A DNA stretch of 64,000 nt from Candidatus Cloacimonadota bacterium (GTDB lineage Bacteria > Cloacimonadota > Cloacimonadia > Cloacimonadales > Cloacimonadaceae): assembly GCA_029567705.1 (NCBI GenBank), contig JAKPXC010000121.1:1-64000 (forward strand). The letters are read 5' to 3'. The position numbers and the translations under genes are program-made. Under the pieces are notes generated by a model that saw nothing but the letters and a program-made list of their open reading frames with translations, had not been told where the DNA came from and did not search any database. Each line of letters starts with the position of its first letter. Positions within the stretch are counted from its first letter, which is position 1. Of the stretch, positions 1 to 64,000 are shown in pieces.

Positions 1-1351
1 GCTGGTGCAAAGCCCCGACCTTCTGATCTTGGATGAGCCCACCAATCATCTGGATTTGGATAGCATCGAATGGCTGCAGGATTATCTGGCACAAGAGAAG
101 ATCACCGTGATCTTTGTAACTCACGACCGCTATTTTCTGGATTCCGTCTGTAATCGAATACTGGAGCTGGAGAACAGCCGGGCTTATCTCTATGAGGGCA
201 ATTACACAGAATATATCCGCGGCAAGATGCTGCGAGCCACCGATTTGGAGCGCAAGGAAACCCGACGCCAGGCACAGCTTAAGAAAGAGCTTGATTGGCT
301 GGGACGCGGTGCCAGGGCCCGGAGCAGCAAGCCCAAGAACCATATCGACCGGGTGCGCGAATTGCAGAGTAAAAGCTACCTCATCTCCAATGCCGAGCTG
401 GAGATATCCTTTCAGACAGATCGCTTGGGCAAGACCATCCTGGAACTTCACAAGCTCAGCAAGACTTTGGGTGGTAAGGAGCTCTTCTACGGATTGGATC
501 ATAATTTCCAAGCCAAGGAAAGGATCGGCATCATCGGCCCCAACGGCTGTGGGAAGACCAGCTTGTTGAAGCTGATCTCCGGAGAACTGGATCCCGATCT
601 GGGCAGCATCAAAGTGGGCGTCAATACTCATTTTGCCTATTATAAGCAGGAAGAAGACAGCTTTGATCCCAAGCTCAGCGTATACGATTACATCGCCCAA
701 TATGCCGAAGTGATCAAAACCAAGGACGGCACCAAGTTCACCGCTGCGGAGATGCTGCAGCGCTTCCTCTTCGACGGTAAGATGCAGCAATCCAAGCTCA
801 GCTCTCTTTCCGGTGGAGAAAGGAAGCGGCTCTTTCTGCTCAAGTCCCTCATCTTCGGAGCTAATTTCATCATTCTGGACGAGCCTACCAATGATCTGGA
901 TATCAGAACCCTGGAGATCCTGGAAGACTATCTGGATGCCTTTGCCGGCTGCCTCCTGATCGTCTCCCACGACCGCTTCTTCCTAGATCGCACTGTGGAT
1001 TATCTCTTCATCTTCGAGCCAAGTGGCATCCGCAAGTTCCCCGGTAACTACTCGGATTACCTGCTGGTGCATCGCTTTGAAAAGGAAGAAAAGGAAGAGA
1101 AAGCACCTGACCTAAGGCCTATGAGGGTGCAAACCAAACTCAGTTACAAAGACCAGAGGGAATTGAACGATCTGGAGCTAAGGATCAGCCAGACCGAACA
1201 GGAAATCCAAGGCTTGGAAGATAAGCTGGAACAGCATGCTGCACAGCTCAGCCACGAGGAGTTTCACACCATTAGTGAACGCTTATCCGAACTAAATTCC
1301 ATCCACGAAACACTGATGGAACGCTGGTTTGAGCTCTCCGATAAGTTCTGA
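1..1351 (+). CDS. ABC-F family ATP-binding protein (5' truncated by window edge)
   Basis: LLILDEPTNHLDLDSIEWL, GPNGCGKTSLLKL and LSGGERKRLFLL motifs (two ABC domains) with a coiled-coil C-terminus; frame is open to the window start. Confidence 0.93.
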   Translation, partial: LVQSPDLLILDEPTNHLDLDSIEWLQDYLAQEKITVIFVTHDRYFLDSVCNRILELENSRAYLYEGNYTEYIRGKMLRATDLERKETRRQAQLKKELDWLGRGARARSSKPKNHIDRVRELQSKSYLISNAELEISFQTDRLGKTILELHKLSKTLGGKELFYGLDHNFQAKERIGIIGPNGCGKTSLLKLISGELDPDLGSIKVGVNTHFAYYKQEEDSFDPKLSVYDYIAQYAEVIKTKDGTKFTAAEMLQRFLFDGKMQQSKLSSLSGGERKRLFLLKSLIFGANFIILDEPTNDLDIRTLEILEDYLDAFAGCLLIVSHDRFFLDRTVDYLFIFEPSGIRKFPGNYSDYLLVHRFEKEEKEEKAPDLRPMRVQTKLSYKDQRELNDLELRISQTEQEIQGLEDKLEQHAAQLSHEEFHTISERLSELNSIHETLMERWFELSDKF

Positions 1352-1419
1352 GTATAACGGGGATTGACAAGCTCCAACCCTAACTTTTAACTTCTAACTA
1401 TTAACTATTAACTTTAAAG

Positions 1420-1531
1420 CACTCTATCGCTGTTTGAAAGATCTACAGGGAGCATCATCCCCCTACCTTTTATACGTGGACAGTTTTCTCTGAATTTGGA
1501 CACTTTCCTGTAGAATCTTTTCCTCAGTTGC
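1420..1531 (+). repeat. dispersed ~110 bp element, copy 1
   Basis: ACTCTAT..CTGTTTGAAAGA..TTTTATACGTGGACA..TTTGGACACTTTCCTGTAGAATCTTTTCC; aligns to the reverse complement of 12730-12847. Confidence 0.8.
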
Positions 1532-1604
1532 ATAGTGGCCTTTCTTTCATAGCATTAGATAGCTCAACTTTTTTTGCCCACTACCCGCATCTCCCAGATA
1601 CAAA

Positions 1605-1799
1605 CCAGCCACACGTTCCGTCATTCCGAATTCAGTCCGGAATCCAGTGCGCTCATCACCCTGAATCAATACACAACCACCCAGACCCACCATCCGTCAT
1701 TCCGGATCTAGTCCGGAATCCAGTGCGTTATCCACCCTGAATCAATACACAACCACCCAGCCCCACGTTCCGTCATTCCGGATTTAGTCCGGAATCCAG
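1605..1799. repeat. 76-bp tandem repeat (about 2.5 units)
   Basis: CGTCATTCCG..AGTCCGGAATCCAG starts at 1619, 1695 and 1771; intervening CACCCTGAATCAATACACAACCACCCAG conserved. Confidence 0.9.
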
Positions 1800-1893
1800 A
1801 AAACCCCGCCTCGGCGGGGTGAAATAACCCAGCCCATATTGAGGGCAGAGCCTGAACTATGGGTAAACATATATACACTGCTTAAATCTCATG

Positions 1894-1939
1894 CTACTCT
1901 CCCGGCCGGAGCGCTTGAGCGCTCCGGCTGGGAGAGTAG
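1894..1939. repeat. 46-bp near-perfect palindrome
   Basis: CTACTCTCCCGGCCGGAGCGCTTGAGCGCTCCGGCTGGGAGAGTAG; one G-T position in a roughly 21-bp stem. Confidence 0.9.
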
Positions 1940-2196
1940 CTATTGTTTCTTGTTCTTCTGGTCGTTTCCCGTACCCATGGTTCGCTCCGCTCACCATGGG
2001 CTATGATACATCACCCCGCTCTGCGGGGTTTCCGGGATTCAGCCAAATCGGAGATTGCCGGGGTCCTCAAAACCTAACAAAGTGAGGTTTTGGGGTTATT
2101 AGGCAGCCCCGGGAGCAGAAGCAACTCTCGTCAATATATGTTACCTGTCCCGCGGATCATGCTTCGATGATAAGCGACAAGATGTCGCTTATAGGC

Positions 2197-2283
2197 TGCC
2201 GACTCTTCGCCGTGTCTTGCAGGACTCTTCCCGAACACTTTGCTCGGGAAGAGTCGGGAAAGAGTCGACGAAGAGTCGGCGAC
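2197..2283 (-). repeat. GACTCTTCCCGA palindrome family, copy A (imperfect arms)
   Basis: GCCGACTCTTCG..GGACTCTTCCCGA-ACACTTTGC-TCGGGAAGAGTCGG..CGAAGAGTCGGCGAC; loop is the reverse complement of the loop in copies B and C. Confidence 0.85.
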
Positions 2284-2348
2284 AAATCAGGAAGAAGGAG
2301 GCAATTCGGAGCTTGCCACCCCAACCCTTATGGGTACAACAGGCTAGC

Positions 2349-2684
2349 TTAATCCGGGAAAACCACCGTGAGGAACATCTTGAAGTTTGTGGCGGCTTTC
2401 ACGGCATGCGGGATACCGGCCGGCATCAGGATGGATTCTCCAGTTTTGAGCAGGTGCATCTTCCCTCCGATGGTGATCTCCCCTTCCCCATCCAATACGG
2501 TGATCAAAGCATCGCCGTGAGAGGCGTGGGAGCTGATCTCTTCCCCTGCGGAAAAGGCAAATAGCGTGAGGCTGACGGCTTTGTTCTGCGCCAGAGTGCG
2601 GCTCACGATCTGTCCCTGGCTGTATTGCACCAGTTCATCCAACTTCAGAGCTTGTTCGGTTGTAAGATTCTTGATATAGTTCAT
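2349..2684 (-). CDS. small cupin-domain protein
   Basis: GEEISSHASHGDALITVLDGEGEITIGG...LKTGESILMPAGIPHAVKA cupin motifs; start chosen at MNYIKNLT rather than the longer ORF start. Confidence 0.85.
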   Translation of the reverse strand: MNYIKNLTTEQALKLDELVQYSQGQIVSRTLAQNKAVSLTLFAFSAGEEISSHASHGDALITVLDGEGEITIGGKMHLLKTGESILMPAGIPHAVKAATNFKMFLTVVFPD

Positions 2685-2892
2685 GGTAGTTCTTCCTTCT
2701 GTATGGTTATTAGTGTTGGGATTGCCGCTGGTTTTGGGATGTGCTGCCCGAGACAATCTAAGGACAAACTAAGCCGGGAAGATGGTTTCTCCAAAGGTGA
2801 AAAGATGAAATAGTACTGAACAATTGTGGTATTCTAAATATGAGAGACTTGTCATGTGTTTCCACTCATTGTTACCCAGTGTACACCGAGCC

Positions 2893-2975
2893 GTCTTCTT
2901 GCGAAGGCTGGAATCCATCGTGCGTCTAATAGATTGAGAGACATAGATATGGATTCCTGCCTTCGCAGGAATGAC
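2893..2975. repeat. inverted pair of GTCATTCCTGCGAAGGCAGGAATCCA-type repeats
   Basis: Left 2893-2918 GTCTTCTTGCGAAGGCTGGAATCCAT; right 2949-2975 ATGGATTCCTGCCTTCGCAGGAATGAC. Confidence 0.85.
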
Positions 2976-3119
2976 GCCCACATACTGTTAAGGGTGTTGA
3001 GGATTCCCAGCGTGCAGGTTTTGGGAGTAGATCAGACCAAGCCCGGAAAAAGCAGTTGACAAGAAAGTCTTGCATTTATTTTTGGTTTATAAACTTACTA
3101 AGATGAAAAAGAGGATAAG

Positions 3120-3392
3120 ATGCCACATCACAAATCGCCCAAGAAAAGAATGAAGACCGACGCCAAGCGTCAAGCCCGCAACAACTACGTAAAAAAGACC
3201 ATCAAGACCCTCTCCAAGCAGATCCATGCCGATATGAGCGTTGAAGAACGGGAAACCATGCTGAATAAGCTCTATTCTCAGCTTGATAAGGCAGCCAAGA
3301 AGGGTGTGATCCATTCCAGAACCGCTTCCAGACGTAAATCCCGTCTGGCCGAATTCGTCAACAAGACCCAACCGGAAGCCACAGAAAAGTAA
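3120..3392 (+). CDS. rpsT: 30S ribosomal protein S20
   Basis: 90 aa basic protein MPHHKSPKKRMKTDAKRQARNNYVKKTIKTL...KKGVIHSRTASRRKSRLAEFVNK typical of bS20. Confidence 0.95.
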   Translation: MPHHKSPKKRMKTDAKRQARNNYVKKTIKTLSKQIHADMSVEERETMLNKLYSQLDKAAKKGVIHSRTASRRKSRLAEFVNKTQPEATEK

Positions 3393-3408
3393 ACGGGCCA
3401 AAAAGCTT

Positions 3409-3497
3409 ATCCTGTGATAATATCAGGGTGTTTGGAGCTTTGTTTTATCCTCATGCGGGATACAATGATCCAAACACCCTAGTTTTGTTCACAGGAT
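3409..3497 (+). other. long multi-tier hairpin between rpsT and mtgA
   Basis: ATCCTGTGA(3409-3417)/TCACAGGAT(3489-3497); AGGGTGTTTGGA(3425-3436)/TCCAAACACCCT(3469-3480); inner TATCC/GGGATA. Confidence 0.8.
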
Positions 3498-3555
3498 CTA
3501 TTGTACAGAAAGCGACAGGATGTCGCTTCCACTTTGGAGTAGAAGGACTTAGCCG

Positions 3556-4260
3556 GTGACAAAGAAAGCAGCAGGCAAACCGCTAAAAGGTAAAAAGAAA
3601 CGGCCGTTTCTGATCCGGGTGATCAGGACTGTCTTTGTGGCTCATCTCTGGTTTTGGGGAGTGGTGGCGTTCCTGAGCTTGCTTTACAACTTCATCAATC
3701 CGCCCATCACACCATTGATGCTGAGTCGCTGGATCGAAAAGGGCTATCCCATCCAGGAGCGTAGCTACATCGATCTGGAAGAAATCCCCAAAAGCACTCG
3801 GAATATGGTCGTGAGCCTGGAAGACGGCAATTTCTATAAGCACTTCGGCTTTGAATGGTCTATGATCAAAGAAGCCTATCGCCGCAACGAAAGAGCCGGA
3901 GGCATCCGCTTTGGGGCCAGCACCATCAGTAACCAATTGGCGCGCACCATGTTTCTCACCACTCACCGCAATTACTTCCGCAAGTATCTGGAGATACAGG
4001 TGACCATTATCATGGAGCTGCTGATGACGAAGAACCGGATGCTGGAGCTCTACTTGAACTACATCGAGTGGGGCAAGGGTATTTATGGGATCGAGACTGC
4101 CTCGCTGCATTACTATGGACAATCTTGCGCCAATATCGGCCGCACCCGAAGCATGAAGCTCATCTCCGTGATCACCAATCCCATCAAGTATAGCCCTCAG
4201 AATTACAATCGCTCCGCCTCCGCAAGGGCTCGTTACAGGATGCTGCAAAGATATTATTGA
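3556..4260 (+). CDS. mtgA: monofunctional biosynthetic peptidoglycan transglycosylase
   Basis: GT51 motifs VVSLEDGNFYKHFGFEW, GASTISNQLARTMFLT, ILELYLNYIEWGKGIYGIE-like; N-terminal TM; GTG start. Confidence 0.93.
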   Translation: MTKKAAGKPLKGKKKRPFLIRVIRTVFVAHLWFWGVVAFLSLLYNFINPPITPLMLSRWIEKGYPIQERSYIDLEEIPKSTRNMVVSLEDGNFYKHFGFEWSMIKEAYRRNERAGGIRFGASTISNQLARTMFLTTHRNYFRKYLEIQVTIIMELLMTKNRMLELYLNYIEWGKGIYGIETASLHYYGQSCANIGRTRSMKLISVITNPIKYSPQNYNRSASARARYRMLQRYY

Positions 4261-5570
4261 TGGATCTGAACGAAAAGTTTCTCTATCATATCTGGGATGC
4301 GGGACATCTGAAAAGTGACCTGAAAACCATCTCCGGAAAGAGCTTGAGAATCACGTTTCAGGGACAGTTCAATACTGGCCGGGGGCCGGATTTTTCCTTT
4401 GCCATAATCGAGCTGGAAGGGCAGGCTTTGCAGGGAAGCGTGGAAATCCACCTCAAAACCAGCGATTGGAAGGCTCACGCGCACGAAGAGGATCCCTATT
4501 ACAACCGGGTGATTCTGCACGTGGTTCTGAGCCACAATCAAAACCAGGATTACACTATCAAAGAAGATGGTGAGAGGCTGGAAATCCTGGAGCTGAAGAA
4601 TCAGCTCAGTGCAGATATTCAGAAGCTTCTGGAAACCCACGATCCCCAGCAGGAGGGAGCGCTAAATACCTATTGCGAGCTGCTTTCTGCCATCGATAAC
4701 GATAATCTGAGCGCTCGGCTGGCGCTCTTTGGCAAGCTGCGGTTCCGAGCCAAGGTACGCAGATTCAATGCTATTTTGGGCTTAAGCGATTTTGACCAGC
4801 TTGTCTACGAAGGTATGATGGAAGCGCTGGGCTATGATAAAAACAAGCTCAATTTCTTCAGCCTGGCTTCGGCTATACCCTTGCAGGAAATCAAGCTCTG
4901 GAAAGCTGAAGGCCTGAAGCCGGAAGAACTGATTGCCATCTTTACCTGCTCCAGCGGTCTTCTGCAAAAGAGCTCCAAAGCTTTGCCGGAAGAACAGCGG
5001 TGCCGGCTCTTCTCCACCTATGAAAGCCAGAACTTTTATGCCCAGCCGGTTCTGATCGACTGGCAGCTTTTCCGGGTGCGTCCCGGAGCACATCCGCTCT
5101 ATAGATTGATCGCCTTTCTTTCTGTGCTATATAGGTTTGTGGATAAGGGGCTGATGCTGGGTCTGATGGAAGCTCTGGAAAGCTCGGATGATAAGGCCAG
5201 GTTAACCAGACTGCAAGCTCTCTTCAGCCAAAGCACCGCTTCAGGATATGAAGGCTTGCCCAAACCGGGTAAAGATGTTCTGAAAGCGCTGCTGCTCAAT
5301 ATCTACCTGCCAATTCTTTATCTGTGGCACGAAAAGCACGCTCAAACCGAAGCCAAGCACAGATTGATGGAAGCATATCTCGGCTTTCCTCCCCTGCAGG
5401 AGAACCATGTGATCCGCTCCATGCAGAAGCATATCAATCCCTCTCAGATCCGCCTGGTGAATTCCAAAGCGGTTTATCAGCAAGGCCTGCAGGAACTCTA
5501 TAACCGCTACTGCAGCTATCATCTTTGTAATGAATGTACCCGCTACCACAGCGAGCTTCAGAGCCTGTGA
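4260..5570 (+). CDS. DUF2851 family protein
   Basis: N-terminal LYHIWDAGHLKSDLKTISGKSLRITFQGQFNTGRGPDFSFAIIELEGQALQGSVEIHLKTSDWKAHAHEEDPYYNRVILHVV is typical of DUF2851; the ATG overlaps the mtgA stop. Confidence 0.8.
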   Translation: MDLNEKFLYHIWDAGHLKSDLKTISGKSLRITFQGQFNTGRGPDFSFAIIELEGQALQGSVEIHLKTSDWKAHAHEEDPYYNRVILHVVLSHNQNQDYTIKEDGERLEILELKNQLSADIQKLLETHDPQQEGALNTYCELLSAIDNDNLSARLALFGKLRFRAKVRRFNAILGLSDFDQLVYEGMMEALGYDKNKLNFFSLASAIPLQEIKLWKAEGLKPEELIAIFTCSSGLLQKSSKALPEEQRCRLFSTYESQNFYAQPVLIDWQLFRVRPGAHPLYRLIAFLSVLYRFVDKGLMLGLMEALESSDDKARLTRLQALFSQSTASGYEGLPKPGKDVLKALLLNIYLPILYLWHEKHAQTEAKHRLMEAYLGFPPLQENHVIRSMQKHINPSQIRLVNSKAVYQQGLQELYNRYCSYHLCNECTRYHSELQSL

Positions 5571-5708
5571 TTATGAACGTGATTCAGAACAACCCGGCAA
5601 AGAAGAATATTAGACTTGACTTTATGAGAGCTTACAACATCGTAGTTCCTGTGGTGTTATGAGTTCTGCTTAGCTTTGTAATATAAAAAATCTAAGGAAT
5701 TTCTGAGT

Positions 5709-6515
5709 ATGAAAAAGAGAATCTTTTACCTGCTGATGGTGATGATCCTGGCTATTCTGCCAGCCTGTAACAAGGATAAAAAGAAGCTTCCCAACGATGA
5801 CATCGCGCAAGCCATTACAGACTTCGTTCCCATTCCCTCCATCCAGACTGTGACGACCAAGCTGGAATTGATCAATCCCCCCAAAATTCTGGCTGTCATG
5901 CCCGGAACCGCTTACAAACCCGGTGCCGATGACCAAAGACGCAGCTATGCTTTGGGTGTTTTGCAGGCAGATTTGATGCTGGCTGCCATTGTGGGAAACG
6001 GCAGTGTGCTGGATCGCTATTACGAGGATTATATTGATCTGGCAACTGCTCTGAATCTGGAAAAGCAAGCTGCGGAAGTGAAAACTGCCATGCAGGACTT
6101 AGTAAGAGCCGGCGAATGGGCAGAGATCAGCTCAGCCTGTGCGCAGCTAAAGCAGAAGTATGAGGCTGCGGCCTGGGATTCTGCCCAGTATGAAACTTAC
6201 ACGCTGTACCTTCTGGGTCAGTGGGTGGAAGTATCCCGGCTATATTCTGTCATCTTTGCAGAAGAACAGGCTGAGACGGTTGCAGACAGTCCTTTTGAGG
6301 ATGGACTCTGGACTTCTATTCACAAGAATATGCAGCTCTTCAGCACGGAAGATTTGACGGGAAGTAATTGGTTCCAAAAGTCCTATAATGAAGTGGCCAA
6401 GCTGGCCGAACTCACAGATTCACCTTCCGGTTTCATTGTAAACTCCGCCGCTTTGGGGAAGATCAGTGCTATGACCGGCTTGATCAATGAGATTATCGCC
6501 AAGGATACGCCATGA
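5709..6515 (+). CDS. putative lipoprotein, first gene of coupled envelope operon
   Basis: Signal peptide with lipobox LAILPAC; no recognised domain; its end overlaps the start of the next gene. Confidence 0.75.
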   Translation: MKKRIFYLLMVMILAILPACNKDKKKLPNDDIAQAITDFVPIPSIQTVTTKLELINPPKILAVMPGTAYKPGADDQRRSYALGVLQADLMLAAIVGNGSVLDRYYEDYIDLATALNLEKQAAEVKTAMQDLVRAGEWAEISSACAQLKQKYEAAAWDSAQYETYTLYLLGQWVEVSRLYSVIFAEEQAETVADSPFEDGLWTSIHKNMQLFSTEDLTGSNWFQKSYNEVAKLAELTDSPSGFIVNSAALGKISAMTGLINEIIAKDTP

Positions 6516-7615
6516 GGTCTTTAGGTATTTTTTGTTTGGTTTTTATGCTGCTTGGGCTGGCTTTGCCTCTGATGGGAGAGGCAAGCTTTGAAATCAAGGA
6601 CTTCCCACATGATGCCGGAACAGCTCTGAACCTGGAATGGAAGGGAGCTTCCGGAAGCACTGTCACCATCCAGAAAGCTGATAGTATGCAGGTCTTTCAG
6701 GAACTTCACCAGAGCACGGATGCGGAGGGGTCTTTCACCGATACGGAGCTTTCTCCGGATGAGACTTACCGCTACAGAATGATAGCCGTCTCGGAAGCGG
6801 ATTCGGTATCACAAGTGCTGGAAGCGAGGCCAGTGGAGCAGTGGTTCTATCTGGATAAGCTCTCTTTTCTGCTGATGCTGGTCGTGATTAGTGCGGCAAT
6901 CCTGCTCTATATCTTTGCCGCCAAGCGGGGTAAAGACCTCTTTGTGAGAAGGATAAACGGGCTGGACTCTATGGATGAAGCCATTGGACGTGCCACCGAG
7001 AAGGGCAAGCCTATACTATATGTTCCCGGCATCTCCGATCTGGACGATATTCAGACTATTGCCAGCATGACTATCCTGAGCCATTTGGCGCATAAAGCTG
7101 CCGAGTATGATACCGATCTGATCGTTCCCTGCCGTTTCTCCATGGTGCTCTCAGCAGCGCGGGAAGTGGTGCGGGAATCATACTTAAAAGCAGGGCGTTT
7201 GGATGCCTACAAGGAAAGCAATGTCTTCTATCTCACGGATGACCAATTCGGTTATGTGGCGGGTATAGACGGCATCATGGTGCGCGAGCAGCCTGCCGCC
7301 AATTTCTTTATGGGTTCGTTCTATGCTGAATCTCTGATCCTGGCGGAAACCGGCTTCAGCACAGGAGCCATCCAGACGGCAGGAACCGCTCAGGCTCATC
7401 AATTGCCGTTCTTTGTGGTCTCCTGCGATTATACCTTGATCGGAGAGGAACTCTTTGCCGCTTCCGCCTATCTCTCCAAGGATCCGCAGCAACTAGGCAG
7501 CCTGAAGGGGCACGACTTTGGCAAGCTGCTGATCATCCTTCTGATTCTCTGCGGCATTGTAACGGAATCCCTGGGCTGGAGCTGGTTCAAGGATTTCTTT
7601 GGGAAGGTGTTCTGA
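6512..7615 (+). CDS. membrane protein with FnIII-like ectodomain and DUF6754-like domain
   Basis: Signal peptide, Fn3-like segment (SPDETYRYRMIAVSEAD), TM, then GRATEKGKPILYVPGISDLDDIQTIASMTILSHLAHKAAEYDTDLIVPC, C-terminal TM. Confidence 0.65.
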   Translation: MRSLGIFCLVFMLLGLALPLMGEASFEIKDFPHDAGTALNLEWKGASGSTVTIQKADSMQVFQELHQSTDAEGSFTDTELSPDETYRYRMIAVSEADSVSQVLEARPVEQWFYLDKLSFLLMLVVISAAILLYIFAAKRGKDLFVRRINGLDSMDEAIGRATEKGKPILYVPGISDLDDIQTIASMTILSHLAHKAAEYDTDLIVPCRFSMVLSAAREVVRESYLKAGRLDAYKESNVFYLTDDQFGYVAGIDGIMVREQPAANFFMGSFYAESLILAETGFSTGAIQTAGTAQAHQLPFFVVSCDYTLIGEELFAASAYLSKDPQQLGSLKGHDFGKLLIILLILCGIVTESLGWSWFKDFFGKVF

Positions 7616-7643
7616 TGATGATGCATAAAGTGGGTGTAACAAT

Positions 7644-8342
7644 ATGAAAAGAAACATACCTTTGATAATAGTCTTTCTGGCGGGCTTGGTGGTCTTCGCT
7701 TCGGAATTTATCCCGCACCGTCCTTTCAGCCAGATCAATGAAACTCTGGAACGCTGGTTTATGATAATCTCCGGCTTTGCGATGTTCCTGGGACAGGTGA
7801 GCCTGCTGCGTGTGAACGGTGCAAAGATCAAGAACAAGGTCAAGGATTGGCCTTACTATCTGGCAGGCATGATCAGCTTTGCCTTGATGCTGATCTTTGG
7901 CTTGCTTTGGGGCATGGAAAAGACCGATGGTATTCTGGGAGATGGTGCTTCCATCCAAGCCTGGCTGGGGCTCAAACCCTTTGACTATCTGTTTGAAAAC
8001 GTCTATCAGCATCTCTCGGCCACCATGTTTGCCCTCTTGGCTTTCTACATAGCCTCTGCGGCCTATCGGGCCTTCATTATCCGCAGCTTTGAATCCAACC
8101 TTCTGATGATCACTGCCGTGATCGTGATCCTGGGCAGAAGCAGCTTTGGCACCATGCTCACCGGATGGATTCCGAATAATCTTCCACTCTTGCATCTTCC
8201 CAATCTGACGGACTTCATTATGGAATTTCCCAATTCAGCGGCACAGCGTGCCATCATGATCAGTGCGGCACTGGGTATTGTGGGAAGCAGCCTGAGAATC
8301 ATCCTGGGCATAGAGCGCTCCTATCTGGGAGGTGATAAATGA
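7644..8342 (+). CDS. polytopic membrane protein of unknown function
   Basis: Several hydrophobic segments (IPLIIVFLAGLVVFASEF, LAGMISFALMLIFGLLWG, etc.); stop overlaps the start of the next gene. Confidence 0.75.
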   Translation: MKRNIPLIIVFLAGLVVFASEFIPHRPFSQINETLERWFMIISGFAMFLGQVSLLRVNGAKIKNKVKDWPYYLAGMISFALMLIFGLLWGMEKTDGILGDGASIQAWLGLKPFDYLFENVYQHLSATMFALLAFYIASAAYRAFIIRSFESNLLMITAVIVILGRSSFGTMLTGWIPNNLPLLHLPNLTDFIMEFPNSAAQRAIMISAALGIVGSSLRIILGIERSYLGGDK

Positions 8343-9187
8343 GTATCAGCCCTCAGACAGAGAGAAGAATCATATACCTGGTGCTGTTTCTGGCAGTGCT
8401 GCTGCCTCTCCTCTTCCCCATCGGCTGGCGCACAGAAAGCTCTCCACACGTCCGTATGGCGCATAAGCTGGTGGAGCAAAGCCCGGCCGGATCTGTGGCC
8501 ATCGTTTCTTTTGATTACGATCCAGCTTCCATGACCGAGCTGCAGCCCATGGCAGTGGCGATGATCGACCATGCCTGGAGCAAAGGACACAAAGTGATCG
8601 CCACCGCGCTGTGGCCTCAAGGACCGCAACTGGCGGATCAAGCCTTCAGAGCCTTAAGTGAGAAGTATCCCGAGAAGCAGTATGGCGTGGATTATGTAAA
8701 TCTGGGTTACAAAGTGGGAGGCATGGTAACTATTCAGGCCATGGGACGCTCTTTGGTGGAGGTGTACCCCACCGATACCGGAGGAACAGCCTTGAACCAG
8801 ATACCGATGTTAGCCAAGGTGAATACTCTGCGTGATATAGCCTATATCAGCTCGCTTTCTTCGGGAGACCCTGGCATCAAGCAATGGGTAATGGCGGCTC
8901 ACGATATGTACAACGTTCCCGTTACCGGCGGCACCACAGCCATCTCAGCTCCCGGCTTCATCCCCTATATCAATAGCCAGAATCAACTGATTGGGCTGCT
9001 GGGTGGCTTGAAAGCTGCGGCGGAGTATGAAGGCCTGATCGGCATGGAGAATGGCTCTGCCACCGCCAAAATGGATTCCCAATCTGTGGCTCACCTCCTG
9101 ATCCTGATCTTCATTGCCATCGGCAACTACAAGGTCTGGAGAAACAAACGCATCAAACGCACTCAAGATTTGAAGGAGGAGATATAA
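8339..9187 (+). CDS. bitopic membrane protein of unknown function
   Basis: N-terminal TM (IIYLVLFLAVLLPLLFPIG), a roughly 210 aa soluble domain, C-terminal TM (LLILIFIAIGNYKVW). Confidence 0.75.
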   Translation: MSISPQTERRIIYLVLFLAVLLPLLFPIGWRTESSPHVRMAHKLVEQSPAGSVAIVSFDYDPASMTELQPMAVAMIDHAWSKGHKVIATALWPQGPQLADQAFRALSEKYPEKQYGVDYVNLGYKVGGMVTIQAMGRSLVEVYPTDTGGTALNQIPMLAKVNTLRDIAYISSLSSGDPGIKQWVMAAHDMYNVPVTGGTTAISAPGFIPYINSQNQLIGLLGGLKAAAEYEGLIGMENGSATAKMDSQSVAHLLILIFIAIGNYKVWRNKRIKRTQDLKEEI

Positions 9188-9825
9188 TGGCAGAGTTTAT
9201 GACTGTTCTGGGCCTTTACATAGGTGCTTTCTTCACCTTCTGTATCTTTAGCTTCCTTTACAAAGACAATCCCTTTTACAAGCTGGCGGAGCAGATCTTC
9301 GTGGGTCTCTCGGCAGCTTATTGGGTAATCTATATTATCTACAATACACTGCTGCCCAATCTTTTCACCAAGCTCTTTACGGATTTCAGCGGGAACCTGA
9401 TTCTTCTGATACCCGGAGCTCTGGGCGTTATGATGCTGATGCGGTTGCATCCCAAAACCCAGTGGATCTCCCGCTATCCGATAGCCCTGGTAATAGGTAC
9501 TTCTGCGGGGATCAGTATGCTGCGCTATATGAAGAGCGATCTTTTGCAGCAGATGACCGCCACCATGATCAATCCCGTGGTTCAGGGAGATATCATCGCC
9601 ACTGTGGGAAACTTTATCCTGATTGTGGGTACGATCTGCGGCATCTACTTCTTTTACTTCAGTAAAAAACAGGAAGGCGTCTATGCTGTGCCCTCCAAGA
9701 TTGGTATATACTTTCTGATGATAAGCTTCGGAGCATCTTTTGGCTACACAGTTATGGCACGTATTTCGCTGCTGATCGGCAGGCTGGAATTCCTGCTGAA
9801 GGACTGGCTTCACCTAATCAACTAA
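9187..9825 (+). CDS. polytopic membrane protein of unknown function
   Basis: 212 aa with repeated hydrophobic segments; shares a junction nucleotide with the upstream gene. Confidence 0.75.
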   Translation: MAEFMTVLGLYIGAFFTFCIFSFLYKDNPFYKLAEQIFVGLSAAYWVIYIIYNTLLPNLFTKLFTDFSGNLILLIPGALGVMMLMRLHPKTQWISRYPIALVIGTSAGISMLRYMKSDLLQQMTATMINPVVQGDIIATVGNFILIVGTICGIYFFYFSKKQEGVYAVPSKIGIYFLMISFGASFGYTVMARISLLIGRLEFLLKDWLHLIN

Positions 9826-9836
9826 ACGAGGAACTT

Positions 9837-11363
9837 ATGGATCAATTGCATCTTCGCTTTATTCAGGCGGCCAAGAAACACTCCGGTAAACTTGCGGTAG
9901 CCGATAAAGGCACCAATCAGGATTATGGCTATGGCAGAATGCTGATAGCTTCTTTTATCCTCAAAGAGGAACTGGGAAAGATCCCGGGAAAGTATATCGG
10001 CATGCTGCTCCCCACTTCGATGGGAGCTATGCTGGGAGTGATCTCCACACTCTTTGCCGGCAAGATCCCGGTGATGATAAACTATGCCACGGGAGCGATC
10101 GATAACTGCCTGTATGCCCGGCAGAAATGTAACTTCAAGACGGTAGTCACTAGCAAGAAACTCCTGGATAAACTAGGGCTTAAGCCCATTGACCACATGA
10201 TCTTCGTGGAGGACATTCTGCAGCGGGTCAGCACCTTGGCAAAGCTCAAAGCAGCAATGCTTTCCAAGCTTCCCTATGCCGTTCTGAAGAATCTGGTGCA
10301 CAACGGCAGCAGCGATGAAGTCTCCGTGATCCTTTTCACCAGCGGAAGTGAGAAAGAGCCCAAAGCTGTACAGCTCTCCCACAGGAACATCCTGCATAAT
10401 ATTGATGGAATTCACCAGTTGGTACATCTGGATCACAACGACGTCTTCCTTTCTATCCTGCCGGTCTTCCACGTGTTTGGCCTGGTGACCCAATTCTGGC
10501 TTCCGGTGCTGATGGGAGCGACTTTGGTCACCTATCCCAATCCCCTGGAATATAGAACAGTCAGCGATCTGGTGAAGCAATACAGAGCTACCTTTATGGC
10601 TGCTACACCTTCCTTCTTACATGGTTACCTTGCCAAATCCGACCCCGGTGATTACAGCAGCATGAAGCTGGCCATCGCCGGGGCTGATAAGCTTCCGGAT
10701 AAGATATTCGAAGGCTTCCTGACTAAGCACAATATCTCTATCTTTGAAGGTTACGGCACCACCGAGACCAGTCCGGTGATCTCCGTGAACTACCCCGGTC
10801 ACCAGAAGAAAGGCAGTATCGGCCAGATCTTCCCCAATGTGCAGGTGCGGATTGTGGATATCAATACAGAAAAGATTCTGGGCACCAATCAGGAAGGAAA
10901 GATACTGGTCAAGGGTGATAACGTGATGGTGGGTTACCTGGGAGATCTGGAAGAGACCTCTCTGAGAATCCGCAATGGATGGTATGAAACCGGGGATATT
11001 GGCCTGATCGACGATGATGGATATCTCTGGCATAAAGGACGCCTGAAACGCTTTGTGAAAGTTGGTGGCGAGATGGTCTCTCTGGTTAAAGTGGAGGAAA
11101 TCCTCACCAAGTTTCTCCCGGAAGATGTGATCTGTTGCGTGGTCGATGTGCCGCATCCCACCAAAGGCGCAGATGTGGTTGCTGCCGTTACCACCGGGAA
11201 TTTTGACCAGCATGCCGTGATGAAGAAGCTGAAGAAAGAGCTGCCGTCTATCGCTATCCCCAAAGTCTTTGAAGTGATAGAAGACATCCCCATGATGGCC
11301 TCCGGTAAAGTGAACTTCCGTGAAGTGGAGAAGATCTGCCGCAGCAAGGCCTCACAGGATTAG
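9837..11363 (+). CDS. AMP-binding acyl-CoA/acyl-ACP synthetase
   Basis: ILFTSGSEKEPKAVQLSHRNI (P-loop), IFEGYGTTETSPVIS, GWYETGDIGLIDDDGYLWHKGRLKRFVKVGGEMVSL. Confidence 0.92.
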   Translation: MDQLHLRFIQAAKKHSGKLAVADKGTNQDYGYGRMLIASFILKEELGKIPGKYIGMLLPTSMGAMLGVISTLFAGKIPVMINYATGAIDNCLYARQKCNFKTVVTSKKLLDKLGLKPIDHMIFVEDILQRVSTLAKLKAAMLSKLPYAVLKNLVHNGSSDEVSVILFTSGSEKEPKAVQLSHRNILHNIDGIHQLVHLDHNDVFLSILPVFHVFGLVTQFWLPVLMGATLVTYPNPLEYRTVSDLVKQYRATFMAATPSFLHGYLAKSDPGDYSSMKLAIAGADKLPDKIFEGFLTKHNISIFEGYGTTETSPVISVNYPGHQKKGSIGQIFPNVQVRIVDINTEKILGTNQEGKILVKGDNVMVGYLGDLEETSLRIRNGWYETGDIGLIDDDGYLWHKGRLKRFVKVGGEMVSLVKVEEILTKFLPEDVICCVVDVPHPTKGADVVAAVTTGNFDQHAVMKKLKKELPSIAIPKVFEVIEDIPMMASGKVNFREVEKICRSKASQD

Positions 11364-11368
11364 ACAAG

Positions 11369-12088
11369 ATGATAAACATACATACAATGAAACAATTATA
11401 CGAGGCAGCCTTTTACCGGCTGCCTTCACTTATCGGAAGTATCACGGAGATCGCAAGGTGCATCTGGCAAAATGGCTGGGCAGAAGCAAACGCCGGAAAC
11501 ATGTCTTTTGACATCACAACCCAACTTCATGAGCTCTACCTGGTGAAAGAGACCGATCTTACCAGGTATTATCTGGTTTCCCGCACCGGTTCACGTTATC
11601 GCCAGTATGCCAAAGATCTGATGAATAGCTTTGTACTGGTGGCAGTGGAAAAGGATGGACTTGAAAGCACCCAGACCATTTATCCTGTGGAGTCCAAGCC
11701 CACTTCGGAGTGGCAAACGCATCGCAGAATACAGGAGTATTTTCAAACTTACAAGCCGGATTACAAGTGCATCATCCACGTTCATCCGGCTGAGATTATA
11801 GCGCTATCACAGCTACCGGCTTATAATGATCCGGTATCCTTGAATCAAAGACTGATGAGCATCCTGCCGGAAACCAAGTATTATCTGCCCACAGGGGTGG
11901 CTATGGCACGCTTTGCCGAAACTGGCACCACTGAGCTGGCAGAGGCCAGCATGGCTGCTTTGGCAGCTCAGAATGCGCTAATCTGGCAGGGACATGGGTT
12001 GATGGCGTTTGGTAAAGACCCCGATGAAGCCTTTGACTATCTGGAGATAGTGAATAAAGCTGCCAAGCTCTGGTTCCTGCTCAATTGA
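11369..12088 (+). CDS. class II aldolase family protein, RhaD-like (rhamnulose-1-phosphate aldolase)
   Basis: GWAEANAGNMSFDI, YYLVSRTGSRYRQYAKD, CIIHVHPAEIIALSQ, ALIWQGHGLMAFGKDPDEAFDYLEIVNKAA. Confidence 0.8.
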   Translation: MINIHTMKQLYEAAFYRLPSLIGSITEIARCIWQNGWAEANAGNMSFDITTQLHELYLVKETDLTRYYLVSRTGSRYRQYAKDLMNSFVLVAVEKDGLESTQTIYPVESKPTSEWQTHRRIQEYFQTYKPDYKCIIHVHPAEIIALSQLPAYNDPVSLNQRLMSILPETKYYLPTGVAMARFAETGTTELAEASMAALAAQNALIWQGHGLMAFGKDPDEAFDYLEIVNKAAKLWFLLN

Positions 12089-12113
12089 TAATCAGATAAA
12101 CCTTTTTCTCAAG

Positions 12114-12144
12114 AAGCTCTTCTGTACGGAAGAGCTTTTCTTTG
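12114..12144 (+). terminator. putative rho-independent terminator after the RhaD-like gene
   Basis: AAGCTCTTC-TGTACG-GAAGAGCTT followed by TTCTTT. Confidence 0.7.
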
Positions 12145-12310
12145 GCTGTTGCAAACTTATTCCTCATTCGATTCTGCGGCGGATGAGCTCAAGAATTGTA
12201 TAGGTAGCGGATGAGCAGGTTCTGATTTTAGAATTAAGTTCAATTAGAGTGGGTGAATCTGATCAATGCCTCTCCGTCATTCATGTGGAGGAGGCTGTGA
12301 AGAAACTCTG

Positions 12311-12457
12311 AGGAGAGTCCCGGGACGACATTTTAGATGACTAATACATTCTTGATTATACATATAAGCTTATCTAAAATGTCGTTCCTACGGAACTCAG
12401 GATCGTTGCTATGGATTCGTGATGCTAGCTAAAATGCCGTCCCTAACGGGACTCTTC
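12311..12457. repeat. three copies of GAGTCCCGTAGGGACGACATTTTAG-type repeat
   Basis: + at about 12314-12340; reverse-oriented at about 12371-12399 and 12428-12457. Confidence 0.8.
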
Positions 12458-12729
12458 TCCTGAATTCGAGACTTTTCACACAGTCTCCTTCGCAGGAATG
12501 ACGGCATGTGGACACTGGGTATCAATGGGTAGAAACACATCTACATGCCAGGTACTATGGGCTTTAGGCAATTATTCAACGCTCTTTAGTAACGTAGGCC
12601 ACACAAGCGTTAAAGTTACAGTCTTGTTCCGGTAATTTTTGGTAAATCAGAAAGAGCATTGAATCATTGTCCTGATCTCTGGGTAGAACCAAGAAAAAAA
12701 CGGCTGTCCAACCCCATGATAGATGCAGT

Positions 12730-12847
12730 GTTATAAACCTGCGGAAAAGATTCCACAGAAAAGTGTCCAAAACTTGGGGAAAGTGTCCACGTATAAAAAG
12801 TGAGGGAGAGTTTTCTCCCGTGTGTTCTTTCAAACAGTATATAGAGT
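12730..12847 (-). repeat. dispersed ~110 bp element, copy 2 (inverted)
   Basis: Reverse complement ACTCTATATACTGTTTGAAAGA..TTTTTATACGTGGACACTTTCC..TTTTGGACACTTTTCTGTGGAATCTTTTCC matches copy 1. Confidence 0.8.
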
Positions 12848-12952
12848 GTAAGATAGTGTGCTGAGATTGCACAAATGAGACAGAGTTTCGTTCAGTATGA
12901 GTATGAATCCCGAGCTCAGGATCATTCCCAGATAACAGGTAGCTTCTGTGGA

Positions 12953-12986
12953 TAACAAAAAAGCCCGGAGGATCTCCCCGGGCTTG
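12953..12986 (-). terminator. putative rho-independent terminator after the C25-like gene
   Basis: Minus strand AAGCCCGGGGAGATCCTCCGGGCTTTTTTG: GC-rich stem plus T-run. Confidence 0.8.
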
Positions 12987-13005
12987 TCTTGATTAATCTA
13001 TGATA

Positions 13006-16000
13006 CTATTTAACCATCAGCATCTTACGGGTGCTGGTGTGTTTGGGAGTCTCCAGGCGATAGAAATAGACGCCGGAGGAGACAGAACGGTTGGTGTCAT
13101 CCCGTCCATCCCAAACTATGCTGTGACGTCCGCTTTCTTTTTCACCATTGAACAAGGTACGTACCAATTGGCCTCTGAGGTTATACACGCTCAGTCTGGC
13201 ACGTCCACTCTCAGCCAGATCAAAAGATATGGTTGTGGTGGGGTTGAAGGGATTGGGAAAGTTGGAGTTCAACCTGGTAATCAAAGCAGGATTTTGGGCA
13301 TCACCACCCGCAACGTAGGGAACGCTGAAGGAAAGAGTGTCGCTGGGACTACCTTCCACGTTGATGTAGCGAACCCGGACGTAGTATTGATAGGCTCCAT
13401 CCAGAGGAAGATTCTCTGTATAGGTCTGCTCGGTGGTTTCGGTGACGAACTGGAACGCGCCCATATCAAAGCGTTTGTACACTCTGTAAGCAACAGCCGG
13501 TAAGACGGGATCGTATGGCTCTGTCCAGGAGATATTCAGATCGCGGGTGTCATTATTGAAGGTGAAGGCGATGCTGAAGGGCTTGGGCAGATAGATCAGA
13601 GTGAATTCGGTGTATCTGGCCATATTGGCAGAATCCAGAGTGAAGGGGCCGAAGTTTGAAGATTGGTGGTTCCTCATCTTGCCTTCTGCGGTGTAGGAGC
13701 CTCTCTTCAGATAGAGAGCATAGCTACCATCTAAAGCAGGGTGTGTGGCAAATTGGTTTGAGGCCTTCACGACCGCTAGTTCCGGACTGTATCCGGAAGT
13801 GGGGATCACAAAGCCATGCAGCTTGGCAACACGTTTATCCACATTGCTGATGCTGAAGTTATCTATGAACCAACCCTGACCGTTATTGGAGCCATCGGAA
13901 CAGAACTTGAATTTGAAGATCACATTCTGCCCAGCGTATGGATTGAGGTTAAAGATCTCTTCTTCCCAGCCGTTGGAGTTGCCGGAGAAACCGGGTTGGT
14001 TGCCGAGGCTGTTTACATTGTTGTGAGTGTAGCCACCTGCGGGAGTCAGAATAGTCCAATTCGCACCGGCATCGGTGGAAACGCTCACGTTTCCTCCATC
14101 ATAACCTGCTTCCGAATTGAAGAAATGACGGAAGCTCATGTTGCTGTTATCATTCAGAAGATAAGCAGGGCTTAGAAGGCTGTAAGTGATGTTCTCTGGA
14201 TAGTAGCCACTGAGGTTTGTGCCCCAAAGCATGGATCCGGAATAGGGTGTCACCTGGCTGGGATCTCCCCAGGTCCAACCGCCTTCAGAAATGAACTCGC
14301 CGTTATTATGTTCAAAGCTATTGGATTCGCCGCTTACGCCATAGGGCACGAAGAAGTCGGCTTCCAGGGCTTCTGCATTGCCGGAGCTGGCTGAGAATGT
14401 GAAGGGAATCTCTTCTCCCAGGTTTTCTTCTCCAGTAACAGTGATGTCATAGACGAATTGCATGATGGTATTGGCGTCGATCGCAGCACGGTTCAAAACA
14501 GGATTGCTGATCGTGGTGTTGGGACGGCTTGTGGTAAGTGTGCCAACCACAGAGGTTGCTTCCACAGATGTCTGGTTACCGATGTTTACAATGAGCTTCA
14601 CTGTCTCACCCTGATCGATTGAGCCATTGAAAGTGCTCTCAGAATCATCAATCATGTAGGAATTCAGGTTCAACATCGATGCTTCCACCCGGATACTGAA
14701 GTTACGGATCCATTCATCGTCACCGGAAGTGACGGTAAGAGTGAAGGAGAGCACCTGTCCATCGGGGCATACGGGAGAAATCTCCACTACAAAAGCTTCA
14801 CGGTTCACACCGCTCTGTTCTGCCTCAAGAGGATAGTATTCGGCTTCGGCTGTGGTAATATTCACCATGGGATCGCTACTGGTGAGCAGAGCTGTAATAC
14901 CAGAGGCGGGAGCATTACCGATATTGGTGAGCTGGAGTCCCAAACGGATGGTCTCACCGGGCTCGGCGATGCCGTTGCTGTTTCCCAGATTATCATCCAC
15001 ATAAGTTTGATCCAGAATAAGAGAGGCTTCCATGTGGTAAACAGGAACCGTGGTAATATAGAGGGCTCTCTGGTTGCCCAGCGGTGAGGCGGCTACAGGA
15101 TAGACGTTGTTGAAGCTGTATTCCAGGCCACGTGTACCCGTATGGTCTTCAATACCAATCGAGCAGTAGCTGCCATGATTGGCGCCACTTTGTGAATCCA
15201 CGTTGTTAAAGGTTTGATACTGGAACTTGATGGGACCATCGCCAAAGGAAGTGGGATGGTAGGCCTGATCATAGAGAATTGCCTGGAATGTTTCCAAGCT
15301 GGTACCGTTCTTACCATTCTTCATGTTGTACCATTCCACTACGAAGGCGTTGTTGCTGCGATCGTACCATGTGTAAACTCCGCCACCTGAATGAGTGGCC
15401 AGATCGTCCCAGAAGGGGGCGATCATGGGGCTGCCACCCATGGGGCCGGGTAAACGGAAGTTTCTAAATTCGGCGTTGGCAGATTCTCCCAGAACTAGGA
15501 AACCATTGGAGGAGATGGATGCCTGAGTGTATTGAATTCCATAGAATTGGAAGGGGAAAGGTAAAGCAATGGTTGTAATGGCTGTGCCGCCCACCTGATC
15601 TCCCTCATCGCCACTGGTATAGGCATCACTGAGAGGTAGGATAGTGCCCAAGCCACCCTCGGCAGGAGCTATTCCTACCCATTGGAAAGTGGGGGCTTCA
15701 GCATAAGACCAATCTCCATCATCAAAGATCATATAGCCATAACTGCAAGGTCCCAGAGGATCCTGAACATTGACTGTGCCTATCGTCAGGCTGAAATCCA
15801 GATACTGCTCAAAGCCGGCAGCATTATAAAGTTTCACCCTCATGGGGATCACCATACCGGGGAGGATCATCTCTCTGGCTGAAATGGAGAAGTTATCGGT
15901 ACCCGCTGTAGCAGTGCCGTCCACAGGTACTGTGCCGAAGAAGCCGATGTTATCGTTGATTACAACCAGATCGTTCAAGGTGTATAACCGGCCATAAAGA

Positions 16001-18462
16001 TCGGCAACCTCCATGGGTCCGATGTTGTTTATCCCTATCGTGAAAGGTGTTGTTTCACCCGGATCAAGAGCGTTATTGCCGCCATCGAGAACTCCGGCAG
16101 TATTGAAACTAAAGCGAGCGGCTTCCACAGGAACAAATTCCGAAACAGAATAGTCCATCTGGCTGCCGTCTGAGAGGTACAGGTGGAAGCGCAAAGTCGT
16201 GCCAAATGGCGCATTGGGAGCCACTGAGAACACAATAGGCTCAAGGCTGAATCCCAGGTTTCCGCCTGCAATGTCACCATAGGTAACCAGGGAATCGATC
16301 ATGGTGACATAAGGGCTGAGGGATGTAGCATATCCACTCACTGCCGGCATGAGGCTTGTACCAGTGTTCTGCAAGCCAAAATTGATCTCGATTGTCTCTC
16401 CGGGATTGGCAAGGGCATTGGTATTTCCCTGGGAAGCTCCGGTGTTGTCATCATCGATCACAACAGTGCCGGGAACAAGGTAAGCCAGATCACTCACGGC
16501 AATCGTAATCTGAGAAGGCTTGAATTCGTGAGCAGAAACGGTGATGACAGCGTTGCCCACAGTCATACCACCTGGAAGCACCAGAATCACATTTCCTTCT
16601 GCATCGGTATAACCACGGCTTATCACCTGGTCACCTTGCGAGAGAGTCACAGCTACGCTTTCGACGGCTAAGCCATTATTGTCTGTGACAGCAACGTCGA
16701 GAAGGCTGGTTCCCAAAGCAATAGTGTCTTCAACGGCTACATTGAACTGCTGAGGAATTCCCATGAAGATTTCCATAGTGGGATCTCCGATCAGATTGCA
16801 CCACTGGGCAAATTTGGCAGCCTCTGTAGGGGCAGAAACACTAAAGATTCTGTAGATATTTACCTTACCGGCCAGTAGAGCTTCGCCCATGGTTCTCATA
16901 CCGGCTTGGGTAACGCCATGGATCAAGCCCCCGTTGAGAGCATTATTGAAAGTCGTGTGAGTGGAAGAAGTAGCCATACCTGTGGCAGTGAGACCACCCG
17001 AAGGAGTGACCGCAGTACCCAGACGATAGAAATCTTCCGTCTTGGAGGGAGAGGAACTATCGAAATTACCCGTACCACAGGTAAGCATCCAGGTATGAGG
17101 AGTCTTGTAACCATTGTAGTAGGTAGTTCCAGGAGTCCATCCTGCCAGGTCTATGTAGCCACGGAAGTTATAAAAACCTACACCCTGGTTGATTCCTGCT
17201 ACTATCTGAGTGCCAAGAGAGCTGTCTCCATAAATCTCGGTGTAGGTATAATCCGGATTGATTACCTTGGAGGTTTCTTTGAGATACTTGCTCATATACA
17301 CAGTGGATATGCCTGAAGGAGCCCAGTCTGCAGCGAGCAGCATTTTATTGAGCCAAGAAGCAGTGCTGATATCTATATCCCTTTCATAGGTATAGGCTTT
17401 GTTCATCACTACCAGAAGCTGGGCCACGTTCTCCACGGAGATACGGCCGATATACACATCACCCACTCCGTCTGTACCATCGAGCCGGGTATAGGGATAA
17501 TCTCCGGGACCGCTGTTTTCGTTGTATGTGGGTATGGGGAAAGAACCGGTGGTATCACCGATAAAGATGATGTAATCCGGGCGGGTGCTGAGATCGTTGT
17601 ATAGATTTTGGATATACGCCTTGATGGCTGTATTGGAAGTTCCAGTAACAGTCGTGCTGGCGACGCGTACATCAGCGCCTTTCTGTCTTTTCCAGAGAAC
17701 GAAATTGCTTATTGCCTGAACGAAGTTCGGATCCGAGCTGTTACCGTGTATCACCAAATACCGGGGAGGCACACTCACCGGAACCATCCAGCGATAATCA
17801 TCATAGTTCAGGAAGGTTGCACTGTAAAGTTTATCAAAATAGGGAGAGACGTAGCTGGGTTCTTCTGCCAGCTCATTTAGCCCTGGGCCATTGCCAAACT
17901 CCAGCTCCAACTCCAGGTTATCATAAACGCTCAATTCCCCTGTGCCAGCATCGTAGAAAAAGGGCGATACCTGAAGAGAAACAAAGCGAAAGTCACGCAG
18001 GATGGCGGGTTCTGAATAACTTGTGGTTACTGCAGGATAAGTGCTGTTTCCGGAGAAGAATTCGTCGTTGTAAAGAAAGGACTTGGGACTTTCCAGATCC
18101 ATTCTCTGTTGAACGGGATAGGGTTTAAAAACTCCCAAACTTCTGGGATTGGTGGCATTGGAACGAACTGAAACGGTTCCATGAGCAGGAACGATCACGC
18201 TAGCGCCAATCAAGGGGAGTTCTGGCATGCCTTCGTCTATAGTGCTGGAAGCACCCGGCATGACTATATGTTGATAAACCGTGTCTCCCACCCGTTCTTC
18301 TTCGATACGGAAAGAACCGGGACTGAAAGAGATATTCATTGTGTTTGCTGTGCGCCCGGTGATCCGGAAGGCTTGATTCATGCCCTGAGCTTCCATATCC
18401 ATGGTCATAGCTCCTGCGAGACCAACCCAGATGCACAATAATAGCAGTGCTAGCTTCTTCAT
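13006..18462 (-). CDS. gingipain-like (peptidase C25 family) secreted protein with Ig-like repeats and FlgD-like T9SS-type C-terminal domain
   Basis: Signal peptide; C25-type core (PDYIIFIGDTTGSFPIPTY, TWMLTCGTGNF); CARDB-like Ig repeats; C-terminus SNFPNPFNPTTTISFDLAESGRARLSVYNLRGQLVRTLFNG...GVYFYRLETPKHTSTRKMLMVK. Confidence 0.88.
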   Translation of the reverse strand: MKKLALLLLCIWVGLAGAMTMDMEAQGMNQAFRITGRTANTMNISFSPGSFRIEEERVGDTVYQHIVMPGASSTIDEGMPELPLIGASVIVPAHGTVSVRSNATNPRSLGVFKPYPVQQRMDLESPKSFLYNDEFFSGNSTYPAVTTSYSEPAILRDFRFVSLQVSPFFYDAGTGELSVYDNLELELEFGNGPGLNELAEEPSYVSPYFDKLYSATFLNYDDYRWMVPVSVPPRYLVIHGNSSDPNFVQAISNFVLWKRQKGADVRVASTTVTGTSNTAIKAYIQNLYNDLSTRPDYIIFIGDTTGSFPIPTYNENSGPGDYPYTRLDGTDGVGDVYIGRISVENVAQLLVVMNKAYTYERDIDISTASWLNKMLLAADWAPSGISTVYMSKYLKETSKVINPDYTYTEIYGDSSLGTQIVAGINQGVGFYNFRGYIDLAGWTPGTTYYNGYKTPHTWMLTCGTGNFDSSSPSKTEDFYRLGTAVTPSGGLTATGMATSSTHTTFNNALNGGLIHGVTQAGMRTMGEALLAGKVNIYRIFSVSAPTEAAKFAQWCNLIGDPTMEIFMGIPQQFNVAVEDTIALGTSLLDVAVTDNNGLAVESVAVTLSQGDQVISRGYTDAEGNVILVLPGGMTVGNAVITVSAHEFKPSQITIAVSDLAYLVPGTVVIDDDNTGASQGNTNALANPGETIEINFGLQNTGTSLMPAVSGYATSLSPYVTMIDSLVTYGDIAGGNLGFSLEPIVFSVAPNAPFGTTLRFHLYLSDGSQMDYSVSEFVPVEAARFSFNTAGVLDGGNNALDPGETTPFTIGINNIGPMEVADLYGRLYTLNDLVVINDNIGFFGTVPVDGTATAGTDNFSISAREMILPGMVIPMRVKLYNAAGFEQYLDFSLTIGTVNVQDPLGPCSYGYMIFDDGDWSYAEAPTFQWVGIAPAEGGLGTILPLSDAYTSGDEGDQVGGTAITTIALPFPFQFYGIQYTQASISSNGFLVLGESANAEFRNFRLPGPMGGSPMIAPFWDDLATHSGGGVYTWYDRSNNAFVVEWYNMKNGKNGTSLETFQAILYDQAYHPTSFGDGPIKFQYQTFNNVDSQSGANHGSYCSIGIEDHTGTRGLEYSFNNVYPVAASPLGNQRALYITTVPVYHMEASLILDQTYVDDNLGNSNGIAEPGETIRLGLQLTNIGNAPASGITALLTSSDPMVNITTAEAEYYPLEAEQSGVNREAFVVEISPVCPDGQVLSFTLTVTSGDDEWIRNFSIRVEASMLNLNSYMIDDSESTFNGSIDQGETVKLIVNIGNQTSVEATSVVGTLTTSRPNTTISNPVLNRAAIDANTIMQFVYDITVTGEENLGEEIPFTFSASSGNAEALEADFFVPYGVSGESNSFEHNNGEFISEGGWTWGDPSQVTPYSGSMLWGTNLSGYYPENITYSLLSPAYLLNDNSNMSFRHFFNSEAGYDGGNVSVSTDAGANWTILTPAGGYTHNNVNSLGNQPGFSGNSNGWEEEIFNLNPYAGQNVIFKFKFCSDGSNNGQGWFIDNFSISNVDKRVAKLHGFVIPTSGYSPELAVVKASNQFATHPALDGSYALYLKRGSYTAEGKMRNHQSSNFGPFTLDSANMARYTEFTLIYLPKPFSIAFTFNNDTRDLNISWTEPYDPVLPAVAYRVYKRFDMGAFQFVTETTEQTYTENLPLDGAYQYYVRVRYINVEGSPSDTLSFSVPYVAGGDAQNPALITRLNSNFPNPFNPTTTISFDLAESGRARLSVYNLRGQLVRTLFNGEKESGRHSIVWDGRDDTNRSVSSGVYFYRLETPKHTSTRKMLMVK

Positions 18463-18605
18463 AAGTATATTCCTCGACCTTATTGAAAATACATTTTACC
18501 CGAACTTATGCAAAGTTCGTTCCCTAATTCGAATTCTTTCGATTTATTGAATCGGGTTCACATCTTAAATGAGAAGAGGCTGCCAAGCAGCCTCCTCATG
18601 GATTC

Positions 18606-20027
18606 TTACAAGCTATAATAAAGCGTCATTTCATAGGGATGCGGACGGTCGTTCACAGCCTTATGTTCTGCCAGCTTCATCTTGATATGGGACTCGATGA
18701 GCTCTTCGTTGAAGACTCCTCCCTGCAGCAGGAAGGCATGATCATCTCTCAAAGCCTGCATGGCCTCTTCCAGATTTGCGGGAATGGAGTGCAAAGTGGC
18801 TTTCTTCTCCTCGCTCCAGGCAAAGATATTGTCATCGATCGGCCCCATGTTCAGTTTGGTAGGGTCAATTTTGTTCTTGATACCATCCAAACCTGCCATC
18901 AAGAGAGCACTCATGGCCAGATAGGGGTTGCAGGTGGCATCACCGGTGCGGAATTCAAAGCGCTTGGTGGCTTCTGTATTGCCATACTTGGGAATGCGAA
19001 TGGCAGCAGAACGGTTTGCCTGACCAAAGATCAGCTTCACCGGAGCTTCAAAGCCCGGAAGTAGACGCTTGAAAGAATTGGTGCTGGGGTTCGTGAAAGC
19101 CACAATAGCTTTCCCATGAGCCAAAATTCCACCGATGAACCAGATGGCTTCCTTGGACAGATCGGCATATCCGCCCTTTTTATAGAACACATTTTTACCT
19201 TTCTTGTGCAGCATCATGTGAAAGTGCATTCCGTTTCCGGCTTGATCGTAAACCGGCTTGGGCATAAAGGTGGCTGTGAGCCCATTCTCCAAGGCTGTGC
19301 GGCGGATGATATCCTTCATAACCATGGTATCATCGCAAATTTTGGGGAATTCCAGCAGTTCAGTCTCAATTTCCTGCTGAGAACTAAGCCCCACTTCATG
19401 ATGATGGTAACGAATCTTGATTCCAAGTTCTTCCATGTGATTGACCATCTCCTGCCGAATCTCGTAGTAACGGTCAAACGGAGTGTCCATGTGGTAACCT
19501 TTGATATCTTGGCGGGAAACGCCATCGGCATCATCAAAATCCACAGGCAGAGAGTCCTTGCACTCGGCACTGGAAATGGTGTAGCCGGCAGAATAACGGT
19601 CTGAATTCATCTCCATGGCATCGAAGAGGTGAAACTCGAGCTCGGGAATCCAGGAGGAACTATCGGCAATCCCGGAGCTGAGCAGATAATCGTGCGCACG
19701 TTTAGCCACGCTGCGGGGGTCTTTCTTCACGCCAATTCTGGTCTCTGCATCGCAGATAGAGCAGATCAGGCGCAGAGTGGGTGTATCATAGTAAGGATCC
19801 AAGCAGGCAGAGGCGAGATCGGGCATCAGCACCATATCTCCGCTCTCCACATCTCTCATCCCGGGAATGCTGGAACCATCGAAGGGCACACCATGTTCCA
19901 GCACAAAGTCCAATCTGCGGGCAGGGAATGTGATGTGATACCACTTCCCGTCCAGGCCGCAATACTTCAGATCAATGGCTTGCACTTCATTGTCTGTGAT
20001 CATTTTTTGCAATTGTTTCTTGTCCAT
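18606..20027 (-). CDS. glnA: glutamine synthetase, type I
   Basis: VPFDGSSIPGMRDVESGDMVLMPD, NGMHFHMMLHKKGKNVF, NPSTNSFKRLLPGFEAPV, KRFEFRTGDATCNPYLAMSALLMAGLDGI; start at MDKKQL with an upstream GGAGAT. Confidence 0.95.
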   Translation of the reverse strand: MDKKQLQKMITDNEVQAIDLKYCGLDGKWYHITFPARRLDFVLEHGVPFDGSSIPGMRDVESGDMVLMPDLASACLDPYYDTPTLRLICSICDAETRIGVKKDPRSVAKRAHDYLLSSGIADSSSWIPELEFHLFDAMEMNSDRYSAGYTISSAECKDSLPVDFDDADGVSRQDIKGYHMDTPFDRYYEIRQEMVNHMEELGIKIRYHHHEVGLSSQQEIETELLEFPKICDDTMVMKDIIRRTALENGLTATFMPKPVYDQAGNGMHFHMMLHKKGKNVFYKKGGYADLSKEAIWFIGGILAHGKAIVAFTNPSTNSFKRLLPGFEAPVKLIFGQANRSAAIRIPKYGNTEATKRFEFRTGDATCNPYLAMSALLMAGLDGIKNKIDPTKLNMGPIDDNIFAWSEEKKATLHSIPANLEEAMQALRDDHAFLLQGGVFNEELIESHIKMKLAEHKAVNDRPHPYEMTLYYSL

Positions 20028-20066
20028 GTCTATCTCCATGTGTGTTTTTTTAAATAGCTTAGCTGC

Positions 20067-20708
20067 CTACAGCAAGCCCCATATCTGCATGATTGATCGA
20101 ACCACAGGCATCACCAGCCTGCCGATCAGATTCAAGCCAAACAGATTGGAAACCAGTATCACTCCAATCAGGATGATCATACCCTTCTTTTCCTGAAGTG
20201 GCCACTGGTAATAAGCCCGATCCGAAAGAAAGATACCCAGCACCTTGGAACCATCCAAAGGTGGCACCGGAATAAGATTGAAAAAGGCCAGTAAAAGATT
20301 GAGATACACCACCATCAAAGCCAATTGCGGTAACAGCATGACACCTGAACCCATGTGATAAACAAAGGTGAAGAGTACCGCTATGCAGATATTGGATATC
20401 GGCCCTGCCAGTGCTGTTAAACCGCTGTCCCTTTTGTAGTTCTTGAAGTTGTAGGGATTGATCGGCACAGGCTTGGCATAACCAAAGATGAAGCCGGCAG
20501 AGAAATATAGTAAGAGCGGCAACACCACCGTGCCAAAGATATCAATATGTTTGATGGGATTGAGGCTCAGCCTTCCCTGTCTTTGTGCAGTGTCGTCTCC
20601 CAACCAGGAAGCAACCCAGGCATGGCTTACTTCATGGATGATGATGGAGTAGAACACTACCACCAGGATTCCGGCCTGCACCAGAAACTTCATAAGGACT
20701 TCGGGCAT
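20067..20708 (-). CDS. site-2 protease family (M50) zinc metalloprotease
   Basis: IIIHEVSHAWVASWLGD (HExxH), NLIPVPPLDGSKVLG, multiple TMs. Confidence 0.9.
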   Translation of the reverse strand: MPEVLMKFLVQAGILVVVFYSIIIHEVSHAWVASWLGDDTAQRQGRLSLNPIKHIDIFGTVVLPLLLYFSAGFIFGYAKPVPINPYNFKNYKRDSGLTALAGPISNICIAVLFTFVYHMGSGVMLLPQLALMVVYLNLLLAFFNLIPVPPLDGSKVLGIFLSDRAYYQWPLQEKKGMIILIGVILVSNLFGLNLIGRLVMPVVRSIMQIWGLL

Positions 20709-21907
20709 TATTTACGAATCCTCAAGTATTTTCTTTTTCCGCATTTGATCACCGCACCATTTGCCAGCTCAATTTCTGTATCAATGGCAGTGTATTTGGT
20801 ACCATCCACCGAGACAGCTCCCTGCAACATCAGCCGTTTTGCTTCACCATTGGTTTCGCAGAGTCCGCTTTCTGTCAGGATGCGGATCAGCTTCAAGCTC
20901 TTCTCCGCAGAAGAAAATTCCGGCATATCTTCGGGGACTTCTTTCTGGGAGAACTGCTTTTCGAAAGCGGCTCTGGCTTCATCCGCTGCCTCTGTTCCAT
21001 GATAAAGCTTTACGATTTCCCAGCCCAGACGCTTCTTGGCCAGCATGGGATTTACTCCTGATTCGAGCTCCTCTTTGATCTTCTGGATCTCGTCAGGATG
21101 AAGCGTGGTAGCGTAGTTATAATAATTTACAATCAGTTTGTCCGGGATGGACATCACTTTACCAAATTTCTCTGCAGGTGGATCAAAGACGGCAATATAG
21201 TTATTCATAGATTTGCTCATCTTGTTCACACCATCGGTTCCCATCAGAATGGGAGAAAGCACAGCGACCTGCTGTTCCTGGCCGAAATAGCGCTGCATGT
21301 CCCGCCCTGCCAGGATGTTAAACTTTTGTTCTGTGGCTCCCAATTCCACATCACTTTGAATCGCAACAGAATCATAGCCCTGCAGGATGGGATACATGAT
21401 CTCGTGCATACCCAGAGGCAGGCCTTGCTCGTAACGGTTACGGAAGGTATCGTGGGCCAAGAACTGAGCCAGAGTAAATTTGCCCATCAGCTTGATTACA
21501 TCGGTCATGCCCATACTGCCGAACCACTCCGTTTGGTAGCGAATCTCGGTGCGAGCCGGATCCAATACTGTAAAGAGCTGCTCCATATACTTGGCGGAGT
21601 TTTCCAGAATCTGCTCTTTGGTAAGCGGAGGACGGGAGTCGTCTCTTCCGGTGGGATCTCCGATCTGGGCGGTGAAGTCTCCAATGATGATCATACCAAT
21701 ATGTCCCATATCTTGAAATTCCCGCATTTTGCGAATGGGCACCAGGTGACCGATATGGACGTCGTAACCGGTGGGGTCTATCCCATATTTGATACGGAGT
21801 GGAACTCCGGTTTTGGCAGATTTCTCCAGCTTTTTCACCAGTTCATCCACAGGGATGATCTCTTCCACACCTTTCTTTATCACTTTTAGTTCGTTTTCAA
21901 AGTTCAT
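20708..21907 (-). CDS. tyrS: tyrosyl-tRNA synthetase
   Basis: GIDPTGYDVHIGHLVPIRKMREFQ (HIGH), KMSKSMNN (KMSKS), C-terminal S4 domain. Confidence 0.92.
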   Translation of the reverse strand: MNFENELKVIKKGVEEIIPVDELVKKLEKSAKTGVPLRIKYGIDPTGYDVHIGHLVPIRKMREFQDMGHIGMIIIGDFTAQIGDPTGRDDSRPPLTKEQILENSAKYMEQLFTVLDPARTEIRYQTEWFGSMGMTDVIKLMGKFTLAQFLAHDTFRNRYEQGLPLGMHEIMYPILQGYDSVAIQSDVELGATEQKFNILAGRDMQRYFGQEQQVAVLSPILMGTDGVNKMSKSMNNYIAVFDPPAEKFGKVMSIPDKLIVNYYNYATTLHPDEIQKIKEELESGVNPMLAKKRLGWEIVKLYHGTEAADEARAAFEKQFSQKEVPEDMPEFSSAEKSLKLIRILTESGLCETNGEAKRLMLQGAVSVDGTKYTAIDTEIELANGAVIKCGKRKYLRIRK

Positions 21908-22046
21908 GGTTTTCTTCCGTTAAATTTGGTTCCGTCACGACATTAGAGCCTGCCTCTTTTGTCAAGCGAAACCCGCCCTTCTAGAGTATCTAAACTCCGT
22001 TCTGTGTGAACAGCACACAATCTACCAGGTTTTCAGGGCTGGGACG

Positions 22047-25000
22047 TTACTGCTCTGCCACCACCTTGTAGAAAGACCTCGTCCCGGGTGCCACTTGTGA
22101 CCAGCTTGTGGTAGCAGAAGTTCCCACCGATTGCCAAGAGCCATCGGGGCTATCGCTGCGATATATCCTGAACTGCGTTACAGTTACAGGGTATGTCCAG
22201 CTAAGATGAATCCGGTTGTTGGAAGAATTGTAGGATATCGTTGGCGTCGGAACCTGAGGCAGAGCCAGCCAGGAGATCAGATTGTAGCTGTCCTGATCAA
22301 AATCCTCTCCTGCAAAGGCTCCACTGGGATTTGAGAAGGATACAGAACCTTGATTTACACTTTTCGACACGTTATATGCACCGCTCCAGACATTGGCAGG
22401 GAAGACAGCGCCGCTGATCTGCAGAATTTGGTTGTTATTGATAGTCAGGAGGCAGCCTCCGCTGGCACCTTCCTGGAATCGGCAGTTATTGAAGCTGTGC
22501 TCAGAATCGACTAACGCGCCGGACTTTACGTTGATACCGCTGGTACCCATGTACTCGAAAAGAGCCCAGTCCGCAGAGATGATCCCTCCGCTTTCTATGT
22601 TGCAGATGTAGTATCCGCTCTGACGTGAGAGTTTGGCATAATGCCCGGAGCTCCCAATCAGTTGCAGCTTACCACCGCTGTTTACGGTTAGTGTTTTCGC
22701 ACTTGCAAGCTCAAACTCGGCATCTGAATCTATTTCCAAAACACCGGTGCTACCAATAGTGACATTTCCGGTGCTGCGATAGAGATGTCCATTCAGATCG
22801 AGCACTCCACTGTTGATAATCACGTTTCCCCCTCCCAATCCATATACGTCGGAACTCAGGATGAGCACGCTACCGACGGTCTTGTTTAGTGCCAGTGAGC
22901 GTATGTAAGTGGAGGAGGGAAGGCCAAAGCTCTGAGCCCCAGTTCCTTGGAAAGAAATGGTGTTGTTGTTATTGGGATCCCAGGACGTATTAGCCCCCAA
23001 GTTCAGGTTACCATAGAACCTATGTGTGATCCCGCTGGCCTGATCCTGCCATGTACAATTACTTAAGTTACAATTGCCATAAATCCTGACAGCCTGGTCG
23101 ACTTTGAAGTACACAGCGCTGCTTTTATCAACGTTCAGATGATAGACATCCCAGACATCATCGTTGGTCAATACGATAGTTTGGAGACCTCCTCCGAATG
23201 TGAGAGTTGATGTACCCGGATTGAAACCCAGGACAGCCGAATAAGTGTTATTGGCATCTGTCCAGTTTCGGTCCACCCGGATAAACAGGTTACTCCCGCC
23301 TGCGGCATTCAAACCTGCTCCGCTACTGATGCTGAGATCTCTGCCGATGCTTAACCGGCTGTTGTTCTTCATATTCAGCGTGCCATCCATAATCTGGAGA
23401 TCGTAGAGAACACTCAGTTCGACTCCCGGCGAAAGTTCAAAGTTGTCCGCTACAGAGGAGCTATTGTTGATGATTATCCCATAAACCGTCTCAGAGGTGC
23501 TGAATCCTGTGTTCTGAGAATCTCCCAGGAAGCTGATAACCGAACTGCCTTCATAGAAATTGGCAGCCCCGGAGTTGTTGGTCCAAGTTCCCTTGAGGTT
23601 TATAGCATAGTTATTGGTAGAGAATCCTCCAGAAGAAATAAGGAGATTGCCATTGAGCGTCAAGGCTGCCTGGAGATAGCATATCTTGGCAGGATTGAGG
23701 TTGATAGTAAGGTTATTGAGATAATTGCCTGAAGACATGATCAGGGCAGGATTATCACTGCCAAAGATCTCCAGAGTACCTCCATTCTGCTGAAAGGCAC
23801 CGGCTTCCGAGGCGTTGAAGCCCACTCCGGCACGGAAGGTTCCACCGCTCCAAATCCGGTTGGCATGTGAGTACAGATAAACAGAATTATGCGTGATCTC
23901 ATAGGTACCGCTATAGAGCTGGATAGCACCACGCAGTTGGATCACTGAACGATCCTGTTCTGGCCGGGAGGGATCGGGCAATACTGCCTGGCGCCAAGCT
24001 ACATCATTACGAAATACACCCTGATTGATTGTCATGTGCGATGTGTTGGAAGTAGTATAGACTCCGTGAACGATAAGCTCCCCCGGACCGATATCCACTA
24101 TTCCGTTGTGAACAAAGTTTCCATCCACCACGCAGGTACTTCCATCTCCTATCTCTAACCATGCCTCAGCGTACAGATTGATCAAGCCATTCACAGTGCA
24201 CGAAATCTCCCCCAGGATAAGGCCGTTAGCCGGGTTGATAACCAGGTTGTTGGCAATAAGCAGAGTGCCGGTGCTGCTGGGATCAACCACGAAATTACTT
24301 TCATCTCCCCCACCATTTCCACTGAGGGTCAAGTTGCCAAAACGACTGCCACCCGTACCACAATAGATATTGGCATCGTAGTCTGGCGAGAGGGTGGTGA
24401 CTGTTCCGCTGAGATCCACATTTGCTCCGCTTTCAAAACGCCAGTTCCCGGAACAATAGATGAGACCTGTTGAGATCATAGCGGAAGAGCTGCCATACCA
24501 ATTGAAATCATCTCCGCAAGTGATGGTTCCGGAGCTCATGGTTAAACCGGAGTAGATGTTGATATCATTCCAGGCAGTGATGGGATTGCTTCCCAAATCA
24601 AGTGTACCTGCCAAGACGCTCAGGCTGCCATGACAGATAATCTCGGTCGTTAATATAACCCCTTCAGTTCTATAATCTATCAGGCGTTCATATTCTCGAT
24701 GGCTCAGGCTCTGGCTTACAGCATAACGGGTAGGTGTTTTATTGACCGTCAAGTCGTTCAGATAGTTGCTGGCCAGCATAGCTATACCGGTGGTGCCACT
24801 TCCATATAACTCAAGACTGCCTCCAGTAAATTGTGCTTCCGAGCGGGTCGAAGTCACGTTCCCGTTGCAACGGATAGTGCCACCAGTTACATTCACAGTA
24901 AGAGGATTCATTCCTGTGATAGAGATACCCCTGTCTTTCCAATCAATCGTTCCTGCCGACATCGTAACACCTGCTTCGGCTGAGTATGCCCAGTAGCAAT

Positions 25001-27752
25001 CTCCCAGACCTCCCCAGATATTTATGGTGCCGCCGTAATTATAGAGTTTCCCATTCAAATCCGGCCAAGCGCTGGCATCCTGATACAGATTGATAACACC
25101 GTTGGGATTGACCCAGAACCCGCCATAGATGCCATTGTCTGCCAGATCATTGGCAGTAAAGGTTCCGGAGAGCACATCTATTCCGCCTTCCACCCAGTCA
25201 TAGCTGTTACAGGTTACCGTGGTGGAGACGTTATTCAGGCGAAGTGCAGCTCCGCAATTGACCTTCAGGATATTGAAATCTTCAGTGTTGTAAACGTATT
25301 GGTGAGCAGGTCCGTTAAACTCCACCGTTCCGGAGCCTTCCATAAAAGCTGTAGGGCCTACACTGTTGGTCCAACCACCTTGCAGTTTCATGTAGTTTGA
25401 AGCGTAGACTGAACCTGAACTCAGATAGAATGAGCCATTAAGATTCAGCTCCGATGGCAGCAGGACGCTTCCGCTACCGGTTTTATCCACCCGCAGATCA
25501 AACAGATAATCATCGCTGTTCAAGGTAATGCTGGTGGTGGAGCTTCCTCCCATCTTTATGGTGCCGGCATTGCAATGCAGACTGGCGGTTTCATCCACAT
25601 GCAGATTTCCATAGATCGTGATGGTTCGCCCGGTGGAGAATAGGAACTCACCATTTCCCAGCACTTGCATATCTCCATATACGTATACATCACTGGTCGA
25701 CCCTGCTCCGAAGATCAGCCGGCCGGAACTGCCTTTTTCGCAGATCAGATCGTGGAAACTGGACATATTCAAGCAAGTTATTGTAGATTCACCTGAACCG
25801 ATGAACTTCACTGATCCATGGTTCAGAGCCAGATTTGCTCCGCTGGCTACGTTCATGTTTCCATGGAGGATAATCTGAGGTTCGTTTGAGAACTGAATAG
25901 AGACCCCCGGCATCCAGTTGATATCACCCAGTGAAAAGAACTGCCCTGCGCTGTTATTCATGATCAAAGTACCAGCTACAGAGGCATTGCCATTGATCCC
26001 CATGGTTTTGGAAGATACGTTCAAGCTCCCACCCGTCTCAATGGTTAGATCTTTGCTGCTGGCATTAACGTTTAGAGTGGGATAGCGTGGGCAGCCTGCC
26101 GGTATCACCGCATCCCTGCTACTGGTTGGTACTCCTGCAGTCCAGTTACCGGTATCGTCCCAGTTAACGCTGCTGTTACCTGTCCATCGAGATACGGGAC
26201 TGGTTCGTACCTTGAAGGTAATGCTGTTCGCTCCGGAAGCACTCACATCATAGATCACCAGGTTACCATCCGGCGTAGTAACCGTATCTACCCAAAGCCA
26301 AGGCTTGGGATCGGTGAAATTATTGATTTCAGTTCGCAAAGACTGCTGAGAGAAAAATGCCGCATAAGGAGTGCCGTTACTATCCACATCTCCACCCGGA
26401 CGATAGACGTAGACCTCGTCGGGAGGTCCCTGCGAATTGCCGTTGATCCCGGCAGAATTGATGCGGTAGACGATCAGCCCTGAGCCGGGTACTCCATCAT
26501 CGTAGGGTGCTGTTTGACGGCGATATTCCAGCATATAGTACTGTGAAGGAATTGTAGATGCTATTTTGTAACATGAGTAGGGTGAACTGTCGATTGCCTG
26601 CAGCGTATAAGTAGTCCCAGTGGAGGTGGGTGTGATGGTGGGGATAGTACTAAACCAGGTACCATATTTCCATTTCATGTAGGTAAGCCAGAACTGAGTG
26701 TTATCACTATCCATCAGGTCCCAACGGCTGACAGGAGAGATTGTGTTCCACGGGAACACGCTGCCCATGGGAGCGTTGCTGTAATGGTAAAGATCAGGGG
26801 CTCCGATCATATGACCCATTTCGTGACAGATCACACTGAGCCCCAGTCCGGTTTCAAAATCCAGCACAAAGTGATTTACATTTTTACCATTGATCGTGCC
26901 AAGTGATCCACTCCAGGACCAGTGAGCCGGCCAAAGAATGTCACCCCAGGTATCGTCACTGCCTGCAATGATAAAGGTAAGGGCATCAACGATCCCGTTG
27001 TTATCGTTATCCACATTCATGTTATCCGGAATCAGAGGATTTAAGTAATCCAGCATCTCTGTGATTAATGCGGCCAGTCTGGTTTGACCCTGGACATCAG
27101 TTTCATAGCCACTGGGATTGCTGCTGGCATTATATGGGCTGTAATATCCACGAATATGGTCTGCTTCCAGAGATACCACAAGTCCGCCTGCACCGGCAGA
27201 GGGGTATAGCGACGCATTGAGTGTGAGCTGATTGCTGGACATTGTGCTATAGAAGTGTTTTAGTGAGGGGCCCCCAGACAAATTGAAGAAGTTATCATAG
27301 TGAGCATAGTTATGTGCGGAAGAGAACTCCCCCTGCCCGCTAAAATGCACGAAAGCAACGATACTATTTACAGATCCGGTGGGTGATGCCCGATTGCCGC
27401 TGTCGCGATTCCTTTGATTCTGTGCAGCCCGAGCTAAAGCAGCAGTTTGATCTGGTATCAAGCCAGGAGTAATTCCGACCGACCCCGGATCCAGAGTCCC
27501 CACCCGGTAACCGGATGCCCGGAAGGAACTGCCTGAATTCTCGGCGTAGACTGCAAACCCGGTATTGACATCTTTTAGGATTGTGTAGCCCCTCTCATCA
27601 TGTACCCGATGATAATACTCGTCTCCACTCACTAAAAGCTGTAATTCGCTGCCATCCGGCTGAGTGAAAGTGAAGGGTCGGTTTTCAACCCGATTTCCCG
27701 CAAGACCGATCGTAAGCAAAACAACGTAAATAGCCAAAATGATTCGCTTCAT
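22047..27752 (-). CDS. M6 family metalloprotease with long beta-helix/Ig-like repeat region and terminal FnIII domain
   Basis: SVICHEMGHMIGAPDLYHYSNAPMGS (HExxH), GSGLIVYRINSAGINGNSQGPPDEVYVYRPGG; long repetitive SGTxxANDLADNG/GGTIRCNGN-type segments; start at MKRIILAIYVVLL. Confidence 0.85.
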   Translation of the reverse strand: MKRIILAIYVVLLTIGLAGNRVENRPFTFTQPDGSELQLLVSGDEYYHRVHDERGYTILKDVNTGFAVYAENSGSSFRASGYRVGTLDPGSVGITPGLIPDQTAALARAAQNQRNRDSGNRASPTGSVNSIVAFVHFSGQGEFSSAHNYAHYDNFFNLSGGPSLKHFYSTMSSNQLTLNASLYPSAGAGGLVVSLEADHIRGYYSPYNASSNPSGYETDVQGQTRLAALITEMLDYLNPLIPDNMNVDNDNNGIVDALTFIIAGSDDTWGDILWPAHWSWSGSLGTINGKNVNHFVLDFETGLGLSVICHEMGHMIGAPDLYHYSNAPMGSVFPWNTISPVSRWDLMDSDNTQFWLTYMKWKYGTWFSTIPTITPTSTGTTYTLQAIDSSPYSCYKIASTIPSQYYMLEYRRQTAPYDDGVPGSGLIVYRINSAGINGNSQGPPDEVYVYRPGGDVDSNGTPYAAFFSQQSLRTEINNFTDPKPWLWVDTVTTPDGNLVIYDVSASGANSITFKVRTSPVSRWTGNSSVNWDDTGNWTAGVPTSSRDAVIPAGCPRYPTLNVNASSKDLTIETGGSLNVSSKTMGINGNASVAGTLIMNNSAGQFFSLGDINWMPGVSIQFSNEPQIILHGNMNVASGANLALNHGSVKFIGSGESTITCLNMSSFHDLICEKGSSGRLIFGAGSTSDVYVYGDMQVLGNGEFLFSTGRTITIYGNLHVDETASLHCNAGTIKMGGSSTTSITLNSDDYLFDLRVDKTGSGSVLLPSELNLNGSFYLSSGSVYASNYMKLQGGWTNSVGPTAFMEGSGTVEFNGPAHQYVYNTEDFNILKVNCGAALRLNNVSTTVTCNSYDWVEGGIDVLSGTFTANDLADNGIYGGFWVNPNGVINLYQDASAWPDLNGKLYNYGGTINIWGGLGDCYWAYSAEAGVTMSAGTIDWKDRGISITGMNPLTVNVTGGTIRCNGNVTSTRSEAQFTGGSLELYGSGTTGIAMLASNYLNDLTVNKTPTRYAVSQSLSHREYERLIDYRTEGVILTTEIICHGSLSVLAGTLDLGSNPITAWNDINIYSGLTMSSGTITCGDDFNWYGSSSAMISTGLIYCSGNWRFESGANVDLSGTVTTLSPDYDANIYCGTGGSRFGNLTLSGNGGGDESNFVVDPSSTGTLLIANNLVINPANGLILGEISCTVNGLINLYAEAWLEIGDGSTCVVDGNFVHNGIVDIGPGELIVHGVYTTSNTSHMTINQGVFRNDVAWRQAVLPDPSRPEQDRSVIQLRGAIQLYSGTYEITHNSVYLYSHANRIWSGGTFRAGVGFNASEAGAFQQNGGTLEIFGSDNPALIMSSGNYLNNLTINLNPAKICYLQAALTLNGNLLISSGGFSTNNYAINLKGTWTNNSGAANFYEGSSVISFLGDSQNTGFSTSETVYGIIINNSSSVADNFELSPGVELSVLYDLQIMDGTLNMKNNSRLSIGRDLSISSGAGLNAAGGSNLFIRVDRNWTDANNTYSAVLGFNPGTSTLTFGGGLQTIVLTNDDVWDVYHLNVDKSSAVYFKVDQAVRIYGNCNLSNCTWQDQASGITHRFYGNLNLGANTSWDPNNNNTISFQGTGAQSFGLPSSTYIRSLALNKTVGSVLILSSDVYGLGGGNVIINSGVLDLNGHLYRSTGNVTIGSTGVLEIDSDAEFELASAKTLTVNSGGKLQLIGSSGHYAKLSRQSGYYICNIESGGIISADWALFEYMGTSGINVKSGALVDSEHSFNNCRFQEGASGGCLLTINNNQILQISGAVFPANVWSGAYNVSKSVNQGSVSFSNPSGAFAGEDFDQDSYNLISWLALPQVPTPTISYNSSNNRIHLSWTYPVTVTQFRIYRSDSPDGSWQSVGTSATTSWSQVAPGTRSFYKVVAEQ

Positions 27753-28156
27753 ACACAACTCCTTATTCAGAGCGCTTTCTCGCCCGTCGTTCATGATGCC
27801 AATAACATACAAGACTTTTTTCTTCTCCATGTAATGAACAACTGATCGTAGTCAATAAATATCTTGTGAGAGTAGTGCTGATTTCGTTTCTCTTGTTGCA
27901 GAAATTCTACGGTGCTCCCCTATGCCTTCCTAATACGATTCCTTAACCCATCCTTAACCTCAGCTAAGGAATTGTTTATACTGCTATTAGTTACGGCTTA
28001 CGCATCTGATAGGCAATCCAAGTGTATGAGATGCAGAGTGTTGGCCGCTATCTGCTAGGGATTCCCCGCTGACCCTGGAAATAACCGATTGATTCATTAT
28101 GGGGCAGTAAGCCCATGTGAACCATCAGCTATCGAGTGAAACAACCGGATAAATAA

Positions 28157-28205
28157 ATCGCCGGCAGGGGGACCGCCGGCGATTACCAAGCTCGGGGAGA
28201 GCTTG
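28157..28205 (-). terminator. tandem hairpins downstream of ftsZ; distal one terminator-like
   Basis: ATCGCCGGC(28157-28165)/GCCGGCGAT(28175-28183) followed on the minus strand by TTATTTAT; second hairpin CAAGCTC(28187-28193)/GAGCTTG(28199-28205). Confidence 0.65.
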
Positions 28206-28231
28206 TTCTATACTTAATGGTAAGTGAGGGC

Positions 28232-29485
28232 TTAGTCGAGGGCTCTCAGAAAGGCAGGTATATCGGTTCTGAGAGTCGATAATCTGGTGTTTTCTTCCTT
28301 GCTTCTTTCCTGAGGGGCAAGGTTTTGTCTGGGAGTAATCTTGAGTCTTTCAAAGATAGATTCGATATCTCCGTCATCTTCCGTATTATTGGGTAGGACG
28401 GGAGGTGGCGGTGGATTGCGATCGTCGTCCTTATGGCTTGTTTCACGGTTGGTTTCGCGGAAAGGTTCTTTGACAGGTTCCGGTGTAGCCCATGAAGGTG
28501 GAGTCACCTCCAAAATGTGATCAGTCATGCTGTTCTTCAAGCCTGTTGCGATAATGGTAACAGATATTTTGCCTTCCATGGCCTCGTCGAAGATCAGGCC
28601 GGTGATGATATTGGCAGCCGTGCCGGTTTCGTTGATCACCACGTTGGAAATCTCCTGGAATTCGCTCATTTTCATGTCATTCCCGGCAGTGATGTTGATA
28701 AGCATGGATTGACATCCTGCCAGGTCTATATCTGCCAGGAGTGGGTTGTTGATGGCAGCTTTGGCGGCATTGACGGAACGGTTGTCACCTTCCGCAGTGC
28801 CGGTGCCCATCAGAGCATAACCCATGTTTTGCATCACGGCTTTCACGTCTGCAAAATCAACATTGATGTATCCGGTCACATTGATTATATCTGAAACAGC
28901 TTTTACAGCTTCAAACAGGACGTTATCGGCATACATAAAGCCATTGGCAACACTCATTTCGGGATAGATGTCGCAAAGTTTCTGATTTGGTATCAGGATC
29001 AGAGTATCCACATACTCTTTAAGATTGGTAATGCCTTCTGAGGCATTGTCTTTTCTCTTCTTACCTTCGAACTCGAAGGGAGTGGTGACTATCCCAACCG
29101 TCAGGATGCCCATTTCACGGGCAATTTTCGCTATGATGGGTGCACCACCTGTTCCGGTGCCACCACCCATTCCGGCAGTGATAAAACACATATCAGCACC
29201 ATCGAGATGGCTCTTAATTTCGTCCTTGGATTCTTCTGCAGCACGTGAGCCCAGATCCGGATTTGCTCCGGTACCCAGCCCGCGGGTGAGCTTTTTGCCA
29301 AGTTGCAAGGTGATTTTCGCCTTTGATTTGGCAATGTCTGATGAGTCTGTGTTGGCAGCGACAAACTCCACGCCTGTGAGTCCATTGCGAATCATAGTAT
29401 TTACGGCATTTCCACCGGAACCACCAACGCCCAGGACCTTGATATTGGTGCCTATTTGTGCAGGTTTTTCGTCAAATTCGATCAT
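28232..29485 (-). CDS. ftsZ: cell division protein FtsZ
   Basis: IKVLGVGGSGGNAVNTMI, FITAGMGGGTGTGGAPIIAKIA tubulin signature. Confidence 0.96.
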   Translation of the reverse strand: MIEFDEKPAQIGTNIKVLGVGGSGGNAVNTMIRNGLTGVEFVAANTDSSDIAKSKAKITLQLGKKLTRGLGTGANPDLGSRAAEESKDEIKSHLDGADMCFITAGMGGGTGTGGAPIIAKIAREMGILTVGIVTTPFEFEGKKRKDNASEGITNLKEYVDTLILIPNQKLCDIYPEMSVANGFMYADNVLFEAVKAVSDIINVTGYINVDFADVKAVMQNMGYALMGTGTAEGDNRSVNAAKAAINNPLLADIDLAGCQSMLINITAGNDMKMSEFQEISNVVINETGTAANIITGLIFDEAMEGKISVTIIATGLKNSMTDHILEVTPPSWATPEPVKEPFRETNRETSHKDDDRNPPPPPVLPNNTEDDGDIESIFERLKITPRQNLAPQERSKEENTRLSTLRTDIPAFLRALD

Positions 29486-29497
29486 GTTTTCCCCCAT

Positions 29498-30772
29498 TTA
29501 AATGAAATCTTTCAGTATATTTTTGATCTTATCGATTAGCTTGTTGGATTGCGAAGTCATAAGGCTGAGTCCGCTTTGTTTGCTTGCAGTTCTGTTTCCG
29601 GCTAAAGCGTGGCGGACTAAACCGGCAGCAACGCTAAAGGCGGGATCAAGCAGCAGGGTAGTCTGTCCGGAAAAGCCTTCCATGTTGGGACGTGCTATTT
29701 TCACAGGCAGATTGTAAGAATACTCTATCTGCTCGGCAATCCCGCGAAGATTAGCAGTTCCCCCGGTGAGAACTATCCCGGCTGTGACCAACTCCGGGGT
29801 ATAGAATTCCACTGTTTTATGATAGCAAGAGCTCAGGATATCATCCACTCTGTGTTGGATAACGTGGCTGATCAGGCTGGCGCGTTTGGAAACTGAGGGA
29901 CGATTGCTGATGCCTTCCACTTCCACTTCCAGGCTGGGATCAACCGAAGCAGCGTTGGCCGTGCCATACTCTGTTTTCAGATATTCTGCGCTATCAATGG
30001 GTGTTTTCAGGCCGATGGCAAGATCCTCGGTGATCAGAGCTCCGGCTTTGGGAACCACCAGAATCTTTTCCAAGACTCCGCGGTTGAAGATTGAGATGTC
30101 TGAAGTGCCCGAACCCATATCTATCAGAATGCAGCCCAGACGTTTCTCGTCACTGGAAAGCACTGCTTCTGCTGCAGCTATATGGCTGAGAACTATGTTT
30201 TCGGGGTCCACGCTGTATCCGGCCAGTTCGATGCTTTTGGTCAGATTGCGCAAAGGCGTGATCTCCGCCAAAACAGAACACACCTTGGCAACCAGCAGGA
30301 AACCATTCATGTTGAGAGGATTGCGTATATCCTCGTGGCCGTCGATGGAATAACCCTGCGGAAAGCTATGTAGGATTCTGCATCTATCGTTGGATTTTTG
30401 AATCTTTACTATATTGCGGGATTCGTCTATCACCTGTTCCAAGTGTTCTTCGGTGATCTCTCCGGGTTCATTGGTGCTGATGGACGGAATTGAAACTCTG
30501 CCATCGGCAACGCTGGTGCGAACGTGATCCCCGCTAATGGAGATGAAAATGTTTGAGGCTTTAGTGCCGGAGAGAGTCTCGGCTTCTTGCAGGGCTTTCT
30601 TGATGCAAGCGCTAACCGCACCGATATCCCGCACCAAACCACGTTCCAAGCCCTCTGCCTTCACCTGAGCGATAGCATGGATATTGATCTTATTGTCCTT
30701 TTCAGAACTGGCTTGAATCACTTTTATGCTGTGCGAACCGACATCGAGAGCCGTGACCAGATTGTGCCTCAT
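29498..30772 (-). CDS. ftsA: cell division protein FtsA
   Basis: VTALDVGSHSIKVIQA, ILIDMGSGTSDISIF, GIVLTGGTANLRGIAEQIE. Confidence 0.95.
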   Translation of the reverse strand: MRHNLVTALDVGSHSIKVIQASSEKDNKINIHAIAQVKAEGLERGLVRDIGAVSACIKKALQEAETLSGTKASNIFISISGDHVRTSVADGRVSIPSISTNEPGEITEEHLEQVIDESRNIVKIQKSNDRCRILHSFPQGYSIDGHEDIRNPLNMNGFLLVAKVCSVLAEITPLRNLTKSIELAGYSVDPENIVLSHIAAAEAVLSSDEKRLGCILIDMGSGTSDISIFNRGVLEKILVVPKAGALITEDLAIGLKTPIDSAEYLKTEYGTANAASVDPSLEVEVEGISNRPSVSKRASLISHVIQHRVDDILSSCYHKTVEFYTPELVTAGIVLTGGTANLRGIAEQIEYSYNLPVKIARPNMEGFSGQTTLLLDPAFSVAAGLVRHALAGNRTASKQSGLSLMTSQSNKLIDKIKNILKDFI

Positions 30773-31533
30773 TCGGTACCTGCCTTCACAACCACTTGGT
30801 TATCATATCGTAAATCGACTACTTTTCGTGAGCCGATGTTGCCGTTTTCCTGAACGAAGAGATAGCGGCGCAATTGATCTGCCAGCTTCTCTTCCGGTGG
30901 AATGATCCTGGTGCCGGTCTCTAGCTCCACAATGTATACAGTGTTGTCCACGGTGTAATATTCGGATACTCTCGGCAGAAACTCGGGGTATTCTTTTATT
31001 ATGCGCTTGTTTAAGCTCAGAATTCTCTGCAGATTGGTGGTGCGCAGCTTCTTCCCCGTTTGGAACTGCTCATCATAAAGATAGCTTGTGGCAATGGGCA
31101 AGTCCTCCGGCATCAGGGCATTGTAGATTGCCAGGACTCTGCCTTCGCCATCCACTGGATAAAGCTGGCCTTCCCGGCTCTTTACGAAGAGAACAGGAGT
31201 GCTTTCGGAGACCCGGATGCTGAGAGTGTGAAGAAAGTGTTTACGAATCTTTACCGATTTCACCCGGGAAAGACCCGTGAGTTCCTTGCTAACCTTCTTA
31301 GAGGAAATGGCCAGAAGATTCTGACCCTTGTAGCGGTTCAGGACTTGCATGAAAAGACTGTCCGGCACAGCTGTATTACCCTCCAGATGAGTACTGCGGT
31401 AATCGAAGGCATTGATATGCGAGAGAAGGTAGTAACCGCCACATCCCAAGGCACTTAGCCCAAAGATGGCAAGAACAAAGAGCAGATAATACCTGCTATG
31501 TCCACGACGTTTACGGTCCTTTCTATCCATCAC
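30769..31533 (-). CDS. ftsQ: cell division protein FtsQ-like (POTRA/FtsQ)
   Basis: Single N-terminal TM, POTRA-like region, FtsQ beta-domain; position between murC and ftsA. Confidence 0.82.
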   Translation of the reverse strand: MMDRKDRKRRGHSRYYLLFVLAIFGLSALGCGGYYLLSHINAFDYRSTHLEGNTAVPDSLFMQVLNRYKGQNLLAISSKKVSKELTGLSRVKSVKIRKHFLHTLSIRVSESTPVLFVKSREGQLYPVDGEGRVLAIYNALMPEDLPIATSYLYDEQFQTGKKLRTTNLQRILSLNKRIIKEYPEFLPRVSEYYTVDNTVYIVELETGTRIIPPEEKLADQLRRYLFVQENGNIGSRKVVDLRYDNQVVVKAGTE

Positions 31534-31636
31534 CTTACCTTATTGTTATATATTGCAGTTACAGCGACCAATGCACTTTCTTCGATTTTGCATATTCGCT
31601 TACAAGTTACTATCTTTTTCATACTTATGGATTGTG

Positions 31637-33013
31637 TCAACCCTTTTCTTGGAGTTTCTTCAGGATTGTCTCACCATACTGCCAGATATTGCCGGCACCC
31701 ATGGTGATCAGAATATCTCCATCCTGCAGTTGCTCAAGGGTTTGCTTTACTATCTGCTCGTTGTTTTCCAGGCAGATTATATTGTGATGTCCGGATTGAA
31801 TGGCTGCTTCGGCGATCAAGCGGGAATTGACTCCCGGAATCTCAGTTTCCCGGGCAGGATAGATGGGTGCCAAAATCAGGCAATCACAGCTAAAGAAGGC
31901 TTTGCCAAACTGTTTGTAGAAATCTCTGGTACGGGAATAGAGATGTGGCTGGAAGAGGGTGACAATTCGCCTGTCCGTGCTGTCCTTGAAGCCTTCCAGA
32001 GTTGCAATGATCTCGTTGGGGTGATGCGCATAGTCATCATAGACCGTGATGCCTGCAGCCTCACCTTTCAGCTCAAACCTCCGGTAGACGCCACTGTACT
32101 CGGCCAGTCCTGCCTGAATGGCAGAAAAAGGAATATCCAGCTCCAAGCCTATTCCCACTGCTTGCAGGGCATTGAGGATATTGTATTTTCCGGTTACCTT
32201 CATCTGGATACGCCCCAGCTTGTAACCCTTGAAACTCACATCGAAGGAAGCGCTGAAGTCTTTCATTTCGATGCCGGAAGCCTGGAGATCAGCTTGACGT
32301 GAAAAGCCATAGGTGAGCAGTTTCTTGTTGATCTTGGGGATAATACTTTGGACTCCAGGATCTTCCAAACATGCTATTACGGAGCCGAAGAAGGGAACTT
32401 TGTTGGCATATTCTATAAACGCTCCCTTGATATCATCCAGGTTGCGATAACAATCCAGATGATCGGTATCTATATTGGTTATCCCTGCTATGCAAGGGGT
32501 TAGAGACAGGAAAGAGTGATCATATTCATCGGCTTCCACAACGATGTATTTGCCGGAACCCATTACGTTGTTGCTGCCAAAGTTCTTCACCTTCCCACCG
32601 ACGATGATGGTGGGATTCAAACCGGCAGCTTCGAGCACCATACCGCTCATGGAGGTAGTGGTGGTTTTACCATGTGTGCCCGAGATACCGATACTGAAGC
32701 TCATACGCGTGATCTCCGCCAGCATCTCGGCTCTGCGAATCACTGGTATCTTCATAGATTTGGCCGCAACAATCTCCGGGTTGTCGTCTTTCACTGCAGA
32801 GGATTTTACTACCAGGTCTGCATCTTTAATAATGGAAGGGTTGTGGCCTTCATGTATGGAAATGCCAATATCCTCCAGATGCTGGGTGATATCTGTTTTC
32901 TTCATATCGGAGCCGGTGATCACCAGGCCCTGATTGTGCAGGAATTCCGCAATACCGGACATACCGATCCCGCCGATTCCAATAAAATGCAGGCGTTTCA
33001 TTCTTCCCAACAT
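31637..33013 (-). CDS. murC: UDP-N-acetylmuramate--L-alanine ligase
   Basis: HFIGIGGIGMSGIAEFLHNQG, ISGTHGKTTTTSM, YDDYAHHPNEI. Confidence 0.95.
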   Translation of the reverse strand: MLGRMKRLHFIGIGGIGMSGIAEFLHNQGLVITGSDMKKTDITQHLEDIGISIHEGHNPSIIKDADLVVKSSAVKDDNPEIVAAKSMKIPVIRRAEMLAEITRMSFSIGISGTHGKTTTTSMSGMVLEAAGLNPTIIVGGKVKNFGSNNVMGSGKYIVVEADEYDHSFLSLTPCIAGITNIDTDHLDCYRNLDDIKGAFIEYANKVPFFGSVIACLEDPGVQSIIPKINKKLLTYGFSRQADLQASGIEMKDFSASFDVSFKGYKLGRIQMKVTGKYNILNALQAVGIGLELDIPFSAIQAGLAEYSGVYRRFELKGEAAGITVYDDYAHHPNEIIATLEGFKDSTDRRIVTLFQPHLYSRTRDFYKQFGKAFFSCDCLILAPIYPARETEIPGVNSRLIAEAAIQSGHHNIICLENNEQIVKQTLEQLQDGDILITMGAGNIWQYGETILKKLQEKG

Positions 33014-33014
33014 C

Positions 33015-34091
33015 TTAGTTATCTCCTTCTGTATAAAAGCTTAGAATATAATCTGCGATATCTTCAGCACTGGTGTTGGCAGCTATTGTGCTGAATTGCT
33101 TCATAAAGTTCTCCCGGTGATCCCAAAGAGCCAGAATAGCCTTATAAAGTGAACTGGAGTTTAGCTTGCTCTGCTCCAGCAGCATGGCCAAGCCCCGTTT
33201 CTGCTGCTCTTTGGCATTAAAATACTGATGGTTCTCCGCTGCGGTAGGCAGAGGGACAAGGATGGTGGGAACATGGTATTCCTGCAGCTCCGCAATCGAG
33301 AGAGCTCCAGCCCGGGACACTGCCAGATTTGCAGCTTGCATCATTTCGGACATCTGAGTGGTAAACTCAAAGAGGTACAGCCCCGGTGTGCTGCCATATT
33401 GAGCTTTATACTTACTAAAACCGATCTTGCCGGCCTGCCAGAGTATCTCAAAGCCGGCAGCCAGAAGACGCTCCAGAGAACCTGCCACAGCTTCATTGAT
33501 TGCCATGGAACCTTGGGAGCCGCCGGTTATCAGGAGCAAGGGATTTTCTCCGCTGATACCGGGCAAATCGAGCTTGATTGCTTCCTTTATAACAGGCTTT
33601 TTTCGCAAAGGAATCCATAAATTTCGGCAATTTGCACCTTTTAGATACTGAGAAGCAGCGTCAAAAGCCGTAAAGACAACCTTCATACGTTTGGCCAGGT
33701 AGCGGGTTGTGAGCCCTGGATAGCTGTTGCCATCCCAGAAATAGAGATCCACTTTTTTTAGAATGGCTGCGATGGCGATGGGGCCGGAGATGTACCCCCC
33801 CGTGCATATAACTGCCGTTGCACGGGTTTGTTCCAGGTACTTCATGCAGGTGCGGATGCTTCGAATGAGCATGCCGGGAAATCTGAGATGAGCCAGAGTG
33901 ATCTTGCGATAGAGTTTCTGCACGTTTATGGGCAGGAATTCGAGCCCTTCAGCCTTCACCAGCTTCTCTTCCATGCTGTTGGTATTACCGATGTAGGATA
34001 TTGTATGTCCTTTGAGCATCAATTGATCTGCTATAGCCAAGGCCGGAGAGATATGTCCTCCGGAACCGCCACCTGCTATAATGAAGTTCAT
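33015..34091 (-). CDS. murG: UDP-GlcNAc--MurNAc-pentapeptide-lipid GlcNAc transferase
   Basis: MNFIIAGGGSGGHISPALAIAD, LLITGGSQGSMAINEAV, AVSRAGALSIAELQ; start 34091 overlaps the ftsW stop. Confidence 0.94.
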   Translation of the reverse strand: MNFIIAGGGSGGHISPALAIADQLMLKGHTISYIGNTNSMEEKLVKAEGLEFLPINVQKLYRKITLAHLRFPGMLIRSIRTCMKYLEQTRATAVICTGGYISGPIAIAAILKKVDLYFWDGNSYPGLTTRYLAKRMKVVFTAFDAASQYLKGANCRNLWIPLRKKPVIKEAIKLDLPGISGENPLLLITGGSQGSMAINEAVAGSLERLLAAGFEILWQAGKIGFSKYKAQYGSTPGLYLFEFTTQMSEMMQAANLAVSRAGALSIAELQEYHVPTILVPLPTAAENHQYFNAKEQQKRGLAMLLEQSKLNSSSLYKAILALWDHRENFMKQFSTIAANTSAEDIADYILSFYTEGDN

Positions 34092-35227
34092 ACATATCTC
34101 CGGGTGGCACTGATGTTCAGGATGATGCCCACGCCAATGGAATCCATCATCAGGGCAGAGCCGCCATAACTTACGAAGGGCAAGGTATTTCCCGTGGGGG
34201 GTAGAATGGAGATGGATACTCCAATATTGACCAGAGCATTGAAAAAGATGTTCATGGCGACCCCGGCGCAAAGATACTTCAGGAATAGGCTTTCCTGGCT
34301 TTCAGCCAGCTTGAAAGACTTAAAGAAGAGCAAGCACTGCAAGCCAAAGAGGATAATGGCTCCCAGGAAGCCCATCTCCTCACCAATAATGGTAAACACA
34401 TAGTCGGTGCGCGCCTCGGGAAGATAGTAATGCTTGGCTCTTCCTCTTGCTATACCTGTACCAAACAAGCCACCACTACTAAGAGCTGCCAGACTCTCTT
34501 TTACCTGATATTCATCTGCTGCAGTGGTCTGAGCATTATCATGGCGTATAAAGAGATTGTATTTCTTGTAAATCTCGATACGTTTCATCCGGAAGGATTC
34601 GCCAAAGCTAAGAATCCCGATACCTCCCAGCAAACCTGTAATCAACACAATGGCAATGAAGCGCTTGCGGAGGCCAGCATAGAAAAGGAGGCAAAGCAGG
34701 GTACCACCACTGATTACCAGAGTACTCATGTGGTTTTCGATTAGGATCAGCAAATAGACTACACCCGTCCAGGCAATCAGGGGAAGGAGGGTCGGGATCA
34801 ACTGCTGGAAGTTCTTTTCTTTGATCTCTTCTTTCTTCTTCTCCAGATAATAGGCATAGAAGACTACCAGGGCCAACCGGGCCAGGAAGCTTGGCTGAAA
34901 ACTGATGGGGCCTAGCTTGAGTAAACGGGTTGCTCCCTTAACGTTTATACCCATCACCAGCACGGCAACCAGCATTATCATAGCCGTAATCACCAAGAGA
35001 ACACTCAAGCGCTTTAGTTTCTCAAGATTGGGATACAGCACGATGAACACCATTGCCAGAATAGCAACAGCCAGAAAGATGAGTTGCTTGTAGAAGTAGC
35101 CCATCGAGCCTTGCACAGAAGTTATATTGAGCATGGTTAAAAGGCCAAATACAGCCAAAGCCAGATACGAGATCAGGATAGATTTGTCGTAATTGACTAC
35201 GTAGGGAGTAGTTCTAGTTTTTTTCAT
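34088..35227 (-). CDS. ftsW: FtsW/RodA/SpoVE family lipid II polymerase
   Basis: FIGEEMGFLGAII-like, NALVNIGVSISILPPTGNTLPFVSYGGSALM; polytopic. Confidence 0.93.
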   Translation of the reverse strand: MKKTRTTPYVVNYDKSILISYLALAVFGLLTMLNITSVQGSMGYFYKQLIFLAVAILAMVFIVLYPNLEKLKRLSVLLVITAMIMLVAVLVMGINVKGATRLLKLGPISFQPSFLARLALVVFYAYYLEKKKEEIKEKNFQQLIPTLLPLIAWTGVVYLLILIENHMSTLVISGGTLLCLLFYAGLRKRFIAIVLITGLLGGIGILSFGESFRMKRIEIYKKYNLFIRHDNAQTTAADEYQVKESLAALSSGGLFGTGIARGRAKHYYLPEARTDYVFTIIGEEMGFLGAIILFGLQCLLFFKSFKLAESQESLFLKYLCAGVAMNIFFNALVNIGVSISILPPTGNTLPFVSYGGSALMMDSIGVGIILNISATRRYV

Positions 35228-36569
35228 GTTCCCAGGCGATTTCTTCTACCACTTGTTTAAAGACCTGTCCCCTATGTTCAAAGTTGCGGAACTGGTCATA
35301 ACTTGCACACCCCGGGGAAAGCAACACTGTGTCTCCCACCATGGATTCATCGAAGGCCATTTTGACGCAATCTGCCATCGTATCGAGACAAACCAGAGGT
35401 ATCTTACCCAACCAGGCCTGTCTCATCTTGCCGGAAGTCTCTCCAGTAATATATAGCTTTGTGGCCTTGGCTTTAAGAATATCGGTTAGGCAGTTGAAGT
35501 CCTCTCCTTTATCACTGCCACCCATGATCACTCTTAGAGGTGTATCAAACGATTGCAAAGCGCTCCTGACAGAATCTGTATTGGTAGCTTTGGAATCGTT
35601 GTAGAAATAGACTCCGTTCACACTGCCCACCGGTTCCAATCTGTGCACCAGAGGTTTAAAGCCATTGATGGATTTGATCACGCGTTCCAGACCACGTTCA
35701 ACGGAATTCACAGCCAATACCGCTGCCATAAGATTGAGGTGATTATGAGGTCCGCGAAGACTGAGGTCATAGACTGAGACTTTGGCTCTGCCATCAAAGT
35801 TTATAAATTTGGAATCCACCCAAGCGTCGATCCCCTCACGGAGCTTTCTGTAAGAGAACCACAAGGACTTGGCTTTGATCCCCGAGAGTTGCTGTCTATA
35901 TCCTTCCAGCTCGGTATTGAGAATGGCATAATCGTCCTGGCCTTGATTCTCGAAGATTCTGAATTTGGAGAGAGCATAGTGATCGAAGGACGCGTAGCGG
36001 TTCAGATGGTCAGGAGTGATGTTTAGCAGCACCGCCACTTTGGGTTTGAAGGTCTGGATCAGGTCTAACTGGAAGCTGCTGATCTCCAGTACGATATACT
36101 CATAGTTCGGTTTATGAATGTCATAGTTGCAGAAGGCGTCTCCGATGTTACCCGCCAGTATCACTCTTCTATCCATCTTGTTTAGGATATGATAGATGAG
36201 GCTGGCTGTTGTGCTCTTTCCATTGGAGCCGGTCACAGCAATAACCTTGCTGTCGGGATGCATGATCTGAAAGCCGAATTCTATTTCTGAGATCATGGGT
36301 ATCCCTTTAGCGCGTCCCTTCTCAATAATCGGAGCATTAAGAGGAATACCGGGGCTGACAATCCACTCGTCACACTCCAGCAACCTGTCTGTATGCCCGC
36401 CAAACTCCAGCTCGAACTCTTGCTTCAGTGCGGTAGCATCTTTGATCTTTTCTTCAGGAAGCAGATCGCTGAGAAACGCTTTCCCGCCCAACTCTTTGAT
36501 CTTCCTGGCAGCAGCAATTCCGCTGCGTGCAAGGCCCAGCACACCATAGACTTTGTCGTTACTGAACAT
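35214..36569 (-). CDS. murD: UDP-N-acetylmuramoylalanine--D-glutamate ligase
   Basis: VIAVTGSNGKSTTASLI, NITPDHLNRYAS, FYNDSKATNTDSVRSAL. Confidence 0.95.
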   Translation of the reverse strand: MFSNDKVYGVLGLARSGIAAARKIKELGGKAFLSDLLPEEKIKDATALKQEFELEFGGHTDRLLECDEWIVSPGIPLNAPIIEKGRAKGIPMISEIEFGFQIMHPDSKVIAVTGSNGKSTTASLIYHILNKMDRRVILAGNIGDAFCNYDIHKPNYEYIVLEISSFQLDLIQTFKPKVAVLLNITPDHLNRYASFDHYALSKFRIFENQGQDDYAILNTELEGYRQQLSGIKAKSLWFSYRKLREGIDAWVDSKFINFDGRAKVSVYDLSLRGPHNHLNLMAAVLAVNSVERGLERVIKSINGFKPLVHRLEPVGSVNGVYFYNDSKATNTDSVRSALQSFDTPLRVIMGGSDKGEDFNCLTDILKAKATKLYITGETSGKMRQAWLGKIPLVCLDTMADCVKMAFDESMVGDTVLLSPGCASYDQFRNFEHRGQVFKQVVEEIAWEHEKN

Positions 36570-36619
36570 TCTCTATATCCTTGTTATTTTTTGCATCATA
36601 TTCACCAAAGCAGGCTTAA

Positions 36620-37723
36620 TCACCTAAGCTTTATGGTGGAGAGGCCGATTGCCACCAGCATCACTGCCACTATCCAGAACCGGGTAACAATCTTGGTTTC
36701 ATGCAGCCCCTTCTTCTCAAAGTGGTGATGAAGCGGGGCACAGAGGAATACTCGCCTACCCTCTCCATACTTCTTCTTGGTCCATTTGAACCATGAGGTT
36801 TGAATCATAACCGAACCGGTTTCAGCAAAGAAGATCATACCAATGATTACCAGGAATATCTGTTCTCTAAGCAGGATGGAGATGGTGGCGATGATGCCTC
36901 CCAAAGCCAGAGAACCGGTATCACCCATAAAGACTTGGGCAGGATGGCTATTAAACCACAAAAAGCCGATCAGAGTTCCAACCAGAGCAGCAATGAGTAC
37001 TGTGAGCTCACCCGCATCGGGCAGGAATTCCAGATTTAGATAGTCCGCTGCCCGGAAGTTGCCTTTGAGATAGGCCATCACACCCAAACCGAGGCAAGTG
37101 ATAGCCAAGGTTCCGGCAGCAAGACCATCCAAACCATCGGTAAGATTAACGGCATTGGAAACACCAACAATCAAGAACACAGCAAAAGGTATAAACCCTA
37201 TTCCCAGAGGTAGAATCAAGCTCTTGAAGAAAGGAATCTGGAGGTTTGCCACACCGGCTTTATCACCTCCACCGTAGTAGATTATCATGGTAATCAACAG
37301 ACCCACGCTGATTTGTCCCCACAGCTTATACTTGGGCAGGAGTCCCTTCTTGGCCTTCACGAAGTTCTTCAGATAGTCATCAATGAAACCAAAAATACCC
37401 AGCCATACCGTGGCAAGATACATGATCTGCACTCCCCCGTTGGTTAGATCATTCCAAAGCAGGGAAGCAATCAGGAAGGCAACCAGGATAATCAATCCAC
37501 CCATGGTAGGGGTTCCCTGTTTAGCACGATGTTGCATCGGCATATCCTCATCAATTGTCTCCACTGCAGATTTCTTCTTAAGCAGGCGTATAAAAGCCGG
37601 ACCCAGCAGCAATGTGATCAGGAGGGCTGTGATAAAGGAGCCAATGGAACGAAACGTCACATAGCGGAAGACGTTAAAAGCTATGCTATACTTTGCCAGA
37701 GGGAACAAGAGATGATATAACAT
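36620..37723 (-). CDS. mraY: phospho-N-acetylmuramoyl-pentapeptide-transferase
   Basis: GTPTMGGLIILVAF, NAVNLTDGLDGLAAG, GDTGSLALGG. Confidence 0.95.
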   Translation of the reverse strand: MLYHLLFPLAKYSIAFNVFRYVTFRSIGSFITALLITLLLGPAFIRLLKKKSAVETIDEDMPMQHRAKQGTPTMGGLIILVAFLIASLLWNDLTNGGVQIMYLATVWLGIFGFIDDYLKNFVKAKKGLLPKYKLWGQISVGLLITMIIYYGGGDKAGVANLQIPFFKSLILPLGIGFIPFAVFLIVGVSNAVNLTDGLDGLAAGTLAITCLGLGVMAYLKGNFRAADYLNLEFLPDAGELTVLIAALVGTLIGFLWFNSHPAQVFMGDTGSLALGGIIATISILLREQIFLVIIGMIFFAETGSVMIQTSWFKWTKKKYGEGRRVFLCAPLHHHFEKKGLHETKIVTRFWIVAVMLVAIGLSTIKLR

Positions 37724-40578
37724 TAGGCGTCTCCTAAACCAGTGAGCAGTTTTTCCAGATGGATGCCATGTGAGGCTTTGATAAGAGTAACACAGTTCTG
37801 AGTGTATTCAGAGATATCTATGCTATCCAGCGTTTCCTGCACTGTGTTAAAGTGATGATACTCTATCTTCGAATTCTCGGGTTGATAGTGAGTTGAGAGC
37901 TCTCCCACCGTGATAAGAGAAGCAAAAGACTTTTCAGAAAGGATAGCTCCGATCATCTGGTGGTACATGGCAGTTTGTTCTCCCAGTTCCAGCATATCTC
38001 CCAGAATAGCCTTATGAGGCCGCTCCGGCTCCAGAACTGCCCAATGTTCGATAGCTTTCTGCATGGAGAGAGGGTTGGCATTGTAGCAATCCACAATCAC
38101 CAGGCCATTCTTCACCTGGATGGTTTCAAGACGGTGTTTCAGCCCCCTGGCACAATCCAGACCCTCTTGAATCTGTTCCGGTTCAAGGCCCAGGCAATTG
38201 GCCATCGCAATGGCAAAGGAGCTATTTGTCACATTGTGGGAGATAGTCGAGTGCAAGGTGTAAAGCTGGTCATTGACCATAAAGGTAATGCTATCCTGAA
38301 GCACATTTATCTCACTGAGCTTGAAATCTGCTTCGGAAGAGCTTCCCACCGAGAGAGCCTGATCCGACCACACAGAGAAACGGGAGTCATCAGCCGGATA
38401 CAACCTGTATTGCAGGGGAACTTTGAAGAGATCTGTCTTTTCACGGTAAACTCCCTCTTCATCTATCAAGTATTCCAGATGGGAAGGGCCAATATTGATG
38501 ATCATTGCGCTATCAGGCATAGAGATTTCGGCTAGCCGGGCAATCTCGCCAAAGTGGTTTGTGCCCAGTTCAAAAACGGCATACCTATCTTCTGGCTCTA
38601 TTCTCAGGATAGTTTTAACCAGGCCGATTAAGTTATTCTCATTCTCGGCCGTCCAGAGAGTCTTACCCGCCTGGGACATGATGGAGGCCAGATACTCTTT
38701 GGTGCTGCTCTTCCCGGTGCTGCCAGTGAGAGCTATCCGGTAGGCGGGAAACATCATCAGGTATTTCCGTGCCAGATCTCCCAAGAGCCGGAAAGCATCA
38801 TTGCATTGTTCATAGTTATCTCCACCGCATGATAAAGGTAACTCCCCTACTCCCAAGTTTAATGCCTCCCGGCAGATTTGAGGCAGATAAGTGTGGCCGT
38901 CGAAATTCTCACCCTTCAAAGCAAAAAAGACGGAGCCAGGCTTGATGGTGCGGCTATCTGTAGAGATGTATCTATACTCCCGGGGAGGGATGTAACCCTG
39001 AACTGAAGTCCCATGTAAAGGATTTATCAGGAGCTTGAGCATCAGCCTGTCCAGGCTCAAAACCAGTTCATCATCGGCTTTAGGCTGTTTCGATTCAGTG
39101 GCATTCAGGTAGTCATAGGCCACCTGGAAGTCATCAAAGTGCTGCCTTTTGCCTTGAATCTCCTGATAATCCTCATGACCTTTCCCGCATAACACAACTG
39201 CATCGCCGGGATTGGCCAGGCGCAAGATGGCCTCTATAGCCGTCTTTCTATCCCGGATAATCCACCAGGGAAACCACAGGTCTGTTCCTGAAAGCATATC
39301 CAGAATGATCTGTTCCGGATTTTCCGTGCGGGGATTATCGTCGGTTATAACCACGCAATCGCTGTTATGTAAAGCTGCTTGCAGCATCAATGGGCGCTTT
39401 CCTCGATCACGATCTCCCCCGGCACCAACCAAACACAGGGTGCGCTTGGGATTCAGCTTGTTGCAGGATTTGAGAATACTCTCAATAGCATCGGGACTGT
39501 GGGCATAATCCACAAAAACCGAGATGCCTTTGCTGTTCGGAACAGACTGGAATCTGCCCTTCACAGGTTTTAGCTGAGGCACAATGCGTTCCAGCAATTT
39601 TACCGAGCAGTTCATCTGCAGCAGACAGGATATCGCCAGAGCCAGATTCTCCACATTGAAGCTTCCGATCAGTTGAGATCGTATACTCAAGCTATTCTTA
39701 TTATGAGTGAGCAGGAAGGAGCTTTCCTGAGAAGTCAACTCTACTTGGGAGACACTATAATCAGCCCCATCCATCCCGATTGAGCTACAGCCCAATCCTG
39801 ATTCTTTGAGCTTGTTATATGACCTTGCTCCAAAAGTATCCATTGTATTGATCAGAACATCTGCTCCCAGAGAGGCATAGTGCTCCAGGAAAGAGTATTT
39901 CACCGCACCATACTCGTCCATGGTTTTATGAAAATCAAGATGCTCCCGGCTGAGATTTGTAAAGAGGCAATAGTTGAAAGCCAATCCGTAGATTCTGTCC
40001 AAAGCTATGGCATGAGAAGATACTTCCATCACGACATGAGTTACGCCGGCATCTCTCATCTGCCCCAGAATCTGGTTCAGCTCGAATATATCCGGAGTGG
40101 TGTGGTTTGTGTGGTGTAGCTCGCCATCGATATAGTATCCCAAGGTACCAATCCAGGCAGCCTTCTTCCCCATCAACCTCAAAGCTTCGTATATCAATAG
40201 TGTAGTAGTAGTCTTGCCATTGGTACCGGTAATCCCGATCAGGCAAAAAGCCTGGCTGGGCTCATTGTAAAACAATCCCGCCAGTAGTGCTGCAGCCTTG
40301 CGGGTATCGTCCACTTTTATATAAGTACCTTTGTAAGCTGAATCATCCTGAACCACCAACAGAGCGGCTCCCCTTTGGAGAGCATCGCCGGCAAAGCTGT
40401 GGCCATCGCTGCTGAGCCCTTTTATGCAGATAAAGATATCTCCGGGCGAGACCTTGCGGTTATCCACTTTGGGAACCGAATCCAGCAGAGTCTCCCGCTG
40501 TTCTGGTTTTAACAAGTGCTCATTGCCAAGCTTGGGATTAAGGAAGCTAAGGCAAGCAAGTATCTGATCCAGCTTCAT
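37723..40578 (-). CDS. murE-murF: MurE-MurF fusion (UDP-MurNAc-tripeptide synthetase plus MurF ligase in one ORF)
   Basis: MurE half: ITGTNGKTTTTLLIYEAL, ITDDNPRTENPEQI; MurF half: LTGSTGKSSTKEYLASIM, VFELGTNHFGEIARLAEI, VDCYNANPLSMQKAIE; continuous reading frame; start MKLDQ at 40578 overlaps the ftsI stop. Confidence 0.92.
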   Translation of the reverse strand: MKLDQILACLSFLNPKLGNEHLLKPEQRETLLDSVPKVDNRKVSPGDIFICIKGLSSDGHSFAGDALQRGAALLVVQDDSAYKGTYIKVDDTRKAAALLAGLFYNEPSQAFCLIGITGTNGKTTTTLLIYEALRLMGKKAAWIGTLGYYIDGELHHTNHTTPDIFELNQILGQMRDAGVTHVVMEVSSHAIALDRIYGLAFNYCLFTNLSREHLDFHKTMDEYGAVKYSFLEHYASLGADVLINTMDTFGARSYNKLKESGLGCSSIGMDGADYSVSQVELTSQESSFLLTHNKNSLSIRSQLIGSFNVENLALAISCLLQMNCSVKLLERIVPQLKPVKGRFQSVPNSKGISVFVDYAHSPDAIESILKSCNKLNPKRTLCLVGAGGDRDRGKRPLMLQAALHNSDCVVITDDNPRTENPEQIILDMLSGTDLWFPWWIIRDRKTAIEAILRLANPGDAVVLCGKGHEDYQEIQGKRQHFDDFQVAYDYLNATESKQPKADDELVLSLDRLMLKLLINPLHGTSVQGYIPPREYRYISTDSRTIKPGSVFFALKGENFDGHTYLPQICREALNLGVGELPLSCGGDNYEQCNDAFRLLGDLARKYLMMFPAYRIALTGSTGKSSTKEYLASIMSQAGKTLWTAENENNLIGLVKTILRIEPEDRYAVFELGTNHFGEIARLAEISMPDSAMIINIGPSHLEYLIDEEGVYREKTDLFKVPLQYRLYPADDSRFSVWSDQALSVGSSSEADFKLSEINVLQDSITFMVNDQLYTLHSTISHNVTNSSFAIAMANCLGLEPEQIQEGLDCARGLKHRLETIQVKNGLVIVDCYNANPLSMQKAIEHWAVLEPERPHKAILGDMLELGEQTAMYHQMIGAILSEKSFASLITVGELSTHYQPENSKIEYHHFNTVQETLDSIDISEYTQNCVTLIKASHGIHLEKLLTGLGDA

Positions 40579-42758
40579 AGCGTCGCCTCCAGAGAACAAG
40601 CCGTGTTTCCGGTGATTCTGGAACCGGGAAGGATGGATTGACTTCTCACAATACCACTACCCTGCACAAGGATAGGCACTCTATGCCTGCGAGCCAATTG
40701 CATGGCAGCCCGGATAGTCATGCCTCTCAAATCCGGCATCACATTCTGGGCAACAGGAGCATGATTGGGACTGCTTCCCCTGCCTAGCTTGACCGTGATG
40801 GGATGATATCTATCCACCGAGACTCCGGCCTTGGGGAATTGATCGACAACGACAGAAGCAGAATCCGGACCTTCTATGCTGTATGAAAATCCGGCCTGAT
40901 TCAAGAGACGCTCTGCTTCGAGCATTCCTCTACCAACCAGGGAAGGCATAATCTGGGTGCTTTGTCTGAGCTGCTCATTGTAAGGCAGGATGGAGCAATT
41001 TGGCATAAAAAGTATGTTTTCAATGATTGACTTGGTGGTGGGAGCAGCACTGGTGGAGCCGTAGTGATAACCGGGAGCCGGTTCATCATAAAACGTTACT
41101 ATCACCATCTGGGGATTCTCCACGGGGAAAAGCCCGGCGAAAACAGAAGTGTATTTCCCTGAGGCATAACCCCGGGTTCCGGGAAGGTTCTTTTGGGCTG
41201 TACCCGTCTTACCGCCTACCCGGATATAATCCATCTTGATATGACGTCCGGTCCCATAATCCACCACGGCTTGAAGATAGGCACACATGGAGTCTGTGGC
41301 GGCGGGAGAACTGAGCTCTCGCAATACTCTGGGCTCATAGTGTTCCAGGACATTTCCTTTATCGTCCAAAACGGAATCGAGGATGTATGGCTTCATGTAT
41401 CTTCCACCATTGGCAATGGTGGAATACGCTGCGGCCAATTGTATGGCGGAGACGGAGATGCCCTGACCGAAAGAAATGGATTGAAGAGTATAAGAATCCC
41501 AGTTTTCCAGCTTTTGAAAGAGTCCCGACGACTCACCAAAGAGATTAAGACCGGATTTCTGTCCGAATCCATAGGAGATAAACTGCTCATACAGACGTGG
41601 AGCTCCCAGCAGGGTGGCAATCTCTGCAGCACCCGTATTGGAGGATTTCGCTATAATATCGCGAGGTAGAAGTGCTGCACCTGCATGGATGTGGCCATCG
41701 TTGATAAAGCGACCGTTGGGCATCACTTTCGGGCCACATATTATCCGCTGATTGTATCTCAGAATTCCGGAATCCAAGGCAGGGAGCATAGTGAGAGGTT
41801 TCATAGTGGAACCAGGCTCAAACATGAAGCTTGCAGCGATATTGGGGCTGTTGCGGATTACATTGGGATCGGTGCTGCGATCATCGTGGGAGATCCCTGC
41901 CATGGCCAGAATTCGCCCTGTATTGGGATCCATAATAATGCAACCGGCATTGGAAGCGCTGTATTTTTCCACGCCTTCCAAAAGAGTGTTTTCCACTATC
42001 TCCTGGATATTGGCATCTATTGTTAGCTTTACATTACGTCCGTCAGCCGGATTCTTATGCCTCAGATTGGGATAGGGCACTCGCTCCTGATTTGCATCCA
42101 GCACAATCTCACGCCAGCCGTATGTTCCACCCAGTATCCTGTCATAAGTGGCTTCTATCCCGGTCATCCCGGCAAGTTGATATAGCGAACGCGAAGCAGT
42201 TTCTTCATCAAAACCATTTGATTTCTCTGCCACTGCGCCAAGCAAGCGGCCCGCCAGCTTGCCTTTGGAATATATTCTGTGCATGGAACTGAAGCTGTGA
42301 ATCAAGCCGGGCAGCTTCTGCACTTCGAAGGCACTGATGATAGCTTCCAGTTCAGATTCCCGGATGCGGTTCGATACTACTATAGATGATAGCTTTTTAT
42401 TGCGATTCAATTTGGTCATCACCTGTTCATGGGTGATGTCGCTATTCTCGCTGATCTGATCTGCTATAAGCGTATAGGCTTCCTGCAGGGGGATATCTTT
42501 GCGGGTAGCCCAACGATTGACGGATGCGCGATCCACATCAAGCTGGTAATAGCTGATGGAGCTCACCAGCAGCTCTCCATTGGCATCCAATATGGCACCC
42601 CGTTTGGGGATCAGTATCTCCCGGTTCGGGATGTATCTTCTTCTTCGGAAGCTTCCAAGCTGGTAAGGATCCAAAATCTGAATCCAAAAAAGGTACACAG
42701 CCCAAAGCAGGCTGATGCCACCCAGGAATAGAACCAAGAGACGATAGCGGGATTTCAC
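40575..42758 (-). CDS. ftsI: FtsI/PBP2-type transpeptidase with C-terminal PASTA repeats
   Basis: FEPGSTMKPLTMLPAL (SxxK), KSSNTGAAE (SxN), VGGKTGTAQKN (KTG); C-terminal MPSLVGRGMLEAERLLNQAGF and MPDLRGMTIRAAMQLARRH PASTA-like units. Confidence 0.93.
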   Translation of the reverse strand: MKSRYRLLVLFLGGISLLWAVYLFWIQILDPYQLGSFRRRRYIPNREILIPKRGAILDANGELLVSSISYYQLDVDRASVNRWATRKDIPLQEAYTLIADQISENSDITHEQVMTKLNRNKKLSSIVVSNRIRESELEAIISAFEVQKLPGLIHSFSSMHRIYSKGKLAGRLLGAVAEKSNGFDEETASRSLYQLAGMTGIEATYDRILGGTYGWREIVLDANQERVPYPNLRHKNPADGRNVKLTIDANIQEIVENTLLEGVEKYSASNAGCIIMDPNTGRILAMAGISHDDRSTDPNVIRNSPNIAASFMFEPGSTMKPLTMLPALDSGILRYNQRIICGPKVMPNGRFINDGHIHAGAALLPRDIIAKSSNTGAAEIATLLGAPRLYEQFISYGFGQKSGLNLFGESSGLFQKLENWDSYTLQSISFGQGISVSAIQLAAAYSTIANGGRYMKPYILDSVLDDKGNVLEHYEPRVLRELSSPAATDSMCAYLQAVVDYGTGRHIKMDYIRVGGKTGTAQKNLPGTRGYASGKYTSVFAGLFPVENPQMVIVTFYDEPAPGYHYGSTSAAPTTKSIIENILFMPNCSILPYNEQLRQSTQIMPSLVGRGMLEAERLLNQAGFSYSIEGPDSASVVVDQFPKAGVSVDRYHPITVKLGRGSSPNHAPVAQNVMPDLRGMTIRAAMQLARRHRVPILVQGSGIVRSQSILPGSRITGNTACSLEATL

Positions 42759-42764
42759 GGCGCT

Positions 42765-43133
42765 TTAGTCTAAGATGATTTCAACGTTCTTGGCTTCTGC
42801 TCTGGAAGCAATCAGATCAATGATACAATAGGATTTATCCTCTTGTTTGGGAGAGGGTTCCTGCACGTAGACCACGCTTCCGGCAGGTTTATCTGCGATA
42901 AAATTACTCAGCTCCACTCTCACCAAAGACGAGATGTGCCGCCCGGAACGCAGATCATCCAGTTCCACCAATTGCTCGGTGTTGATGTTCTTTTCGGCAT
43001 TCAGGGTTTTTTCGAGATTTGAATACTGCTTGGTGTAGCGCACCACCTGATTACCATTATGAAAATACATAAAAACTGCTGCCACAAAGACTAGGATTAG
43101 AACAGCGAATTTTCCTCTCATTATTTCCCCCAT
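42765..43133 (-). CDS. FtsL-like small bitopic protein
   Basis: 122 aa, N-terminal TM then coiled-coil-like region; position between rsmH and ftsI. Confidence 0.65.
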   Translation of the reverse strand: MGEIMRGKFAVLILVFVAAVFMYFHNGNQVVRYTKQYSNLEKTLNAEKNINTEQLVELDDLRSGRHISSLVRVELSNFIADKPAGSVVYVQEPSPKQEDKSYCIIDLIASRAEAKNVEIILD

Positions 43134-44059
43134 ATCTTTTCCGCAACGCGCAGTTTGGCACTGCGAGCCCGGTTATTTATTGCTAATTCATTGGCACTTG
43201 CTTCTATTGGACGACGCGTAATCAGTTTGAGACGCTGTTTCGCATCGCAATTGCACTGGATCATTTTGGGAGGGCATTTGCAACCTTGGGCTGCATCCCT
43301 GAAGATATTCTTTACGATTCTGTCTTCCAGAGAGTGATAACTCATCACCACGATTCTCCCACCCGGATTGAGCAGATGAATGGCGTCTTCCAGAGCCTGT
43401 TCCAGCACCTGCAGCTCTTGATTGACGTGAATCCGTATGGCTTGAAAGACTCTGACCTTGCTTTTCAGCGATTCTTTAGTTCCGCTGCCAACCACAGTTT
43501 CGATGATGGAAGCAAGTTCACGGGTTGTCCGAATCTGGGTATCTTGACGACCGGCTACGATGGCCTTGGCAATCCGCAAAGCATGCAGTTCATCTGAATA
43601 GGAGCGAATTACTTTGGCCAGTTCGCCCACTTCAAGCTGGTTAACCGCTTCCAGTGCACTGTATTCCTGCTCCTGATCCATCCTCATATCAAGCGTGGCA
43701 TCACGGTCAAAACTGAAGCCTCGCTCTGTTTCATCAATCTGATGTGAGGACAGACCCAAGTCAAACAGAATCCCATCGATTCCAGCCACTCTCCGAAGCG
43801 CCAGCTCGGTGCGTAGGGCTGAGAAATTGGCTTGGATAAGTTCTGCTGAGTCACTGAAGTCCTTTAGAACATCAGAGCTATGGCGAATAGCGTCCATATC
43901 CTGATCAAAGCAATAGAGCTTGATTCCCGGGCAAGCCTTTAACATCGCCTGGCTATGCCCTGCTCCACCCAGAGTGGCATCCACATACACCGCTCCCGTC
44001 CGAAGCTGAAGAGCTTCCAGGCATTCGTTTTGCATGACGGGAACGTGATAGATACTCAT
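43121..44059 (-). CDS. rsmH: 16S rRNA (cytosine1402-N4)-methyltransferase
   Basis: YHVPVMQNECLEAL, YVDATLGGAGHSQAML, DGILFDLGLSSHQIDETERGFSF, MSYHSLEDRIVKNIF; start 44059 overlaps the mraZ stop. Confidence 0.95.
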   Translation of the reverse strand: MSIYHVPVMQNECLEALQLRTGAVYVDATLGGAGHSQAMLKACPGIKLYCFDQDMDAIRHSSDVLKDFSDSAELIQANFSALRTELALRRVAGIDGILFDLGLSSHQIDETERGFSFDRDATLDMRMDQEQEYSALEAVNQLEVGELAKVIRSYSDELHALRIAKAIVAGRQDTQIRTTRELASIIETVVGSGTKESLKSKVRVFQAIRIHVNQELQVLEQALEDAIHLLNPGGRIVVMSYHSLEDRIVKNIFRDAAQGCKCPPKMIQCNCDAKQRLKLITRRPIEASANELAINNRARSAKLRVAEKIWGK

Positions 44060-44496
44060 TTCTGATAGTCTTCCGAGGTGAATCTCTTGCGATGCAATTC
44101 CAGCTTGGTCTTGCGGATTGAATTGAAGGTATCCGGATTCCACAGGCTGATGTAGTGCCCTTCTCCTTTGATGATCACTTTATCCGTGATCCCGGCATCT
44201 TCCAGAAGCTGTTCATGAATTCTTACTCTGCCAGGACCTTCCAGTTCCTGCTCGGTCATGGCAAAATCTATGAGCTGGGTTCTCAGGAGTTTATCGTCGT
44301 CTGTCCCGGATTTTAGCCTTTCCAGGGTTTCTTTCCAGTTGTCGATCGGGTAGATGGCGATGGTATCATTGGGACCCAAGGTAACGATCACGCTGCGGCT
44401 GGCTTCGGCAGCAAATTTCTTTTTGAAACTTGCCGGCACTATCACCCGCTGCTTGTTTACCGAGTTCTCAAAGTATCCTAAAAATTCTCCGGACAT
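44056..44496 (-). CDS. mraZ: transcriptional regulator MraZ
   Basis: N-terminal FLGYFENSVNKQRVIVPASFKKKF, GPGRVRIHEQLLEDAGITDKVIIKG SpoVT/AbrB-like halves. Confidence 0.88.
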   Translation of the reverse strand: MSGEFLGYFENSVNKQRVIVPASFKKKFAAEASRSVIVTLGPNDTIAIYPIDNWKETLERLKSGTDDDKLLRTQLIDFAMTEQELEGPGRVRIHEQLLEDAGITDKVIIKGEGHYISLWNPDTFNSIRKTKLELHRKRFTSEDYQK

Positions 44497-44810
44497 CCTG
44501 GTTCCTTTTCATTTCAGTTTCTGGTATTGCCTATCGGCCTTGCTTTGGAGAGCCTCTTGTGAGTTATCGTGAGATTTTTTGAGCTCCCGTGGCAATACTT
44601 TGAGATATAATGATTCCTGTCAAGAGGAATGTGAGTTTTTTTTAAGATATTTTGGTGAAGCTGTGGTAAATGTTGAACTGGATTGATGTCAGCCCTCTAT
44701 CTTATTGATTTTCCAGAGATTGCTTATCGGATAAATACCTTTTTCAGGCTGCACTTGGGTTTGGATTTGGTCTCCTGGGTGATTTCTCCATCTACTCCCT
44801 GTCCTAATGG

Positions 44811-44899
44811 GTCGCCGACTCTTCACCGAGTCTTGGCCGACTCTTCCCGAGCAAAGTGTTCGGGAAGAGTCGGCCAAGACTCGGTGAAGAGTCGGCGAC
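44811..44899 (+). repeat. GACTCTTCCCGA palindrome family, copy B (perfect 40-bp arms, 9-nt loop)
   Basis: GTCGCCGACTCTTCACCGAGTCTTGGCCGACTCTTCCCGA - GCAAAGTGT - exact reverse complement. Confidence 0.95.
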
Positions 44900-44979
44900 A
44901 TGAGAGTGAACAGTGATCAGTGAACAGAGCTGCGCTGCTTCGCTCCTCCTTGTGGTATAGGCATCTAAAGGTGGATTAT

Positions 44980-45015
44980 ATGGACTCTATGGACGGAATG
45001 GACAATATGGACAAG
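44980..45015. repeat. 9-bp tandem repeat ATGGACNNN x4
   Basis: ATGGACTCT ATGGACGGA ATGGACAAT ATGGACAAG in phase. Confidence 0.9.
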
Positions 45016-45281
45016 TTATCAGCTGCTTCGCTCTTTGGTGTGGCGAACTCCGATTTGCCACAGAGACCGGAGGTTTCTCCCGAGATTTACGAGGAAATTA
45101 CCAATCCCGGGTATCATAGTAGACTCTGGAAGGGTTTCTGCCAAATCGGAGTTTAGCAGCCCTGCTTATTTTGGAATTCAATCTGGCTATCTAAGTTTCA
45201 CTTATACAATAGACTATTCAGCCAGATTGGACTTCAAACAGTGGGTGCGTCAGCAGGGTGAAAACGCTCTGCTTTGCTTGC

Positions 45282-45356
45282 TGCTGGATGAACTCCAAGA
45301 GGGCATCAGGTTCGGATGTGAAGCTAGAGACAACGAAGCCCTCTTGAACTCCAACG
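45282..45356 (+). repeat. paired-arm hairpin family, copy 1
   Basis: GATGAACTCCAAGAGGGC (45287-45304) / GCCCTCTTGAACTCCAAC (45338-45355); homologous to 60354-60428. Confidence 0.75.
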
Positions 45357-45364
45357 GTAACAGA

Positions 45365-45415
45365 ACTGGTCACTTGTTACTCGTTACTTGTTACTCGTTA
45401 CTTGTTACTGGTCAC
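45365..45415. repeat. 14-bp tandem repeat CTTGTTACTCGTTA
   Basis: Units at 45373 and 45387, partial at 45401; flanked by ACTGGTCAC at both ends. Confidence 0.9.
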
Positions 45416-45418
45416 TTC

Positions 45419-48400
45419 CTACAGATTAACTTCCGCCCAGATGCCTATCCTGAAGATGGTAGTGCCATCATCCATCTTCTTATTTGTAGTCTTCTCAAAG
45501 GAGCCGGTAAGTCCTCCGCGGATGTTGCGGTCAAACTGGTATGTGGCTCCGGGAGTAATGGCAAAGCGGCTGGTGTCGCGATCTACCTGTGTGGCTTCTC
45601 TGCCCTTGGTTTCGTCGAAGCTGCGTTCATAGGCTATCTGTAAGGTAGAGCTCAGCTCATTACTGATATGTATACGCCTGCGGGTGAAGGGAATTGTGAA
45701 GCCCCTTCCTGCCCGGAGAGAATAGGAGAAATTGCTGTTAAAAGTCTGGGTATCTGTGGTTTTCATAATGTCGTAACTTTCCATATCAGTTGTATTAGTG
45801 GAGTGAGATATGGAATAGCTCAGGTTAACGCTGAGAGCATTCATCACGCTGGTGGTAAAGCCCAGCAGCGGATTGAGTGAGGTGGTGAGGGTTTCCTGCT
45901 TGGGACGTTCCCAATTCACATCTCCAGTCTGGCGATTGGTGAGTTGGAAGCCGGAATTGAGCCTCGATCCGGTGAGATAACGGCTCAAGCCAAACCAGCC
46001 GTCAAAGCCCATGAAGGTAAGCGTCAGATCCGGGAAAGTGGTGGAAACAGTCTGATTGCTGGCGTTGGAGTAGCGCTTGTTTATGCTGTATGAATAGCTT
46101 AGCATGCTGTCAAAATTGCGGCCCAGGTTCAATCCCGAGGAAAGCGACAGAGTATTATCATCGCTGGTGGCATCCAGGAAATCCGGAGCTACGCTGTGAG
46201 GTAAGCCAATCTGGAAAGCAAAAGGAGGACGTTCCTCTTTCCTGGTGTAATTCATGGCATAGCTGTTCTGATAGGAAAGATTCAGGTTCTTGAGCTTAGC
46301 CAGATATCCTATTAATAATGAAGGCAAATGCAGGCCGCCGGAACCGGTTCTGCCACTCTCTCCTTCTCTGTGTTCGGCTTCGGGCTCTTCAAAGCGGGGT
46401 TCTTCGCCGGGAAATTCCGGTTCCTTGATCTCTTCGCCAGGCATCAAACCGCCACGGAGACGTTCTTCTTCCCTGCGGCGTTCTTCCTCGCGGAGCCTTT
46501 CCTCTTCCCTGCGGCGTTCTTCTTCCGGATCAGGCTTCAGGTCTTCTTCTTTGATTTCTGGTTCCTGATCTTCCCTTCTTTCTTCCGGAGGGGCTTGAAC
46601 TCCTGTGCTATCCGCTCCCGATTCCGTGTTACGCCGATTCTGCTCCCGCTCCTCCACTCTGCGTCTATGATTCTGCTGCATGTTACGCGCCAGATTACCC
46701 AGGAAATTGGAGTTCTGCAGAGTAAGACTGGCCCGGATGCTTCTCTGATTACCGCCATCGCTTTGATAGTAATCTTCCTGTTGGCCTTCCACGTTCTGAG
46801 TGTATTTCTTCTGGAACTCGGAGAATTTCGTACCCAAAGTAGTGCTGAAAGTCATAATACTGGCCAAATAGTTGGGATTATAGGAAAGCTCCGCATCTTG
46901 TACATATTCGGTTTCCTTACCCAAATTGAGGGATTCCCAATAGTCTTTTTGGAGAAGATCACGCTTGGTGTTGAGCCGTAGTCTGGCACTTAAGTCGCTG
47001 AGCAATGTCCAGTTTATATTGTTGTCTGTGGTTAGAATTCTGCTACTCAGGGTTTGAGCGCGTGGATGCCAACCCAGAACTCCCTCACGAAGCTGCCAGT
47101 CGAAGCTATTGGGCAAGTTGGCATTGAAAGTGAAGCTGTTGTTCCAGGTGGTCGGGAACCATCCAAAACGGTAATTGCGAAAGAGCGGAAAGCTCACTTT
47201 ATCCGGCGAGAAACTGAGGTTGTAGTTGAGGGTTCCACGCCAGGAACGGATGTCGTCCTTGGTGGTGGGAGTGCGTCGGAAGGAATCCTCATAACGGGCA
47301 CTGAAAGATGTGCGGTAAAGAGTGTAAAGCAAGATTTTGTTACTGGGCGCTGTCCGTTGACTGAGAGCAATATCTGCAGCATAGGTCAAACTCTCGTTCA
47401 TCTCCCGCTCTTTTTCTGCTTCATCAGTGATACTATCCCTCAGAAGGTCGGAATTTGCACGGAAGCGAGGTATACCCAGACTGTAGGTCCTGTTGAGGTT
47501 CAACGGCATATCGACACCCCAACTTTGAGGGAAGAACTTGCCCAGGAAATACCTGTTGTTGATAGTGAGACTTCTCAGGCTGGTGAAGGTGTTTGATCTG
47601 CCTCTTTGGATGGTAGGATTGAAGTTCTCGCTTTTATCCTCATAGTCGATATCCAGAGTCATCAAATCTGCCAGCACTGTATTGAGAGAAATCCGTTTGG
47701 CTATACCGATATCCTGATAGGGATCGGAAAGTCGGAGATCGTTGTAATAAATAGTTCCTGAATAGGCTTGGGGATTGGCGATATCCTCAGGATTGGATAT
47801 ACCAAAATAGATCTCACGGATGTTCGTGAGTGTGGGAATCTGGGATGGGCTCCCGGTGTATGATAATGTGTAGGTGCCAAAATCCTGGGAGCCTTGAGTA
47901 GCTTCCGGATCGATCTGTTTGAGAGAGGAGAGCTCCGTCAGTTGATAGACCAGGTCGTTCCAGAGCTCTTCCTGCATCTTTTGCTGCCAATCGTTCACCT
48001 TCACACGTTGCTTGATCTCGTAGTAGCGCAGTGAATCTGCACCTACTCTAAAGATTATATCCAGCGAATCAGGATATGTGCCATGGTTATCCAAAGTTTC
48101 GGGATAGATCCAGAACTTTACATTGTTGTAGGATAACAGATTGTAGGGATCGAAGAGCCTTTGACGCAGCAGGCATTGATCTCCGGGTTGAAGATTTGTC
48201 AGGCTCAGACTCAGGGCGGATTCGTTGGTTTCTCTCCTATCCTCGATGAAGACGGTTCCGGGAGGAGGAGTGTAGTGCATTCTGTTCTTTTGGTTGTTCA
48301 CGATTCCCGAGAGATAGGAAGTGTTGTAGAGTAGGAGATCGGACGGACTGAGAGGGACACCTTCTGAATTCCTGATGTGGAAATCTTCCCATTTGTTTCC

Positions 48401-51400
48401 CACCACGGAAGCATCGGCTATAAATATCTTCGTGGTTTCATCGGTCTCCAGCCAGACTCTGGCAAAAGAGATCTTCTTCAGGGTGGGCTGGATACCTGTG
48501 GAGGAGTTGTTTACAACCTGATAGTAAGCCGGATCGGAGACAGGAATGCGGTATAAGCGCCAGCCATCGTGATTGATGTTTTCCAGATGCAGGGAATCAT
48601 TTAGGGACACTGCATAAGAGAAATAGCGGTCCAGAGTGTTCAACACTCCGTTGCTATCCATATCTTCGGTATCCAGAACCCCATTGTTCTCTGTCCCATT
48701 GATATAGGGATAGTCTCCTGTAGCACTATCTATCTGATTGGATGCCACATCGTTGGGATCTGCGCCCGGCTCACCGTGAACGATCCCATCCAGTCCGGTA
48801 TCCTCACCAACGGAAAGTACTCCGTCATTATTCAAGTCTTCCCGGTTGAGCATTCCCAGACCACCAAACTCGGTGTAGAAATCTTCGTTAACATCACCCA
48901 GATCAAAGTGCAGAATGGCATTGGGTGCGGTACTATTGACCGGAACGTCCAGCTTAACCAGAACTTCAATATACTTCTTTTGTGAAAAATCGAGCTGGTT
49001 TCCCAGATACTTCATGATGCCGCCCCAACTCCACACTGTGGAACCGGGCAAGCCCATATCGCTGGGAAAGACTTTCATCGCCAGCACTGTTACGGTTTCG
49101 ACCTTTTCTCTGGCAGTTAAGGTATTCGGGTCTTCCAATTGCTCTCTACGTATATTCTTGGGATTATACCAGATAGTTCTGCCTTTGGCCAGGGAAGTTC
49201 CCCAGGGTTTTGAGCCCATGCTCCATGTGCTAAGGGAGGAACCCATGGGATACGAATCCACGATGGATTCCATATCGTCTATATAGGCTACTCCAGCCTT
49301 GGTATCGGGATCGCCGTAGATCTTGGGAATGGTGTAGGCTATCTCGCCCGAAAGAGAAATACGTGATTCTGCATTGGTTCGGATCAGAGGCAAGGCATCC
49401 AGCCAGCGGGTAAGGAACATGGGCTTCAGAGTTATCGAGCCATCCACATCCGCCATCCACATCTCGATGTTTTCGCTACCGATGCGGGGACGGCGGTCAC
49501 TTACGCTTTCTGAACGGTAAATCAGGGTTCCGCCTAACTTGGCATAGTCCGTAAGGTTCCAATCCGCTCTCACCCCGGCTAGATTCTTTTTGGCCACAGC
49601 AAAAGCACTGCGGTATTCATAATCTATCTCTATCTTGGCATCAGGGTCTTTACCTTCGGAGGAGAGGAAGGTGATCCTGCCAAAGTCATAATCCACCAGA
49701 TAGTCTATGTTTTCTCTTTGAACCCGGGAGTTCACCATCACTCGGACGCTTCCTCGTAGGATTCCTCCCTGGGCTAATTCTATGGATTCACGGCCTATCT
49801 TCCCTTTCACGGAGATGTAGTAGATTAAATTCGTGTTATACAGGAACTCGCTGTCATCTTCGTAAACTGCTTCCTCTCCCAGAGGACGGAAGGGCTCTAT
49901 AAAAGGAATAAATACCAAGCCTTTGGCCAGGTTTACCGTGTTATCGTCACCGTTGATCAAGCCATCACCGGTGCTATCCATTCTGAGGTAGTCTGTATAG
50001 GTTATTATCTGCCCAACTGCCAGGCTATCCGGAACGTTGTAGATACGTGTGCGATCTGTATTCTCGATATAGATTTGCAGAGTAAAGCCATCGTTTTTAA
50101 TGTTGGTCTTGTTCAGGTTGTAAACATTCCGCATCTGGTAATGCCATACACTGAAGGGATTATCGGGATCGTAGCCCTGATTGGATTTTCGGATGGGCTT
50201 GGCGTGACGAAGTCCGTCCTCCACATTGCTGTTGGCAGGAACAGGAGTGCCGTCCCTCTGCACATATCTCACAGCTAAAGTATGACGTCGATCCACAGCT
50301 CTCAGAACCTGGATCACACCGGTGTTGTAGTCTGTCACAAAGTCTGTGCCTTCAGTAAGCTCCTCATAGTATGGGACGTAGGATTCCGTTTCACTTGTGT
50401 AGACCGGATCTCCTTCATCGGCTGTGATGCCGTCGTTAACAGTATTGGCATCGTCCAGATAAAGCTTCACTGTTCCATTAGCTGGCAGCAGGTTTGCATC
50501 CCGGATCATCCAGGCCCCGGTGTTATCGGTCTTGATGGCATTATTCAGGTAACCTTCCGGGATATTCTGCCCCATATCGGCATCAGAGTAGAGGCTGTAA
50601 AGCTCGTAGGGATCGTTCAGATAGTAGAAAGTGCGTATCGTGTAGTCTTTACTACGGAAGATGGTGGAATCCGCCTGGCTGGTGCCCACATAGGTTTGAG
50701 TGTTCTTCTCACCCTCTTCTTTACTGGCGATTACAGATAGATCAAGGTTTCCATACTTCAGCTTGGAAGTAACGCCGAAGAGACCCTGGGAACGGGTGCT
50801 ATAGCTGATATAGCGTGATCCGGAGAGAGACAGGGTGATGTTACCGGCTTCTATGCTATTCACCAGTTCATCTTCATCACCGGTATACTTGATGTTGATA
50901 TTGTTGGGGTTAAAGATCTGCTCGTCCATAGCGGAATTATACTTCAGATTGACAGCGATCTTCTCTCCAATTGTGCCTGTGAGACGCAGATTGGTCTCCT
51001 GCTGCATCTTGAGGTCAAATCTGGCATTGTTGCTGGTCTCCCAGATCGGCACACGTTTCCGCTTGGTTGTACTTCCTGAAATGGTAATTTTCTGAGTGCC
51101 ATCCAGATTGAGCCTTCCTGCCCGGGTACCGAAGACTCTTTGCACAGCTCTGGGCATGGCAATGGTGGGTAAATCAAGCACAAATTCTCGGATCAATCCC
51201 GTTTGAGTGGTTTGCTCTGCTTGAGCTCTGGTGCGGCCATGTGCCATCAGAGTGGAGCGGAAAACCTTGCGTCGAAGGTTTACCACATAAGCATCCATGG
51301 GAATAATCAATTCCGGTATGATCAGGAAAGTATCTGTCTTCTGAGATACTCTGATGGTATTAGTCTCCGGATCATAGGTATCCTTGCGGATGGGAGCCAT

Positions 51401-51604
51401 CCCCTGGATTCTGTATGGCTGGGTTTTGTTGAGGTTCAAACCCTTGTTTATCTTGTATATATCTCTCTGATTATAAACTATGGGGGCGTAACCTTCCAGA
51501 TACAATCTTGGAACCATGTTGGCAGCAAGACAGCTTATCCCACTAACGGCCAGCGCTAGCCAGAATAGCCTGAGCCAAGAGCTTTGAACGATTCTGACTG
51601 CCAT
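45419..51604 (-). CDS. sprA: SprA-like cell-surface/T9SS outer-membrane translocon protein
   Basis: 2061 aa; N-terminal segment before NVEDGLRHAKPIRKSNQG, VDYDFGRITFLSSEGKDPDAKIEIDYEYRSAFAVAKKNLAGVRADW, YIDDMESIVDSYPMG, SLTAREK..., C-terminal beta-strand-rich barrel-like region; matches the SprA (Sov) family layout. Confidence 0.82.
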   Translation of the reverse strand: MAVRIVQSSWLRLFWLALAVSGISCLAANMVPRLYLEGYAPIVYNQRDIYKINKGLNLNKTQPYRIQGMAPIRKDTYDPETNTIRVSQKTDTFLIIPELIIPMDAYVVNLRRKVFRSTLMAHGRTRAQAEQTTQTGLIREFVLDLPTIAMPRAVQRVFGTRAGRLNLDGTQKITISGSTTKRKRVPIWETSNNARFDLKMQQETNLRLTGTIGEKIAVNLKYNSAMDEQIFNPNNINIKYTGDEDELVNSIEAGNITLSLSGSRYISYSTRSQGLFGVTSKLKYGNLDLSVIASKEEGEKNTQTYVGTSQADSTIFRSKDYTIRTFYYLNDPYELYSLYSDADMGQNIPEGYLNNAIKTDNTGAWMIRDANLLPANGTVKLYLDDANTVNDGITADEGDPVYTSETESYVPYYEELTEGTDFVTDYNTGVIQVLRAVDRRHTLAVRYVQRDGTPVPANSNVEDGLRHAKPIRKSNQGYDPDNPFSVWHYQMRNVYNLNKTNIKNDGFTLQIYIENTDRTRIYNVPDSLAVGQIITYTDYLRMDSTGDGLINGDDNTVNLAKGLVFIPFIEPFRPLGEEAVYEDDSEFLYNTNLIYYISVKGKIGRESIELAQGGILRGSVRVMVNSRVQRENIDYLVDYDFGRITFLSSEGKDPDAKIEIDYEYRSAFAVAKKNLAGVRADWNLTDYAKLGGTLIYRSESVSDRRPRIGSENIEMWMADVDGSITLKPMFLTRWLDALPLIRTNAESRISLSGEIAYTIPKIYGDPDTKAGVAYIDDMESIVDSYPMGSSLSTWSMGSKPWGTSLAKGRTIWYNPKNIRREQLEDPNTLTAREKVETVTVLAMKVFPSDMGLPGSTVWSWGGIMKYLGNQLDFSQKKYIEVLVKLDVPVNSTAPNAILHFDLGDVNEDFYTEFGGLGMLNREDLNNDGVLSVGEDTGLDGIVHGEPGADPNDVASNQIDSATGDYPYINGTENNGVLDTEDMDSNGVLNTLDRYFSYAVSLNDSLHLENINHDGWRLYRIPVSDPAYYQVVNNSSTGIQPTLKKISFARVWLETDETTKIFIADASVVGNKWEDFHIRNSEGVPLSPSDLLLYNTSYLSGIVNNQKNRMHYTPPPGTVFIEDRRETNESALSLSLTNLQPGDQCLLRQRLFDPYNLLSYNNVKFWIYPETLDNHGTYPDSLDIIFRVGADSLRYYEIKQRVKVNDWQQKMQEELWNDLVYQLTELSSLKQIDPEATQGSQDFGTYTLSYTGSPSQIPTLTNIREIYFGISNPEDIANPQAYSGTIYYNDLRLSDPYQDIGIAKRISLNTVLADLMTLDIDYEDKSENFNPTIQRGRSNTFTSLRSLTINNRYFLGKFFPQSWGVDMPLNLNRTYSLGIPRFRANSDLLRDSITDEAEKEREMNESLTYAADIALSQRTAPSNKILLYTLYRTSFSARYEDSFRRTPTTKDDIRSWRGTLNYNLSFSPDKVSFPLFRNYRFGWFPTTWNNSFTFNANLPNSFDWQLREGVLGWHPRAQTLSSRILTTDNNINWTLLSDLSARLRLNTKRDLLQKDYWESLNLGKETEYVQDAELSYNPNYLASIMTFSTTLGTKFSEFQKKYTQNVEGQQEDYYQSDGGNQRSIRASLTLQNSNFLGNLARNMQQNHRRRVEEREQNRRNTESGADSTGVQAPPEERREDQEPEIKEEDLKPDPEEERRREEERLREEERRREEERLRGGLMPGEEIKEPEFPGEEPRFEEPEAEHREGESGRTGSGGLHLPSLLIGYLAKLKNLNLSYQNSYAMNYTRKEERPPFAFQIGLPHSVAPDFLDATSDDNTLSLSSGLNLGRNFDSMLSYSYSINKRYSNASNQTVSTTFPDLTLTFMGFDGWFGLSRYLTGSRLNSGFQLTNRQTGDVNWERPKQETLTTSLNPLLGFTTSVMNALSVNLSYSISHSTNTTDMESYDIMKTTDTQTFNSNFSYSLRAGRGFTIPFTRRRIHISNELSSTLQIAYERSFDETKGREATQVDRDTSRFAITPGATYQFDRNIRGGLTGSFEKTTNKKMDDGTTIFRIGIWAEVNL

Positions 51605-52398
51605 CAGAGTCCCTTCCCCCTCAGCTCTACACCGGCCATTCTCAGACCTTCGAGGGTTAAATCCTGATTCACCAGTTCTACAGAATGCATACCCGGGGCG
51701 ATAAGAGCGGCAAGACCACCGGTCAACACCACATAAAGCGGAGCTTTCTGAGGATACTCGGCTTTGATCCTGGATATAAAGGCCTCCAGCATCAGGCAGT
51801 GACCCAGTACTATGCCGGAAAGCAGAGCATCAGTGGTGTTCTGTCCCATCACGTGCTGAGGAAACCTTAGCTCTATCTCATGTAACATGGCAGCTTTTCC
51901 GATGAGGTTATCGGCAGCTGTCTTCAGGCCTGGAATGATTGTTGCGGCTTCATAGTAGCCATCTTGGTTCACCAATTGAATGGTAGTGGCTGTGCCCAGA
52001 TCGATCACCAGACAGTTACGCTGATATAGCTTCCAGACAGCAAAAGCATTGACCACCAAGTCCGGCCCGATATAGCTGGGATCGGGATAGGGATACTTCA
52101 TGCCAAGAGGACTATGACCATCAATAATATAGAGCTTGATGCCCAGCTCTTGCTCCATAGCTTGCTTCCACACAGAGAGTAAATCCGGCACCACACTGGC
52201 TATAACCGCATAATCCAGAGATGGAGAAGAATCAAGATTCTGCCTTAGTTGAGAGCACAGTTCACACACAGTTATCCCGCGAAGGGATTCTATAATAAAG
52301 GAAGATACACGCGTCTTACCCTCGAAAACGGCGCAATTGGTGTTTGTGTTCCCGATATCTATGACCAGGATTCTATGCACTGGATTCATTGAAAGCAT
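51604..52398 (-). CDS. coaX: type III pantothenate kinase
   Basis: ILVIDIGNTNTNCAVFEG, YIGPDLVVNAFAV, CLVIDLGTATTIQLV, VVLTGGLAALIAPG. Confidence 0.92.
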   Translation of the reverse strand: MLSMNPVHRILVIDIGNTNTNCAVFEGKTRVSSFIIESLRGITVCELCSQLRQNLDSSPSLDYAVIASVVPDLLSVWKQAMEQELGIKLYIIDGHSPLGMKYPYPDPSYIGPDLVVNAFAVWKLYQRNCLVIDLGTATTIQLVNQDGYYEAATIIPGLKTAADNLIGKAAMLHEIELRFPQHVMGQNTTDALLSGIVLGHCLMLEAFISRIKAEYPQKAPLYVVLTGGLAALIAPGMHSVELVNQDLTLEGLRMAGVELRGKGL

Positions 52399-52499
52399 AT
52401 TCCCAACTAAAACTCATAATCTGCGTAAAAATATAAAAACAAACACAGGCCACAGATTCCACCCAGCATGAGAATCACCGGATTATGTCAATAGTTTTT

Positions 52500-53384
52500 T
52501 CACTCAAAGCCAAGCTCTTTCAGGGATGAAGCCTTCTTGCGCCAGTTTGGATTGATCTTCACCCAGAGATGCACCTGGACTTCCAATCCCAAAAAAGCCG
52601 CCAGTTGACGCTCCGCATACTCCCTGATCTTGGCTAACTGCATGCCATTCTTTCCGATAAGAATCACCTTCTGGGAATGCCGTTCCAGCCAGATCACGGC
52701 ATTGATCACCACTTTATCCGGAAGCTCCGTGTAGCGATCGATCAACACCGCCGCAGCATAAGGGAGTTCCTGCTCCAAAAGATGGAATATCCCTTCCCGG
52801 ATCACCTCTCTGGCAAAGAAGCGCATTGGCAAATCCGAAAGCTGGTCTTCCTCGTAATAGGGTTCATGGAAGGGGATAAAAGCCGTGATGGAATCCAGCA
52901 ATGCGGGCAGATGCTCTCCCGTGTAGGCAGAGATAAAATGGGTTTCGTTGATGGAAGCAGGAAGAAAGCTGGTCAGCTTCTCTTTATCAAAGCTCTGCAG
53001 CCCGTCTATCTTGTTGAAAACAGCAATCTGAGGATTCTTCAGATGCTTCAGATGCTCCAGCACCTCCAGATCGTAGTCCGTGGGGAAATTGCGTATATCC
53101 GCCATGAAGATCACCAGATCCACATCCTTGAAGGCATCGCTCCAGATCTTTAGCATCTTGCGCTGCATTTCATAGCGCGGCTTCAGATAGCCAGGAGTAT
53201 CCACAAAAACGATCTGATGCTTCTCATCGTTCCAAATGCCCTTGATCGCATAACGCGTAGTCTGCGGTTTGGGACTGGTAATTGAGAGCTTCTGCTCCAG
53301 AATCCTGTTCATAAGCGTGGATTTCCCGGTATTGGGCTTCCCAACGATGCAGACGAATCCGCTGCGAAAATCTGCTGCTACCAC
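52500..53384 (-). CDS. era: GTPase Era
   Basis: GKPNTGKSTLMNRILEQKLSITSPKPQTTRYAIKGI, FVDTPGYLKP, FNKIDGL, C-terminal KH domain IGKNGMQLAKIREYAERQL. Confidence 0.95.
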   Translation of the reverse strand: MVAADFRSGFVCIVGKPNTGKSTLMNRILEQKLSITSPKPQTTRYAIKGIWNDEKHQIVFVDTPGYLKPRYEMQRKMLKIWSDAFKDVDLVIFMADIRNFPTDYDLEVLEHLKHLKNPQIAVFNKIDGLQSFDKEKLTSFLPASINETHFISAYTGEHLPALLDSITAFIPFHEPYYEEDQLSDLPMRFFAREVIREGIFHLLEQELPYAAAVLIDRYTELPDKVVINAVIWLERHSQKVILIGKNGMQLAKIREYAERQLAAFLGLEVQVHLWVKINPNWRKKASSLKELGFE

Positions 53385-53394
53385 AATTCTCCCT

Positions 53395-53438
53395 GTTTAA
53401 ACAAAGAGCTCAGTCCTGTATAAAAGACAGGACTGAGC
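53395..53438 (-). terminator. putative rho-independent terminator after rocD-like gene
   Basis: Minus strand GCTCAGTCCTGT-CTTTTAT-ACAGGACTGAGC followed by TCTTTGTTT. Confidence 0.8.
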
Positions 53439-53452
53439 AATTTGAGTATGAT

Positions 53453-54694
53453 TTATAGTGTTTCAAACACGCTTTTGATAATGGCAGCGCATTCATCCAG
53501 CTCTTCCTCGGTGATCACCAAAGGAGGTGCCAGACGGATAATGTGCCGGTGAGTAGGTTTGCACAGGATGCCTTTTTCCTTGAGCATTAAGCAGACGTCC
53601 CAAGCTTCGACGCCATCTTTGGGTTCCACCACGATGGCATTGAGCAAGCCACGTCCGCGAACCAGCTTCAACATGGGGTGATTGATGGCTCTCAGAGAAG
53701 CACGGAATCTTTCACCCAGAGTGAAGGCACGCTCAGCAAGCTTTTCTTCTTTAACCACTTCCAGAGCAGCTTTGGCAACAGCACAAGCCAGCGGGAAACC
53801 ACCAAAAGTGGAGCCGTGTTGACCTGGCTTGATAGTGAGCATGATCTCACGGTCGGCCAGAACTGCGGAGACAGGCAACACACCACCGGAGATGGCCTTA
53901 CCCAGGATCAGGATGTCCGGACGCACGTTATCATAATCGCATGCCAGAAGCTTACCCGTACGGGCAATACCAGTCTGAACTTCATCGGCGATAAACAGCA
54001 CATTGTGTTCTTTGCAAAGCTCATAGCATTTCTTCAGATAGCCGTCTTCCGGCACAAAGACGCCGGCTTCACCCTGAATGGGCTCTACGATGAAGGCCGC
54101 CACGTTTTTACCATGCTTGGCAAGAGCTTCAGCAAGTGCGTTCACATCGTTGTATGCTATCTTCATAATCCCGGGGATGAAGGGTCCAAAGCCATCGTAG
54201 CAATCCGGATCGGTTGAGGCGGAGACCACAAAAAGGGTGCGGCCATGGAAGTTGTTTTCGCAGAAGATAATGATGGCATTGTCTTTCTCTATGCCCTTCA
54301 CAGTGTAGCCCCATTTGCGGGCCAGCTTGAGAGCTGTTTCAACGCCTTCGGCGCCGGAATTCATGGGCAGCACCATATCATAACCGAAGAAATCGGTAAC
54401 GAACTTCTCATACTCTCCCAGTTTGTTGTTGAAGAAGGCGCGGGATGTGAGAGTCAGTTCCCGGGCTTGGTCGATCAGAGCATTCACGATCTTGGGATGA
54501 CAGTGTCCCTGATTGACGGCTGAATAGGCAGAAAGGAAGTCGTAATAATGATTACCTTCCGGATCCCAGAGGTGAACGCCTTCGCCTTTTGCCAGCACTA
54601 CCGGCAGCGGGTGATAGTTATGCGCACCGTACTTTTCCTCGAGTTCCATCGATTCTTTGGAACTGATCTTTCCGTAAACTAGATTGTCGGACAT
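53453..54694 (-). CDS. rocD: ornithine--oxo-acid aminotransferase (class III aminotransferase)
   Basis: [91 protein letters not shown]. Confidence 0.92.
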
Positions 54695-54851
54695 GATTCC
54701 TCCATTTATCCTTTTTATATTGATTTATATTTCTCCTGACCACGTTAAAAACCCCAATCTTTGTGTCAACCCCGAAGTTTGCCCGGTTTAAGAAAGCAAC
54801 CCGGATCAACACTTGATTGAAGCATCGATCCTGAAATCAAGAGACGAAAGC

Positions 54852-57515
54852 TTACTTCAGCAGTATTGCTCTCCTGGTTTGATGCTCACCTACATGTGAC
54901 AATCTAAATATGTATATTCCGGAAGCTTGGCTGATGCCACACTCATCGGTAGCATCCCAACTGAAATTATGAGTCCCCCGGTTCAGAATCCCGTTATACA
55001 ACGTCTTAACTAATTGCCCTCGTATATTATAAACGCCCAGCGTCACCTCTCCGGACTTCGGCAGAAAGAAACTGACCCGGGCCTCCGGATTGAAAGGGTT
55101 GGGATAGACAGCACTCAGAAAGAAAGACTGGGGACTATCTGTATCGTCGTTGTTTCCCACCCAATCACCAGTCCTGAATCTTCGTGAAGTGGAGTAGGGG
55201 CTGCTCCCGAAGCCATTGCTTGCCAAAACCCTCCAATAGTACCAGCAGTATGGCTCCAAACCACTCAAAGCATAAGAAGTCCCAACAATAGGACCCAGCT
55301 CTACTAACGACTCTGTAAAATAAGCGTTTCGTGCTACTTGCAGATGGTAATACTCAGCCAGATCCGCCTCTTGCCACCTCAGTACAGGATTCAAGCAAAT
55401 GTCCTGACTCTGATGTCCCGGGCTTAGTAAAGATGGGATTTCGGGGGGTTCAGACACAGCACCGGTTTGAAAAGTAAAGACTTGAGATACCGGACTCCAT
55501 TGATTTGTTGCCTTGGCAGATACCCTCCAATAATACTGGGTAAAAGCCGAGAGAAGATGAACCTGTGCAGATGTCCCCTGCGAAACTATCTCTCTATCCA
55601 GGATGGAGAACTGGGGATCGCTGGATAGCTCCAAACGGTAACTCTGCGCAGCCGGCACCCCACTCCAACTTAGTTGAGGATTCGTGGCAACCCCTTCCTG
55701 GTGATTCTCCGGCACCAACAAAACCGGTGCTTCTAAAGCAGATAGGATACTGAATGGAGCAAGCATCGTATCCTGGCTATATGTACCTAAGAGGGATATC
55801 CTGATTAAGCACAAAGAGGATTCCACCTGGGGAATCTGCCAATCATAGTGCCCCGTATTGGGGTAGCTTGATGCAATATCACTCCAGTTAGTTCCGTTAT
55901 CGATTGAGTATTCCAGACGTATCAAACCAGTATGATACTTATCAGCCCACCTGATCCTCAGGCTGTCCCCTGCGACATAGGCATCTCCACGATGAGGATT
56001 TATGACCTGAATGTCGGAGATCTTCACAGAAAAGCTGATCGTTTCCCCCGCCAAGCCCACATCATAAAGGAACAAGCCTCCCGGCGCATCATCTGTGGAA
56101 AAACCACTGGGGATGGTGGATTCACTGATCGAAACAAATCCTGATTGAGCAGACATCGCTGCTGCTCCAAGATCTCCGGGCTGAATATTTATCCCGGCTC
56201 CAGGACGATAAATATAGACTCCATCTGGCGGTCCGCTGGCATTCCCATCAAATTCCGGCAGGTATCGATAAACAATCAGACCTGTACCCGGTATCTGCTG
56301 CTCATACTGGTCATCAATTTTCCGGTACTCCAGGATATAATGTTCACCCGAGACCCAGGAAGTGATACGGTAAGACCTTGTCCCTGAGGAAGAACTCAGA
56401 GGATAGAGAGTATAGGTGCCGGAATTGAACAATTGAGTGGGTGCCGGCAGCCAACTACCATATAAGTATTTGCTGAGAGAGAGCATGTGTTGAGGTACCT
56501 CTGCGCATGACCCCATCGGATCCCAATAACCAACTGGTACCACTGAGCTTTCCACATAGCGATATAAATCCGGCGCTCCCAGGGTATGGAAAAACTCGTG
56601 CATCAGTACTGAAGTACCATAGAATGCAACAAAATCTTCCAGCTGGATATTGTAGTTCTTCAAAATAGCTCCATTCAGTAAAAGATGACCATCCGGCTGC
56701 TCGTAACCCCAGGCATGCGGCCAGAGCAGCTCTGCCCAAGCTCCGGTGCTTCCACAAATCAGAATTGTGAGGTTATCCACATAGCCATCATTATCACAAT
56801 CCGTATCCAGATCAGGGGGCAGGTCTGCGGATAAACTCTGACATACTCTTTGAATCAATTCAATTTCCCGATCGCCAGATTCAAAATCAACGTAGCCACC
56901 CGGGTTGTTGAAGGATTGGGGAAGGTAGTATCCTCTTGGCCTGATATCCGTGTATGCACAAGTGATAGTATCCTGATCTTCCGGGAAAAGGTGACTGATC
57001 ACATCCAGCTGTCCGTATGAGACTGCGTCGTAATATGCTCTGAGTGAAACATCACCGGGGACAGCAAAGTTGAAGACGGAGCTGTACTCTTCAAATGGAG
57101 TGTTGAACCCGGCATCATCAGCAAACTTCAAAAACACCACAAGATTGCAGAACTCACCGATCCATCTGGAAGCTTCAGGCGTTCGACTACGACGTCCCCG
57201 ACGCAATTCCAGCTCTTCTCTAGATATACTCAGTCCTTTCTCCAACCCCAATGGCAGTTCCCGTCCCACAATTCTGGTACCAGGCCTGATCCCATCAGGT
57301 GCTGCCTCAGCATAAACGTAGTAACCCTGATCATTCTGTACTATAGTATAGCCTTCTGTATCATGCAACCAGTTGTAAAACTCATCTCCGCTGCGATAAG
57401 CTTCAAATCGAGTCCCATCCGGTTGCTGCAGACTTTGGGGAAAATCCTTCAGAAAAGCTGCCTGAACCACTCCTATCAATATCATGATAATGATAAGTAA
57501 GCTTGTCTTCTTCAT
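54852..57515 (-). CDS. M6 family metalloprotease with FnIII-like domains and FlgD-like T9SS-type C-terminal domain
   Basis: LMHEFFHTLGAPDLYRYVES (HExxH), SAVYPNPFNPEARVSFFLPKSGEVTLGVYNIRGQLVKTLYNG...GIYIFRLSHVGEHQTRRAILLK; N-terminal region paralogous to the 22047-27752 protein. Confidence 0.88.
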   Translation of the reverse strand: MKKTSLLIIIMILIGVVQAAFLKDFPQSLQQPDGTRFEAYRSGDEFYNWLHDTEGYTIVQNDQGYYVYAEAAPDGIRPGTRIVGRELPLGLEKGLSISREELELRRGRRSRTPEASRWIGEFCNLVVFLKFADDAGFNTPFEEYSSVFNFAVPGDVSLRAYYDAVSYGQLDVISHLFPEDQDTITCAYTDIRPRGYYLPQSFNNPGGYVDFESGDREIELIQRVCQSLSADLPPDLDTDCDNDGYVDNLTILICGSTGAWAELLWPHAWGYEQPDGHLLLNGAILKNYNIQLEDFVAFYGTSVLMHEFFHTLGAPDLYRYVESSVVPVGYWDPMGSCAEVPQHMLSLSKYLYGSWLPAPTQLFNSGTYTLYPLSSSSGTRSYRITSWVSGEHYILEYRKIDDQYEQQIPGTGLIVYRYLPEFDGNASGPPDGVYIYRPGAGINIQPGDLGAAAMSAQSGFVSISESTIPSGFSTDDAPGGLFLYDVGLAGETISFSVKISDIQVINPHRGDAYVAGDSLRIRWADKYHTGLIRLEYSIDNGTNWSDIASSYPNTGHYDWQIPQVESSLCLIRISLLGTYSQDTMLAPFSILSALEAPVLLVPENHQEGVATNPQLSWSGVPAAQSYRLELSSDPQFSILDREIVSQGTSAQVHLLSAFTQYYWRVSAKATNQWSPVSQVFTFQTGAVSEPPEIPSLLSPGHQSQDICLNPVLRWQEADLAEYYHLQVARNAYFTESLVELGPIVGTSYALSGLEPYCWYYWRVLASNGFGSSPYSTSRRFRTGDWVGNNDDTDSPQSFFLSAVYPNPFNPEARVSFFLPKSGEVTLGVYNIRGQLVKTLYNGILNRGTHNFSWDATDECGISQASGIYIFRLSHVGEHQTRRAILLK

Positions 57516-57524
57516 AAAGCCTCC

Positions 57525-59735
57525 CTAGGGTCTGATCTTGATTATTCTGCGTATATCGCTTCTGTGGCCACAACTAGCTCTAACAAAGTAGATCCCGCTG
57601 CCCACAGCTTCATCTCTATCGTTCAAACCATCCCAGCTGAAGCTGTGAATCCCTTTATCCAGGGTTCCCCGGGATATAGTTCTGATTCTTTGGCCCCGCA
57701 GATTATAAATCTCTAATCTATAGGGATCTGTCACCTGTGTCCTTAGCTCTATGTTCAGCCTTCCGGAGAAGGGATTTGGCCACATATTGCCCAGGATTAC
57801 GGGTTCCGGAACCAAGCCAGGATCCAGATTGGATGTGACTGCGCTGTGCTCGATAATGCGGTAATCCTCTCCAAAATCAGCTATAAAACGATTCTCTCCA
57901 ACGTAAAGGCAATTCTGATATGGTAGTTCAGCCAAGATCTGGAAGTTCTGATCTGTAACAACATAATCTCCATTTCTGAGCCTCATGATGTAGCGGCTCA
58001 CTCCATCAAAACTAAAGCTCGCAGCAAATGACGTTGGTCCATTGTAGGTTCCTTGTAATACCGGATTATCAGGATTACTCAGATCAAACAATACTTGTCC
58101 TTCTTCTGCTCCGAAGAGCTTGTGATCCATCAGGCACAGTTCATAGTTCGGAGGGGAAAGCGTATGCAGGGAGATAGGCTCAATTTCCTCTTCGGCATTA
58201 ATCCGGTAAAATGAGATACGAACGTTATCACTCTGATTGATGCCTCGGATTACAAAGTGATTGGGAGAGTAGAAGACCAAATCGGCATAGTAGTTCACAG
58301 TTGCAGTATACTCGTCGAGAGGGAGGAGGTTATCGGCTGTCACTCTATATAGTCGAAGGATGCTATTCGTACCGGAACGGGTGTGGGTTACAAGGTAATC
58401 ATCACAAAGGTCAGCACTATCAAAGAAAGCGGGTCTGGGGTAGCTGTCATAGACATATCCACCGTCTTCATCCACATTAACAATCAATATCTCATCATCG
58501 GTAGCATAGACTTTTTGTTGTGCTCCTGGTTTGTAAAGGGATGAACTTGATTCAACATCAAGATATTCGGCTAACCATGTCTCTTCCTGGCAATCATATA
58601 GGGAAAGTCTATTGAGATCATGCACAAATTCCAGTATTCTGCCACCAATTTGGGTTTTTATAGTCCCGGAGCGGAAACTAAGAAAAGGTTCAGAAACCAG
58701 CAGAGCGTGATCCATAGCAGATAGATTAGAATAGCTCTTCAACAAATACCTACCATCAGCAAAGGGATACATTGCAGCATATTCGTCAACGTTGCGCCAG
58801 AACAATTGGTGTATGCCGGTGGCATCAGGCTGCAGAGCGTATATTCGATGATTCTCATAGAATTGATCAGATCCCAAGATCAGAAGCCGATCATCTTCCC
58901 ATAAGGGATAGAAACCCATTCCAAACAAAGGAATTGAATCAACCCAGGAAATTTGCATGCCACCTCCTGGAGAAGGCACCAGGTAGTAAACGCTTATTCC
59001 AAAACTATTGCTGGACACTATGAATAAATTTTCCCCATCCTGGCGTAACAAACCTATAAACTCCCCTGGAGGGAAGCTGGGGACGATATCTACAAAATTG
59101 GGCACCAGGGGATCCTCAAAAAAGTACAATCTTCCAGATATGCTGGCATAATACATCCCAGTCCCGGCTTGAAGAGTGGCGATTGCTCCCCCCTGAAGAT
59201 CCGCAAGTATGTTGTGACTAACCAAAACTGGCCTTCCAGCTCCCGAAGCATCATAGACATCCATGGCTAGCTCATTATATGGTGACTCAGCAATCTCCCT
59301 GCGATAGTACACATACAGCACATCCCCTGTTAACATGGTATAGAGAAGGAATGTTTCCTCTCCCCAGCTATGATCAAGATAGTAAGAATCCACCAGGCTG
59401 AATCCATCAGGAAGAATTGAATAGATCCGACATCGAAAGTCAGCATCATAAACCAGTAGCCTGTCCCCTAGTATCAAGTCGTAACAATCTCTGAATGCAT
59501 CCTGACTGTCGTATCTTGCTATCTCAGAACATGAATCCGGGCTTAGCTCCAATCTAAGCAGACTATAGTCGTTGATAGCGATGAAATCAGTCTCAGAGTA
59601 ACGATGGAGTTTGTTCATGTTTGAAAGCCCCAAGTCCAGCGTATCCAACGTCGTAAACTCAACAGCTTGCGCCGATGTAACCCAGGCAACACACACGAAG
59701 GTAGCGACAATACATAAAACTCTAATCTTCTTCAT
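57525..59735 (-). CDS. secreted protein (propeller-like) with FlgD-like T9SS-type C-terminal domain
   Basis: Signal peptide MKKIRVLCIVATFVCVAWVTSAQA; C-terminus MWPNPFSGRLNIELRTQVTDPYRLEIYNLRGQRIRTIS...GSGIYFVRASCGHRSDIRRIIKI. Confidence 0.78.
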   Translation of the reverse strand: MKKIRVLCIVATFVCVAWVTSAQAVEFTTLDTLDLGLSNMNKLHRYSETDFIAINDYSLLRLELSPDSCSEIARYDSQDAFRDCYDLILGDRLLVYDADFRCRIYSILPDGFSLVDSYYLDHSWGEETFLLYTMLTGDVLYVYYRREIAESPYNELAMDVYDASGAGRPVLVSHNILADLQGGAIATLQAGTGMYYASISGRLYFFEDPLVPNFVDIVPSFPPGEFIGLLRQDGENLFIVSSNSFGISVYYLVPSPGGGMQISWVDSIPLFGMGFYPLWEDDRLLILGSDQFYENHRIYALQPDATGIHQLFWRNVDEYAAMYPFADGRYLLKSYSNLSAMDHALLVSEPFLSFRSGTIKTQIGGRILEFVHDLNRLSLYDCQEETWLAEYLDVESSSSLYKPGAQQKVYATDDEILIVNVDEDGGYVYDSYPRPAFFDSADLCDDYLVTHTRSGTNSILRLYRVTADNLLPLDEYTATVNYYADLVFYSPNHFVIRGINQSDNVRISFYRINAEEEIEPISLHTLSPPNYELCLMDHKLFGAEEGQVLFDLSNPDNPVLQGTYNGPTSFAASFSFDGVSRYIMRLRNGDYVVTDQNFQILAELPYQNCLYVGENRFIADFGEDYRIIEHSAVTSNLDPGLVPEPVILGNMWPNPFSGRLNIELRTQVTDPYRLEIYNLRGQRIRTISRGTLDKGIHSFSWDGLNDRDEAVGSGIYFVRASCGHRSDIRRIIKIRP

Positions 59736-60176
59736 GTATAACAAAATACAAGATGTTCTAAACGTTGTCAAGATATATTTACTGAATTATATTCATTTTT
59801 TACACCGTTGCAGAGCAAGATTTGGCTAGTCTGATTCTGCAAGCATCAGTGGTAGGGCATTTGAAGCCTAGTGTGCCTGACCCGGATAGTGGATTTTTAT
59901 AATTACTTTATTTTCACTACGATACCTGCAGCAGAATTGATCATAGATGAGAAAACAATCGGGTTCCAATCCATCTGCATTGTTCGCTGGTTTCATCCTC
60001 ATTACTCCCTTAAGTGTCAGTGTCGGGTCAAGTCGTATTGAGGTTTCACGCATGAGACACCCATGTAGATTCATGCGTGTCTCATGGGTTTCAGATGCGT
60101 TTTCAATGGGAGTGTGTTAAACCATTGTTTGAAACCATCAATTCAGTCCACTCATGTATCTCCTAATCCTAATGGA

Positions 60177-60265
60177 TCGCCGACTCTTCACCGACTCTTG
60201 GCCGACTCTTCCCGAGCAAAGTGTTCGGGAAGAGTCCTGCAAGACACGGTGAAGACTCCGGGAGA
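60177..60265 (+). repeat. GACTCTTCCCGA palindrome family, copy C (imperfect arms)
   Basis: TCGCCGACTCTTCACCGACTCTTGGCCGACTCTTCCCGA-GCAAAGTGT-TCGGGAAGAGTCCTGCAAGACACGGTGAAGACTCCGGGA. Confidence 0.88.
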
Positions 60266-60353
60266 AGTAAGTAAGACTCTGGATTCGGCGTAGCGGAGGA
60301 TTCCGATCCTCCGGATTATGTGAGGTAGCTTCAGAAAGCTACGCTACGCCTCG

Positions 60354-60428
60354 TGCTGGTTGAAGTCCACGACGGCATCAGGCTGGGAGATGTACGTATA
60401 GTCAGGGAAGCCGTCGTGAACTCCAACG
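60354..60428 (+). repeat. paired-arm hairpin family, copy 2
   Basis: GTTGAAGTCCACGACGGC (60359-60376) / GCCGTCGTGAACTCCAAC (60410-60427); homologous to 45282-45356. Confidence 0.75.
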
Positions 60429-60618
60429 AGTCAAGGCTTCGCTCCGCAACCTCATTATGGACTGTCCCCCCCCCCCGGGGGGAATGGTTGATGCAAGATA
60501 CCGGGATTGACGGGATTGGGATAACAAACCTTAATCCTGGGCTGTCACGTCGCTTGGTGTGCGGATTAATCATGGCAGCAGAACCGGATCTGGGCTACAT
60601 TATCATTATGGAGCGAAG

Positions 60619-61107
60619 ATGAAGAAAGAAACCGATTATTCCAATTATCCGAACAAGATCAGCCTGATACAGGAATTGCTTCACGCGACGGAGTATCCCG
60701 GTTCTGCCTATATGATCTTTGATATCGATACCCAAAAGGTCTTTGGCAGCAAGGGCAGAATCCCGGTGGTGATCACTATAGACGGCCAGAAGTTCCGCAG
60801 AAATCTGGCAAAGTATGCCGGGGAGCTTATGATGGTCTTCAATAAAGAGATGCGGGATGCCACTGGTTACAAGGCTGGGGACAAGATCAAGCTGACTATC
60901 GAGCGGGATTTTGAGCCTCGACAAGTGGAGCTTCCGGAGGACGTGAAAGCCGCCCTGGAGAGTACCGGACTCCTTGATAAATGGCAAAAATGGTCATACT
61001 CCCATCAGAAAGAGGATATAGCCTGGATCGATGAGGCAAAGCGTCCTGAGACCAGATCCAGACGGATTGAGAAGCTAATCTCCGTGCTTAAGGCTGAAGA
61101 AGCTTAG
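60619..61107 (+). CDS. DUF1905/YdeI-like protein
   Basis: YMIFDIDTQKVFGSKGRIPVVITIDGQKFRRNLA...MVFNKEMRDATGYKAGDKIKLTIERDFEPRQVELPEDVKAALE; start taken at MKKETDYSNY. Confidence 0.75.
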   Translation: MKKETDYSNYPNKISLIQELLHATEYPGSAYMIFDIDTQKVFGSKGRIPVVITIDGQKFRRNLAKYAGELMMVFNKEMRDATGYKAGDKIKLTIERDFEPRQVELPEDVKAALESTGLLDKWQKWSYSHQKEDIAWIDEAKRPETRSRRIEKLISVLKAEEA

Positions 61108-61673
61108 TTTAGCAGCAGGTCTTTCAGAGCGCGTTTGGGTACGTGGTGAATGCCTTTGGCATCACGATAGTATTTCACACTGCCGGAGGAGTCAATCTCT
61201 TCGATCTGAACCGTCTCTGCAGGTTTACCCAAGGCAATCACCAGCACTACACCGCAGGAATCCGGAAGCATTAAGTCACGATGCAAGGCTTCTGGTTGGA
61301 ACGAGGCAAACATACATCCTCCCAAACCCTGTTCTGTGGCAGCCAGCAGTATGCTTTGGCTCACAATCCCGGTATCCAGCAAATAGTAATTGGATGCTCC
61401 TGGAGGGCAGAGGATAAGGATGTAGCCCGTGGGCTGTTCGGATTCAACAGGCCCATCCCATTCCGGCATGTAGCCCGCCCACTTCAAATGCGGGAAGATG
61501 CGCTGCAGCTCTGCTTCTTCATGCGCCAAATAGAACCTTAAGACCTGCAGATTGGCTGCAGAGGAGCTGAGCCGGGCAGCTTCAACAAGGCTTTCCAGAC
61601 AGTCTCTTGTGAGCTTGTGAGAGTGATCAAACCGGCGATAGCTGCGGTTCCTGCGGATCAAATCCATCAACAT
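61104..61673 (-). CDS. nitroreductase family protein
   Basis: MDLIRRNRSYRRFDHSHKLTRDCLESLVEAARLSSSAANLQVLRFYLA; GIVSQSILLAATEQGLGGCMFASF. Confidence 0.9.
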   Translation of the reverse strand: MLMDLIRRNRSYRRFDHSHKLTRDCLESLVEAARLSSSAANLQVLRFYLAHEEAELQRIFPHLKWAGYMPEWDGPVESEQPTGYILILCPPGASNYYLLDTGIVSQSILLAATEQGLGGCMFASFQPEALHRDLMLPDSCGVVLVIALGKPAETVQIEEIDSSGSVKYYRDAKGIHHVPKRALKDLLLN

Positions 61674-61676
61674 ACG

Positions 61677-63014
61677 TTATTCCTCCCCAAAGAGATTCAA
61701 CTTGTTGTGCAGAGTCTTGCGATCTATGTGCAATATCTTGGCGGCCTGGCTCTTGTTACCTCCCACGGAAAGCAAAACGTCTTGTATGTATTCCTTTTCC
61801 ACTTCTTCCAAGCTGCGTGTAAGGTCTTTGGCATTGTGGATCTGGAATTTCATATAGTCCGGCAAATCTTTTCTACTTATCCGGTGGTCATCGCTCATCA
61901 CCACCAGGCGATAGATCAGGTTTTCCAGTTCCCGCACATTACCCGGCCAATGGTATTTGTTCAGGGCATCAAGTGCTTCATCGCTGATGCCGGGAGGATT
62001 CTGGGCATTTTCGCGAGAGTACTTTTCCAAAAAGTGGCAGATTAATCTGTTGATATCGCCATTACGTTCTCTAAGAGGAGGCACGAGGATGGGCAGGACG
62101 TTCAAACGATAAAAAAGGTCTTCCCGGAAACTACCTTGGCGAATGAGGTTTTGCAGGTCCTTATTGGTGGAAGCTATAACCCGGATATTGACTGATCTGG
62201 GGCTTTTGGAGCCGATCATGGTAACCTGTTTATCCTGCAACACCCGCAAAAGCTTCACTTGCATGGAAAGGGAGGTTTCGCTGATCTCATCCAGAAAAAT
62301 GGTGCCGCCGTCGGCAGTGAGGAAGTATCCAGCCCGAGTCTCTGTGGCACCGGTGAATGAACCCTTGGTATAGCCAAAGAGCTCAGCTTCCAGCAGGCTT
62401 TCCGGGATAGCGCCGCAGTTGACGGGTACGAATGGCGCTTTGCTGCGCTTGGAATGATAGTGTATGGCTCTGGCTACCAATTCTTTGCCGGTGCCGCTCT
62501 CTCCCTGGATCAGGACAGTGGCATTGTTTGCTGAGGATTTCTTGATGCTGTTGTAAACCTTGGTCATCACCGGTGAATTGCCCACCATGCCATAGGGATT
62601 TGGAGTGGAACTGGCGGATTTGCGGGAAAGCCTGGCCTGCAGGATCTTCGCCTGAGCGCTGGAGATAGCTCCAAAGAGCTCGTTGTCTGTGAAGGGCTTG
62701 GTAAGATACTCCTCAGCACCCACTTTAACTGCTTCCACAGCGCCTTCAATGGTAGGAAACCCGGTGATCATAATCACTCTGATCTGGGGTTTATGATCTT
62801 TGATGTAGTGAATCAGGTCCAAACCGCTGTGTTTGGGCATCTTATAGTCTGTGAGTACGAGGTCTATCTCCTCGCGATCCAGCACTTCAATGGCTTTGGA
62901 AACGCTTTCTACGCTCACACAATCAAAGCCTCTGGATTTCATTTTGCGATCCAGCATCATCAGAGTGTCCGGAGAATCGTCTACGATCAATATTTTGGTT
63001 TTAGTATCAGGCAT
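61677..63014 (-). CDS. sigma-54-dependent response regulator (NtrC family)
   Basis: Receiver domain ILIVDDSPDTLMML..LVLTDYKMP; AAA+ GESGTGKELVARAIHYHS, ELFGYTKGSFTGA, GTIFLDEIS; C-terminal Fis-type HTH NKSQAAKILHIDRKTLHNKL. Confidence 0.95.
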   Translation of the reverse strand: MPDTKTKILIVDDSPDTLMMLDRKMKSRGFDCVSVESVSKAIEVLDREEIDLVLTDYKMPKHSGLDLIHYIKDHKPQIRVIMITGFPTIEGAVEAVKVGAEEYLTKPFTDNELFGAISSAQAKILQARLSRKSASSTPNPYGMVGNSPVMTKVYNSIKKSSANNATVLIQGESGTGKELVARAIHYHSKRSKAPFVPVNCGAIPESLLEAELFGYTKGSFTGATETRAGYFLTADGGTIFLDEISETSLSMQVKLLRVLQDKQVTMIGSKSPRSVNIRVIASTNKDLQNLIRQGSFREDLFYRLNVLPILVPPLRERNGDINRLICHFLEKYSRENAQNPPGISDEALDALNKYHWPGNVRELENLIYRLVVMSDDHRISRKDLPDYMKFQIHNAKDLTRSLEEVEKEYIQDVLLSVGGNKSQAAKILHIDRKTLHNKLNLFGEE

Positions 63015-64000
63015 TATTCACCTCAAAGAAGATTGTGAAACAAGAGCCCTTACCCGGACTGCTGTCAACCTCTATTTTGCCATTATGGGTATTCACAATC
63101 CCGTGGACTACCGATAAACCTAAGCCGGTTCCTTGATTTATATCCTTGGTGGTGTAGAAGGGAATGAAGATTTTTTCCAGCACTTCCTTGGTCATGCCGG
63201 TACCTGTGTCGGATACAAAGAGGAGTACTTTCTTGCCCTGTTTCTTCGTACCCAATGTGATAGTACCGCCCTCCGGCATAGCTTGCATGGAATTTACCAC
63301 CAGGTTCACCATCACCTGATGAATCTGGCTGGGATCAGCTATGATACAGGGATTGGCATTGTCCAGATCCTTAACGAGCCGGATCTGTTGCCGTTCGCAC
63401 CGGCTTTCCAGAAAGTAAAGTCCATCAATAATCAATTTGTTCAAATCCACCTCAGTTTTATTGGGAGGAACTTGACGGGAAAAAAGCATCAGTTTCCTGA
63501 TCACCTCACGGGCATGAAGAGTGGAATTGATGATGTGCTTCGCATCCTGATGCACCTGATCGGGTATGCTATCGTTCTCGTCTATCAATTGGGCAAAACC
63601 CAGAATGTTGGTGAGCGGCTCGTTGATCTCATGAGCAATACCTGCCGCTAGCTGACCAATGGTGGCAAGCCGGTCTGCATGGCGCAGTTGATCCTGCAAT
63701 CTGAGGTTGTTTTCTTCAATGCTCTTACGCTCAATCACCAGAGATATCTGCCGGGCTATAGAGCGCAGAAGCCTCTCTTCCTCAGGGAGAAATGTGGGGA
63801 TGGAGCCATCCGGCAGAGACTGATAAAAGACTTCCAGGAGACCGCATTTACGGAAGTTCTCTTCCACCTCGGCGCTGATCTGAACAGGGCCCTGCACCAG
63901 AGGATGTGAGCTGATGGAATCTCCATCAATCATGAGCCTGGCTGTAGCCAGCTCCGGATACTGCATGGCCGGTGGAATGATGCTAATAATTCTGGAGAGT
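63007..64000 (-). CDS. sensor histidine kinase (5' truncated by window edge)
   Basis: LRHADRLATIGQLAAGIAHEINEPLTNILGFAQL (HisKA), VMVNLVVNSMQAMPEGG, FVSDTGTGM, GTGLGLSVVHGIV; upstream GAF-like part; frame open to the window end. Confidence 0.93.
   Translation of the reverse strand, partial: LSRIISIIPPAMQYPELATARLMIDGDSISSHPLVQGPVQISAEVEENFRKCGLLEVFYQSLPDGSIPTFLPEEERLLRSIARQISLVIERKSIEENNLRLQDQLRHADRLATIGQLAAGIAHEINEPLTNILGFAQLIDENDSIPDQVHQDAKHIINSTLHAREVIRKLMLFSRQVPPNKTEVDLNKLIIDGLYFLESRCERQQIRLVKDLDNANPCIIADPSQIHQVMVNLVVNSMQAMPEGGTITLGTKKQGKKVLLFVSDTGTGMTKEVLEKIFIPFYTTKDINQGTGLGLSVVHGIVNTHNGKIEVDSSPGKGSCFTIFFEVNNA

Follow-up and report, generated by a model that had tools for sequence, protein, structure and literature searches.

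The window studied here, a stretch of 64,000 nucleotides from the genome of a Candidatus Cloacimonadota bacterium, raises the question what a long palindrome in the gap upstream of mraZ represents, and whether its perfection calls for a special explanation. Recomputing the reverse complementarity confirmed the structure given in the initial annotation: positions 44811-44850 pair as reverse complements with 44860-44899 without a mismatch (40/40 pairs) around GCAAAGTGT, and closing the loop to 3 nt extends the arms to 43 nt at 98%. Folded as RNA, the palindrome reaches -101.5 kcal/mol, compared to -45.8 +/- 4.0 for dinucleotide shuffles (z = -14). No hairpin of similar stem length was found elsewhere in the window except two other copies of the same family. 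The palindrome is intergenic, lying between mraZ and the 3' end of an ORF of 2061 aa (Table 1), and inspection of 44811-44915 revealed no T-run after it, so the combination of GC hairpin and T-run that marks an intrinsic terminator is absent. Its earlier description as neither coding nor a terminator was borne out. The arms consist of the units GCCGACTCTTC ACCGAGTCTTG GCCGACTCTTC; repeats had been noticed there before, while the unit is 11 nt, slightly longer than the 9 nt named at the time. In fact, the 89-bp palindrome is the symmetric centre of an intergenic repeat of about 105 bp.

Table 1. Positions of the focal repeat and its modules, of the two further family copies and of the neighboring genes within the window.
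Feature	Positions	Strand	Remarks
Focal element, ~105-bp frame U4-U1-U2-U3-core-U3'-U2'-U1'-U4'	44803..44907	+	core on + strand GCAAAGTG
Outer module U4 CCTAATGGGTC	44803..44813	+	loosely conserved, co-inheritance with centre unreliable
Module U1 GCCGACTCTTC	44814..44824	+	
Module U2 ACCGAGTCTTG	44825..44835	+	
Module U3 (GCCGACTCTTC)	44836..44846	+	rarer GCC allele, in both arms
Core CCGAGCAAAGTGTTCGG	44847..44863	+	near invariant across the genome-wide family; asymmetric centre GCAAAGTG
Right arm: U3' GAAGAGTCGGC, U2' CAAGACTCGGT, U1' GAAGAGTCGGC, U4' GACATGAGAGT	44864..44907	+	
Second family copy	2187..2291	-	imperfect palindrome, convergent gap
Third family copy	60168..60272	+	imperfect palindrome, divergent gap
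mraZ, 146 aa	44056..44496	-	downstream neighbor of the element (context)
ORF of 2061 aa	45419..51604	-	upstream neighbor, 3' end towards the element (context)

A high-copy family with modular arms

The window belongs to a fragmented draft genome of 2.48 Mb in 210 contigs (G000). Copies of the repeat were located therein by BLAST and a covariance model, then retrieved and aligned. At least 105 distinct, scattered copies were obtained, three of them inside the window, and this number is a lower bound as 150 of 684 candidates were scored. All 105 align in a single frame without gaps, consisting of U4, the three 11-nt modules U1, U2 and U3, the 17-nt core CCGAGCAAAGTGTTCGG and the mirror image. 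Thus a near-invariant, asymmetric core is flanked on each arm by three 11-nt modules and a looser fourth. The set of modules is small: U1 reads GCC, CCG or CCC followed by GA(C/G)TCTTC, U2 is (A/G)CCG(A/T)GTCTTG or GTCGACTCTTG, and U3 is CAG or GCC followed by GACTCTTC. Information content peaks at the dyad and drops outward, both in G000 and in the sister species G001, and the ends fade without a sharp tip. The outer modules keep their consensus, yet their inheritance is not reliably linked to that of the centre, and modules are reassorted between copies. From these results we conclude that the palindrome of the window belongs to a species-specific family of palindromic repeats interspersed in high copy number.

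Other repeats occupy the same intergenic DNA. Degenerate low-complexity repeats (GTGAACAGTGATCAGTGAACAG, GTTACTCGTTACTTG, GAGCTGCGCTGCTGACGC) fill intergenic DNA of G000 and often adjoin palindromes, for example at 44900-45430 of the window, in the L060 gap and in many further intergenic gaps. Beside the focal element, the inverted pair AACTCCGATTTGCCA / TGCCAAATCGGAGTT (45046-45060 / 45139-45153) apparently belongs to another dispersed repeat.

The initial annotation had taken the perfection of the arms as a sign of recent insertion, correction between arms or selection. Recent copying is supported by the data given below. However, perfection requires no special cause, since the majority of copies show mismatches between their arms, and full pairing over the 33 nt of the three modules occurs in 9 of 105 (2.2 expected under random arm pairing). 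Within a copy the arms differ at a mean of 5.5 of the 33 module positions, compared to 4.8 for randomly paired arms; they show no overall covariation, and the inner module anti-covaries. Some allele pairs are nearly missing: U3 GCC/GCC occurs in 2/105 copies (10 expected) and U2 GAC/GAC in none (4.3 expected), and the same U3 deficit is present in the sister species (1/42 compared to 6.8 expected). The simplest reading is that an allele had a single origin in one of the arms and was then propagated in this one-sided form. Selection for bulges was considered as a cause of the excess of mismatched inner modules in both species and rejected, because a one-arm origin followed by copying suffices without it; the allele-pair counts are no proof of selection. 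For some alleles the phase is kept, with U1 CCG and U4 CTC found 27 times in cis and 2 times in trans, and U1 CCG and U2 GAC 2 times in cis and 17 times in trans. The core in contrast takes either orientation almost at random with respect to the arm alleles, which suggests inversion within the palindrome. Since the core is found in either orientation, the inner part of the palindrome probably inverts, and template switching or recombination between the arms would be plausible routes. Core orientation showed no relation to local GC skew (40/75).

Placement and spacing along the chromosome

Based on gene calls from a simple hexamer predictor built for this analysis, only 2/105 copies in G000 and 0/42 in G001 overlap a predicted ORF, and copies lie closer to the 3' ends of genes. 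Among the G001 gaps of at least 100 bp, 14/31 convergent, 18/119 tandem and 6/47 divergent gaps are occupied; the difference between convergent and divergent gaps (P = 0.003) is driven mostly by contig C2. In tandem gaps of G000 the core orientation is not biased with respect to transcription (17 vs 21).

Copies also keep their distance. The minimum spacing is 4.8 kb in G000 (34 within-contig intervals) and 5.1 kb in G001, the latter with P = 1e-4 against uniform placement and P = 0.001 against the real gaps. For the best 40 copies of G011, a third species introduced below, it amounts to 10.5 kb (P = 4e-4). Whether the sites themselves are conserved was addressed by comparing G000 and G001. 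On contig C2, site positions appeared to be shared (7/26 vs 3/73, P = 0.003), while no such signal was obtained outside C2 (2/12 vs 10/59), and all sampled contigs together gave 9/38 vs 13/132 (P = 0.05). Because the signal of C2 failed on the other sampled contigs, we do not claim conserved positions; most sites differ between the sister species. Synteny breakpoints were not associated with elements either (8/32 syntenic compared to 4/12 for other large gaps).

One design in unlike sequences among Cloacimonadaceae

The sequence of the window's family was detected in none of 36 relatives, comprising two genomes of the same genus and 34 of the same family. The absence from related genomes, which the initial annotation had named as a refuting outcome, is thus formally found at the level of sequence. 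However, this does not speak against a real element, as the relatives possess the same architecture in other sequence. The sister species G001 has a family of its own, with units such as GCATATCACCA, GCAGATCAAGA and GCAAATCAAGT around CGAACnnnGTTCG, at a density of 26 copies per 440 contiguous kb. G011, which we take to be Candidatus Cloacimonas acidaminovorans Evry, is a single contig of 2,246,820 bp and contains a third family, built from CATTGCTTACC units and present in at least 40 copies; the sequence of this family is missing from three congeners of G011.

A blind scan of the relatives, in which palindromic arms of 11-nt periodicity were sought, added cases of the same design in G002, G009 and G025; those in G005 and G007 were weaker. 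Shuffled DNA gave no matches, and periods other than 11 nt gave few. When 22-40 kb were scanned in each of five genomes that represent other families of the order, only one marginal match was obtained, and a weak match in G059 turned out not to be an element. In G000, G011, G025 and G009, the outer ends tend to resemble TTCCT...AGGAA. The helical phase of the constant blocks is only partly similar between species, and strict conservation is not claimed. Several Cloacimonadaceae carry a class of repeats with a common design and unlike sequence. An element of the species' own family is also located upstream of mraZ in G002 (L125, ~820-960) and G011 (L245, 905100-905181); given the large gap there, its presence at this site in three species may be due to chance.

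The relatives contain further repeats of other kinds. On contig C2 of G001, another intergenic family is dispersed that consists of 11-nt units in direct orientation (GCAGGATACAA, GCAGGATTCAA, GCAGGATAGAA); it is non-palindromic, has a minimum spacing of ~6 kb and is found for example at C2 positions 49803, 83198, 146532, 282844 and 425044. A further dispersed k-mer family of G001 was set aside, as it is coding (YPNPFNP-type motif). Positions 1-240000 of G011 comprise clustered multi-copy repeats of a different kind around CCAGATAAGTGACC and GCAGATTAGTCA, ~2 kb apart. At the G011 loci L235, L237, L241 and L248, both flanks outside the palindrome are common to the four copies, suggesting a larger repeated unit in which it is contained.

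Mobile palindrome or chromosome site

How did such repeats arise? Near-identical copies (0-2 differences over the central 83 bp) occur in unrelated flanks, with identity lost within the outer module, and have therefore spread by copying. Furthermore, two element-bearing gaps of 722 and 706 bp in G000 measure 54 and 12 bp between the orthologous genes of G001, although other repeats fill much of these G000 gaps. Together with the unrelated flanks, these short gaps indicate that copies were gained. The best supported reading, to which we give about even odds (probability roughly 0.5), is that the repeat is a non-autonomous, copy-type mobile palindrome that is read in trans through its 11-bp modules and spaced by an immunity-like effect. 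A trans-acting protein would recognize either the hairpin or the row of 11-bp sites, each corresponding to one helical turn, and the spacing might reflect immunity exerted by resident copies, or else selection against close copies. Several observations count against mobility. Flanking direct repeats, as would be expected for a target-site duplication, were not clearly more frequent than in re-paired flanks at any offset or length. Empty copies of the palindromic target TTCCTAAT...ATTAGGAA are not in excess, for which reason insertion into such a pre-existing site was rejected. No autonomous partner or mobilizer was identified, and conservation fades outward. Solo arms were not found within the 64-kb window. 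No counterpart was obtained from viral contigs, from collections of phages and plasmids or from genomes of other species, beyond one match in an Oscillospiraceae MAG, which proved to be a plain short hairpin.

The main rival, a tentative one, is that the repeats are chromosome-organizing sites. Helically phased 11-bp sites flanking a dyad would bind a conserved but fast-evolving nucleoid, condensin-type or topology-related protein and, at intervals of about 13-16 kb, mark domains. If protein and sites coevolve, the same geometry would result in different letters. This fits the 11-nt period and dyad design common to unrelated sequences, the minimum spacing in three species, the enrichment in convergent gaps of G001 and the elements upstream of mraZ. 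The complete change of sequence between congeners, the lack of the G011 family in three of its congeners and site positions that are weakly conserved at best speak against it, as does the gain of copies where the sister species has short gaps. This reading accounts for the spacing and the common design, but not for the turnover of sites. One might speculate, with somewhat more reserve, that the dyad-symmetric 11-bp site arrays, repeated every ~10-16 kb throughout the family, are platforms for a protein coevolving fast with its sites, a bacterial parallel of fast-evolving centromere or recombination-hotspot motifs. It is rather unlikely that the palindromes are old, fixed sites homogenized from the centre outward, in which the dyad breaks during replication and is repaired from another copy; new variants would then sweep existing sites. 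The smooth fall of conservation away from the dyad, the consensus-like outer modules not reliably co-inherited with the centre and the reassortment of modules would be accounted for, whereas the few sites shared by the sister species and the gaps nearly absent from one of them would not.

Two readings taken from better known hairpins appear less plausible. REPINs consist of two conserved terminal REPs, inverted around a less conserved spacer (PMC3116915). Like REPs and REPINs, the repeats are high-copy, extragenic, hairpin-forming and species-specific, and lie mainly downstream of genes in convergent or tandem gaps (PMC3733652, PMC3116915). In G000, a copy is located within ~1.5 kb of three of the six matches to Y1_Tnp, one of which has an in-frame stop. 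However, conservation here peaks at the dyad centre, the arms are built from 11-nt modules, copies are at least ~5 kb apart and no RAYT is consistently associated, whereas REPINs have an adjoining one. The copy-rich G001 has a single partial Y1 match, and two of the three matches in G011 carry stops. The three bases before U1 vary as well (GTC, CTC, GCT, GTT and others in G000, TCTACA/TCTAAA-type in G001), and no fixed GTAG/CGTC tag was found. Mobilization by a RAYT, a Y1 tyrosine transposase, is therefore improbable. We give a slim chance to an RNA element, such as a bidirectional terminator or an RNase III-type hairpin, for which the very stable stem, the proximity to gene 3' ends and the frequent occupation of convergent gaps would argue. 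Yet the T-run is absent, divergent gaps are occupied too, the core is not oriented with transcription in tandem gaps and the arms show no overall covariation, with anti-covariation at the inner module. No Rfam family matched the window at gathering score, and the best sub-threshold matches were unrelated microRNA hairpins. An artefact of assembly could be suspected from the fragmented draft and the many copies near contig ends. Since each copy has distinct flanks and the same design recurs in other sequence in relatives, including the better-assembled G001 and G011, it is very unlikely, to the point of being negligible.

Other known repeats resemble the family in part. ERIC/IRU and similar long imperfect-palindrome repeats are likewise intergenic, ~100-130 bp in size and free of an internal transposase, while to our knowledge they lack 11-nt modular arms, unrelated sequences of one geometry and a described minimum spacing. 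MITEs of DDE transposons are short non-autonomous palindromes that spread by copying, and some transposons display target immunity; in contrast, neither a target-site duplication nor a sharp end or parent transposon was found here. The parS, Noc and BIME/gyrase sites are palindromic or repeated and scattered chromosome-wide as well, but their sequences are conserved between related species, whereas each species examined here has its own. A literature search, with most subscription papers outside it, did not turn up any account of repeats of this kind from Cloacimonadota.

Taken together, the results point to a class of DNA elements, either mobile or chromosome-organizing, for which we know of no description. 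Interspersed palindromic repeats are common, but unrelated sequences that share one geometry, with 11-nt modules on a dyad and a minimum spacing of several kb, within one bacterial family are unusual. This poses a testable question: are these selfish, self-avoiding hairpins, or functional sites of the chromosome that turn over in concert? Under either reading, a protein that reads the 11-bp modules should exist.
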